Below, in pieces: positions 1-32,641 of a DNA stretch of 32,641 nt. This stretch comes from a virus: positions 1 through 32,641 of IMG/VR virus record IMGVR_UViG_3300028388_003028, one strand, 5' to 3'. How positions within the stretch are numbered: the first letter of the stretch is position 1; every line of letters begins with the position of its first letter. The position numbers were made by a program, and so were the translations under genes. The notes under the pieces are model-generated. The model saw only the letters and a program-made list of their open reading frames with translations, ran no database searches and was not told the DNA's origin.

Positions 1-60
1 TGGCCGATCACCAGCGGCGAGCAGGGGACACCGGCACGAACGCAGATAGCAGCGCAGTAG
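1..60 (+). CDS. 3' fragment of beta-helix/FN3 exported protein (duplicate of 32543-32602)
   Basis: The frame is open from base 1 and reads WPITSGEQGTPARTQIAAQ before a TAG at 58-60. It is the same sequence as the end of the gene at 30287-32602 and appears here only because the circular contig repeats its first 99 bases. It should be merged with that gene. Confidence 0.9.
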   Translation, partial: WPITSGEQGTPARTQIAAQ

Positions 61-99
61 GAGTACAGCATGAAGGTTACCAGCGGCCCTAATTACTGG
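1..99. repeat. Terminal direct repeat, left copy (circular contig overlap)
   Basis: These 99 bases are identical to 32543-32641. The repeat holds the last 19 codons and stop of the beta-helix protein gene and the first 10 codons of the glycosidase-like gene, so it cuts through coding sequence. Exact overlaps of this kind are what assemblers leave at the ends of a circular molecule, and 99 is a common k-mer size. I read it as circularity of a 32,542-bp unit. A true terminal redundancy of the virion DNA is possible but less likely at this length and position. Confidence 0.9.
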
Positions 100-1776
100 C
101 TGCCCGACGTGGTTGAGCAGACCGAGTATTCTGGCTGGGGCGGCGGAGGCTGGGTCGAGTCAGAGTCGTCGATGATGGATTACGGGCTGCCATGGCGTGA
201 ATGGTGGTGGTACACGGTCGGCGACGGGTCCGGTACGGTGGATCTGTCGAATCTTGAGACCAGGCTCGCCTGGAACTGGGCGGCTGGCAGGACGATGGAG
301 ATCCGCCTGATGAACGGAGGGGCAAGAACGTCGTCCGAGGCACCGTTCGCCAACATCCCCGCTGATTTCCATTCCTACATGTCGGAATACCAGTACACTA
401 CAGGGCAAGGGTTATACCAGTGCAATGTATGGCATCCTACAGTCGCTTCTGCGTTCAACAACTTGATCACCGCTGTCGGAGCCGCGTATGCGGATGACGA
501 GCGGGTTGAGTCGGTGACGATACACGGGCTGTCCGACTCGACTGGCGAGGAATTCGTCTGGGAGCCATCACTACTACAGGCGATGGCCGACGAGTGGAGC
601 GGAGGCGATATCGACTCGCTGCGCACGGATATCGAAGACTGGCTCATGACTCGCATGGATGTCTACGCCGCCGCCTTTGCTGGGTACGAGCATAAGGTTG
701 TGTGGGTCGGGCACCACGGGGATAAGTGGGATATCTACATGCCCGAGTCGTGGCAGCAGATGAATCTCGACCTGATCGATTATGCGTTGAATCTCGGCTT
801 TGGCGTGCGCGGCGGAATCCACACAAAAAATCTTACGATTAACTTTCAGAACCCGACGCTCGGCTTAAGCATCGACTCGGACGGGTATCAGTACGTCGAC
901 GAAACGCTGCCTCAATTTGATGGGCGCTACCACGGTGAGGAAAACGAGTTCGTCTGGGGTGATGACCCGAGCGACCTTGAGCGTCATCGGTTGCAGATCA
1001 TGCGGGCGCTACAGCTTCGGGTCAATCACGTTTACTCTCATTACGCCAACATCTATCCGCTTAACACGGAATTTTGGGAGTACGCAAGGCTAAGTTTCGG
1101 TAAGACGGCCGCGACGTCGGCCGACGCCTGGGCCTGCCTGTGGGAGCAGGATATCAGCTCGTCTTCACTGTGGCCGAACACGACCAAGGTCCGAAACTAT
1201 GAGCGGTGGCTTATTCAGCGTGACCTGCCTGGCGGCACGACGACAGCGACCGAGTTCCACGCATCGACCAGTGGTGGTGGCGGCTTCGGCTGGGAGGTAG
1301 CGCCATACGGTTTCTATACAGCCCGCCGCACCGACCTGGATGGTGGCAATCGCCGCATCTTCTTCAAGGCAGACTTCGAGTACCGTATCGATATCCCGGT
1401 CCGGGTTCACGTCGAGATATACGACAAAGATTTGACTACCTTCGCAATCGAGTACAACGACGGCAGCGGCGTTGTGTCGACGCCGGGATACACCAGCTCT
1501 GGCGACAAGACGGTCAAGACTGTCGCGTGGGATATCAACGGCATGGACGCTGGCGGTCTTGATAACGGCCAGGATTTCGCGATAAACCTCGGCATTCTAG
1601 CGACGGCCGACGTCGTGGTGCGGATGGTCAGAGTAGTGCAGATCACGCCGGGTAGCGAGGCTAGCATTTACAGCGAGAACGTCAGCCTGTCGACGTCGTT
1701 CGACAAGACCGGCAGCGCATCCAGTTCGCTCACGAAGTCGGCCAGTCTGTCGGCGACGCTACGGGAGGAGTCGTAA
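70..1776 (+). CDS. Putative TIM-barrel glycosidase-like protein with C-terminal beta-sandwich (568 aa)
   Basis: The ATG follows AGGAG at 59-63 with a 6-base gap. This SD overlaps the stop codon of the preceding gene across the circle junction, so the two are translationally coupled. Residues about 75-370 look like a (beta/alpha)8 glycosidase of the DUF4832/GH42-like kind: an aromatic-rich start, a stretch from CNVWHP through an alpha-helical segment to RVESVTIHG, then a TGEEF motif that could carry a catalytic glutamate. A segment around VNHVYSHYANIYPLNTEFW resembles the later barrel strands. The last about 170 residues are beta-rich with S/T-rich ends, like an appended carbohydrate-binding or attachment domain. 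It has no signal peptide, unlike the four genes before it. Lying between the tail/exported genes and lysis genes, it may be a tail-associated glycan-binding or glycan-cleaving protein. The family call rests on pattern resemblance only. Confidence 0.5.
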   Translation: MKVTSGPNYWLPDVVEQTEYSGWGGGGWVESESSMMDYGLPWREWWWYTVGDGSGTVDLSNLETRLAWNWAAGRTMEIRLMNGGARTSSEAPFANIPADFHSYMSEYQYTTGQGLYQCNVWHPTVASAFNNLITAVGAAYADDERVESVTIHGLSDSTGEEFVWEPSLLQAMADEWSGGDIDSLRTDIEDWLMTRMDVYAAAFAGYEHKVVWVGHHGDKWDIYMPESWQQMNLDLIDYALNLGFGVRGGIHTKNLTINFQNPTLGLSIDSDGYQYVDETLPQFDGRYHGEENEFVWGDDPSDLERHRLQIMRALQLRVNHVYSHYANIYPLNTEFWEYARLSFGKTAATSADAWACLWEQDISSSSLWPNTTKVRNYERWLIQRDLPGGTTTATEFHASTSGGGGFGWEVAPYGFYTARRTDLDGGNRRIFFKADFEYRIDIPVRVHVEIYDKDLTTFAIEYNDGSGVVSTPGYTSSGDKTVKTVAWDINGMDAGGLDNGQDFAINLGILATADVVVRMVRVVQITPGSEASIYSENVSLSTSFDKTGSASSSLTKSASLSATLREES

Positions 1777-2052
1777 ATGTCCATCCACAAGGGCGACATC
1801 GGTACGGTCATCACGATTGACGCGGGAGAGGATCTGACCAGCGCCGACGACGTCAAGGTCTATGTCCGCAAGCCTCGCGCATCGTCAACTGTCGAGTGGT
1901 CGCCGACTGTCAGCGGCTCGGACGTCATCGTAACGACGACTGACGGAGACCTGTCTGAGGCTGGCACGTACAAGATCCAGGTCTGGGCCGACCTCACGAC
2001 CTGGTCTGGGTATTCGGAGATCATGACGCTCGAAGTCGAGGACAACATCTAG
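1777..2052 (+). CDS. Small BppU-like/Ig-like baseplate or fibre accessory protein (91 aa)
   Basis: The ATG directly follows the TAA of the upstream gene, with GGAGGAG at 1764-1770 as SD. The 91 residues form a single beta-sandwich pattern: a start MSIHKGDIGTVITID, a 'DLTSADDVKVYVRKP' stretch and a final 'AGTYKIQVWADL' stretch. This is the usual arrangement of the N-terminal domain of BppU-type baseplate upper proteins and small phage Ig-like proteins. There is no signal peptide and no membrane segment. It lies between the glycosidase-like protein and the lysis cassette, which fits a small structural adaptor. The family assignment is by pattern; a free-standing cytoplasmic or virion Ig-like protein is the alternative. 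Confidence 0.5.
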   Translation: MSIHKGDIGTVITIDAGEDLTSADDVKVYVRKPRASSTVEWSPTVSGSDVIVTTTDGDLSEAGTYKIQVWADLTTWSGYSEIMTLEVEDNI

Positions 2053-2063
2053 GGACGTACATC

Positions 2064-2354
2064 GTGACTGACAACCCTGGGAACGGAGGCAAACGGTTTG
2101 ATGATCTCGCAAACGAGGTCCACAACATGCGCGACGATTTGCGCGATGCGCTGATAGAAATGCGCGAGATGCGAGTACTGCTTCGTGAGCGCCCGTGCGT
2201 CACGCACAGCACGCAACTACACGATCTTGAGCTGCGGCAAACAAGGACGGAGTCGGGAACGCAGATATCCGTTGCCAAGGTGGCCGGAATGTCGGCGATC
2301 GTCAGTGCCATCGTCAGCAGCATCGGGGCTTACTTCATCGCGCGAGGGCATTAG
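2064..2354 (+). CDS. XhlA-like coiled-coil membrane protein, lysis-associated (96 aa)
   Basis: The start is GTG with a weak AGGGA upstream. Residues about 10-70 are charged and helical (DDLANEVHNMRDDLRDALIE and on), consistent with a coiled coil. Residues about 72-92 are one hydrophobic helix ending in ARGH. An N-terminal coiled coil followed by a single C-terminal membrane anchor is the layout of haemolysin XhlA/holin-accessory proteins found next to phage endolysins. Its stop is immediately followed by the GTG of the endolysin gene, so the two are coupled. A role in holin function or endolysin release is inferred from this position. Confidence 0.55.
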   Translation: MTDNPGNGGKRFDDLANEVHNMRDDLRDALIEMREMRVLLRERPCVTHSTQLHDLELRQTRTESGTQISVAKVAGMSAIVSAIVSSIGAYFIARGH

Positions 2355-2687
2355 GTGAGGCTCAAAGACGGCGTGGTCCTCGCCGGCCTGAACTGGCGGA
2401 TGCGTAGGGTGCTGAGAGTCGCCGAGCACGTTTGGACAACCTACGGGTACGACCTGGTCGTGACATCCACGACCGAGGGCGAGCATAGCAGATGGAGCTG
2501 GCATCCATACGGTATGGCCATCGACCTGCGGACGCGCGGTATCGGTCTAGCAGAGGTAACAATGATCGCACAGGACATGCAGCACATACTCGGCCGACCG
2601 TACCAGGTCGTGGTCGAGGCGACGCACATACACATCGAGTGCGACTTGGACGCGAACCCTGACCTGGTGGGCGTGCATCCTGGCTAA
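2355..2687 (+). CDS. Endolysin, M15-type (VanY-like) peptidase (110 aa)
   Basis: The start is GTG at 2355, abutting the TAG of the upstream membrane protein. The protein carries the zinc-ligand pattern of the peptidase M15 family: HPYGMAIDLR with H50 and D57, and VEATHIHIE with E88 as likely general base and H91/H93 as ligands. Such domains cleave D-Ala-D-Ala or L-Ala-D-Glu bonds in peptidoglycan peptides. At 110 residues it is a bare catalytic domain with no cell-wall-binding module and no signal peptide, as expected of an endolysin that needs a holin. It lies between two membrane-protein genes, in a lysis cassette. I consider the catalytic family firm and the endolysin role very likely. Confidence 0.8.
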   Translation: MRLKDGVVLAGLNWRMRRVLRVAEHVWTTYGYDLVVTSTTEGEHSRWSWHPYGMAIDLRTRGIGLAEVTMIAQDMQHILGRPYQVVVEATHIHIECDLDANPDLVGVHPG

Positions 2688-2691
2688 TCGT

Positions 2692-2700
2692 CATGGAGGG
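2692..2700 (+). promoter_or_regulatory. CATGGAGGG translation-initiation element (copy 1)
   Basis: CATGGAGGG ends 8 bases before the ATG of the phosphoesterase gene at 2709. The same nonamer lies 6-8 bases before three other starts (12843, 17620, 27082). GGAGGG is a strong Shine-Dalgarno sequence, and the ATG inside the nonamer opens a short out-of-frame reading frame here. Confidence 0.6.
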
Positions 2701-2708
2701 CGAGTTGG

Positions 2709-3560
2709 ATGGCAAAGCAGGCAATAACGAACCTAGTCGTCGTCTCGGACCTGCATTGCGGTTGCCAGCTAGGCCTGTGCCCGCCAACCGGGATCATGCT
2801 CGACAACGGGGGCAAGTATCGGCCCAGCCGTCCACAAGAAAAGCTCCACGAGCTGTGGACATACTTCTGGGAGGACTGGGTTCCGAGTGCAACGCGTGGT
2901 GAACCCTACGCGGTGCTGATCAACGGAGACAGCCTCGACGGAGTACACCACCGGTCCGTCACGCAGATCAGCCACAACCTCGAGACACAGCGACGTATCG
3001 GGTATGAAGTTCTTGCGCCGGTACGGGATCGCGCCGAGAAACTTTACATGGTACGCGGAACCGAAGCACACGTTGGACAGTCAGGCCAGGATGAGGAAGA
3101 ACTCGCGAAAGACCTCGAGGCTTCCAGGGATGAGGGCGGCCGTCATTCGCGTCATGAGCTGTGGGTACAGGTCGGGCGCGCCCTGGTCCACGCGGCGCAT
3201 CATATCGGCACGACCGGCAGCATGGCATACGAGACGTCCGCCGTCATGAAGGAGTTGGCCGAACTGTTCGCTGACTCCGCGCGGTGGGGAACTGAACCAC
3301 CTGACGTTGTAGTGAGGTCGCATCGCCACCGGCACATCGAGGTCTCGACGCCGACGCGGAACGTCTACGGGCGAGCGTTCACGACGGCGGCCTGGCAGTT
3401 GAGGACGCCGTTTGCGTACAAGGTTCCTGGCGGCCGCGTGTCGACACCGCATATCGGAGGGTCGCTCATCCGATCGGGCGACGAGGAGACGTACACCAGG
3501 CATTTCGTACAGACGATCCCGCGATCGAAGACTTCGCGGCCTATGGTGGAGGTGGCTTGA
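2709..3560 (+). CDS. Calcineurin-like metallophosphoesterase (283 aa)
   Basis: The ATG is chosen because CATGGAGGG lies 8 bases upstream. The metal-binding motifs of the metallophosphoesterase superfamily appear in order: SDLH at residues 13-16, NGDSLDG at 72-78, RGTEAH at 116-121 in place of the usual GNHD/E, an HAAHH stretch near 190, and HRHRH near 230. Members hydrolyse phosphomonoesters or phosphodiesters, including nucleic acids, with two metal ions. It has no signal peptide, so it acts in the cytoplasm. It lies inside the lysis region, which is odd for a nucleic-acid enzyme, and could be a late moron gene or a DNA/nucleotide-processing protein. The substrate is unknown. Confidence 0.8.
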   Translation: MAKQAITNLVVVSDLHCGCQLGLCPPTGIMLDNGGKYRPSRPQEKLHELWTYFWEDWVPSATRGEPYAVLINGDSLDGVHHRSVTQISHNLETQRRIGYEVLAPVRDRAEKLYMVRGTEAHVGQSGQDEEELAKDLEASRDEGGRHSRHELWVQVGRALVHAAHHIGTTGSMAYETSAVMKELAELFADSARWGTEPPDVVVRSHRHRHIEVSTPTRNVYGRAFTTAAWQLRTPFAYKVPGGRVSTPHIGGSLIRSGDEETYTRHFVQTIPRSKTSRPMVEVA

Positions 3561-3823
3561 TGCCTCGCAAGCGCAAGAGTCTCGACGTCGATGAGCTAGA
3601 TATCATGGCCGAGATCGACGCGATGCGGCCAACCAAGAGTTCGTACAAGCGGTCCTTTACTCCCGAGCAGGACGCCGCGCTCTGGGCAGCTCGTCGGCCC
3701 GAGGGCAAAACGCCGGTCAGATGGGCTGACCTGCTGGACTGGTGGGAAAAGCGTTGGGGAAACATTAACGTGGACACGATGCGCCGGCGATTGCGCGAAC
3801 TCGAACAGGAGCGGGAAGAATGA
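3560..3823 (+). CDS. Small charged hypothetical protein, possible HTH (87 aa)
   Basis: The ATG at 3560 overlaps the TGA of the phosphoesterase gene in a TGATG junction; a TTG one codon earlier is less likely. The product is very charged, starting MPRKRKSLDVDELD, with a tryptophan-rich middle (TPVRWADLLDWWEKRWG) followed by a basic helix (NVDTMRRRLRELEQ). The last part resembles the spacing of a helix-turn-helix or Myb-like DNA-binding unit, but I do not recognise a family. It has no membrane segment, so it is not a lysis protein in itself despite its position between the phosphoesterase and a holin-like gene. Confidence 0.6.
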   Translation: MPRKRKSLDVDELDIMAEIDAMRPTKSSYKRSFTPEQDAALWAARRPEGKTPVRWADLLDWWEKRWGNINVDTMRRRLRELEQEREE

Positions 3824-4035
3824 AGATCATCGGATGGCGAAAGCTAGGTTTTGGAATCGGCGTTATCGTTGCGGCCTATGGTTACATCTACATCTACACG
3901 TCCGGCAACCCGCCGGTCGCGCCTGAGATCCCGAACAACGTCCGCGACATCATCCTGGGCGTGTTCTTCGCTTTCGTCGGAGGCAACATCGCCGGCAAGT
4001 TCGCAAGGGCCAAGGGCGGGGACGAGCCGTCGTGA
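3820..4035 (+). CDS. Two-helix membrane protein, holin candidate (71 aa)
   Basis: The ATG overlaps the previous stop as ATGA. Two hydrophobic stretches are visible, residues about 8-26 and 44-60, separated by a polar PPVAPEIPNN loop, and the C-terminus is positively charged (KFARAKGGDEPS). Short proteins with two membrane helices and a basic tail beside an endolysin are typical class II holins, which open the inner membrane at a set time. The gene is followed by the spanin-like genes, completing a Gram-negative lysis order. The holin role is inferred from size, topology and position. Confidence 0.6.
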   Translation: MKIIGWRKLGFGIGVIVAAYGYIYIYTSGNPPVAPEIPNNVRDIILGVFFAFVGGNIAGKFARAKGGDEPS

Positions 4036-4322
4036 CCAGCATCAAATACTGGCTAATCGCAGCCGGTCTGATCATCGCTGCATTTCTTGGCCTACAGACC
4101 AAACATCGTCGCGCGCTAGAGGCCGAGCGCGAGCGTGCAGAGGCCGCCGAACGGGAGGCGATCGAACGTGCAAACGCTGCGGACATTGCACAGGCGCAGG
4201 CAACTATCATGCGTATTGATCGCGATCTGGCTCGTCTTCGCCAGTCAAGCGTTGTCGACCGAGTCTATGCCGCCATCGACGAGGCCAGGCGACGTCGACG
4301 AGCTGCAGCAGTTGCCCGCTGA
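4032..4322 (+). CDS. Inner-membrane spanin-like (Rz-like) protein (96 aa)
   Basis: The GTG start overlaps the previous stop as GTGA. The product begins MTSIKYWLIAAGLIIAAFLG, a single N-terminal membrane anchor, followed by about 70 residues of charged helix rich in E, R and A (EAERERAEAAEREAIERA). One anchor plus a long periplasmic coiled coil is the form of i-spanins such as lambda Rz, which with an outer-membrane partner fuses the two membranes in the last step of lysis. A second reading frame starting inside this gene encodes a protein with an export signal, as Rz1 does inside Rz. Family membership is by topology, since spanins share little sequence. Confidence 0.6.
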   Translation: MTSIKYWLIAAGLIIAAFLGLQTKHRRALEAERERAEAAEREAIERANAADIAQAQATIMRIDRDLARLRQSSVVDRVYAAIDEARRRRRAAAVAR

Positions 4323-4560
4323 CTCGCTGGTATCGATAGTCCTTGATCTGACGTGGCTTGTTGAGGATCTGCGAGCGGATCAGCAGCGGCAGGCGGTGGT
4401 ACACCAGGTCACGGCTGACACGCTTGCCAGACGTGTCGAATGGATGCGGCACGCTTTGGCTGCCGAGAAGGACAGCCGGCCGTCGATGTTTGAGACCTAC
4501 GCGATCCCGCTAGGCATGGCGGCGGGCATCCTCGTCGGGGCTTGGGCCGCTACTCGCTGA
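4216..4560 (+). CDS. Exported spanin-partner candidate overlapping the Rz-like gene (about 114 aa)
   Basis: This frame overlaps the last third of the Rz-like gene. From the TTG at 4216 the product starts with a hydrophobic stretch (IAIWLVFASQA) and a signal-peptidase-like ASQA site, then a proline-containing linker, a helical middle (VVHQVTADTLARRVEWMRHA) and a C-terminal hydrophobic helix (AIPLGMAAGILVGAWAAT). An upstream GTG at 4135 would give a longer basic N-region, and an ATG at 4267 would omit the signal, so the start is uncertain. Position and overlap match an Rz1-type gene, but I see no lipobox cysteine. A signal plus a C-terminal anchor is closer to a one-protein spanin layout. Its stop overlaps the convergent minus-strand gene by 11 bases. 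Confidence 0.5.
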   Translation: MIAIWLVFASQALSTESMPPSTRPGDVDELQQLPADSLVSIVLDLTWLVEDLRADQQRQAVVHQVTADTLARRVEWMRHALAAEKDSRPSMFETYAIPLGMAAGILVGAWAATR

Positions 4561-4771
4561 ACTTCGACCTGTTCGGCATACCGATAACGGCCAGCAACGC
4601 TAGCGGACCGCAGACGAGAGACGCGAGAAACCAGGCGGTCCCTTCTAGCTTCTTGGAATTTGCGACGACGGTTGTCAGGATCACGGAGCATAGATACGTC
4701 CATATCGCGATGATGATCGGGATCATGGAAAAGAATGCCGCGACATCCTCTGGCCTGACTTGGTTATTCAC
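4550..4771 (-). CDS. Small two-helix membrane protein, superinfection-immunity-like (73 aa)
   Basis: The start is GTG at 4771, overlapping the TAG of the integrase gene by one base with an AGGA a few bases before it, so it is translated from the integrase message. Two hydrophobic segments are visible, residues about 11-36 and 45-65, the second reading WFLASLVCGPLALLAVIGMP. This layout resembles small phage and bacterial membrane proteins of the Imm/superinfection-immunity type. Because it sits in the lysogeny arm it could protect the lysogen against DNA injection by related phages. That role is inferred; the sequence only shows a small membrane protein coupled to the integrase. Confidence 0.5.
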   Translation of the reverse strand: MNNQVRPEDVAAFFSMIPIIIAIWTYLCSVILTTVVANSKKLEGTAWFLASLVCGPLALLAVIGMPNRSKFSE

Positions 4772-5895
4772 TATCCTGTTCCCTTCATGATCTTGGCCAC
4801 GATCTCGGCAGCCTCGCGCTGCGCTTCGAGTGACCGATGAGTGTATATCTCGGTGACACCGGTGTCCGCGTGGCCGAGCTGGTCGCTGATTACCCGAAGT
4901 TCCACGTTGGCATTTTCAAGCCAAGTTGCGAATGTGTGGCGCAATGTGTGCAACACGACGTCTGGCATTCCGGCCGCCTCACGCGCCGCTCGCCAGGGCT
5001 TATCTGGCGACACGATATGCCCATCTCCGCGACTTGACGGGAATACCCATGGTGACCATCGGCGCGTCTTGTCGCCGGTCTGCGCTCGCCGCCGGGCCAG
5101 CAGGATATCGACGGCGGCGCTGGCCAGCATTGTTGGTGCAACCGACCCTCCCTTTTGGACCCTTCGCCATATGCCGTCGTCAAGGTTGATCTGGTCCCAC
5201 CTCATGGCGCAGACCTCCGCCTTGCGCGATCCTGTCAGCAGTAGCAGCCTGACCATGTCTGGCAGCGGGTCGGGCTGTTTGTCGACCTCGGCGAGTAGGC
5301 GCTGATATTCCGCCGGCGTCAGCCAACGGTCTCGCCGGCGCATCTTGTGCGGTCGCGGCAACCTTGGCGCTGCGTCGATATATCCCCAGTCCTCGGCCCG
5401 TCCTAGCACGGAAGACAGGCACGCGCGCACCTTGTTCGCCCATGCCGGCGAATTGTGTAGATCGGCCAGCAGACAAGCAACGTCGGCCCGTGTGATGCGA
5501 TCGGCCGGCATGTGGTGCAGCGGGGCCAGCGTAAGCCAGGCGTCGTTATACGCGCGCTGAGTGGCCGTCGAAAGTGTCGCCAGGTGGCGCTCCTGGTAGA
5601 TCGCCCAGAAGGACGACAGGCGTATCGCCTGGCGCGGTAGGTCATCGCTTGCACGCTTGCGGTTCAGTTCGTGGGCTCGCTCTCGAGCTGCGGCAACTGA
5701 CCAAGCTGGGAACTCGCCTATCGGTATGCGCCGCGCCTTGCCGTGCGCCCAGCGCCGCCAGAAGAAAACAGCGCGGCCAGTCGGCCGGACGTCAACGCCG
5801 AGACCTGGCTCGCCGGTCCGCGTGTCGTCCATCATCCGCGCCTTTCGGCCGGCCTTCTGGAGTCGCTTGATTGTCTTGGCGTCCAGGTGTGTCAT
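4771..5895 (-). CDS. int: Tyrosine integrase, P4-type (374 aa)
   Basis: A site-specific recombinase that joins attP to the host attB and reverses this with an excisionase. The N-terminus (residues about 1-85, KTIKRLQKAGRKARMMDD and following) is the DUF4102-like arm-binding domain, and residues about 92-185 form the core-binding SAM-like domain. The catalytic domain shows all expected residues: R224 in TGSRKAEV, K248 in VQKGG, H316 and R319 in HTLRHTFAT, H342 in LGHAD and nucleophile Y351 in IYTHRS. The length is normal and nothing is missing. The gene reads away from attP (6046-6090), which lies 150 bp upstream of its start, the usual arrangement for prophages inserted in tRNA genes. A membrane-protein gene is coupled downstream. 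Confidence 0.95.
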   Translation of the reverse strand: MTHLDAKTIKRLQKAGRKARMMDDTRTGEPGLGVDVRPTGRAVFFWRRWAHGKARRIPIGEFPAWSVAAARERAHELNRKRASDDLPRQAIRLSSFWAIYQERHLATLSTATQRAYNDAWLTLAPLHHMPADRITRADVACLLADLHNSPAWANKVRACLSSVLGRAEDWGYIDAAPRLPRPHKMRRRDRWLTPAEYQRLLAEVDKQPDPLPDMVRLLLLTGSRKAEVCAMRWDQINLDDGIWRRVQKGGSVAPTMLASAAVDILLARRRAQTGDKTRRWSPWVFPSSRGDGHIVSPDKPWRAAREAAGMPDVVLHTLRHTFATWLENANVELRVISDQLGHADTGVTEIYTHRSLEAQREAAEIVAKIMKGTG

Positions 5896-5896
5896 G

Positions 5897-5917
5897 TGGT
5901 TCAGGTTTGGTTCAGGT
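5897..5917 (+). repeat. Two tandem TGGTTCAGGT repeats (candidate integrase arm sites)
   Basis: TGGTTCAGGT occurs at 5897-5906 and again at 5908-5917, with a third exact copy at 6138-6147. A related element lies at 5963-5975, where GTTCA and TGAAC flank ACC, giving TTCAGGTT on the minus strand. The copies sit on both sides of the tRNA-like attP core and just upstream of the integrase start. Arm-type binding sites of tyrosine integrases have this spacing and direct-repeat form. A role as regulatory operators is the alternative. Confidence 0.5.
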
Positions 5918-6045
5918 GGCGCAGTGATTTTTCGCCTGTATTCTACAGGTTAGAACAGGTTCGTTCAACCTGAACGTATGTAAACTGCGGTCAATACAAG
6001 TCTTTCGGACGTTCTGTGTAGCAGAATCGATTCGTGGCCATGGAA

Positions 6046-6090
6046 CTCGTAATGAGCAGGTCAGGAGTTCGAGTCTCCTCACCAGCTCCA
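6046..6090 (+). other. attP: attP core: 3' half of a tRNA-Thr(CGT) gene
   Basis: The 45 bases read as the 3' half of a tRNA from anticodon loop to CCA: loop CTCGTAA (anticodon CGT), the 3' anticodon strand TGAGC, variable loop AGGTC partly shared with the T arm, T stem AGGAG/CTCCT (6063-6067 and 6075-6079) around the loop TTCGAGT, acceptor strand CACCAGC, discriminator T and CCA. Upstream of 6046 the tRNA pattern stops: the matching 5' anticodon strand GCTCA is absent. This is the form expected of an attP that rebuilds the host tRNA after integration. It lies beside the integrase gene. The direct evidence is the structure; the host gene itself is not in the window. Confidence 0.85.
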
Positions 6091-6109
6091 ATATATTCAA
6101 CGACTTACG

Positions 6110-6373
6110 TCACCTCCCTTCACCGCGAATTTCGTCTTGGTTCAGGTTTGGGTCATGTTTCCCATCAATCACGCGCATTACCTGGCCGTCCTTCCCGACG
6201 GCTATGCTGACCCCGAACTTCTTGACCGGCTCGGCCTGCCAGCTATCGCGCGGGATCGTTTGAGCGTACAGATCCGCCAGAGTCTTTTCCGCCCGCAGGG
6301 TTGCCGCTCTGATTCTAGCCATGCTCTCGGCTATGAGAATCAGACGTTGCTGAATCGTTTGATGCTCCCCCAT
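6110..6373 (-). CDS. Hypothetical protein downstream of the repressor (87 aa)
   Basis: The ATG at 6373 lies inside the end of the repressor gene (58-base overlap), and both read the same way, so they share a message. The first half is helical (MGEHQTIQQRLILIAESMAR and on, ending AEKTLADLYAQTI) and the second half is beta-rich (VSIAVGKDGQVMRVIDGK). I do not recognise a family. Its last codons carry one of the TGGTTCAGGT repeats near attP. The position, between repressor and attP, suggests a lysogeny-associated gene. Overlap this long between two genes makes the start less certain. Confidence 0.5.
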   Translation of the reverse strand: MGEHQTIQQRLILIAESMARIRAATLRAEKTLADLYAQTIPRDSWQAEPVKKFGVSIAVGKDGQVMRVIDGKHDPNLNQDEIRGEGR

Positions 6374-6830
6374 TAGTCAGCCCTTCGGTTTCCGCGATGA
6401 TCGCCTCCATCTGCTCAACGCAGCGAGACGATTCATCTGATATCACGCGCATTTCAGCGACCAGGGCGCGCATGACGCCTAGCCGCGACACGATCTGTTC
6501 CGTCTCCCCTGAGAACTCCGATAATCCAAGTTGAATCCGTCGCGCCTGGGCGGGAGCGTCGGCGAACTCGTCGGGCCAAAGCCTGGCGACCGCCTCGACC
6601 GTCGACAACGGTAACGGCTCGCCATCTTTGAGGTGATAGGAAAATGTCGACGGGGGAATACCTAGCCGCTTTGCTACTTCCCCCTGATTGACGCTGTGGT
6701 CTCTGCGCTCCCTCCAAAGTCGATCCTTAACACGGCGTCTCCATTGCGTCGTCCATGACTCCCATGTCGAAGGGGTCACGGCAATCTCCATTCGGTAGCG
6801 TTGGGTTCGATTGGACAGGATCGGAACCAT
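6315..6830 (-). CDS. CI-like lysogeny repressor, HTH protein (171 aa)
   Basis: Residues about 48-70 (NQGEVAKRLGIPPSTFSYHL) form a classic helix-turn-helix of the XRE type, where the 'VAKRLG..PSTFSYHL' part is the recognition unit. The rest of the protein (IQLGLSEFSGETEQIVSRLG and on) is helical and contains no S24 self-cleavage motif that I can see, so induction may not be by RecA-driven cleavage. The gene is divergent from the early operon, and the space between them holds the operator candidate, which is the usual place of a phage repressor. The start at 6830 lacks a clear SD; a second ATG at codon 14 is possible. Confidence 0.7.
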   Translation of the reverse strand: MVPILSNRTQRYRMEIAVTPSTWESWTTQWRRRVKDRLWRERRDHSVNQGEVAKRLGIPPSTFSYHLKDGEPLPLSTVEAVARLWPDEFADAPAQARRIQLGLSEFSGETEQIVSRLGVMRALVAEMRVISDESSRCVEQMEAIIAETEGLTNGGASNDSATSDSHSREHG

Positions 6831-6841
6831 ACCAATTTTTT

Positions 6842-6855
6842 CTGGAGTTTTCCAG
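6842..6855. promoter_or_regulatory. Palindromic operator candidate CTGGA-GTTT-TCCAG
   Basis: A perfect 5-bp inverted repeat, CTGGA and TCCAG separated by 4 bases, lies 12 bases upstream of the repressor start and just before the rightward promoter. Its dyad form and place between divergent genes fit binding by a dimeric HTH repressor. A related half-site pair, CTGGA and TCCAG separated by 7 bases, occurs at 7230-7246. Confidence 0.5.
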
Positions 6856-6865
6856 TAAAAACCTG

Positions 6866-6895
6866 TTGACGGGAGCCGTTGGCTTCAGCTAGACT
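6866..6895 (+). promoter_or_regulatory. Rightward early promoter
   Basis: TTGACG at 6866-6871 matches five of six bases of the sigma-70 -35 box, and TAGACT at 6890-6895, 18 bases later, matches four of six of the -10 box. The -35 box lies 11 bases after the operator palindrome, so a bound repressor would block polymerase. The first gene starts at 6926. Confidence 0.5.
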
Positions 6896-6925
6896 GTATT
6901 CAGTTGGACCGAACAGGAGGACACC

Positions 6926-7168
6926 GTGGACACGACGACGACCGTACCCAAGCTCATGACCGAGGCCGAGGCGGCAGACGTTCTGCGCGTCGAGCTCGTC
7001 ACGCTCCGTAACTGGCGATGGCGTCGGTACGGGCCGGATCACGTCAAGGCTGGCGGCACCGTCCTGTACACCGCGACAGCGCTCTCAGAATGGATCGAGA
7101 GCCAGACCCGGCAGTCGGCCGGGCGCGACGTGGATGGAGCCGTGAACGAATCGACCGCCGGCAATTAG
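6926..7168 (+). CDS. Excisionase/MerR-type HTH protein (80 aa)
   Basis: The start is GTG with a perfect AGGAGG at 6915-6920, five bases before it. Residues about 10-55 (LMTEAEAADVLRVELVTLRN, WRWRRYGPDHVKAGGTVLY) match the HTH_17/excisionase pattern: a winged helix with the RWRRxGP turn and the beta strands of the wing. These proteins bind attachment-site DNA to direct excision, or act as Cro-like regulators. As the first gene to the right of the control region it is positioned for both. The C-terminal 25 residues are polar and unassigned. Confidence 0.75.
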   Translation: MDTTTTVPKLMTEAEAADVLRVELVTLRNWRWRRYGPDHVKAGGTVLYTATALSEWIESQTRQSAGRDVDGAVNESTAGN

Positions 7169-7200
7169 GTCGGCGGCGATAGGGAGGTAAGCTACTCGCC

Positions 7201-7276
7201 GGTGGCACGCCTCATACCAAAGCGGGGCGCTGGACTCAGTATCCAGCCGGGACCAGCGCCCCAAGACACCGCTACC
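7201..7276 (+). promoter_or_regulatory. Structured leader RNA upstream of the ATPase gene
   Basis: The 132-base gap between the HTH gene and the ATPase start holds strong potential RNA structure. GGGGCGCTGG (7224-7233) pairs perfectly with CCAGCGCCCC (7253-7262). An alternative hairpin, CTGGA (7230-7234) with TCCAG (7242-7246) around a 7-base loop, competes for the same strand. An outer stem GGTGGC (7201-7206) with GCTACC (7271-7276) would close the whole unit. The inner arm looks like a tRNA anticodon arm, but no T arm or CCA follows. Mutually exclusive hairpins suggest attenuation or translational control of the ATPase. Confidence 0.4.
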
Positions 7277-7300
7277 CACGCGGGCAACGGAGGCCAACAA

Positions 7301-8269
7301 ATGACAGTATTTCGCAAGGCCGAACGTCGCAAGGCAAAGCTGCGACTGGCCATCGACGGCCCGAGCGGATCGGGCAAAACGCTCTCGTCACTACTGATCG
7401 CCTACGGTATCACCGGAGACTGGTCGAAAGTCGCCGTGATCGACACCGAGCGCGGATCGGCAGACCTGTACACTGGCACCACCATCCCCGGAATGACCGA
7501 CAAGGTCGGCAAGTATCTCGTCGCGCCGCTGGAACCACCGTACTCGCCGGACCGCTATCTCGGATACCTCGCAGCCGCCGAGCAGGCCGGGGTCGAGGTC
7601 GTGATCATCGACAGTCTGAGCCACGCATGGTCTGGCGTCGGCGGCATCCTCGACATGCACGACAACGCGACTAAGGCCAGCCGGTCGAAGAACTCGTACA
7701 CCGCTTGGCGCGACGTAACGCCTGCCCACAACGATCTAATCGATGCCATCATCGGATCACCAATGCACGTCATCTGCACGATGCGCACTAAGACTGCATA
7801 CGACCTTGAGGACGACGGTAAGGGGCGGAAGAAGCCGGTCAAGGTCGGCATGAAGCCCGAGCAGCGCGAAGGCACCGAGTACGAGTTCACGGTCGTCCTG
7901 GACTTATCCGTTGACAGCCACGTCGCCGTCGCCGGGAAGGACCGCACGCAGCTTTTCGATGGCAAGCCGCACGTCCCGAGCGTGGCCACGGGAAAACTCC
8001 TAGCCAACTGGCTCAACAGCGGCATCGACCCGATCGAAGAGTGCCGGGCCGAGCTGGCAAACGCACAGGACGTCGACGAGCTGCGCGATATGTGCGCCCG
8101 CTGGAAGACCGACGCCCAGCGCGACGGCTGGCTTGACGACCTGACTGGCTGGTTCCGCTCTCGCCAGGAAGAACTTCTCGAGGAGCCGGGCGCGGACTCT
8201 GGGGCTGGCGCTCCCCCCAGCAGCACCGGTGGGACGCCCGGCTCCGCTCAAGATCAGGAGGTGGCGTGA
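7301..8269 (+). CDS. Sak4/RecA-like ATPase, recombination or replication (322 aa)
   Basis: I place the start at the ATG at 7301, seven bases after GGAGG (7289-7293); the frame is open upstream to a GTG at 7202 but that part is low in coding character and overlaps the hairpins. Walker A GPSGSGKT is at residues 20-27 and Walker B VVIIDSLSH at 100-108, in the RecA-like AAA_24/Sak4 fold. A Met-Arg-Thr-Lys sensor-like stretch (ICTMRTKTAY) follows near residue 165. Such phage proteins promote single-strand annealing or strand exchange. The last 60 residues (EEPGADSGAGAPPSSTGG) are low-complexity, as a tail that binds SSB often is. No phage exonuclease or SSB gene is seen nearby. Confidence 0.75.
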   Translation: MTVFRKAERRKAKLRLAIDGPSGSGKTLSSLLIAYGITGDWSKVAVIDTERGSADLYTGTTIPGMTDKVGKYLVAPLEPPYSPDRYLGYLAAAEQAGVEVVIIDSLSHAWSGVGGILDMHDNATKASRSKNSYTAWRDVTPAHNDLIDAIIGSPMHVICTMRTKTAYDLEDDGKGRKKPVKVGMKPEQREGTEYEFTVVLDLSVDSHVAVAGKDRTQLFDGKPHVPSVATGKLLANWLNSGIDPIEECRAELANAQDVDELRDMCARWKTDAQRDGWLDDLTGWFRSRQEELLEEPGADSGAGAPPSSTGGTPGSAQDQEVA

Positions 8270-8427
8270 TGGGACGCATCAAGCAAGTCGTCATCATGTA
8301 CCGCGACATCACGGGCAACGATGGCAAGACGCCAGACCTCCGCGATCTCGACTACTACATCGAGATCACTGGCGGCCGCGTCGGCCTGACCGACGAGCAA
8401 CTGCGGGAGGTCGCCGAAGATGAGTAA
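8269..8427 (+). CDS. Small hypothetical protein (52 aa)
   Basis: The ATG overlaps the ATPase stop (TGATG) and is preceded by a perfect AGGAGG at 8256-8261 with a 7-base gap, so the gene is well supported despite its size. The product starts MGRIKQVVIMYRDITGNDGK and ends in an acidic helix (LTDEQLREVAEDE). The DLDYYIEITGG middle is beta-like. I do not recognise it. It overlaps the next gene by eight bases. A cofactor of the ATPase is a guess from the coupling only. Confidence 0.65.
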   Translation: MGRIKQVVIMYRDITGNDGKTPDLRDLDYYIEITGGRVGLTDEQLREVAEDE

Positions 8428-8890
8428 CAACCTCATGTGGACGGCCTATCTCGGCGACGAGATCGCTCACGACCTCATCTGCCGCGCCGACCTGGTCGAC
8501 ACATCGACGGACGTCGGCAAGCTGCTGGCCATCAAGCTCACGCAGAAGGCGACCGCTAGGATGCTGCAAGTCTGCCGCCCGGCCGACTACGAGTGGATAA
8601 CTCATACCAACCACGAAAACTACAGGCGCATTGCCGGTGCCAAATACATCTACCGGCAGGACACCAGCAAGGTCGTGCGCGAATCCCGCCATCCTGCCAG
8701 CGCATCGCCGTCGTACTGGCGAGACCGTCGCCGTCGGAAACTCATGACGCGCGCGGAGCGCCGCCTCGAGCGGACATGGGCCGAGGTGCGGGCAATGGAC
8801 CGTCTCGACGCTGCGCGCGCCTACGGGTCGCACAGGCGCTACACGGACGCGACCGACAGGACGCGGTTCGACATCAACTACGAGTGGTAG
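8420..8890 (+). CDS. Hypothetical early protein (156 aa)
   Basis: GGGAGG lies about 9 bases before the ATG, which overlaps the previous gene. The first half is mixed helix/strand (MSNNLMWTAYLGDEIAHDLI, later ADYEWITHTNHENY). The second half is strongly basic and helical (SYWRDRRRRKLMTRAERRLE), as in proteins that contact nucleic acid. I do not recognise a family. It lies between the Sak4-like ATPase and small membrane proteins in the early operon. Confidence 0.6.
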   Translation: MSNNLMWTAYLGDEIAHDLICRADLVDTSTDVGKLLAIKLTQKATARMLQVCRPADYEWITHTNHENYRRIAGAKYIYRQDTSKVVRESRHPASASPSYWRDRRRRKLMTRAERRLERTWAEVRAMDRLDAARAYGSHRRYTDATDRTRFDINYEW

Positions 8891-8965
8891 AGGTCGTGCC
8901 GGGCGGCGGTGTGGCAATCACGCCGCGACACAAGGGCTGCCGCCCGGCTAACAGATGGAGCCGAC

Positions 8966-9121
8966 ATGAAGTACCAACAGGCACCGCTGATCAAACACAT
9001 CCCCGACACAATCACAATCACGGCAACCTACATTGTCGCAAGTCTTTTCAGCGCAGGTTTTTGGATCATTATCTTCAAGTTGTTCTTCAACCTGGTCACT
9101 GGCGGGAAGGTCGAGTTGTGA
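8966..9121 (+). CDS. Single-pass small membrane protein (51 aa)
   Basis: The ATG at 8966 follows GGAG with a 6-base gap; the frame is open further upstream but without an SD. After a short polar start (MKYQQAPLIKHIPDTIT), residues about 17-42 are hydrophobic (TATYIVASLFSAGFWIIIFK), then a short polar end. It has no family that I recognise. The next gene overlaps it as GTGA and also encodes a membrane protein, so the two may form a pair. Confidence 0.55.
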   Translation: MKYQQAPLIKHIPDTITITATYIVASLFSAGFWIIIFKLFFNLVTGGKVEL

Positions 9122-9249
9122 GCGCCTGGAGCGGCCTAGAGGCTGCCGCTTTCTGGTGCGTGTTCGCTGGGGCCTGCATGATCGCCATGGCCGGGTTCCT
9201 GGGACTGATGCGCGCCATCTCCTGGCTGATCGGGAGGCTGCCGCGATGA
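9118..9249 (+). CDS. Single-pass small membrane protein (43 aa)
   Basis: The GTG overlaps the previous stop (GTGA), and its own stop overlaps the next ATG (CGATGA). The product is a single hydrophobic helix, residues about 9-30 (AAAFWCVFAGACMIAMAGFL), followed by a basic end (RAISWLIGRLPR). Tight coupling on both sides supports a real gene. No function can be assigned. Small membrane proteins in early phage operons often modify the host envelope or block other phages, but nothing here shows that directly. Confidence 0.5.
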   Translation: MSAWSGLEAAAFWCVFAGACMIAMAGFLGLMRAISWLIGRLPR

Positions 9250-9545
9250 CGCAGTCTGAACGCGTCCTTCAGTACCTGAGACAACACGGGACCATCACGC
9301 AGGACCAGGCAGACCGCCAGCTCGGCATCCGTCGCCTGGCCGCACGTATTCACGACCTTCGGGCCGACGGTCATGAGATCGAGGCAGACCAGGTCGAGGT
9401 GCGCAACCGATACGGCGAGATTTGCAGGATCGCCAGCTACAGCCTGACGGCCGCTCTGGACCGGGACGACATGGGATCGCCGGAGCCGGAGCGGCCTGAC
9501 GGGCTGCTGTTCGACACGCAGAAGTACATCGCAAGCCATGGCTGA
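9246..9545 (+). CDS. Winged-helix DNA-binding protein (99 aa)
   Basis: The ATG overlaps the previous TGA. Residues about 3-70 form a compact winged helix of a kind widespread in phages: SERVLQYLRQHGTITQDQAD, then LGIRRLAARIHDLRADGHEI, where ITQDQADRQLGIRRLAARI is the helix-turn-helix, and the wing ends with YGEICRIASYSL. Such proteins are thought to regulate early or middle genes. The last 30 residues are a polar tail (DDMGSPEPERPDGLLFDTQK). Position in the early operon fits a regulator. Confidence 0.7.
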   Translation: MTQSERVLQYLRQHGTITQDQADRQLGIRRLAARIHDLRADGHEIEADQVEVRNRYGEICRIASYSLTAALDRDDMGSPEPERPDGLLFDTQKYIASHG

Positions 9546-9594
9546 CGTGCATGGCTGTATTCCAGGACCGAAACCAAGAGCAAGGAGCAGAATC

Positions 9595-9867
9595 ATGAAC
9601 ATCAAGACCATTCGCAACGGCTGGGGCATTCTCGTCATCGAGCATGGCAATGTTATCTACGGACACTACGAGATCAGTGACGACGACGACATGATCACCG
9701 TTAAGGACGGCAAGGTGATCCGCCGCTGGGGGACTGAGCGCGGCTTGGGCGAGCTGGCTGCCAATGGTCCTCGTCCCGATACCGTTCTGGACCCCCTCAA
9801 CCGTGACACCTGGGTCAGTAAGAAGTCGCTGATCTTCGTGATCGACTGTGAGCCCGAGCAATGGTAG
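9595..9867 (+). CDS. Conserved phage-type hypothetical protein (90 aa)
   Basis: The ATG at 9595 follows AAGGAG (9582-9587) with a 7-base gap; an ATG at 9538 has no SD. The product is beta-rich (IKTIRNGWGILVIEHGNVIY) with an acidic turn (EISDDDDMITVKDGKVIRRW), then GTERGLGELAANGPRPDTVLDP, then FVIDCEPEQW at the end. A 'WGT..GLG.LA..GP...T.LDP' pattern followed by an IDC ending recurs in small phage proteins of unknown role. The TGG-TAG end overlaps the ATG of the next, glycine-rich, ORF in an ATGGTAG junction. Confidence 0.6.
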   Translation: MNIKTIRNGWGILVIEHGNVIYGHYEISDDDDMITVKDGKVIRRWGTERGLGELAANGPRPDTVLDPLNRDTWVSKKSLIFVIDCEPEQW

Positions 9868-9977
9868 GCGACAGCAATGGCGATGGCTGGGGCGATAGCT
9901 GGGGCGATGACTATGGCTGTGGCTGTGGCGATGGCGATGGCTGTGGCCATGGCGATTGTGAGTCCGGGCAATGGTAG
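9861..9977 (+). CDS. Glycine-rich repeat ORF 1 (38 aa)
   Basis: The ATG is embedded in the last codons of the upstream gene (ATGGTAG). The product is almost a pure alternation of glycine with D, W, N, S, Y or C, starting MVGDSNGDGWGDSWGDDYGC, and ends HGDCESGQW. That ending copies the CEPEQW end of the upstream protein, and the next ORF starts in the same ATGGTAG context. Nearly every second codon is GGC. Proteins of this make-up occur in phage early regions, but their role is unknown. It could instead be simple-sequence DNA that happens to be open. Confidence 0.4.
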   Translation: MVGDSNGDGWGDSWGDDYGCGCGDGDGCGHGDCESGQW

Positions 9978-10160
9978 CGGAAGACAAGAGCTACTGTGAC
10001 TACAGCTATGGCTATGGCTGGGTCGATGGCCATGGCAATAGCTATGGATCTGGCGATGGCCATGGCACTGGCTGTGGCTTTGGCAATGGCAGTGGCTATG
10101 ACAATGGCTGTGGCGATGGCTTTGGCAATGGCAATGGCTGGGGCGATGGCTATAGCTAAT
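9868..10160. repeat. Degenerate GGC-N-A-T simple-sequence tract
   Basis: About 290 bases of imperfect repeats built from GGCGAT, GGCAAT, GGCTGT and GGCTAT hexamers. The tract contains the two glycine-rich ORFs. From 10160 to 10234 the sequence is ordinary and I see no gene in it, only the AAGGGAAGG SD region of the replication initiator. Confidence 0.8.
9971..10159 (+). CDS. Glycine-rich repeat ORF 2 (62 aa)
   Basis: Starts at an ATG overlapping the stop of glycine-rich ORF 1 (ATGGTAG). After MVAEDKSYCDYSYGYGWVDG it continues as alternating glycine with D, N, H, S, C, Y, F and W (residues 14-61), with GGCAATGGC and GGCGATGGC units dominating the DNA. The 14 or so aromatic residues among glycines resemble low-complexity, phase-separating or strand-forming sequences. 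The two other plus-strand frames and the minus strand also stay open because of the repeat, so coding status rests on the coupled starts and regular codon pattern. Confidence 0.45.
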   Translation: MVAEDKSYCDYSYGYGWVDGHGNSYGSGDGHGTGCGFGNGSGYDNGCGDGFGNGNGWGDGYS

Positions 10161-10234
10161 CGCACGGTAGCGCGAATACGCGGCAGGCACGTAGAAACTA
10201 GCAACCAGTAAGGGCAGCGAAGGGAAGGCCAGGG

Positions 10235-11092
10235 ATGGCCAGATCATCTTTACACCGGCGCGACATAGGGCCGGGATACTGGGACAACGAGGACTTGGTC
10301 GAGCTGGGGTCGTTCGCGCGGCTGCTGTTCATGGCCATGTGGTGCCAGGCCGACCGAGAGGGCCGCCTGGAGGACCGGCCGAAGCGCATACGGCTCAAAG
10401 CCAACATGCTCGACATCGACTCAGGCCAGGCTGAGGACATCGTGGCCGCCCTCGCAGATCACGGTTTCGTGATCCGATACGAGGTCGACGGAGTCCGATA
10501 TCTCCAAATCACCAACTTTTCAAAGCATCAGAAGGTCCACCCAAGGGAGCGCCCAAGCGAGATCCCGCCGGCTCTAAGTGAAACAGGCGCGCCTAGGGCT
10601 AACCCTGGGCAAACCCTAGGCGAACCCAAGGCGAGCCCTAGGCAAACCCAGGGCGAACCTAGGTCTGCCGAGGGTGAGACTTTCCCGTCTGGGCCTTCTG
10701 GGCCTTCTGGGCCTTCTGGAGTAAGAGATGTTGTTGACGCGCGCGCGCAAGCCGAGGTTGTGCCATTTGACCCAGCCGTTCCGAGAGTTGGAATATCAGC
10801 CGGTCTACCTCCAGAAGCGGCCAGCCTCACCTGCGTCCAGGACGCCACGGAAAAGCAGTTGGAAGAACTCGCTCGCCTGGGTGAGGTGACCGGCGTGCCT
10901 CCCGGCGACCTGCTAGCCGAGACGGCACACAAAACGTGGACCAAGCGGTCAGCCAGCGTCGTCATCGAACGATACGCTGACATCATCGCTTCAAAGCGAT
11001 CTCCAAAGACATTCCTCGACCAGAAGCTTCAGAGCACCGACGAGGCGTTCGCCGCCGTGATGCAAAGGATGCACAGTGGAAGCAACCAATGA
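10235..11092 (+). CDS. Replication initiator, O/DnaD-like, with internal origin repeats (285 aa)
   Basis: The ATG follows a purine-rich AAGGGAAGG. Residues about 1-100 (RDIGPGYWDNEDLVELGSFA, LLFMAMWCQADREGRLEDRP) are the winged-helix N-terminal domain typical of phage replication initiators and replisome organisers. Residues about 105-165 are a repetitive linker (ANPGQTLGEPK, ASPRQTQGEPR, then three SGP units). The C-terminal part is helical (TEKQLEELARLGEVTGVPPG, IERYADIIASKRSPKTFLDQ), which would contact the helicase or its loader. The linker DNA forms an 11-bp direct-repeat array, as the lambda O gene holds its own origin. The loader candidate follows, overlapping by 17 bases. Whether it is an O or DnaD relative cannot be settled here. 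Confidence 0.7.
   Translation: MARSSLHRRDIGPGYWDNEDLVELGSFARLLFMAMWCQADREGRLEDRPKRIRLKANMLDIDSGQAEDIVAALADHGFVIRYEVDGVRYLQITNFSKHQKVHPRERPSEIPPALSETGAPRANPGQTLGEPKASPRQTQGEPRSAEGETFPSGPSGPSGPSGVRDVVDARAQAEVVPFDPAVPRVGISAGLPPEAASLTCVQDATEKQLEELARLGEVTGVPPGDLLAETAHKTWTKRSASVVIERYADIIASKRSPKTFLDQKLQSTDEAFAAVMQRMHSGSNQ
10590..10666 (+). repeat. ori: Seven 11-bp iterons inside the initiator gene (candidate origin)
   Basis: Seven imperfect direct repeats with period 11: units at 10590, 10601, 10612, 10623, 10634, 10645 and 10656, consensus AACCCTAGGCG. The unit core CCTAGG is self-complementary, so each could bind a dimer. The 11-base period is close to the helical turn and places every unit on one face. 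The encoded linker repeats as 11 residues (33 bp), so protein and DNA repeats are in register. Iterons within the initiator gene are the lambda-family origin arrangement. Confidence 0.65.
10688..10720 (+). repeat. Three and a half TCTGGGCCT repeats
   Basis: TCTGGGCCT occurs three times in tandem (10688-10714) followed by TCTGGA. It encodes SGP units in the initiator linker and lies 22 bases after the iterons. It may be part of the origin or simple repeat-driven linker length variation. Confidence 0.75.
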
Positions 11093-11501
11093 CGACCTGA
11101 TCCTGATGGCCATCCGCAAGGCACAGCGCGCCAGGATGATCGAGCTGACAGCCGAGGCCATCGACCAGTACGCGTACGCATTCCAGGGCACGGACGCCGA
11201 GAAGATCGACCGGGCGTTCACCTCACTATTCGCCCGAGAGGACTCGAGGTCGTGGCCGTCCCCTCGCGCGGTACTCGACGAGGTCAACAAGCAGGCCACC
11301 AAGAAACCCGCGCTGGTAGAGCCGGACCTAGACCTGGTCGACCGCGACTTTGGAAAGGCTATCTCGCCGATGGTCAGCCAGTACCTACGAGGAGAGATCA
11401 GCAGCGAGGAGATGGACCAGGCGATGGTATCGATAGCTAGGGCGTGCGGAGCCTATGACCGAATCAAGGGTCAGCCTGGGCTGAGGATGGCGGCGCTGTG
11501 A
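11076..11501 (+). CDS. Helicase-loader candidate (141 aa)
   Basis: The start is GTG at 11076, inside the end of the initiator gene, with AAGGA about seven bases upstream. The product is helical: RKAQRARMIELTAEAIDQYA, then a segment with a tryptophan and prolines (SRSWPSPRAVLDEVNK) resembling the 'W...FP.....' end of the first domain in phage loaders of the G39P/lambda-P kind. A second helical region (KAISPMVSQYLRGEISSEEM) follows. No Walker motif is present, so it would be a non-ATPase loader. The assignment rests on position after the initiator and on this pattern. Confidence 0.45.
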   Translation: MEATNDDLILMAIRKAQRARMIELTAEAIDQYAYAFQGTDAEKIDRAFTSLFAREDSRSWPSPRAVLDEVNKQATKKPALVEPDLDLVDRDFGKAISPMVSQYLRGEISSEEMDQAMVSIARACGAYDRIKGQPGLRMAAL

Positions 11502-11839
11502 TACGCCACGTGCTGCCATACCCGCCCAGCGTCAACAGGTACTACCGCACCTACCAGGGCCGGATGCTCATCAGCCGCGAAGGGCGACAGTACAGGTCCG
11601 ACGTCCAGCTCGCACTGCTCGGGTCGCCGACCGTCGCCGGGCGCTGCTCCGTAGAGATCCACGTCTGGCCGCCAGACCGCCGCAAGCGCGATTTGGACAA
11701 CGTGCTCAAGGCGACCTTGGACGCCCTCGAGCACGCTGGCGCCATCGAGGACGACGGGCTCATCGACGAGCTGCGGATCGTGCGCGAGGAACCGCTGCCG
11801 GCTGGCCGCCTGGTCGTCGAGATCCGGGAGGCGGCATGA
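11498..11839 (+). CDS. rusA: RusA-type Holliday-junction resolvase (113 aa)
   Basis: The GTG overlaps the previous stop (GTGA). The N-terminal PPSVNRYY motif and the catalytic stretch DRRKRDLDN with D65 and D67, followed by LKATLDAL, an EHAG turn and EDD near residue 84-86, match the RusA family throughout. RusA is a small dimeric endonuclease that resolves branched DNA, and phages use it to clear junctions before packaging. Length is normal. It lies with the replication genes, which fits. Confidence 0.9.
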   Translation: MIRHVLPYPPSVNRYYRTYQGRMLISREGRQYRSDVQLALLGSPTVAGRCSVEIHVWPPDRRKRDLDNVLKATLDALEHAGAIEDDGLIDELRIVREEPLPAGRLVVEIREAA

Positions 11840-12021
11840 AAGCCAACGACCATATCAAGGCCATGCTCGACCAGCTCGACAAAGCCGAGCGCGAAATCAA
11901 CATAATCAAAGAACGCGCATCCCGTTACGAGGAAGAAACGATGCACTGGCGGCGGGTCGTGGCCGGCCTGCTATCCGAAAACACCAAGCTGAGGAACAAG
12001 CTAAATGCCAAGTCTTCGTGA
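11836..12021 (+). CDS. Coiled-coil hypothetical protein (61 aa)
   Basis: The ATG overlaps the RusA stop as ATGA. The whole product is predicted helical with heptad-like spacing: HIKAMLDQLDKAEREINIIK, then VVAGLLSENTKLRNKLNAKS. It has the look of a short coiled-coil dimer. No family is recognised. It overlaps the next gene by 17 bases. It might be a scaffold or regulator within the early operon. Confidence 0.6.
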   Translation: MKANDHIKAMLDQLDKAEREINIIKERASRYEEETMHWRRVVAGLLSENTKLRNKLNAKSS

Positions 12022-12511
12022 ATTGATTGCGGCGCACCAGCGGTGGCTGGACCAGGTCGAGGCGGACACGGGAGCCGGCCCGAAGATCAGGCGACCGAAA
12101 AGCAAACATCCGAAAAAAAGAAGCGCGTGCTCGGTATGCGGCGTGGAGGTTTACGCCGAGCTGCTGACGCACGTCAACGGTGGCGGCATGGCGTGCAGAA
12201 ATTGTTACGAGCGCGCCATCAATGTCGACCGCATAAAGGCGTCTGATGGGTTCCGCGTCGTCATGCGGTGGTGGGGCGAGGAGTCCATGACGTTGACGTT
12301 CGCGGAGGCCGTGGACGACGCCATAGACGATGGTCGACTGTTGGACGATGGCACGCCCAACGACGCCCACCGGTGCGAGGTGTGCGGCATCGCGTGTCGA
12401 TCTGCAATCGAGGCTAGTCAATGCTGTCCAGGTGCGACACCTGGGGGCGGCAGCCTCGACTGGCGCGGCATCGGTAAGGCGCTGGATTTCATATGCCAGG
12501 ACGGTGAGTGA
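12005..12511 (+). CDS. Zinc-ribbon hypothetical protein (168 aa)
   Basis: Starts with ATG inside the end of the coiled-coil gene. Two cysteine clusters are visible: CSVC at about residue 42 paired with CRNC near 64, and CEVC near 124 paired with a CRS/CC pair near 130-140. These fit one or two treble-clef or zinc-ribbon units that bind metal. The lysine/arginine stretch before the first cluster (RRPKSKHPKKRS) suggests nucleic-acid contact. It is an early gene of unknown role. Confidence 0.6.
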   Translation: MPSLRELIAAHQRWLDQVEADTGAGPKIRRPKSKHPKKRSACSVCGVEVYAELLTHVNGGGMACRNCYERAINVDRIKASDGFRVVMRWWGEESMTLTFAEAVDDAIDDGRLLDDGTPNDAHRCEVCGIACRSAIEASQCCPGATPGGGSLDWRGIGKALDFICQDGE

Positions 12512-12699
12512 TCGGTGAACGCGGAAGTGGCCGCCCGAGGTCCACAACTGCTTACGGCTACGCCGTCGAATCACGCACCGGCGACCTGTTCCAGCCGTGG
12601 CGAGAGGTCAGCCGGTGGAAGACCTGGGACGACGCCTACGCGGACCTGATGGAGCGTAGGGACAACGGCCATACTGTGAGGGTAGTGGAGCATGGATAG
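12508..12699 (+). CDS. Hypothetical protein (63 aa)
   Basis: The start is GTG overlapping the previous TGA (GTGA). The product reads like a small alpha/beta unit (TTAYGYAVESRTGDLFQPWR, then WKTWDDAYADLMERRDNGHT). I do not recognise it. Coupled to both neighbours. Confidence 0.5.
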   Translation: MIGERGSGRPRSTTAYGYAVESRTGDLFQPWREVSRWKTWDDAYADLMERRDNGHTVRVVEHG

Positions 12700-12784
12700 C
12701 ACCGTGGCTTGGATATTCGGACTGCTGACGGTTCTCGTCCTGGTATTCCTTTTGGGGCACTTCGCTGACGAAAGGAATCATTGA
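12692..12784 (+). CDS. Micro membrane protein (30 aa)
   Basis: The ATG overlaps the end of the previous gene and lies shortly after GGAG. The product MDSTVAWIFGLLTVLVLVFL followed by LGHFADERNH is one membrane helix with a polar end, 30 residues in all. It ends at TGA 12782-12784. A short hydrophobic ORF placed tightly after another gene and before a strongly signalled start is plausible, but its size limits confidence. Confidence 0.45.
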   Translation: MDSTVAWIFGLLTVLVLVFLLGHFADERNH

Positions 12785-12827
12785 ATGGACGAGGCGAATC
12801 GTGAAAAGCGACCGCTCAATGAGTAAC

Positions 12828-12836
12828 CATGGAGGG
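12828..12836 (+). promoter_or_regulatory. CATGGAGGG translation-initiation element (copy 2)
   Basis: Ends 6 bases before the ATG at 12843 and decides that start over the upstream GTG 12801 and ATG 12819, which lack an SD. Confidence 0.6.
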
Positions 12837-12842
12837 TTCGGG

Positions 12843-13082
12843 ATGCTGCGACATTGCCTAGATCAAAAGGACTACGAGACGGTCAGAGCTGCCGTCCTGC
12901 GATACGAGCAGGCCGAGGGCATCGGACACGCAGACGTTGCCGTTATGTGCAAGCTCTCGCACCACAGCGTCAAGGACTTCATTCGCGGGAAGAGCAACAG
13001 TTGCCGCATTGTCGCCCACCTGGTCGCGTACCTCCCCCTCGAGCTGCGCTTCACACCGCCAGTAATTGATGTGGAGTCGTAA
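12843..13082 (+). CDS. Hypothetical HTH-like protein before terminase (79 aa)
   Basis: The start is set by CATGGAGGG six bases upstream. The product has a helical half (CLDQKDYETVRAAVLRYEQA) and a segment AMCKLSHHSVKDFIRGKSNS-like (VAVMCKLSHHSVKDFIRGKS) that has helix-turn-helix spacing, with 'LSHHSVKDF' as possible recognition helix, then HLVAYLPLELRF. This resembles small phage DNA-binding proteins and late-gene regulators. Position immediately ahead of the packaging genes fits a late regulator, but this is inferred. Confidence 0.5.
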   Translation: MLRHCLDQKDYETVRAAVLRYEQAEGIGHADVAVMCKLSHHSVKDFIRGKSNSCRIVAHLVAYLPLELRFTPPVIDVES

Positions 13083-13133
13083 ACAGAGGAACAATTCCAC
13101 TGCGGCCAGGCGTATGTTCCACTCCGGGCGGCA

Positions 13134-13147
13134 GTAATGGATTACTT
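13134..13147. other. AGTAAT-GG-ATTACT palindrome before terS (packaging-site candidate)
   Basis: The 76-base gap 13083-13158 between the early genes and terS holds two direct copies of TTCCACT (13096-13102 and 13128-13134 region) and a 6-bp perfect inverted repeat around GG. Cos and pac sites often lie just upstream of terS. No mature end can be seen in the sequence, so this is only a candidate; a late promoter is the alternative. Confidence 0.25.
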
Positions 13148-13158
13148 GCGCGTCAAGG

Positions 13159-13596
13159 ATGACGCACCGTCAATACGCTAGCAAGCTGTCGCCCAAACAG
13201 CTTATGGCAAAAGGGTTGACACCACAACAGCGATACTTCGCGGCCGAGGTGGCAACGGGCAAGTGTACCCTCGCCGAGGCCGCCATCCGCGCCGGTTACT
13301 CTCCGAGGACTGCCAACTCCCAAGGGTCACAGCTCCTAGATAATCCTAAGATTGCCGCGGAGGTCAATCGCATCCAGGCCAAGGCCGAGGTGCAAGCTGT
13401 TGGAAGTAAAGCAGAAGCGCTGAACGCCATCTGGCAGATCGCCGAGGATGCACGCGCGAACTCGGCCAGGCGCGATGCTCTCGCTGCCTACGAGCTATGG
13501 ATGAAGGCGCGCGGCGAGCTGGTCGAGAAGCGAGAGATCGAGCAGACCAGTACGGTCATCGAAATCGAGTGGCAACCGGCGGGTGGTCCGAACTGA
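13159..13596 (+). CDS. terS: Terminase small subunit (145 aa)
   Basis: The DNA-recognition half of the packaging motor. Residues about 18-60 carry the Terminase_2 pattern: LTPQQRYFAAEVATGKCTLA, then AAIRAGYSPRTANSQGSQLL, where EAAIRAGYSPRTANSQ is the helix-turn-helix. A central helix (VNRIQAKAEVQAVGSKAEAL) forms the oligomerisation stem, and the C-terminus (EIEWQPAGGPN) would touch the large subunit. The large subunit follows with a TGATG overlap. Length and layout are normal for the family. Confidence 0.85.
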   Translation: MTHRQYASKLSPKQLMAKGLTPQQRYFAAEVATGKCTLAEAAIRAGYSPRTANSQGSQLLDNPKIAAEVNRIQAKAEVQAVGSKAEALNAIWQIAEDARANSARRDALAAYELWMKARGELVEKREIEQTSTVIEIEWQPAGGPN

Positions 13597-14831
13597 TGAA
13601 TCTGCGTATGCCGCGCCTGCACCCGCTGCAGGACGAGATTCGCCTCCATCCTGCCCGCTTCAAGGTCGTGTCTTGCGGCCGCCGGTTTGGGAAGACGACG
13701 CTAGCCGTTGCGGTGATCTTCGCCTGCGCTGCCCAAGGTGGCGCGGCCTGGTGGGTCGGGCCTACCTCGCGCGAGGCCAAGATCGGATGGAGATACTTGC
13801 GCCAGATGGCGTCTCCCATTCCGGGAGTTACGGTCGCAGAGTCCGTCAAGGAGATCCATTTCCCCGGTGGCGGATGGCTAGCCGTCCTGTCGGCCGAGTC
13901 TGCTACGCTGCGTGGCGAGGGCCTGGACCTGGTCGTCATCGATGAGGCCTCGTTTCTGTACGACCTCGAGCGAGTTTGGAACTACGACCTGCGCGCCGCG
14001 CTGTCTGATCGGCAGGGCTCGGCCATGTTTATCAGCTCGCCCGATGGCCGTAATTACTTCTACAAGCTCTACCAGCTAGGCCAGGACGACGAGCATCCCG
14101 ACTGGGCGTCATGGCAGGCAACCAGTTACGACAATCCGTACCTGGACAAAGACGAGATCGACGCGGCGAGGGAGTTGCTTCCCGATTGGGTATTCCGCCA
14201 GGAATACCTGGCGGAGTTTATTTCGTTTGCCGGAAAGGTCTACAAGACCTTTACGCCAGAGTGCGATGCCGTCTTTACCTGGGCGGACGCTAGCCATTAC
14301 GGCGAAGCGTGGGGCGGCATCGACTTTGGCTTCAAAAATCCGACGGTGGCGTGCGTTGGCGCGCTAGATCGCGACGACCGGCTAGACGTAGTGGACGGCG
14401 TCTACGAGTCCGGGCTTACGACCAGCGATTTGATCCCGATCCTACGCGGCCTACAGGACCGCTGGCGGGTGGTCCGCTGGTTCGCTGACCCTGCCGAGCC
14501 CAAGACTATCCGCGAACTGTGCAACGCTGGGCTGCCGGTCGTCGCTGCGCCACGGATCAAGGGCGACCTCGATCGTAGCTATATCCGCTACGGCATCATG
14601 AAGGTAGAGACACGACTGATCAACGGAAGGTTGCGTGTCGCCGCAGATCAGGTGCCAGCAGACTTCATCCTCGAGCTCGACTCGTACCGCTATCCTGACG
14701 CCAAGGCCGGCACCGAGCCTAAAGAGGTGCCGCTGAAGGTAGACGACCATTTCCCCGACGCGCTGAGGTATATGGTGGTCGGGCTCGATGACATGCGCGG
14801 ACGGCAACCCAAAATAATGGTGGCCTCATGA
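13596..14831 (+). CDS. terL: Terminase large subunit (411 aa)
   Basis: The start is the ATG at 13596 overlapping the terS stop; upstream extension in the frame lies over terS and is not used. The ATPase half has Walker A CGRRFGKTT (residues 27-35), Walker B LDLVVIDEAS (110-119 with catalytic E117) and a coupling motif near ISSPDG (147-151). The nuclease half has the RNase H-like acidic triad: D243 in GIDFGFKNP, D298 in FADPAEP and D384/D388 in DDHFPDALRY. It pumps DNA into the prohead and cuts concatemers. All key residues are present. It is followed by the portal with a 4-base overlap. Confidence 0.95.
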   Translation: MNLRMPRLHPLQDEIRLHPARFKVVSCGRRFGKTTLAVAVIFACAAQGGAAWWVGPTSREAKIGWRYLRQMASPIPGVTVAESVKEIHFPGGGWLAVLSAESATLRGEGLDLVVIDEASFLYDLERVWNYDLRAALSDRQGSAMFISSPDGRNYFYKLYQLGQDDEHPDWASWQATSYDNPYLDKDEIDAARELLPDWVFRQEYLAEFISFAGKVYKTFTPECDAVFTWADASHYGEAWGGIDFGFKNPTVACVGALDRDDRLDVVDGVYESGLTTSDLIPILRGLQDRWRVVRWFADPAEPKTIRELCNAGLPVVAAPRIKGDLDRSYIRYGIMKVETRLINGRLRVAADQVPADFILELDSYRYPDAKAGTEPKEVPLKVDDHFPDALRYMVVGLDDMRGRQPKIMVAS

Positions 14832-16909
14832 CACTGGTCAGCAGAATCCGCGATGCAGGCAAGGTGCTGTTCGGCCGCAAAAAGTCGTATGGCATCAATC
14901 AGGCATGGCTGTCTGGACAGTTCAAGGGCGACGTTGGCGCGAGGCTCGGTAGCGACCCGCTGACAAACGCATACGAATCATGCGCTACGGCCTATGCGTG
15001 CATTGACCGTATCTCAAAAGACGTTGCTGGCGTGCCGCTGTTATTCCTTAGCGATCCGGGGGACTATCAGAGCAAAGTCGCCGACTCCGATCCTGTCCGG
15101 CAGGTTTTCATGCGCCCCATGAAGGGGCTTACGACCCGCAGGATGATCGGCTGGTCGGTCATGATGCGCCAACTGCGGGGCGAAATGATCTGGCACGTCG
15201 ACTTAGCCGGCCGTCGGCCGCGCTCGATAATGCCGCTGAACGACCCGCGCGACTGGGTCGAGCTGGTCAATGACAAGGGCGTTTACCGATGGACCAGGAA
15301 GCTCGGCGAGGGCCGGGTGGAAACATACGACGCAGATGAAATCATCTGGTCTGGTCAGGACAATCCGAGCAACCCGTATCGAGGTGTTTCGCCGCTACGG
15401 GCCGCCGCGAGGTCGCTGGATATTGACGTCTATGGACGCACGCTGATTGCCGACATGATCCGGCGAGGCGGCGAGCGCGGTCTGGTCCTCTCTACTGACA
15501 TCAGCCTCCAGGACGAGCAGTACGACCAGCTACTTCAGAATCTCGCGCGTCGTCGGCCTGGTAGCGGCAAGGCTACAAACGACATGATTTTTGATAACGG
15601 CCTGAAGCTGGAGAACCCGGACCTGACCAAGGAAGACATTGATACCCTCGCCTGGCTGAATAACGCGAAAGACGATATCTGCGCGGTCTACGGGATGGCT
15701 CCGGTGATGATCGGAGACGATGACGCTGCTCAATACAAGTCGGCTCCCGAGGCCGTCAAGATGTATTGGCAGCAGACGATCACGCCGCTAATCCGGTCGC
15801 TCGAGGACGCATGGGACCGCTATTTTGTGACGGACAACGGCCATCGATGCTATGTCCGGTTTGATCTGTCACAGGTCCAGGCGCTTCAGGAAGACGAGCA
15901 AGAAAAGATCTCCGTTGCTCGCGTGGCCTACGATATGGGTGCTAGCTTCGGTGCCGTCAATGAACGGTATTCGCTAGGATTCAGCGATGAGGCAGTGTCC
16001 GAGGCCGACGCTCTCGGCTACCTGAGGGTGCCAACTGCGGCCGCTGAAGACGGCCAGACAGAGCCTGCCAAGTCGATACACAAGCATCGCGGCCTGAGCA
16101 ACGAAATCATCCGCAAGCGTGCAGCCGACCCAGTATTCAGATTCGCGCGTGAACGTAGGCGGGCGAACATCGAGCGTTCTACGTGGAACAGCTACAAGAG
16201 ATTAGCCGGAGAGTACAGGGAATTCACGGTGGCGATCGCCAGGGACGTCCTGGGTGAGTACGGGATCACAGAGCGAGCGGCCAACGAGATCGCGCGCGCG
16301 CTGTACGAGAAGCAATCACAGTTTGCCGACGACCTGGTCAAGGCTACCGAGCCTGGCCACCTCGAGGCGCTGAAGATCGGCCGTGCCTCGATCCAAGAGA
16401 TCGTCGACGGCAAGGCCATGCCTTGGCACGACCGCGTCAAACTGCTGTCCGGCATCACCGACGCAGACGCCGTCATGTCGAGGCGCGGCTCATATATCCG
16501 CGAGAACATCGCGACCGCACTTATCGACCAGGTGAACGATGCCGTGCGTGACCTGGTCGCGACTGCCGGCGAATCAGGCGAGTCGGTCGGCTGGGTTACA
16601 TCGCGTCTCGGCGACGTATGGGCTGGCTGGTCTCGAGGCCACGCCGCGACCATCGCTCGGACAGAGATCGGCACGATGTACAACATGGGTCGCGTCGACG
16701 AGATGTATCAGCAGGGATTCGATCATCACGAATGGCTCGCGTCCATCGACGAGGCGACGCGAGAGAGCCATATAAGCGCCAACGAAGAGGTCCGGCGCGT
16801 TGGCTATGAGCGGTTCAGCAACGGCCTGTTGTACCCGCAAGACCCAAACGGCCCGGCCGACGAGGTCATCAATTGCCGCTGCGAGACAATCCCGGTCGTG
16901 AAGGACTGA
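14828..16909 (+). CDS. Portal protein fused to MuF-like head morphogenesis domain (693 aa)
   Basis: The ATG overlaps the terL stop. Residues about 1-400 are an HK97/SPP1-type portal: 'YACIDRISKDVAGVPLLFLS', the 'DPRDWVELV' wing, and 'YGMAPVMIGDDDAAQYKSAP', which lie in the clip and stem region. Residues about 430-693 are a MuF/gp7-like minor head domain: an ARTEIGTMYNMGRVDEMYQQ helix, then a WLASIDEATRESH core, an F..GL.YPQDP stretch and a final INCRCETIP motif. Portals form the dodecameric DNA gate, and MuF-like proteins ride in the prohead and are often ejected. In most phages these are two genes; here they are one reading frame with no internal stop. Confidence 0.9.
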   Translation: MTLVSRIRDAGKVLFGRKKSYGINQAWLSGQFKGDVGARLGSDPLTNAYESCATAYACIDRISKDVAGVPLLFLSDPGDYQSKVADSDPVRQVFMRPMKGLTTRRMIGWSVMMRQLRGEMIWHVDLAGRRPRSIMPLNDPRDWVELVNDKGVYRWTRKLGEGRVETYDADEIIWSGQDNPSNPYRGVSPLRAAARSLDIDVYGRTLIADMIRRGGERGLVLSTDISLQDEQYDQLLQNLARRRPGSGKATNDMIFDNGLKLENPDLTKEDIDTLAWLNNAKDDICAVYGMAPVMIGDDDAAQYKSAPEAVKMYWQQTITPLIRSLEDAWDRYFVTDNGHRCYVRFDLSQVQALQEDEQEKISVARVAYDMGASFGAVNERYSLGFSDEAVSEADALGYLRVPTAAAEDGQTEPAKSIHKHRGLSNEIIRKRAADPVFRFARERRRANIERSTWNSYKRLAGEYREFTVAIARDVLGEYGITERAANEIARALYEKQSQFADDLVKATEPGHLEALKIGRASIQEIVDGKAMPWHDRVKLLSGITDADAVMSRRGSYIRENIATALIDQVNDAVRDLVATAGESGESVGWVTSRLGDVWAGWSRGHAATIARTEIGTMYNMGRVDEMYQQGFDHHEWLASIDEATRESHISANEEVRRVGYERFSNGLLYPQDPNGPADEVINCRCETIPVVKD

Positions 16910-16914
16910 ACACC

Positions 16915-17553
16915 ATGGAAATCCAGCGCAAAGTATTCACTGGCGAATTGGTCAAGTCGGATGCGGACAAGCCCATTGTCGCGATCGTGTCTACCGAGCA
17001 GGTTGATCTGGCAGGAGACGTCATCGTTCAGGGCGCAAACGAGGCTGGCATGGGATGGGTGCTAGACGACTTCAACCGGCGCGGCCGCATTTACTGGATG
17101 CACGATCCGATGCGCCCGAACCTAGCCAAGGCACGGGCCAGAGTTGAGAACGGACGCTTGTTGCTCGACGTGGAGTTCGATAAAAAAGACCAATTCGCTT
17201 CCGAAATCGAGCGCAAGTATCGCGATGGTTTCCTGACCGAGTGGTCGGTCGGTTTCCGCCCTGTGAAGTACACCGAGAACGACCACGGCGGGTATACGTT
17301 CTTCGAGCAAGTCCTCGACGAAGTCAGCGCTGTAAATCAGGGCATGAATCCTGGCACTGCGACGGTGGCGAAGGCCTACGGTGACTGGGCCGATCGCGCC
17401 GCCGAGGTCAAGGCGATCCTCGACGGATACGAGCAGCGGCTTCGAGAGGTCGAGGGAGCCATCATGCGCGCCAGCCGGACTGGCGACGAGGCTCATATGC
17501 GCGCAGCGCATGAGGCATACATGGAACTGAAGCGAGCCAGGGCGGCCGTCTAG
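16915..17553 (+). CDS. HK97-type prohead protease with C-terminal coiled coil (212 aa)
   Basis: The ATG follows AAGGA at 16901-16905 with a 9-base gap; the frame extends upstream without an SD. The catalytic residues of the S78 protease family are visible: H63 in YWMHDP, S111 in EWSVGF and E136 in VLDEVSAVNQGMNP. The protein cuts the scaffolding domain from the capsid protein during maturation. The last 50 residues are helical (AAEVKAILDGYEQRLREVEG), which may match the coiled coil in the capsid protein's N-terminus and direct it inside the prohead. Normal for the family, slightly long. Confidence 0.9.
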   Translation: MEIQRKVFTGELVKSDADKPIVAIVSTEQVDLAGDVIVQGANEAGMGWVLDDFNRRGRIYWMHDPMRPNLAKARARVENGRLLLDVEFDKKDQFASEIERKYRDGFLTEWSVGFRPVKYTENDHGGYTFFEQVLDEVSAVNQGMNPGTATVAKAYGDWADRAAEVKAILDGYEQRLREVEGAIMRASRTGDEAHMRAAHEAYMELKRARAAV

Positions 17554-17602
17554 GTACGCATCGGTGAGCTGATGGAAGTACAGGAAACAAGCAGCTACTA
17601 GC

Positions 17603-17611
17603 CATGGAGGG
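17603..17611 (+). promoter_or_regulatory. CATGGAGGG translation-initiation element (copy 3) before the capsid gene
   Basis: Ends 8 bases before the ATG of the major capsid gene at 17620. The ATG inside the element opens only M-E-G-stop. A nine-codon mini-ORF (17571-17600) lies just upstream and ends two bases before the element. Confidence 0.6.
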
Positions 17612-17619
17612 CTAATACT

Positions 17620-18807
17620 ATGGAAGATTTCAAGATGAGCGATCTTGCCAACGAGGTGAAGGCCGTCGCCGGCGACTTGGGCGAGGTCAAAGCGACGTTG
17701 AGCGACTACAGCGAGGCTAAGGCCGAGCTCGAGAAGCTTCGCAGCGAGCACGGAGAGGTCAAGGCCGACCTGACCGCCGCCCTCGACCAACTTGCGAACC
17801 ACAAGGCCAGCCTCCGCGACCTGTACGGAAAGAGCGGCGCTGACGACTGGCGTCTCGAGTTTTCAAACTTCGTCAAGGCGGTCTACCACGTGCAGAAGGG
17901 CCTGCGTGTGCCGACCTGGCTCCAGAAGGCGGCGGACGACTACGCGGTCGACGTGGATGCGTCCGGCGGTTACCTGGTCCCGACCCTGGTCGGCGACGCG
18001 GTGACCAAGCTGACCCTGCGTCACGGTCAGATCTGGCCGAACGTCAACAAGGTCACCGTGCCTGACGGCGTCAACATCAAGTATCCGTGGGAGAGTACCC
18101 TGGCGTCGGTGGGCTTTGAGACCACGCAAGGCACCGCCGGCGACGAGATCGACCCGGCGATCGTCTGGGGCAACGACACGCTGCGCTCGGCGTGGCTGGC
18201 CGGTTATGCCAAGGTCGCCAACGAGGCGATGACCGCGCCTGGTATCTCCATCCCCGACAACATTGCCATGCAGTTGATGGGTCAGCTCGTCCGCAAGATC
18301 GAGCAGGGCATCATCGTTGGCGATGACTCGGCCAGTGCCTATCCGCACGACGGCATCCTGAATGCCACCGGCGTCAACAGCCAGAGCGCTCTGGCCACGG
18401 CGACCTTGGCCAACGCGGCTACGTTCGTCGGCGAGTGTCTGGCTGACCATGAGGGCAGCGGCGACACGGCCGAGAACTTCATCATCACCACCGACGCGGT
18501 CGCGTTCCAGATGAAGAGCGCGGCGCAGGCAGAGTACACGTGGGGTAACCCTGAAACCGGCACGCCAGGCAACCTGTTCGGCTACCGTTTCATCACCTCG
18601 CCGTTCTGCATTTCGACCACTAACCGCATGATCATGTCGCCGCTCGGCAAGATCACCGTCGGCTGGTCTGGCAACTTCCGTATCTCGTTCAACGAGTCGC
18701 TAGGCTGGACCGCGAACGAGACGTGGCTGATGGCCTCGACTCATGCTGACTGGGGTCTGGGTAACACGGACATGCACCACATGGCCGTCGTTACGGCTCT
18801 ATCGTAG
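17620..18807 (+). CDS. Major capsid protein, HK97 fold, with scaffolding delta domain (395 aa)
   Basis: The ATG follows CATGGAGGG by 8 bases. Residues about 1-75 are a charged coiled coil (LSDYSEAKAELEKLRSEHGE), the N-terminal delta domain that acts as internal scaffold and is removed by the protease. Residues about 100-395 carry the HK97 capsid features: 'DVDASGGYLVPTLVGDAVTK', a 'SAWLAGYAKVANEAM' spine, 'GILNATGVNS' and 'NETWLMASTHADWGLGN' near the end. A very stable hairpin follows the stop, which may stabilise or end the capsid message. Length is normal for a protein with delta domain. Confidence 0.9.
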   Translation: MEDFKMSDLANEVKAVAGDLGEVKATLSDYSEAKAELEKLRSEHGEVKADLTAALDQLANHKASLRDLYGKSGADDWRLEFSNFVKAVYHVQKGLRVPTWLQKAADDYAVDVDASGGYLVPTLVGDAVTKLTLRHGQIWPNVNKVTVPDGVNIKYPWESTLASVGFETTQGTAGDEIDPAIVWGNDTLRSAWLAGYAKVANEAMTAPGISIPDNIAMQLMGQLVRKIEQGIIVGDDSASAYPHDGILNATGVNSQSALATATLANAATFVGECLADHEGSGDTAENFIITTDAVAFQMKSAAQAEYTWGNPETGTPGNLFGYRFITSPFCISTTNRMIMSPLGKITVGWSGNFRISFNESLGWTANETWLMASTHADWGLGNTDMHHMAVVTALS

Positions 18808-18819
18808 CGTCCGTCAACG

Positions 18820-18845
18820 GGTGGGCGGGCTACGGCTCGCCCACC
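18820..18845 (+). terminator. Stable hairpin after the capsid gene (no U tract)
   Basis: GGTGGGCGGGC (18820-18830) pairs with GCTCGCCCACC (18835-18845) through one G-U pair around a TACG tetraloop closed by C-G, the UNCG type. The 11-bp GC-rich stem starts 13 bases after the capsid stop. The sequence after it (ATACGAGG) has no U run, so a full rho-independent terminator is unlikely. An mRNA-stability element or partial attenuator is more likely. Confidence 0.6.
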
Positions 18846-18858
18846 ATACGAGGTAGAT

Positions 18859-19086
18859 ATGCAGTACAAGACCATCTGTTCCTGCTGGTTCAAGCTCAAG
18901 AGTGGCCGGACGGTTACCACCATTGGCGTCGTGCTCGAGGCTAGTGAGCTTTCGCCGGATGAGGTCGATCACCTGACCAAGGCCGGAGTCATCGCGCCGG
19001 TCGAGGCTGATCCGCAGAAGACGACCAAGGAGATTCGCAAAGCTCCCGTCCGCAAGGTTCGCGGCCGTCAAGCGAAGGACGGCTAG
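18859..19086 (+). CDS. Small head-associated hypothetical protein (75 aa)
   Basis: The ATG follows ACGAGGTAGAT, with GAGG six to seven bases upstream. The first half is beta-like (ICSCWFKLKSGRTVTTIGVV), and the last third is very basic (RKAPVRKVRGRQAKDG). Short genes of this size, between capsid and connectors, are common in HK97-like phages and often encode decoration or head-completion proteins. I cannot name a family. It is read with the next gene after three bases. Confidence 0.55.
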   Translation: MQYKTICSCWFKLKSGRTVTTIGVVLEASELSPDEVDHLTKAGVIAPVEADPQKTTKEIRKAPVRKVRGRQAKDG

Positions 19087-19088
19087 AC

Positions 19089-19274
19089 GTGACGCAGCTC
19101 GGGCACATCAGCGGGGAGGAAATCGACGTGATCGCAAGCTGGCTTGGTGTCGACTTCGACAACGTCGAGGACTGCTGTATCGCGGCATACCTGGTCCCGC
19201 TGCATGAGCTGGATGTCGACGTCGACGACTGCGGCTACGTCGTTTTCGCGCGGGAGGTGCGCTGTGGCCGTTAG
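19089..19274 (+). CDS. Small acidic hypothetical protein (61 aa)
   Basis: The start is GTG two bases after the previous stop. The product is acidic with three aspartate-rich turns (IDVIASWLGVDFDNVEDCCI, ELDVDVDDCGYVVFAREVRC). It overlaps the connector gene by 11 bases, whose SD GGGAGG lies inside this gene. No family is recognised. A small head protein is the natural guess. Confidence 0.5.
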   Translation: MTQLGHISGEEIDVIASWLGVDFDNVEDCCIAAYLVPLHELDVDVDDCGYVVFAREVRCGR

Positions 19275-19842
19275 CCTGGCAAGCGATCCGATCATGGCAA
19301 TCCAAGACGCCGCCGACGTCCTGACAAACCTAACTGACGAGGATAAGCTGGCGTGGTACATCAACGCCGCGTCGGCTAGGTTCCTCTCGTTCACAGGCCG
19401 GTCGCGGATCACTAGCGGCTCTGTCACGCAGTATGACAAGCTCCCGCCGATCCAGGCACCCGTGATCTGGCTTCGCGCAGCGCCCGTCACCAGCATTACC
19501 TCCGTCAAAGTCTACTGCGAGGGCGTCGAGGAAGAGACGCTGACGTCTAGCGACTATTGGCACAACTCTGAGTCTGGCCGCCTGACGCTGTCCAGCTACG
19601 CGACGTCAGGCACGGAGTGGGCTTACCAGCTCGTCACTGAGTATACCGGCGGCTGGGCCGCTAGCGCGATCCCTGCCGACGTCAAGTCCGGTGCTGCCGA
19701 GTTGATCCGCGTGATGCGTGAGCGCGCCGAGGGCCGCGCAGGTGTCCAGTCCGTGAGTTTCGAGGGCATGAGTACGAGTTACGAGACCGGCAGCCTGCCA
19801 GAGTCGGTGCAGGGCGCTTGGCAGCCGTATAGGATTTACTGA
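19264..19842 (+). CDS. Head-tail connector (gp6-like adaptor) (192 aa)
   Basis: The start is GTG at 19264 with GGGAGG (19252-19257) six bases upstream; the frame is open further upstream but reads as shadow of the previous gene. The N-terminus is helical (ASDPIMAIQDAADVLTNLTD, then LAWYINAASARFLSFTGR), as in gp6/gp15-type adaptors that ring the portal. The middle is beta-rich (PVIWLRAAPVTSITSVKVYC). The C-terminus has a helix (VKSGAAELIRVMRERAEGRA) then a loop. Position right after the capsid block fits the connector. The family call is by layout. Confidence 0.7.
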   Translation: MAVSLASDPIMAIQDAADVLTNLTDEDKLAWYINAASARFLSFTGRSRITSGSVTQYDKLPPIQAPVIWLRAAPVTSITSVKVYCEGVEEETLTSSDYWHNSESGRLTLSSYATSGTEWAYQLVTEYTGGWAASAIPADVKSGAAELIRVMRERAEGRAGVQSVSFEGMSTSYETGSLPESVQGAWQPYRIY

Positions 19843-19843
19843 T

Positions 19844-20173
19844 GAGCTTCTCCCGTTCATCCGCACGCGCACCGGTACGCTGAAAAAGTCGTATTCGAGG
19901 GAGATCCACTACCGCTCTCTTACTGCACGTTACGGGTCTAACCTGAAGCACGCCATGTGGATCGAGGAAGGGACCAGGCCGCACGAGATCAGGCCAGCAA
20001 AGGCCAAGGCTCTGTCCTTCATGGCCGGCGGCAAGCGGCGATACAGCGGCCTCGTGATGCACCCAGGCATCCGCGCCCGCAAGCATATGCCGCGTTTGCA
20101 GAAGATTTCCGCGCCGGCCGTCGAAAAGATCATGGCAGACGAGATAGTCAGGAGCGTGGCCGGTGGCAAATAG
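19844..20173 (+). pseudogene. HK97 gp10-like tail-joining protein with missing or shifted start (about 109 aa)
   Basis: The reading frame from 19844 encodes ELLPFIRTRTGTLKKSYSRE, then IEEGTRPHEIRPAKAKALSF and MHPGIRARKHMPRLQKISAP. This is the HK97 gp10 pattern, with the TG.L..S motif and the EEGT.PHEI....K.L.F motif. No ATG, GTG or TTG occurs in this frame between its upstream stop at 19769 and the internal ATG at 19955. The expected ATG (19842, in a TGATG junction with the connector) is in another frame and reaches a stop after 13 codons. One base appears missing just after that ATG, or translation uses a non-standard start or frameshift. The next gene overlaps its end by 11 bases. Confidence 0.6.
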
Positions 20174-20624
20174 TGCGCGGCAGAAAGTATACGACGAAGT
20201 CAAGGCGAGGATCGAAGCCATCGCAGCGGGAGACAGCTACGACACGACGCCGGTGATCTACGCGGACATGGCCGAATCGTTCAGCGCTGACTCGGAGGTT
20301 GCGATCTGGGTCGAGTACGGCGAGGAGACTCCAGACAACGAGAGATTCACGCTGTCGGGCGGCGGCCCGGTCGTACTCGAGCTTGTGATCAACATCCTTG
20401 TCCGCAACACGACTCGCGGCACGGTCATGACGACGGCAAACAACGCGCTACAGGACGTCCGCAACGCACTCTATGCCTCCCACGAAGACTACCACGACGA
20501 CACCGGAGCGTGGTTCCGGGGACTGGACGCTTGCACGACCGACGAGGGCAGTTTGAGCTTTGACGGTATGGTTCTCTTTTCACAGCCTGCGGTGTTCGCG
20601 TACGCCGCCGGCCCGACCTGGTAG
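20163..20624 (+). CDS. Tail terminator/completion protein candidate (153 aa)
   Basis: The start is GTG in the end of the gp10-like frame. The product has an N-terminal helix (RQKVYDEVKARIEAIAAGDS), a beta-rich core (EVAIWVEYGEE, GPVVLELVINILVRNTTRGT) and a second helix (ANNALQDVRNALYASHEDYH). This is the layout of gpU/gp17-type tail terminators, which cap the tail tube and join it to the head. Its place between the gp10-like protein and the tail tube gene agrees. Sequence similarity to any one family is not certain. Confidence 0.6.
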   Translation: MANSARQKVYDEVKARIEAIAAGDSYDTTPVIYADMAESFSADSEVAIWVEYGEETPDNERFTLSGGGPVVLELVINILVRNTTRGTVMTTANNALQDVRNALYASHEDYHDDTGAWFRGLDACTTDEGSLSFDGMVLFSQPAVFAYAAGPTW

Positions 20625-20633
20625 GTAACGGCA

Positions 20634-21503
20634 ATGTATGATCGCTCACTAGGATTCGTCGCCTTGGCCGCCGAGACCGTGGCTTACGGGACGGCCGGCA
20701 CCTCCCTTGTCTATCAGCACGGAGTTTCGGTCACACCGACGTTCAACGAGAACCGCCAGATACCGCCCGTGCTAGGCAGCAACGCCGCGTCGAACGGTTA
20801 TCGTCTGTCGTCCCACTGGACCGGTAATGTCCGGCTGGCGTTGAGCGACGAGCAGGACGACCTGGGTATCATCTACGGCAACATGGGCAGTCTTGCGACG
20901 AGTACGTGGACTTTCGGCGGCACGCCCGAAAACGACTCGCTCTCGCTGTTCTACGATTACAATGGCGTTGAGCACGACGTTGTCGGCGGCGTCATCCAGT
21001 CGATGACCTGGGAGTTCTCGAACTCCGATTTCAGTTATCTCTCGTTCGACATGATCGGCCGGGCCGCGACGAAGTATACCGGCAGCGCCAGGACGCCGAG
21101 CATCCCGCCGGCCTCTGAGATTGCTACGCCGGCCAACCTGTCGACGCTCTCGATCGCCAGCACGAGCATTAGCAACTGCGTTGGCGCATCGTTCAAGTAT
21201 ACGCGCCAGGTCACCGGCATGGACCGGCAGCGCATCGGCACGTCCGCTCTGCCGCAGCCGGTCATCTATGGCCGCCCGACCATCGAGGCCACCTTCACTT
21301 TGGACATGGACGACGATTCGGTCGACTACCTCGACGACCTGATCGAGGACAACCTGACGGGCAATATCGCTCTGACCATGGATAGCGGAGCGTTCGCGAT
21401 GACAAACGCCAAGGTTATGGGCTCGCTGCCTACGCTCGAGCGCGGCCTGGGCACCCTCGAGATCACGTTCAGCGCGACTACCTTGACCGTTACGACTGCT
21501 TAG
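20634..21503 (+). CDS. Major tail tube protein (289 aa)
   Basis: The ATG follows the terminator gene by nine bases. The product is beta-rich throughout and polar (VYQHGVSVTPTFNENRQIPP; LSLFYDYNGVEHDVVGGVIQ; PQPVIYGRPTIEATFTLDMD), with no hydrophobic core or signal peptide, and a regular beta pattern typical of siphovirus tail tubes. Length 289 suggests one tube domain plus an extra C-terminal beta-sandwich. It is the only candidate tube gene, and it precedes the chaperone and tape measure genes, which is the standard order. Confidence 0.8.
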   Translation: MYDRSLGFVALAAETVAYGTAGTSLVYQHGVSVTPTFNENRQIPPVLGSNAASNGYRLSSHWTGNVRLALSDEQDDLGIIYGNMGSLATSTWTFGGTPENDSLSLFYDYNGVEHDVVGGVIQSMTWEFSNSDFSYLSFDMIGRAATKYTGSARTPSIPPASEIATPANLSTLSIASTSISNCVGASFKYTRQVTGMDRQRIGTSALPQPVIYGRPTIEATFTLDMDDDSVDYLDDLIEDNLTGNIALTMDSGAFAMTNAKVMGSLPTLERGLGTLEITFSATTLTVTTA

Positions 21504-21510
21504 GAGAGGC

Positions 21511-21897
21511 ATGAGCGATACGATCCACAAGATATTCGAGCGGAATCGCCGAGTGCATGACATCGACGGTATTGAGTTTGTGTGTCACCGCTGGTCGGCC
21601 TCACTTGCCATCGAGGCTTTCGGAGCCAACGCATTCAGCCTGGTCGGCGATGGCGGCAACAAGACGCGAGTAGAAGTCGATGCGGCACAGCTCGGCGACC
21701 GGCAGCAGGTCGTCGAGAGGGTGCTACGAGTAGCGATGATCGACCCGGTGATCGGAGACGCGGACGACGAGGGTCGTGGTGTCGTCACCATGCGGACGCT
21801 CGGCGACCTGGCGTACACGCTGTACGAGCAGATCCTCGGGTCGACGGTGGAGGAGGCCGCAAATTTTCCCGAATCGTCGGCGGCCGAGATGGAATGA
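21511..21897 (+). CDS. Tail assembly chaperone, first frame (gpG-like, 128 aa)
   Basis: The ATG follows AGGAGAGGC, an SD region. The product is a mixed alpha/beta protein (DGIEFVCHRWSASLAIEAFG, then VVERVLRVAMIDPVIGDADD) and sits between tail tube and tape measure, where the gpG chaperone of long-tailed phages is always found. A canonical slippery heptamer A-AAT-TTT (21861-21867) lies ten codons before the stop in the correct frame, and a -1 shift there would join it to the following small frame, making a 170-residue gpG-T fusion. These proteins coat the tape measure protein before the tube assembles. Confidence 0.75.
   Translation: MSDTIHKIFERNRRVHDIDGIEFVCHRWSASLAIEAFGANAFSLVGDGGNKTRVEVDAAQLGDRQQVVERVLRVAMIDPVIGDADDEGRGVVTMRTLGDLAYTLYEQILGSTVEEAANFPESSAAEME
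21861..21867 (+). promoter_or_regulatory. Predicted -1 frameshift site A-AAT-TTT
   Basis: The zero frame reads GCA AAT TTT. The heptamer AAATTTT is an X-XXY-YYZ slippery sequence. After a -1 shift the frame continues through TCC CGA ATC and on to the stop at 22020-22022 without interruption. Confidence 0.55.
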
Positions 21898-22022
21898 CAG
21901 TGTGCAAGGTACTTGACGGGATCGCCCAGACGTATCACTGCCGGCCTAGCGACCTTGTCGCAGGCGGCCACGCTTCATTGTCGTTCGACGTAGCAGTACG
22001 CATGAAAGCGAGCGCGAAGTAA
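21894..22022 (+). CDS. Tail assembly chaperone, second part (gpT-like, 42 aa alone)
   Basis: This frame starts with an ATG overlapping the stop of the first chaperone (ATGA) and could be read by reinitiation or as the tail of a -1 frameshift product. The product contains IAQTYHCRPSDLVAGGHASL, then a FDVAVRM helix, which matches the 'Y.CRPS.L......F..AV' signature of the second tail chaperone in many siphoviruses. Its own stop overlaps the ATG of the tape measure gene. As a free peptide it is short, so the fused form is more likely to be the working one. Confidence 0.65.
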   Translation: MTVCKVLDGIAQTYHCRPSDLVAGGHASLSFDVAVRMKASAK

Positions 22023-23434
22023 TGGCCACCAGGCGGCTAGTCGAGATCGTCCTGAAGGGCAAAGACGAGACGAAGGGTGCGTTCGACTCCCTCGCATCGA
22101 GCCTCGGCGTTGCCGACGCGAAGGCGCTCAAGTTGGCCGCTGGTGCTGCTGCTGTCGGGACTGCGCTGGTGACCGCGACCAAGGCCGTTTATGACTTCAC
22201 GGCCCAACAGGCGGCGGCAGGTGATGCTGCTGCTAAGTTCGCATACCGGCTAGGCTTAACGGTTGAGGGCCTGAGCGAACTCGACTACATCGCCAAGCGT
22301 GGTAACGTGTCCGTCCGCACGATGGGTATCGCGATGCAGCGCATGACGCGCCGCGTGGCGGAGGCGGCGCAGGGGCTCGGTGAGGCCCGAGACGCCATCC
22401 GCGAGCTCGGGATAGACGCTGCCGCTATTACTTCGATGTCGCCCGATAAACAGTTTTACGAGATCGCCAGAGCGCTGCAGGACGTAACAAGACAGAGTGA
22501 CCGCGTGCGTCTGGCGTTTAAGCTGTTCGACTCCGAGGGAGTGTCGGTCATCCAGACGCTCAAGGGAGGCCTGGCCGAAACGCGCAAAGAGTTCGAGCGG
22601 TTCGGTGGCGCTATGTCTGCGTCTTTTGCGTCCGGGAGCGAAAGCTTTGCCAACGCACAGTCGAACCTGGCGAACGCAACAGACAGGCTCAAAGAGGCGC
22701 TAGCCGAGCCGTTTCTCGCTCCGTTCACGCAGGCGATCAATACGCTAGCGACAGTGCTCGGCAATGGCCGGGACGCGGCCGCTGGCATCAACAATGCGTT
22801 GGCCTCCATGCCCGGCATTGTCGGTGCATACGGGCGGGCAGCAACCGCCAGGCCGCAAGCCGGCCGTCAGGTGACAGACCTCGAGCAGTGGGCGAACAGT
22901 TACGGCACCGGTGGAGGTGTATTCGGCATGTCGCCGCCGACCGCCACCGTACCGACCGGGCCGTACAACCCAGGCACCTACGCGCCTAATCCTCACTGGA
23001 TGCCACCGATGCCGATGGACGGCCTCGAGGCCATGTCGCCAGAAGACCTGGGCCTCATGTTCGGCGAAGTGGACTTCGACCTCATGCGCGGCATGAAAGA
23101 AATGGAGGATTTCAGCGAGGCGGCCGTCTCTGCGGCGGCCACGTTCCAGTCTGCAATGTCGTCGGCGTTCGCGACGGCCATCATGGACGCCGGCAACGCG
23201 GCTGAGGCTATCCGTGACATCTTCGTAAGCACCCTGTCGAATCTCGCTGGCTCGTTCCTGTCGGCTGGGATTTTCGCGGCGCTCGGCCTGCCGGTCGCTG
23301 GACCGTTCGCTTCTGTGTTCGGTAAGAGTTCAGTGTCCGGAGCGACAAAGTCGATGCCTGGATCGGCCGTCCTCGAGAAGGTTGGCGAATACAATTACAT
23401 GGCCGGATCGGCCTATGGAAAGGCGTTTATCTGA
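22022..23434 (+). CDS. Tape measure protein, short (470 aa)
   Basis: The ATG overlaps the previous stop. The product is alanine-rich and mostly helical (ASSLGVADAKALKLAAGAAA; NLANATDRLKEALAEPFLAP), with a hydrophobic segment near the C-terminus (AGSFLSAGIFAALGLPVAGP) that is typical of tape measure proteins. A proline-rich stretch lies near residues 310-340. Position after the chaperones and before the distal tail genes is standard. By the family rule of about 1.5 angstrom per residue, 470 residues predict a short tail of roughly 70 nm. No lysozyme or peptidase domain is visible. Confidence 0.85.
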   Translation: MATRRLVEIVLKGKDETKGAFDSLASSLGVADAKALKLAAGAAAVGTALVTATKAVYDFTAQQAAAGDAAAKFAYRLGLTVEGLSELDYIAKRGNVSVRTMGIAMQRMTRRVAEAAQGLGEARDAIRELGIDAAAITSMSPDKQFYEIARALQDVTRQSDRVRLAFKLFDSEGVSVIQTLKGGLAETRKEFERFGGAMSASFASGSESFANAQSNLANATDRLKEALAEPFLAPFTQAINTLATVLGNGRDAAAGINNALASMPGIVGAYGRAATARPQAGRQVTDLEQWANSYGTGGGVFGMSPPTATVPTGPYNPGTYAPNPHWMPPMPMDGLEAMSPEDLGLMFGEVDFDLMRGMKEMEDFSEAAVSAAATFQSAMSSAFATAIMDAGNAAEAIRDIFVSTLSNLAGSFLSAGIFAALGLPVAGPFASVFGKSSVSGATKSMPGSAVLEKVGEYNYMAGSAYGKAFI

Positions 23435-25239
23435 TGAGCGGCGCGCGTATCAATATCGTTCGTGCCGAGACAATCGAGGCGGCCGAGGGACTGGACTACG
23501 GCTCTCCAGGCTCGTCTGCGGCGAAGTATGACGACGTCGAGTTGGTGACGCCGCAGAACGAACCTTGCGCGATGCTTGCGGCCCCTGTATGGCAGGACAA
23601 TGACGTCAGGTACGAGTACATAATGGGCGGCGTTGGGACGTCTGCGAGGCGTTCGCGTCACGTCATCACCGTCGCCGTCGACTACATCAGCAACGCGATA
23701 CGGAGCAAGCTCGAACAATGGCAGCGCGACCGCGCGTTAGTCTGGTTCTGCCCAGGTTTTGGCCGGCACACTGAGATCGCCGTCCGTGCTATCGAGGGCG
23801 ACGGCACGACCTTAGCAGACGGCGCGACGACCTTCGAGGACTTGACTGGGCGCTGGAACTTAACGTCTTCCAGCGATCCCACTGAGTCCTACGTCTGGGA
23901 TCGCGAGTTGCAGGCGATGCGAGGCGCGTGGACTGGCTCGAATACGCGCAAGATCATGCCTACGCGGTACGGAGCCTGCCAAGTTGTCGAGAAGGCCAAG
24001 ACGAACCGGCACAGTCCCGGCCACCCGGTTTCGGCCACCGAAGGCAACGGCGTCGGCGATGCCGGCTGGGTCAAAGGTGGGACTCATTCCGCCGACATCA
24101 CGTTGGGGATTGAGGCCACCGGAGCCTACGTGTTCGGGCACGCGGATTGCCGCGACGCGCTGCGAGTAAAGACTGCCAACGCGGCTGGCCGTAACAGGCA
24201 ACTAGACGCCGGCCAGCAATTCGACAGCAGCGATCCGGAGTACAACGGCGACGGGACGCTGACCGGCGCTGGAGAGATTTCGGTCTCTATCTGGATCAAG
24301 GGCCGTGTCAACCCGAGCGCCGCGCTGTACGTCGGCCAGGTCGGCGGCAGTCAGAACAGCGTATTGCTGTCCGATTATGACTTGAGTGAGTGGACGAAGA
24401 TATCATGCTCGTACTATTCGGGCGACTGGTCGTCAGGGATACCCATCATCACTATCTGGCTCGGCACCAGCGCGCAGGCATACGACGACAATTTCTTGAT
24501 CGGCCCGACCGCTGTTGTATTCGGCCAAGGACACGCAGAACCCGAATGGTCTGAGTACGACACGGCCGTCAGCGCGGACACGCTGGCAACGACCAGCTCG
24601 TCGTTCAGATTCCCTGTAGCCGGTAGCATGATTGCCGCGTTCTACGTGCCGAACGACGTACACGACGCGGATTATCCGCAGGGTGCATCGACACATCTGA
24701 TCGAGAACAGCGGCGGCAATCCAGGTCGACTCAGCCTGGTGATGGGGGCGAGTACGCTAGGCGCGTACCTCCACCGCACCGCGTCGTTCTCGATTGGCGG
24801 CGAGGTTACCCTGGTGCCGGGTAAGATCAACACCATCGCCGCGACGTGGGGCAGCGAGAGCGATTACAACATCTATTGCAACGGCGAGTTGATCGACACG
24901 TCGGACACCACCGAACATGAAGGCGATTTCGCCGATAGCGTCGGCACGCTCTATTTCGGCGGCTCGGCAGGCGGTGGACTCCCGCTCTGGCTGTCGTCAG
25001 CGCGCATTGACCATGACGTATGGACGGCGGCCGAGGTCGCAGAACACCACGCCGCGCTAGCAGACCAGGTCGCCAACCTTGTGTCCGTGCAGGCGCGCGG
25101 ACGTAAGTACCGAATCGCACAGATACCATCGACGCCACGCAATGGCGTTGACGGCGCTCACTGGATCGGCCAGCTCGTCCTCGAGGAGTTCGAGTACGAC
25201 AGCAACTACGGCGACATCACAACGGCGGAGACGTACTGA
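23434..25239 (+). CDS. Distal tail/baseplate protein with LamG-like jelly-roll domain (601 aa)
   Basis: The ATG overlaps the tape measure stop (TGATG). The first about 130 residues (ISNAIRSKLEQWQRDRALVW-type region preceded by beta strands) fit the N-terminal belt of a distal tail protein. Residues about 200-330 hold a beta-sandwich with a VSIWIKGRV strand. The C-terminal domain, residues about 450-560, carries a concanavalin/LamG pattern: 'VPGKINTIAATWGSESDYNI', YCNGELIDTSDTTEH, and 'LPLWLSSARIDHDVW'. Such domains bind sugars or proteins on the host surface. It likely joins the tail tube to the fibres. The exact names of the domains rest on pattern. Confidence 0.65.
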   Translation: MSGARINIVRAETIEAAEGLDYGSPGSSAAKYDDVELVTPQNEPCAMLAAPVWQDNDVRYEYIMGGVGTSARRSRHVITVAVDYISNAIRSKLEQWQRDRALVWFCPGFGRHTEIAVRAIEGDGTTLADGATTFEDLTGRWNLTSSSDPTESYVWDRELQAMRGAWTGSNTRKIMPTRYGACQVVEKAKTNRHSPGHPVSATEGNGVGDAGWVKGGTHSADITLGIEATGAYVFGHADCRDALRVKTANAAGRNRQLDAGQQFDSSDPEYNGDGTLTGAGEISVSIWIKGRVNPSAALYVGQVGGSQNSVLLSDYDLSEWTKISCSYYSGDWSSGIPIITIWLGTSAQAYDDNFLIGPTAVVFGQGHAEPEWSEYDTAVSADTLATTSSSFRFPVAGSMIAAFYVPNDVHDADYPQGASTHLIENSGGNPGRLSLVMGASTLGAYLHRTASFSIGGEVTLVPGKINTIAATWGSESDYNIYCNGELIDTSDTTEHEGDFADSVGTLYFGGSAGGGLPLWLSSARIDHDVWTAAEVAEHHAALADQVANLVSVQARGRKYRIAQIPSTPRNGVDGAHWIGQLVLEEFEYDSNYGDITTAETY

Positions 25240-25778
25240 TGGCTCGCTTGTCAGCAGACGAGATCGCTGCTATCGCCGCTGGCCAGCCGGTCGAGCAGGA
25301 CTGGACGGTCTCGGTTCCGCAGGCGTCCGGCAGCTCGACGTTTGCGGCCGTCAGGTTGCACAGCGACACGGGCGGCCCGTACAGGGTCACGGACGCCGGT
25401 CAGTACACGGTCGAGGGGTACAACGTATCGATGGCTGAGCCAGGCCGGCTTAGGTCTGGGATGTACCGATTTACGGTCGACAACGGCGATGGATACCTGA
25501 GTTCATATTCGTCGACGAATGTCTGGTACAACACGTCCGGCAGCTATCAGGCCGACCCCATCGAATGCCGCGTAGCGCATCGGGTGCGCGTGCGGCTCCT
25601 GAGCGGGTCGTGGTCCGAGATACTGTACTACGTCGGACTGGTCGACGACGTGCAGTACGACGAGACGAATGGCACAGCGACGATCCAATGCAGGAGTATT
25701 TCGACCTTTGTGCTGGATGAGCTTTGGACGGTTGACGACGGCACCGATGTTGACACCGGATTGAACGTGGTGGTTTAG
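25239..25778 (+). CDS. Baseplate hub N-terminal-like protein (179 aa)
   Basis: The ATG overlaps the previous stop (TGATG). The product is beta-rich (YRVTDAGQYTVEGYNVSMAE, RLRSGMYRFTVDNGDGYLSS, YYVGLVDDVQYDETNGTATI), the pattern of the first beta-barrel of gp27-like tail hubs, with 'VDNGDG' and 'YVGLVDDV' strands. The stop is followed after one base by the GTG of the next gene, which continues in the +1 frame with related hub-like sequence. It could be the N-terminal half of a hub gene that was split, or an independent component. Confidence 0.5.
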   Translation: MARLSADEIAAIAAGQPVEQDWTVSVPQASGSSTFAAVRLHSDTGGPYRVTDAGQYTVEGYNVSMAEPGRLRSGMYRFTVDNGDGYLSSYSSTNVWYNTSGSYQADPIECRVAHRVRVRLLSGSWSEILYYVGLVDDVQYDETNGTATIQCRSISTFVLDELWTVDDGTDVDTGLNVVV

Positions 25779-25779
25779 C

Positions 25780-27063
25780 GTGGCGCTTGGCTCGACATGG
25801 TTTGATGGGACCGGGACACCGAGTTACACCGACGTTCGGTGCGACCCGGACTTTACGTCTGCATCTTCGTCGAGCACAACGTCCGGGAGCTACATCCGCT
25901 ACGATTACGGGCCGTGTGGCTGGCTGGTATTTTTGCCGAACAAGGCGAACACGAACGGCGGGAACATACGCGACCCTGAATATGGGTACGTCTACGCAAC
26001 GAAGGACAGCGACGGGTCAGATGTTGCGTTGCGGAACATCTATCACAATCTGCGCTCTGCCCCGGCCTGGTCGCGGACGACAGACGAGAACATGTACAGG
26101 CCATTCGACGATGACCAGTACAGTGCGGAGATACGCATCGTCCTGCCAACGGGAGGTTCCGATATATGCTCTGTCCACTTGTACCAGCCTTATTGCTGGT
26201 ACGGCCGTGTCGCCCAGGTTATCGCTGCCATCCTGATAAGCAAGGGCCTTCCGATAGCGTATATCGACCAGACAGCATTTTCGGCCGCCGACGATGCCCA
26301 GGCTGCCATGGGCACAATCGACGACGAGGAGCCGTATGTGTTCTTCCGTCGCCAGCTCGGCCAGTCGCTTGGCGAATCCATCAAGGCGCTTGCTGTCAAT
26401 ACATGGGACATCATGACCATCAATCTGGATGGCAAGTTCGCGATGATGCCGAGGACGTCCGTGCCGGCTGGCTATACGATATCTGGCCTCGCCCGGACCG
26501 ACGGCGTGGTAACCGTACAATGGCGATACGCTCGCGAGATGCTGGTTAATCATACTATTGCCAGCGATGGTCGATACTACGACGTCCAGTTCGAGACAGT
26601 CGGGACATTCTCGAACGTACCGTCCACCGTTTCGGAAACAGCGTTCCCTAGCGCGGTCAGTGAAATGCGCGAACTGCCGTTTGAGGAGTTCGGGGATTCG
26701 ACCAGCCAGACGCGGTACGGCGTGCGTGAGCTTGGGCGTCAACTTGACCTGCAAGAGGGTAAGGACGTCCGAACCATCAGAGCGTACCACCTGCCATATT
26801 TTTGCAACATCGAAGGATCGTCTGGTGACCCGCTCGCGGCAAAGTCGGTGCTGATGGCCAGGCTCGCCAGCGTCGAGGCGAAGCTACGTCGCGAGGTCAC
26901 AATTACCCAAGACCTGCGTGGACTTGACTACGACGTCGGGTATCTAGTCGAAGACCTCGAGGTTACCAGCGACGGAGCCACGTTCGATGCGTTCTGCACC
27001 AAGAAGACCATCGATTTCAACGACCTGTCGGTCACATCGGTTCTCCTAGAAGAACCAGCCTGA
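25780..27063 (+). CDS. Baseplate hub/tail-tip protein (427 aa)
   Basis: The start is GTG, one base after the previous TAG. The product shows a tail-hub layout: 'AQVIAAILISKGLPIAYIDQ', then 'LGESIKALAVNTWDIMTINL', then 'DGKFAMMPRTSVPAGYT' and a C-terminal beta domain ('VRTIRAYHLPYFCNIEGSSG', 'REVTITQDLRGLDYDVGYLV'). Proteins of this size after the distal tail protein form the central hub at the tail tip. No peptidase or lysozyme motif is visible. The gene ends four bases before the signal-peptide gene's CATGGAGGG element. Confidence 0.55.
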   Translation: MALGSTWFDGTGTPSYTDVRCDPDFTSASSSSTTSGSYIRYDYGPCGWLVFLPNKANTNGGNIRDPEYGYVYATKDSDGSDVALRNIYHNLRSAPAWSRTTDENMYRPFDDDQYSAEIRIVLPTGGSDICSVHLYQPYCWYGRVAQVIAAILISKGLPIAYIDQTAFSAADDAQAAMGTIDDEEPYVFFRRQLGQSLGESIKALAVNTWDIMTINLDGKFAMMPRTSVPAGYTISGLARTDGVVTVQWRYAREMLVNHTIASDGRYYDVQFETVGTFSNVPSTVSETAFPSAVSEMRELPFEEFGDSTSQTRYGVRELGRQLDLQEGKDVRTIRAYHLPYFCNIEGSSGDPLAAKSVLMARLASVEAKLRREVTITQDLRGLDYDVGYLVEDLEVTSDGATFDAFCTKKTIDFNDLSVTSVLLEEPA

Positions 27064-27065
27064 GC

Positions 27066-27074
27066 CATGGAGGG
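27066..27074 (+). promoter_or_regulatory. CATGGAGGG translation-initiation element (copy 4)
   Basis: Ends 7 bases before the ATG at 27082. Here the internal ATG (27067) is in frame with the gene and would add five residues MEGLT; the SD spacing favours 27082. Confidence 0.6.
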
Positions 27075-27081
27075 CTTGACC

Positions 27082-27402
27082 ATGTACCGCTTTATCATCG
27101 TTGCCGCGATACTTCTCGGCTCGGCCATTGCTCTGGCGGCCACGTCTGACGAGGTCGTGACCGAGGCTACCGAGATCAACGTCGTGGGCCGTACCGGCGC
27201 GTCTGTGCTCGCTGACGGCGGCTCTGCAATCGTGCTGCTGACGTCATGGGACGCTACGGCTGGCGACCGCGACACGGTGCAGGTCCGTTACGTGCGCGAC
27301 CTGGTGCCCCGTGAGCTGTTCTGGTCGCCCGCATGGGACAAGGTGGACACGCTCACGGTCGTGCCGACCGGCGCTGATACCGTCATCGTGACGTTGCACT
27401 AG
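27082..27402 (+). CDS. Small exported protein with Sec signal peptide (106 aa)
   Basis: From ATG 27082 the product begins MYRFIIVAAILLGSAIALAA, a textbook signal peptide: short basic start, hydrophobic core and a small-residue ALA-A cleavage site before TSDEV. The mature part is beta-rich (GASVLADGGSAIVLLTSWDA, DTVQVRYVRDLVPRELFWSP, DTLTVVPTGADTVIVTLH). No lipobox. It is the first of four adjacent exported-type genes that follow the baseplate genes. Small beta proteins of this size can act as adaptors. I do not recognise a family, and an export signal is unexpected at this position in a phage. Confidence 0.65.
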   Translation: MYRFIIVAAILLGSAIALAATSDEVVTEATEINVVGRTGASVLADGGSAIVLLTSWDATAGDRDTVQVRYVRDLVPRELFWSPAWDKVDTLTVVPTGADTVIVTLH

Positions 27403-27416
27403 CGCGAGGGGTCGAC

Positions 27417-28919
27417 ATGCGCCGGATCGCCTTGCTCGCTCTGATCGTTATTGCGCTCGCCGCGTTGATCGTCGGCGCTGGCGATCCGTACCCATCGAAA
27501 TCGCAGACTTATGGCGGCAAGAGTTACCCGCGCATCCGGTCGTCATTCGACTATGCGCGCGCATCTTGTACGGTAGCAGCAGAAGCCGACGACCCAGTGC
27601 TGACCGTCAAGACCAAACAAAAGACCGCGCATACCGTCAGACTGGATGCTGCGTATCTGACCGGACCTGGTGGCGGCGGACCAGTGTCTCGGACGGTTGT
27701 TTGGGGAGACTCGACTAGCAGCCTCAAGAAGTACAGCCAGACGATAGACCTCGCGACGATCGCCGGCGATTGGTCCTACTACACCGACGACACTATCCAG
27801 GTATGGGTGCGGGTCGACGGCGAGCTGGCGATGACTCGCAAGTTTGTGCCGATCGAGGACGTAACTCCGCCCGTGATCGCCTCGTTCACGGCCGATGCTC
27901 CCGACTCGACCGGTGCTGACGGCAACTGGCAGCTTGACGTGGCGTTCTCGGCCGACGAGAGCGGCGAGGCGGTAGTCAAGTTCGCGACGTCGGTCGGCGG
28001 CCTGGCATCTGCCGACACGGTGGTTCTGGGCACCGACATTAGCAGCTACGACGGTCCGCGAGATACAGGGATCTCACTTGATGCGCTGAACGCCGGTACG
28101 GTGTACGTGAGCCTGGTGGTTACCGACGACTCGGGCAACGCCAGCAGCACGTCGAACGATACGCAAGCGGTCACGCGCCAGGCGGACACGACACCGCCTA
28201 CTCTCACCTTTGTCTCGATCACCTACGACGAGGGCACCGAGACGGTCACCGGCAACGTGACTGGCGACGAGCCCTGGTACGCATCCTACCGCCACCGCTA
28301 CGATACCGACCCGTGGTCTACCGCCGCTGTAGGCGACACGCTCGCGTCTGACCAGACGGTAGTCGTAGACGTCTCTGGCGCGGCTGATGACACGGTGGTC
28401 GAGATCGAGGTAGGCGGAGACGATGAGCTAGGCAACTCCGCTACGCCGGTCTCTGATACCGTCACGGTAGTGCGCGGGTCTGGTGCGCCCAGCGCGCCTA
28501 CCGGCCTCGTAGCGACGATCAGCAACGATGTCGAGGCTCCCGACAAGCCGACCGGTGAGAGCGCCGTGGCTGGCACCGGCGAGATCGCTGTGACCTGGGA
28601 CGCGAACACCGAGCCTGACCTGAGCCACTATTACGTCTACAGGGGTACGACTAGCGGCAGCCTCACGAAGCTCCCAATGTCGCTGCTGACGGCAGAGTAC
28701 GACGATACGGATCTGGTGGATGGCGTGACGTACTACTACGCGATCACTGCCGTTGACGATAAATATAATGAATCAGTGCAATCTGACGAGACCAGCGCGG
28801 TGGCGGTCGTGGCTGACACGACGCCGCCTGCCGCGCCGACCGGGCTAGCGGCTACGATTAGCGGCGACACTACCCCGCCTGATGCTCCGACTGGGCTGAC
28901 GGCTACAACGCAGGAGTAA
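27417..28919 (+). CDS. Exported FN3-repeat protein (500 aa)
   Basis: Starts MRRIALLALIVIALAALIVG with a likely cut after VGA, and an SD GAGGGG. The mature protein is a string of beta domains: residues about 25-140 unassigned beta; an Ig-like domain from TPPVIASFTADAPDSTGADG; another from TPPTLTFVSITYDEGTETVT; and FN3 from 'PDKPTGESAVAGTGEIAVTW' through 'SHYYVYRGTTSG' and 'VTYYYAITAVDDKYNES'. It ends in two 17-residue tandem units, DTTPPAAPTGLAATISG and DTTPPDAPTGLTATTQE. The last unit is the A-strand of a further FN3 domain that never continues; the continuation appears in the next gene. A fibre-like extracellular protein is likely. Confidence 0.65.
   Translation: MRRIALLALIVIALAALIVGAGDPYPSKSQTYGGKSYPRIRSSFDYARASCTVAAEADDPVLTVKTKQKTAHTVRLDAAYLTGPGGGGPVSRTVVWGDSTSSLKKYSQTIDLATIAGDWSYYTDDTIQVWVRVDGELAMTRKFVPIEDVTPPVIASFTADAPDSTGADGNWQLDVAFSADESGEAVVKFATSVGGLASADTVVLGTDISSYDGPRDTGISLDALNAGTVYVSLVVTDDSGNASSTSNDTQAVTRQADTTPPTLTFVSITYDEGTETVTGNVTGDEPWYASYRHRYDTDPWSTAAVGDTLASDQTVVVDVSGAADDTVVEIEVGGDDELGNSATPVSDTVTVVRGSGAPSAPTGLVATISNDVEAPDKPTGESAVAGTGEIAVTWDANTEPDLSHYYVYRGTTSGSLTKLPMSLLTAEYDDTDLVDGVTYYYAITAVDDKYNESVQSDETSAVAVVADTTPPAAPTGLAATISGDTTPPDAPTGLTATTQE
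28815..28916 (+). repeat. Two 51-bp tandem repeats at the gene end
   Basis: Unit 1 (28815-28865) and unit 2 (28866-28916) encode 17-residue units DTTPP-x-APTGL-x-AT and end exactly at the stop codon. A more diverged copy lies at about 28490-28555. The repeats are a natural site for recombination that could add or remove FN3 domains. Confidence 0.8.
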
Positions 28920-28922
28920 GAA

Positions 28923-30284
28923 ATGCGACGGACCATGACTTGCCTATTGCTCGCCGTGATGGTCGGGCTGGCGCTCGCCCAGTCGGTGACGCTGGACTGG
29001 GACGACAACATTGAGGCTGATCTCTCGCACTACATCGTCTATCGAGGTGTCGAGACTGGCGTACTCTGGCCTATGTCAGTCTATGTTCCGAGCATCGCGG
29101 AGATCCTGACCAGCACGTATGTGGACACGTCGGTGCAGACAGATTCGACGTATTACTACGCGGTCACGGCAGTGGACAATGACGACAACGAGTCGTCTGA
29201 GAGTAGCGAGATTTCGGTGACGCTGGACTTCACCGCGCCCGATACCAGCTCGTTCGCGGCGGTGGTGTTCGACACGACAAACGCAAGCAACGTCATGCTC
29301 GACCTAGCGGCGGTAGCGGACGAAGCAGCCCTTGCCTCCTGGCAGTGGCGCGAGGCCTACGACGGTACGTGGACGCCGACCAGCGACCAGTGGGTTGCGA
29401 CCGACGATCACAGCGACACGACGTTTGCGACGAGCCTGAGCGATACGATCTACACGACGCTGGCTACGTCTGCGATGGACTCGGCGCAGGTGCGGTTCCG
29501 CCTCAAAGATGCCAATCAGAATGTGTCTGACTGGTACGGGCCGTTTGATAATGAGTTTGTGAGGGAGGATGCCTCTGGCAGCCCCAAACTCTACATCATT
29601 TATAGCGACAACCACAACACGGATTCAGATAACATCACGATTAGCGACGCAGATAACGACGGCAACGGAACTATCACGTATGACACTGGCTCATATACTG
29701 GAGATTATGAGGTAATTGAATCGTCGGATTGCACATACGGCGAACTGGACCAGGGCGATCCGAACAATGCGAACACCGGCGACCAGGAAGTAAATAGTGC
29801 CGTAGGCCTGCCACACACGAGCGGCAAAAACATTCTGATGTACTTCCCGCTCGGTGGGGTCGCCGGTACGGCGTCCGTTGATTCTGCCACCGTGCTCTAC
29901 TACGGGAATGGGGGGTGGATCGATGCAGGGGACACGTTGTTTGTTTACGGGGCCGACGATTCCGACCTGGTTGAGTGGGTCGATGAGTCCGACGTTTCCT
30001 ACAATTATAGCGATGTCTCGGCCACCACGGCCTGGGGTACAGCGATCAGCACATACGACAGTTTCACCGGGACTGACTTGACGATCCTTCAGGCCGAGCG
30101 GGCACCATCTGACTGGTATCACCTGGCTGCAACAAACGCGGTAACTCGTTGGATCGACGACGGCCAGCCAAATGCTGGGTTTTGGATTGATTTGGGAACT
30201 GCCGACAACGTATCCGACTGGCATATAATCGAGAATCACTCGAACGCTAGGTCGCCAGTCCTTCTGCTGTACGTGCAGGAGTAG
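28923..30284 (+). CDS. Exported FN3 + DNRLRE-like protein (453 aa)
   Basis: AGGAG lies six bases before the ATG, at the end of the previous gene. The product begins MRRTMTCLLLAVMVGLALA with an ALA-QS cleavage site. The mature N-terminus SVTLDWDDNIEADLSHYIVY is strand B onward of an FN3 domain, lacking strand A, followed by VQTDSTYYYAVTAVDNDDNE. A middle beta region (residues about 100-240) follows. Residues about 265-450 resemble a DNRLRE/CBM-like jelly-roll: NILMYFPLGGVAGTASVDSA, LTILQAERAPSDWYHLAATN, VTRWIDDGQPNAGFWIDLGT and the final SPVLLLYVQE. Such domains bind polysaccharide or form parts of surface filaments. The gene is translationally coupled to both neighbours. Confidence 0.65.
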   Translation: MRRTMTCLLLAVMVGLALAQSVTLDWDDNIEADLSHYIVYRGVETGVLWPMSVYVPSIAEILTSTYVDTSVQTDSTYYYAVTAVDNDDNESSESSEISVTLDFTAPDTSSFAAVVFDTTNASNVMLDLAAVADEAALASWQWREAYDGTWTPTSDQWVATDDHSDTTFATSLSDTIYTTLATSAMDSAQVRFRLKDANQNVSDWYGPFDNEFVREDASGSPKLYIIYSDNHNTDSDNITISDADNDGNGTITYDTGSYTGDYEVIESSDCTYGELDQGDPNNANTGDQEVNSAVGLPHTSGKNILMYFPLGGVAGTASVDSATVLYYGNGGWIDAGDTLFVYGADDSDLVEWVDESDVSYNYSDVSATTAWGTAISTYDSFTGTDLTILQAERAPSDWYHLAATNAVTRWIDDGQPNAGFWIDLGTADNVSDWHIIENHSNARSPVLLLYVQE

Positions 30285-30286
30285 CA

Positions 30287-32602
30287 ATGAAATATATACT
30301 GACAATTGCGATCTTGATTTGTCCGCTCGTAGCGATCGGCCAGTCCTGGACGAGTATCGATGCTTTTGAAGCGTTTAGCGATACGTTCTTTACGGTTGGG
30401 CAAGACAGCCTGTACCTTGATCATTTCGGCACGTCATTTGAATTTGGCGATAGCACATGGACGGACGCTGGCCGCAATAGGTTTTCAGTCTGGACAACGA
30501 CCACTCATGATGCTGACCTGTTTGTGGCGTACGGAACGACAGACAGTTACGGCGACACGGTGTCCGGCGACGGCAACCGATACTGGACTCACCTGCGGAT
30601 CATCCCCGGCCTGACCGCGAGCACCGAATATCATTACAAGATTGTAGCCGTGTCTGCGGCCGGCGATACGATCACGACCGACGATGCGACGTTCACGACG
30701 GTCAGCGGCAGCGGATGGACCGAGGTCACGGGAACGCCGCCGCACACGCTAGATTCTGCATCGACAACTTACTATCTATCGTCGGACGTGACCGCCGACA
30801 CGAGGGCTTTCACCATCAGCGCAAGTGGTATCACGCTCGACCTCAACGGCTACACCGTAAGCTACGACAACGATACACCAGATGTCGCAGACGGATCGTC
30901 GTGGGACTCGTTCTATTATTCATCGACTGCAACTTTCGGCGTTCGGGTCGGCTCGTCTAGTGTAACGATAACCGGAGGCTATATTGTTCAGGGATCTTAC
31001 GGAGGTCAAAGTTCCGCGAACGCTATTGGGTTCAATCCGATTTTGAGTTCCGCTGCGAGCACCGCAATACAGGGCGTTGACATTACGTATTATGGCGATC
31101 AGGTGTCCGGCATATACCTGCGAGGAACCCCCGGCGGTGATGTCTATTACACGTCGATCAGTGACACTGGCACGGTAATTGACAACCGGCACCAGGGCGT
31201 GGCGGCGGCCGAGGGCGACAACGGTATCGGCTATTACGGCGTCCTAGTGAAACGTGCTCGCCAGCAAGGCCTTATGTCCTCAAGTGGTGCGGAAAAATGC
31301 GAGGTCCGTGCAGATTCGTGGGCAACAAACTCGTTTTCCATTGCGCCCCAGAGGAACTCGGTTACGTATGACAACATTTTAATGGGCACTGGTTATCATA
31401 ATGTAGGCGGCGGTTGGGCTTTGATTGACGACTGCGATTCGCTGGTTGTGCGAAAGAATTTTGTTCACGTTGTGGCGCAAGAACCCAGCAACAGAAGCGA
31501 CGAGTATTCAACTCATGCCAGCGCCAACGGTATGCGGCTGACGCAGTACAGCGGCAGCAGCTATAACTATAACAATTACCTATACGAGTACAATACGATC
31601 CTGGCACAAGGACGGGATGCACCGGACCAGTTGCGCGGCACACAGTTCTTCTCGGGCGCGTATGTGAGCAACCTGCGTTTCAGGCACAATACCGTGAAGG
31701 TTGACATGCTGGACGATAGCGCCCCGACCTTCGGCGGGTGTGTCCATCTGCACGGCGGGTCGAACACGCCGGCGCTGCCGGTCTTATATTCCGACAACAC
31801 GTTTATCACTGACCTTCGGCACATCACCAGCAACGACAATTACGCCGGTGGTGGCCACCATCGTTTTGTTGACAACATCTTCCGCAAGATCGAAGACCGG
31901 GCTGATTATAACACCATCAAGCTCGGCTATTGGGTTTACGATTCCCCAGGCAACGAACTGTTTGATAACTACTTCTGGGGCGGCGCTGGCCCTGAAGACA
32001 ATAATTTCGACAACGCAAATTCCGAGGCCGAGAACTCGTATTATTATGGCCATACCTCCTGGTTCCGATTGGAAGACGGCAATGGTGTCTTGGCCAACGA
32101 GCCGGTAACGATGACGACCGCACAGGGCTACAGCTACACCGACACTACCGACGCCGGCGGGCTAGTGCGCCTGGATTTGTGCGACTGGGATTATACTGAG
32201 CCAGCGGGATCAACAACAGAATCCAAGACCGACCACAACGGCTGGATGATTCACTTCAACTCCGACTCAGTCGCCGTATCTGATGCCGATACGGCTGTCA
32301 GCAATACCAGCCTAACACCGCTGGTCTACACGATAGCGGGCTCTGGCGGCCAGGTGTCCGAGTTTTCGGTCTCTTCCGCCACCCGCACCGACGGCAACGC
32401 AGTGCTCGCCTGGAGCGATACCGGTGCCGACTCCTACCAGGTCCAGATCGACGCCAGTGGTGTGACGATCTACCACGCTACAACGACCGGCACGACGATC
32501 ACCATCCCCGACGTGGACCTCGGCGCGCTGGACGTTACGGTCTGGCCGATCACCAGCGGCGAGCAGGGGACACCGGCACGAACGCAGATAGCAGCGCAGT
32601 AG
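30287..32602 (+). CDS. Exported beta-helix protein with flanking FN3-like domains (771 aa)
   Basis: AGGAG lies five bases before the ATG and overlaps the previous stop. The N-terminus MKYILTIAILICPLVAIGQS is a signal peptide with an AIG-QS cut site. Residues about 40-140 contain an FN3-like domain (LRIIPGLTASTEYHYKIVAV). Residues about 160-560 show the repeating strand pattern of a right-handed parallel beta-helix (pectin-lyase fold): 'FTISASGITLDLNGYTVSYD', 'SSVTITGGYIVQGSYGG', 'CDSLVVRKNFVHVVAQEPSN', and 'NYLYEYNTILAQGRDAPDQ'. The last about 85 residues are another FN3-like unit (AVLAWSDTGADSYQVQIDAS). Beta-helices with such caps are typical of tail spikes and surface adhesins. The gene runs across the circle junction into the glycosidase-like gene. 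Confidence 0.7.
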   Translation: MKYILTIAILICPLVAIGQSWTSIDAFEAFSDTFFTVGQDSLYLDHFGTSFEFGDSTWTDAGRNRFSVWTTTTHDADLFVAYGTTDSYGDTVSGDGNRYWTHLRIIPGLTASTEYHYKIVAVSAAGDTITTDDATFTTVSGSGWTEVTGTPPHTLDSASTTYYLSSDVTADTRAFTISASGITLDLNGYTVSYDNDTPDVADGSSWDSFYYSSTATFGVRVGSSSVTITGGYIVQGSYGGQSSANAIGFNPILSSAASTAIQGVDITYYGDQVSGIYLRGTPGGDVYYTSISDTGTVIDNRHQGVAAAEGDNGIGYYGVLVKRARQQGLMSSSGAEKCEVRADSWATNSFSIAPQRNSVTYDNILMGTGYHNVGGGWALIDDCDSLVVRKNFVHVVAQEPSNRSDEYSTHASANGMRLTQYSGSSYNYNNYLYEYNTILAQGRDAPDQLRGTQFFSGAYVSNLRFRHNTVKVDMLDDSAPTFGGCVHLHGGSNTPALPVLYSDNTFITDLRHITSNDNYAGGGHHRFVDNIFRKIEDRADYNTIKLGYWVYDSPGNELFDNYFWGGAGPEDNNFDNANSEAENSYYYGHTSWFRLEDGNGVLANEPVTMTTAQGYSYTDTTDAGGLVRLDLCDWDYTEPAGSTTESKTDHNGWMIHFNSDSVAVSDADTAVSNTSLTPLVYTIAGSGGQVSEFSVSSATRTDGNAVLAWSDTGADSYQVQIDASGVTIYHATTTGTTITIPDVDLGALDVTVWPITSGEQGTPARTQIAAQ

Positions 32603-32641
32603 GAGTACAGCATGAAGGTTACCAGCGGCCCTAATTACTGG
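32543..32641. repeat. Terminal direct repeat, right copy (circular contig overlap)
   Basis: Identical to 1-99. It contains the end of the beta-helix gene and, from 32612, the first 10 codons of the glycosidase-like gene. Confidence 0.9.
32612..32641 (+). CDS. 5' fragment of glycosidase-like gene (duplicate of 70-99)
   Basis: Reads MKVTSGPNYW up to the end of the window. It is the overlap copy of the gene at 70-1776 and should be merged with it. Confidence 0.9.
   Translation, partial: MKVTSGPNYW

Follow-up and report, generated by a model that had tools for sequence, protein, structure and literature searches.

Fibre-like genes with predicted Sec signal peptides in a long-tailed phage, and a possible route by which tail fibres join virions outside the cytoplasm

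In the textbook account, tailed phages are assembled in the cytoplasm, and the viral genome studied here raises the question of what four consecutive fibre-like genes of its late operon are doing with N-termini that look like Sec export signals. An earlier note, made from the letters of the window (the whole stretch of 32,641 bases), had offered two answers: a set of secreted proteins by which the host is coated or altered, or components of the virion whose addition takes place outside the cytoplasm. We think that the second is to be favoured, on the strength of virion MS/MS annotation in Cellulophaga phages, and present it here together with its alternatives.

The window carries an exact terminal direct repeat of 99 bp (1..99, plus strand, identical to 32543-32641), and can for this reason be taken as a complete or circularly permuted phage genome. 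Besides a terminase, a portal-MuF fusion, a protease, a major capsid protein and a head-tail adaptor, it encodes on the plus strand a tape measure protein (22022..23434; phrog_9483, E 1.3e-30), the mark of a long-tailed phage, followed by three tail-tip or baseplate genes (23434..27063, with starts at 23434, 25239 and 25780; 601, 179 and 427 aa), which are free of signal peptides and are kept in the relative described below. The four signal-bearing genes come next and, since the terminal repeat joins the genome ends, the cassette runs over the junction into a gene for a 568-aa protein without signal peptide (70..1776, plus strand), the following one in the operon. The lysis region starts with a candidate endolysin on the plus strand (2355..2687), whose M15 peptidase-like match is weak (E 0.007, below the curated cut-off); two small membrane proteins of 71 and 96 aa (3820..4322, plus strand) are putatively holin/spanin-like, to judge from their position and shape. 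With an integrase-like gene on the minus strand (4771-5895, from a reading of its translation), the phage is best read as temperate and long-tailed. The four genes had been described as coupled to their neighbours in a late operon between baseplate and lysis genes, and this is borne out: all have good ribosome sites, and the gaps upstream of them are of 18, 14, 3 and 2 nt.

Two other regions of this genome deserve mention. Between the early and late genes (9877-10158) stand degenerate tandem arrays of short units (ATGGCT-type, 5-6 bp, in tens of copies); the relative has arrays of different sequence at a similar position (L018 4339-4670), and both are possibly an origin or a regulatory region. 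The first tail-tip gene (23434-25239) seems, by motif, to contain a LamG/concanavalin-like stretch, its counterpart in the relative being 50% identical, and it could be, from these sequence features, a cytoplasmic receptor-binding protein; it is possible that both signal-less genes, 23434 and 70-1776, provide other receptor-binding proteins in the window, a point against the reading favoured here. A host search with a terminase profile over 84,980 genomes gave no match, and one with a portal profile over sampled Bacteroidota, Planctomycetota and Acidobacteriota gave distant prophages only; the one in Planctomycetota is without the signal cassette, and the stretch examined of the one in Bacteroidota covered the genes up to the tape measure.

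What do the four genes, all on the plus strand, encode? The first (27082..27402) specifies a 106-aa protein with a predicted Sec signal peptide (MYRFIIVAAILLGSAIALA, cut before A) and a domain of about 87 aa whose family is unassigned. The second (27417..28919) encodes a fibre-like protein of 500 aa in which a Sec signal peptide, possibly a signal anchor, precedes a conserved N-terminal module of about 160 aa, repeats and a C-terminal FN3 domain (PDB 3mpc_A, E 9e-7); its match to tail phrog_11445 (E 2.6e-8) is the sole PHROGs tail match in the cassette. The third (28923..30284; 453 aa, fibre-like) has a predicted signal peptide ending in LALA before Q, then FN3, a domain that is repeated in the relative, and a C-terminus resembling DNRLRE by motif only. 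The fourth (30287..32602; 771 aa, fibre-like) has one ending in VAIG before Q, followed by FN3-like and beta-helix-like repeats, again by motif. The domain assignments proposed beforehand thus stand in part: FN3 is supported in 27417 and, through its 48% identity with 27417 over 65 aa, at the start of 28923, whereas DNRLRE-like and beta-helix remain motif readings, Pfam and NCBIfam searches of the cassette having returned no usable domain and none for these two. A structure prediction had also been suggested; single-sequence models of 28923 and 30287, the two proteins modelled, were discarded as unusable (mean pLDDT 34 and 32). Altogether, the tail-fibre position of the window is occupied by an unbroken run of at least three fibre-like genes with signals, and the cassette resembles tail fibres in lying in the late operon after the tail hub, in its modular repeat proteins, in its sugar-binding-type domains and in its swapped tips.

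Signals were called with a rule-based procedure scoring the charge of the n-region, the hydrophobicity of the h-region and an AxA-type site. On 46 genes of E. coli K-12 it recovered 8 of 10 known Sec/SPI proteins, with five extra calls (four lipoproteins and one enzyme), and in lambda it picked only Lom, Rz, Rz1, Bor and RexB, that is, not a single virion protein. The genes 27082, 27417, 28923 and 30287 score 12.9, 14.0, 13.1 and 11.6, values reached by 5, 0, 0 and 1 of 5000 shuffles of their first 45 residues. Among the 35 genes scanned in the window, convincing Sec signals are found in these four and in the two small membrane proteins adjoining the lysis genes (3820-4035 and 4032-4322), and nowhere else. 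The cassette proteins show n-, h- and c-regions and a signal-peptidase I site, with 27417 borderline for cleavage: its hydrophobic core of about 19 residues is long for a signal peptide, and its N-terminus is possibly an uncleaved signal anchor. In Bacteroidetes, substrates of signal peptidase I have Q right after the cut, the so-called Q-rule (PMC5837995). This holds for 2 of the 4 predicted cuts in the window and for 0 of 3 in the relative, and since just half of the window signals fit, the host is possibly not a typical member of Bacteroidota.

Among 2.9 million viral contigs we found one relative (G001, locus L003, 33.7 kb), and it is a diverged one (63% identity in the baseplate hub, 51% in the portal); when viral contigs were scanned with 23434, 28923 and the N-terminal module of 27417, it was again the only one found. 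The earlier note had advised a search for the same signal-bearing cassette in related phages, and in G001 three genes of this kind are retained at the corresponding place (L003 positions 11305, 11641 and 16341). After its hub come proteins of 104, 1572 and 413 aa, all signal-bearing. The 104-aa protein (L003:11305-11619) is a homologue of 27082 (55% identical). In the 1572-aa protein, the first 160 aa or so are homologous to the N-terminal module of 27417 (47%), and copies of the middle domain of 28923 recur in the interior (62-71%), while the 413-aa protein shares the C-terminal 90 aa or so of 30287 (35%). Between the two genomes the mature parts have been shuffled and the export signal has been retained on each gene. 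Together with the calibrated calls, this makes it well supported that the predicted Sec-type export signals of the cassette are real, as had been claimed for the four genes, and that their position is kept in the relative.

Further layouts were sought with the downstream metallophosphoesterase as probe, a gene common to many unrelated phages. In the 88 loci fetched, 37 of 950 genes of at least 150 aa carry a signal (3.9%, against 0.46% for shuffled N-termini). Two of the loci closely parallel the window in layout. Locus L098 has a hub, a 109-aa signal protein, a 522-aa signal fibre and lysis genes, without any signal-less fibre after the hub; L081 has signal proteins of 107 and 1594 aa, the latter matching phage tail fibres. 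In these unrelated phages the large signal-bearing partners carry tail-fibre-like sequence. Homology between the proteins of about 105 aa in the window, L098 and L081 is unsupported (hhalign probability 11% and 5%) and was set aside. The same loci contain other signal-bearing proteins: small ones with an apparent single FN3-type domain (L055:8049, L024:~1298, L089:7959 and 8352) sit just upstream of the metallophosphoesterase in several unrelated contigs, and trypsin-type serine protease-like ones of about 280-310 aa occur in L033/L034 (-5901 from the metallophosphoesterase), L037, L106 and L108.

The most instructive parallels come from isolated Cellulophaga phages. At the tail-fibre position, siphovirus phi10:1 has the consecutive signal-bearing genes gp091-gp094 (345, 401, 777 and 317 aa), and siphovirus phi19:1 (gp101-104) and podovirus phi18:3 (gp085-087) likewise have consecutive signal-bearing fibre or pectate-lyase-like genes. 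The notes in their GenBank records annotate these sets as virion proteins from experimental MS/MS. Homologous signal-bearing sets occur in phi19:3, phi13:2 and Nekkels_1, so that the set as a whole is common to different phage families (phi10:1, phi19:1 and Nekkels_1 in Assiduviridae; phi18:3, phi19:3 and phi13:2 in Pachyviridae), two of the MS-typed phages being long-tailed. In the pectate-lyase-like protein, the first 94 residues, signal included, are identical at 92-94 of 94 positions between phages, and beyond residue 94 identity is 17%, 26% and 57% (103/596 and 164/627 in two cases); in the gp094 family, identity is 34-38 of 38 over the N-terminal 38 residues and, in most pairs, 15-33% over the remainder. 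To judge from these alignments, this is the layout of tail fibres, with a fixed base and a variable tip, and the export signal lies within the fixed base. Seven of the eight distinct Cellulophaga signals fit the Q-rule, in proteins whose mature Q content is 1.4-3.0%, which argues for genuine cleavage by signal peptidase.

The window resembles these phages in having three to four signal-bearing genes of fibre type in a row where tail fibres are encoded, and in its modular tips. It differs in that the Cellulophaga phages are AT-rich, have known flavobacterial hosts and have MS/MS annotation, and no sequence homology is detectable (tblastn of 27417 and 30287 against the phage collection gave no Cellulophaga match); the conclusion is therefore transferred by layout only. 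That the cassette products are virion parts is supported by analogy, and secreted proteins could also have co-purified with virions in the Cellulophaga MS/MS.

Are such signals simply a habit of phages of these hosts? In nine other Bacteroidota-host phages (Cellulophaga phi12:1 and phi38:1 covered in part) the annotated tail-fibre genes are without signals, which were found on spanins, lipoproteins and small proteins, and the homologous fibre domain of Cellulophaga phi4:1 carries no signal; the signals are for this reason a property of the fibre cassette and not of the host. As an exception, Flavobacterium phage FCL-2 (L113, 45363-45806) encodes, far from its tail genes, a protein of 147 aa in which a Q-type signal precedes a motif typical of tail fibres (VGIATTTPTETLDVNG). 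The arrangement had been called non-standard for a siphovirus, and it is so in comparison with lambda, two other isolated phages and the nine Bacteroidota phages, all without signals on annotated tail fibres, but it is not unique: the signal-bearing fibre layout is found again in four or more other phage groups, podoviruses included. In the literature searched, to which subscription papers mostly did not belong, we found nothing on signal peptides of tail fibres and no description of fibre addition to the virion outside the cytoplasm.

The alternative to be taken most seriously is that the cassette products are not virion parts and are secreted so that the cell, infected or lysogenic, is coated or trimmed by them, for superinfection exclusion, adhesion or trimming of the capsule. 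We regard this as rather unlikely, although it accommodates the reality of the signals and has several precedents. In lambda, a signal-bearing gene occupies the corresponding slot, after the host-specificity protein and before the side tail fibre, and its product Lom is exported; Lom differs, however, in being a single outer-membrane protein, neither fibre-like nor part of the virion. Host-type Sec signals on phage genes have been noticed by others in Porphyromonas gingivalis phages ("Nixviridae"), where five Q-rule genes are read by the authors as outer-membrane modifiers, and the passages concerned place none of them in the tail region or in virions (PMC10367356). Phage tail proteins that reach the cell exterior and bind surfaces are also represented by PblA/PblB of Streptococcus phage SM1 and by PblB of pneumococcus, PblB having been found on the surface of cells; but the host is Gram-positive, they are released by lysis and rebind, and a signal is predicted only for pneumococcal PblB (PMC4508584). 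Against secretion speak the fibre-type domains of the cassette, the L098 hub with no signal-less fibre after it, the virion MS/MS annotation of the closest layout analogues, and promoter-like matches at the level of the shuffled background (5 found, 4.3 expected).

One could also imagine that the hydrophobic N-terminus stays uncleaved and does not serve export, and that a fibre assembled in the normal way uses it as a hydrophobic docking peptide or to anchor itself in the membrane. The long core of 27417 fits this idea, as does the finding that the signal is among the most conserved parts of the Cellulophaga family, but most members have AxA-type sites, Q after the cut is expected only for substrates of signal peptidase, and a basic N-terminus with a hydrophobic core normally engages Sec/SRP; we consider it improbable. 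As for chance or mis-called starts, the N-termini of 27417 and 27082 are simple and rich in hydrophobic residues, and 1.5% of random draws from the mature composition of 27082 score as signals. Coincidence is nevertheless scarcely credible for four genes in a row with shuffled rates of at most 0.1% each, when other structural genes lack such calls, and conservation in the diverged G001 in effect refutes it.

We thus lean, with moderate confidence, towards the view that the cassette products are tail fibres which are synthesised as Sec pre-proteins and which attach to the virion outside the cytoplasm, probably during lysis. In this scenario, the late operon of a temperate long-tailed phage would code for its fibres and accessory tail-tip proteins in pre-protein form, and the host Sec machinery would carry them across the inner membrane, where signal peptidase I would remove the signal. 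The cleaved fibres would fold and oligomerise outside the cytoplasm and, once holin, endolysin and spanin open the cell, would join the finished virions; the mature N-terminal module would hold the virion and the variable C-terminal modules would bind or cut surface sugars. Periplasmic maturation, attachment outside the cytoplasm and its timing are what we infer here. In extracts, fibres of T4 and tailspikes of P22 attach to particles, and it is for that reason chemically plausible that fibres and tailspikes are added to finished particles outside cells.

As to a broader statement, we would put at about even the chances that some tailed phages of diderm bacteria finish their virions outside the cytoplasm, with Sec-exported, periplasm-matured fibres joining tails when the cell opens, and that the cassette travels whole between phages with long and with short tails. 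The idea is directly testable in phi10:1-like isolates, for which virion proteomics already exist. If it is true, export may be a means of sparing the cytoplasm sticky or enzymatic fibres, or of priming the surface of the cell ahead of release. It would also single out a class of phage proteins to which annotation pipelines at present give the label of secreted host factors, and tailed-phage assembly would gain a periplasmic branch through virion fibres whose export signals are cleavable.

Follow-up and report, generated by a model that had tools for sequence, protein, structure and literature searches.

An FN3 domain apparently divided between two adjacent genes downstream of phage tail genes, and the frequent absence of strand A behind signal-peptide-like starts

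Results

Two adjacent genes carry sequences that read as the two parts of one FN3 domain

The DNA analyzed here, referred to as the window, is the whole 32,641-base stretch of the IMG/VR virus record IMGVR_UViG_3300028388_003028. A scan of its proteins named terminase, portal, capsid and tail-tube genes, and its last four genes (27067, 27417, 28923 and 30287) lie downstream of the tail genes. Gene 27417 (27417-28919, + strand) encodes a modular, putatively exported protein of 500 aa with the signal-peptide-like N-terminus MRRIALLALIVIALAALIVGAG; gene 28923 (28923-30284, + strand) encodes a second modular and putatively exported protein, of 453 aa. The C-terminus of protein 27417 (...VADTTPPAAPTGLAATISGDTTPPDAPTGLTATTQE) is an FN3 A-strand stub immediately followed by the stop codon. 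Protein 28923 begins with MRRTMTCLLLAVMVGLALA and continues, after a cleavage site placed by eye, with QSVTLDWDDNIEADLSHYIVYRG, strand B of its FN3 domain (QSVTLDWDD) coming directly after the signal-like segment. An earlier note on this DNA had started from these two ends; the reading frames, together with the alignment in the case of 28923, bear out both that 27417 stops after an A strand with nothing behind it and that 28923 opens at strand B behind a signal-like segment.

The two genes share a frame, in which the junction reads CAG GAG TAA GAA ATG with GAA separating stop and start. The Shine-Dalgarno-like site of gene 28923, AGGAG (28912-28916, + strand), lies within the last codons of the stub. 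The start of gene 30287 is preceded in the same manner by CAGGAGTAG, and genes 28923 and 30287 each begin just after CAGGAGTA(A/G) (28899-28923 and 30263-30287); in both cases the stretch encoding the final residues of the upstream protein, QE, is also the ribosome-binding site.

Protein 27417 holds one complete FN3 domain and three orphan A-like segments, that is, segments with no B strand behind them. The complete domain (28578-28826, + strand), an HMM match, comprises strands B to G, preceded by an A-like segment of its own, and it matched Pfam fn3 at E 2.1e-4 with 21.9 bits, under the cut-off of 25. An extra A-strand-like segment identified by eye (APSAPTGLVATISN, about 28485-28526, + strand) leads into a further A-like segment instead of a strand B. 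The other two orphans result from a doubling of the terminal stub: the first, DTTPPAAPTGLAATISG (28815-28865, + strand), and the second and terminal one, DTTPPDAPTGLTATTQE (28866-28916, + strand), are 51-nt copies with 35 of 51 bases identical.

In protein 28923, the signal-peptide-like segment MRRTMTCLLLAVMVGLALA (28923-28979, + strand; simple heuristic) is followed by an FN3 domain without strand A (28980-29222, + strand). The B to G core of this domain is present and matched the HMM with 80.6 bits, the domain itself being among the HMM seeds; strand A, needed for the seven-stranded form, is missing in cis. The domain is 41% identical to the FN3 domain of 27417, and Pfam fn3 gave no match to it at E up to 1. 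Alignments delimit a second beta-rich module (DTSSFAAVVF...WQWR..., 29226-29567, + strand), which is common to a related phage, L034, and a DNRLRE-like C-terminal module (29763-30230, + strand) matched NCBIfam NF033679 at E 2.1e-5 with 24.6 bits, under the curated cut-off of 34. The signal segment of 28923 was also considered as a copy of the 27417 start. The local DNA alignment of the two scored 30, a score reached in none of 2000 codon shuffles and in 6 of 2000 when the first three codons were fixed; with 21 pairs examined, this amounts to a weak hint and the idea was not retained.

Signal-peptide-like starts follow the tail genes in two phages

By a simple rule of charge, hydrophobicity and small residues, signal-peptide-like starts are present in the last four genes of the window and in three genes of L034 (IMGVR_UViG_3300028595_000041), and they are common to the matching genes of both phages. 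The same rule called 4 other ORFs among the 43 listed for the window, which were judged false by eye. In both phages the signal-like genes are consecutive and located behind the tail genes (four at 27067-32602 in the window, three at 9305-15582 in L034), and nearly all other ORFs are without such starts. It is unusual for a phage to have exported proteins in the tail-fibre position. Large proteins that open with signal-like segments, as seen by eye, also occur at 8529-14289 of another uncultured virus record, L036. According to the part of the source consulted, the target proteins of phage DGRs are without detectable signal peptides (PMC6199706).

In a joined model the terminal stub fits the open position of the 28923 domain

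The earlier note had held that the two protein ends, once joined, read as one FN3 domain, and the alignment agrees. The read-through of 28800-29240 was aligned with 33 FN3 domains (32 from other loci and the other FN3 domain of the window); it contains a full strand A and full strands B to G, and the signal segment appears as an insertion of about 21 residues in the A-B loop. AlphaFold2 modelling of 28803-29240 gave a mean pLDDT of 79.7. In the model, the second stub forms a strand (residues 30-38, pLDDT about 89-93) docked in the A position, the signal segment is a low-confidence loop (pLDDT about 55-63) and the first stub is unstructured (pLDDT about 55-65). With VIA-align, the model resembled complete FN3 domains over residues 22-146, one example being 4o00, a titin FN3 (Z 13.2, rmsd 2.5, 98 aligned; residues 23-145). 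Donor-strand partners are expected to combine an incomplete fold with a complementary strand that a candidate partner has to spare, and this combination was found here with the two parts joined covalently. As the model is a covalent join, based on an alignment in which A and B to G are already paired, the predicted structure demonstrates fit, and not that two separate exported chains meet or bind.

The closest relative carries a single gene

L034 was the only close relative found, with 63% identity in gene 25780. It carries one gene of 1572 aa that matches parts of both 27417 and 28923: residues 1-181 of 27417 correspond to residues 1-188 of the L034 protein (44% identity, E 7e-37), and residues 66-234 of 28923 to its residues 1029-1203 (56% identity, E 8e-55). 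At the HMM threshold used, no FN3 match was obtained in L034. The homologue with both proteins as one gene, which the earlier note had proposed to look for, was found in that a single gene spans both, although it gave no FN3 match at the junction; the cut can therefore not be placed there, and a split in the window and a fusion in L034 are both compatible with the comparison.

Searches for further relatives returned little. Close relatives of 28923 were found neither in viral contigs nor in phage records, relatives of gene 25780 were limited to L034 in viral contigs with none in genome contigs, and a search with alignment A3 returned the L034 contig alone. The portal search gave distant known phages only, and the small protein L012 (see below) had no match in phage records. 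L036 was rejected as a relative, its similarity being 30% over a short stretch and its tail region different. A DNA pattern combining a PTGL-stub gene end, a stop and a start was found in at least 120 stretches. Among the 80 loci listed, 37 cases were in frame, and by eye none of them was set in an FN3 A strand; with some codons fixed by the pattern, this is a weak negative. Among the matches listed, no second phage had the exact arrangement of 27417 and 28923.

FN3 domains directly behind signal-like starts usually lack strand A

We surveyed strand A in FN3 domains of other loci. A search with 27417 gave 31 viral loci. In the next round, 17 small proteins served as queries and gave 42 viral loci, many of them on contigs already found, and 67 genome loci. 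FN3 loci were found by patterns such as WDANTEPD and by an HMM whose seeds included the domains of the window itself; duplicates among viral loci were removed by identical core, only the + strand was considered and matches starting above profile position 10 were dropped, which left 199 distinct FN3 domains. When the first FN3 domain lies behind a signal-peptide-like start, strand A was absent in 45 of 49 cases, and in 2 of the 4 exceptions (L090 and L053) the motif matches, by eye, within the signal itself. Strand A was present in 87 of 90 internal domains. The rest comprised 46 first domains with A and no signal and 14 with neither. Under looser rules, 112 ORFs included 47 that were signal-bearing and A-less and 52 with A. 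Judged from these sequences, an FN3 domain that directly follows a signal peptide in this kind of protein is usually A-less, so that the missing strand does not point to a partner.

Pairing of a donor with an acceptor in the neighboring gene was not conserved. The upstream gene ended in an A-like motif for 1 of 28 viral A-less proteins, L021, where the motif is not FN3-like by eye and the match is regarded as spurious, and in L034 the region belongs to a single gene; the upstream ORFs were mechanical longest reading frames, some of which are surely not genes. In addition, AlphaFold2 modelling of the mature form of L012, an A-less relative, predicted with a mean pLDDT of 91.5 a six-stranded sandwich in which the tail is not a strand; this model aligned to FN3 chains over residues 1-82. 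The earlier note had named folding of the mature 28923 domain without the extra strand as an observation against donation, and such folding is what the model predicts for L012.

Many small FN3 proteins of a putatively exported type begin at strand B

Small FN3 proteins of 110-150 aa with signal-like starts, and hence of a putatively exported type, are present in many phage contigs. A-less members (L006, L007, L008, L011, L012, L014-L019, L021, L025, L026, L028 and L029) come from diverse phage contigs, and many of these proteins have an A-like or amphipathic C-terminal tail. An A-like motif was found at the end of 13 of 21 small viral A-less proteins (shuffled tails: mean 4.7, maximum 11 in 2000 trials). 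From their sequences, the small proteins resemble units that run from B to G and close with A, and their tails may be either leftovers of tandem arrays or donors for a neighboring copy. This wider pattern, in which many small phage FN3 proteins of the exported type begin at strand B and most of those scored carry an A-like tail, is the new element of the analysis. The neighborhood of the small genes indicates no single function: 20 chosen neighbor ORFs included terminase, DNA polymerase, helicase and neck or adaptor proteins, and many were unmatched. A natural two-domain version is found at 5602-6336 of L024, with a signal, an A-less FN3 domain, a linker, a second FN3 domain and the spare A-like tail CPPEPPTGVIVVITPI.

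Discussion

The pair probably represents a modular exported gene of the tail region that was split or shuffled at the A/B boundary, and not a strand-donating system. The far end of this phage tail-gene region would encode exported proteins made of shuffled beta-sandwich modules, in which FN3 units are dealt in the phase B-C-C'-E-F-G-then-A. With this phase, a start behind a signal peptide falls at strand B, and a protein that stops after a unit ends with a spare A strand. Gene 28923 would most likely derive from a longer modular gene, like that of L034, through a split or a re-joining between strands A and B; the final codons of the spare stub would then have become its ribosome-binding site, and the added signal peptide would have given 28923 its own route through Sec. 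The first FN3 domain of mature 28923 is probably a six-stranded sandwich without A, a form predicted here for L012 only, and the stub of 27417 would be a left-over linker. That the proteins are exported, that a gene was split and that no partner is involved are inferences.

Support for a split or shuffled gene comes from the common frame, from the relative with one gene and from how regularly A is missing behind signal-like starts, and the ratio of three A-like segments to one complete FN3 domain in 27417 fits repeated shuffling at the A/B boundary. The 28 viral upstream genes, the predicted fold of L012, the signal-like starts common to matching genes of both phages and the AGGAG within the stub codons count for it as well. 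Other observations count against it. The joined FN3 domain is very good in frame, loop length and docking of the stub, beyond the minimum for unrelated ends; the single close relative is without the FN3 region and so fits either direction of change; and among the matches listed there is no second phage with this arrangement. The earlier note had offered, as one of two explanations, that a stop, a start and a signal were inserted into a domain. The common frame, the loop length and the single gene of L034 are compatible with such an insertion, which is a candidate explanation only, L034 having given no FN3 match at the junction.

A different reading of the small proteins is homotypic exchange, in which exported FN3 subunits with an A-less start and an A-like tail chain head to tail and the pair in the window is a multidomain version. 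We consider this unlikely. The excess of A-like tails over shuffled tails and the L012 tail, which is no strand of its own domain in the model, agree with it, but leftovers of tandem FN3 arrays would appear identical, the motif is absent from 8 of 21 tails, and those of L008, L014, L015, L018 and L028 run, by eye, into hydrophobic or amphipathic stretches. In its general form, the proposal is that exported phage FN3 proteins are a strand-donating system. Each mature protein would begin at strand B with its A position open and have a spare A strand at its end or behind it, and copies or neighbors, 27417 and 28923 among them, would chain head to tail outside the cell with no need of a chaperone, usher or protease. 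This form has an equally small chance of being right.

The other explanation of the earlier note, in which the stub at the end of 27417 would occupy the vacant A position of mature 28923 beyond the cytoplasm and so join the two proteins non-covalently, is improbable. The docked strand and its match to a titin FN3 make donation physically possible, and FN3 domains that lack or swap N-terminal strands can associate: anastellin, an FN3 fragment without strands A and B, self-associates according to the part of the source consulted (PMC2671840), and 4m6a is, by its title, an A-strand swapped FN3 scaffold. Anastellin is a recombinant fragment and 4m6a a designed scaffold, whereas the phage proteins are natural. 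Against donation, the model is a covalent read-through from a pre-paired alignment, only one of the two stubs of 27417 could be docked, the other being unstructured, and the sole relative holds the region in one gene. Specific support is lacking, since 45 of 49 FN3 domains behind signal-like starts are without A and the 28 viral cases gave no convincing upstream stub. The observation of the earlier note was right; its strand-donation reading of the pair finds no support beyond physical fit. The doubling of the stub, the AGGAG within it, the prevalence of A-less starts behind signal peptides and the single gene of L034 had escaped that note.

Chaperone-usher pilins likewise present an incomplete Ig-type fold beside a protein with a spare strand. 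There, strand G is the one that is missing and an N-terminal strand is donated, whereas here strand A is missing and the candidate donor is C-terminal. Two partly overlapping scans of window proteins, with 10 in each and covering part of the ORFs, named no chaperone, usher or processing protease. Type V pilins (FimA, Mfa1) resemble the phage pair in that a subunit is open on its N-terminal side and a candidate donor lies at a C-terminus; in the part of the source consulted, strand exchange is proposed for them and protease processing is required before polymerization (PMC5954841). Here, in contrast, the gene product itself comes without the strand, and a protease step is not implied. In sequence pattern, predicted fold and mosaic tandem use, the domains resemble the FN3 modules found in surface and tail proteins of bacteria and phages (PF00041; PHROG 11445, minor tail protein), from which they differ in the A-less first domain behind a signal-like start and in the spare A strands at the C-terminus. 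Judged by titles and abstract openings, literature searches gave no account of A-less exported phage FN3 proteins or of FN3 strand donation in phages.

Read-through or re-initiation might yield a certain amount of a 27417-28923 fusion in which the signal segment forms an internal loop, in keeping with the continuous frame across TAA GAA ATG and the predicted folding of the joined segment. This is very improbable: the good Shine-Dalgarno-like site and the complete signal-peptide-like start fit a separate gene, and a hydrophobic segment inside an exported protein would tend to stop transfer. An assembly or sequencing error within a single gene, for which the single-gene relative L034 and nothing else speaks, can practically be discounted, as an error would not generate an in-frame ribosome-binding site, a start codon and a signal-peptide-like segment.

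Even if only shuffling of a modular gene is involved, the results correct an easy misreading, that of a missing strand A as the sign of a partner. Strand exchange is directly testable with the small proteins L012 and L007, and if it were true, phages would own a minimal means of assembling FN3 units into surface chains without chaperones.
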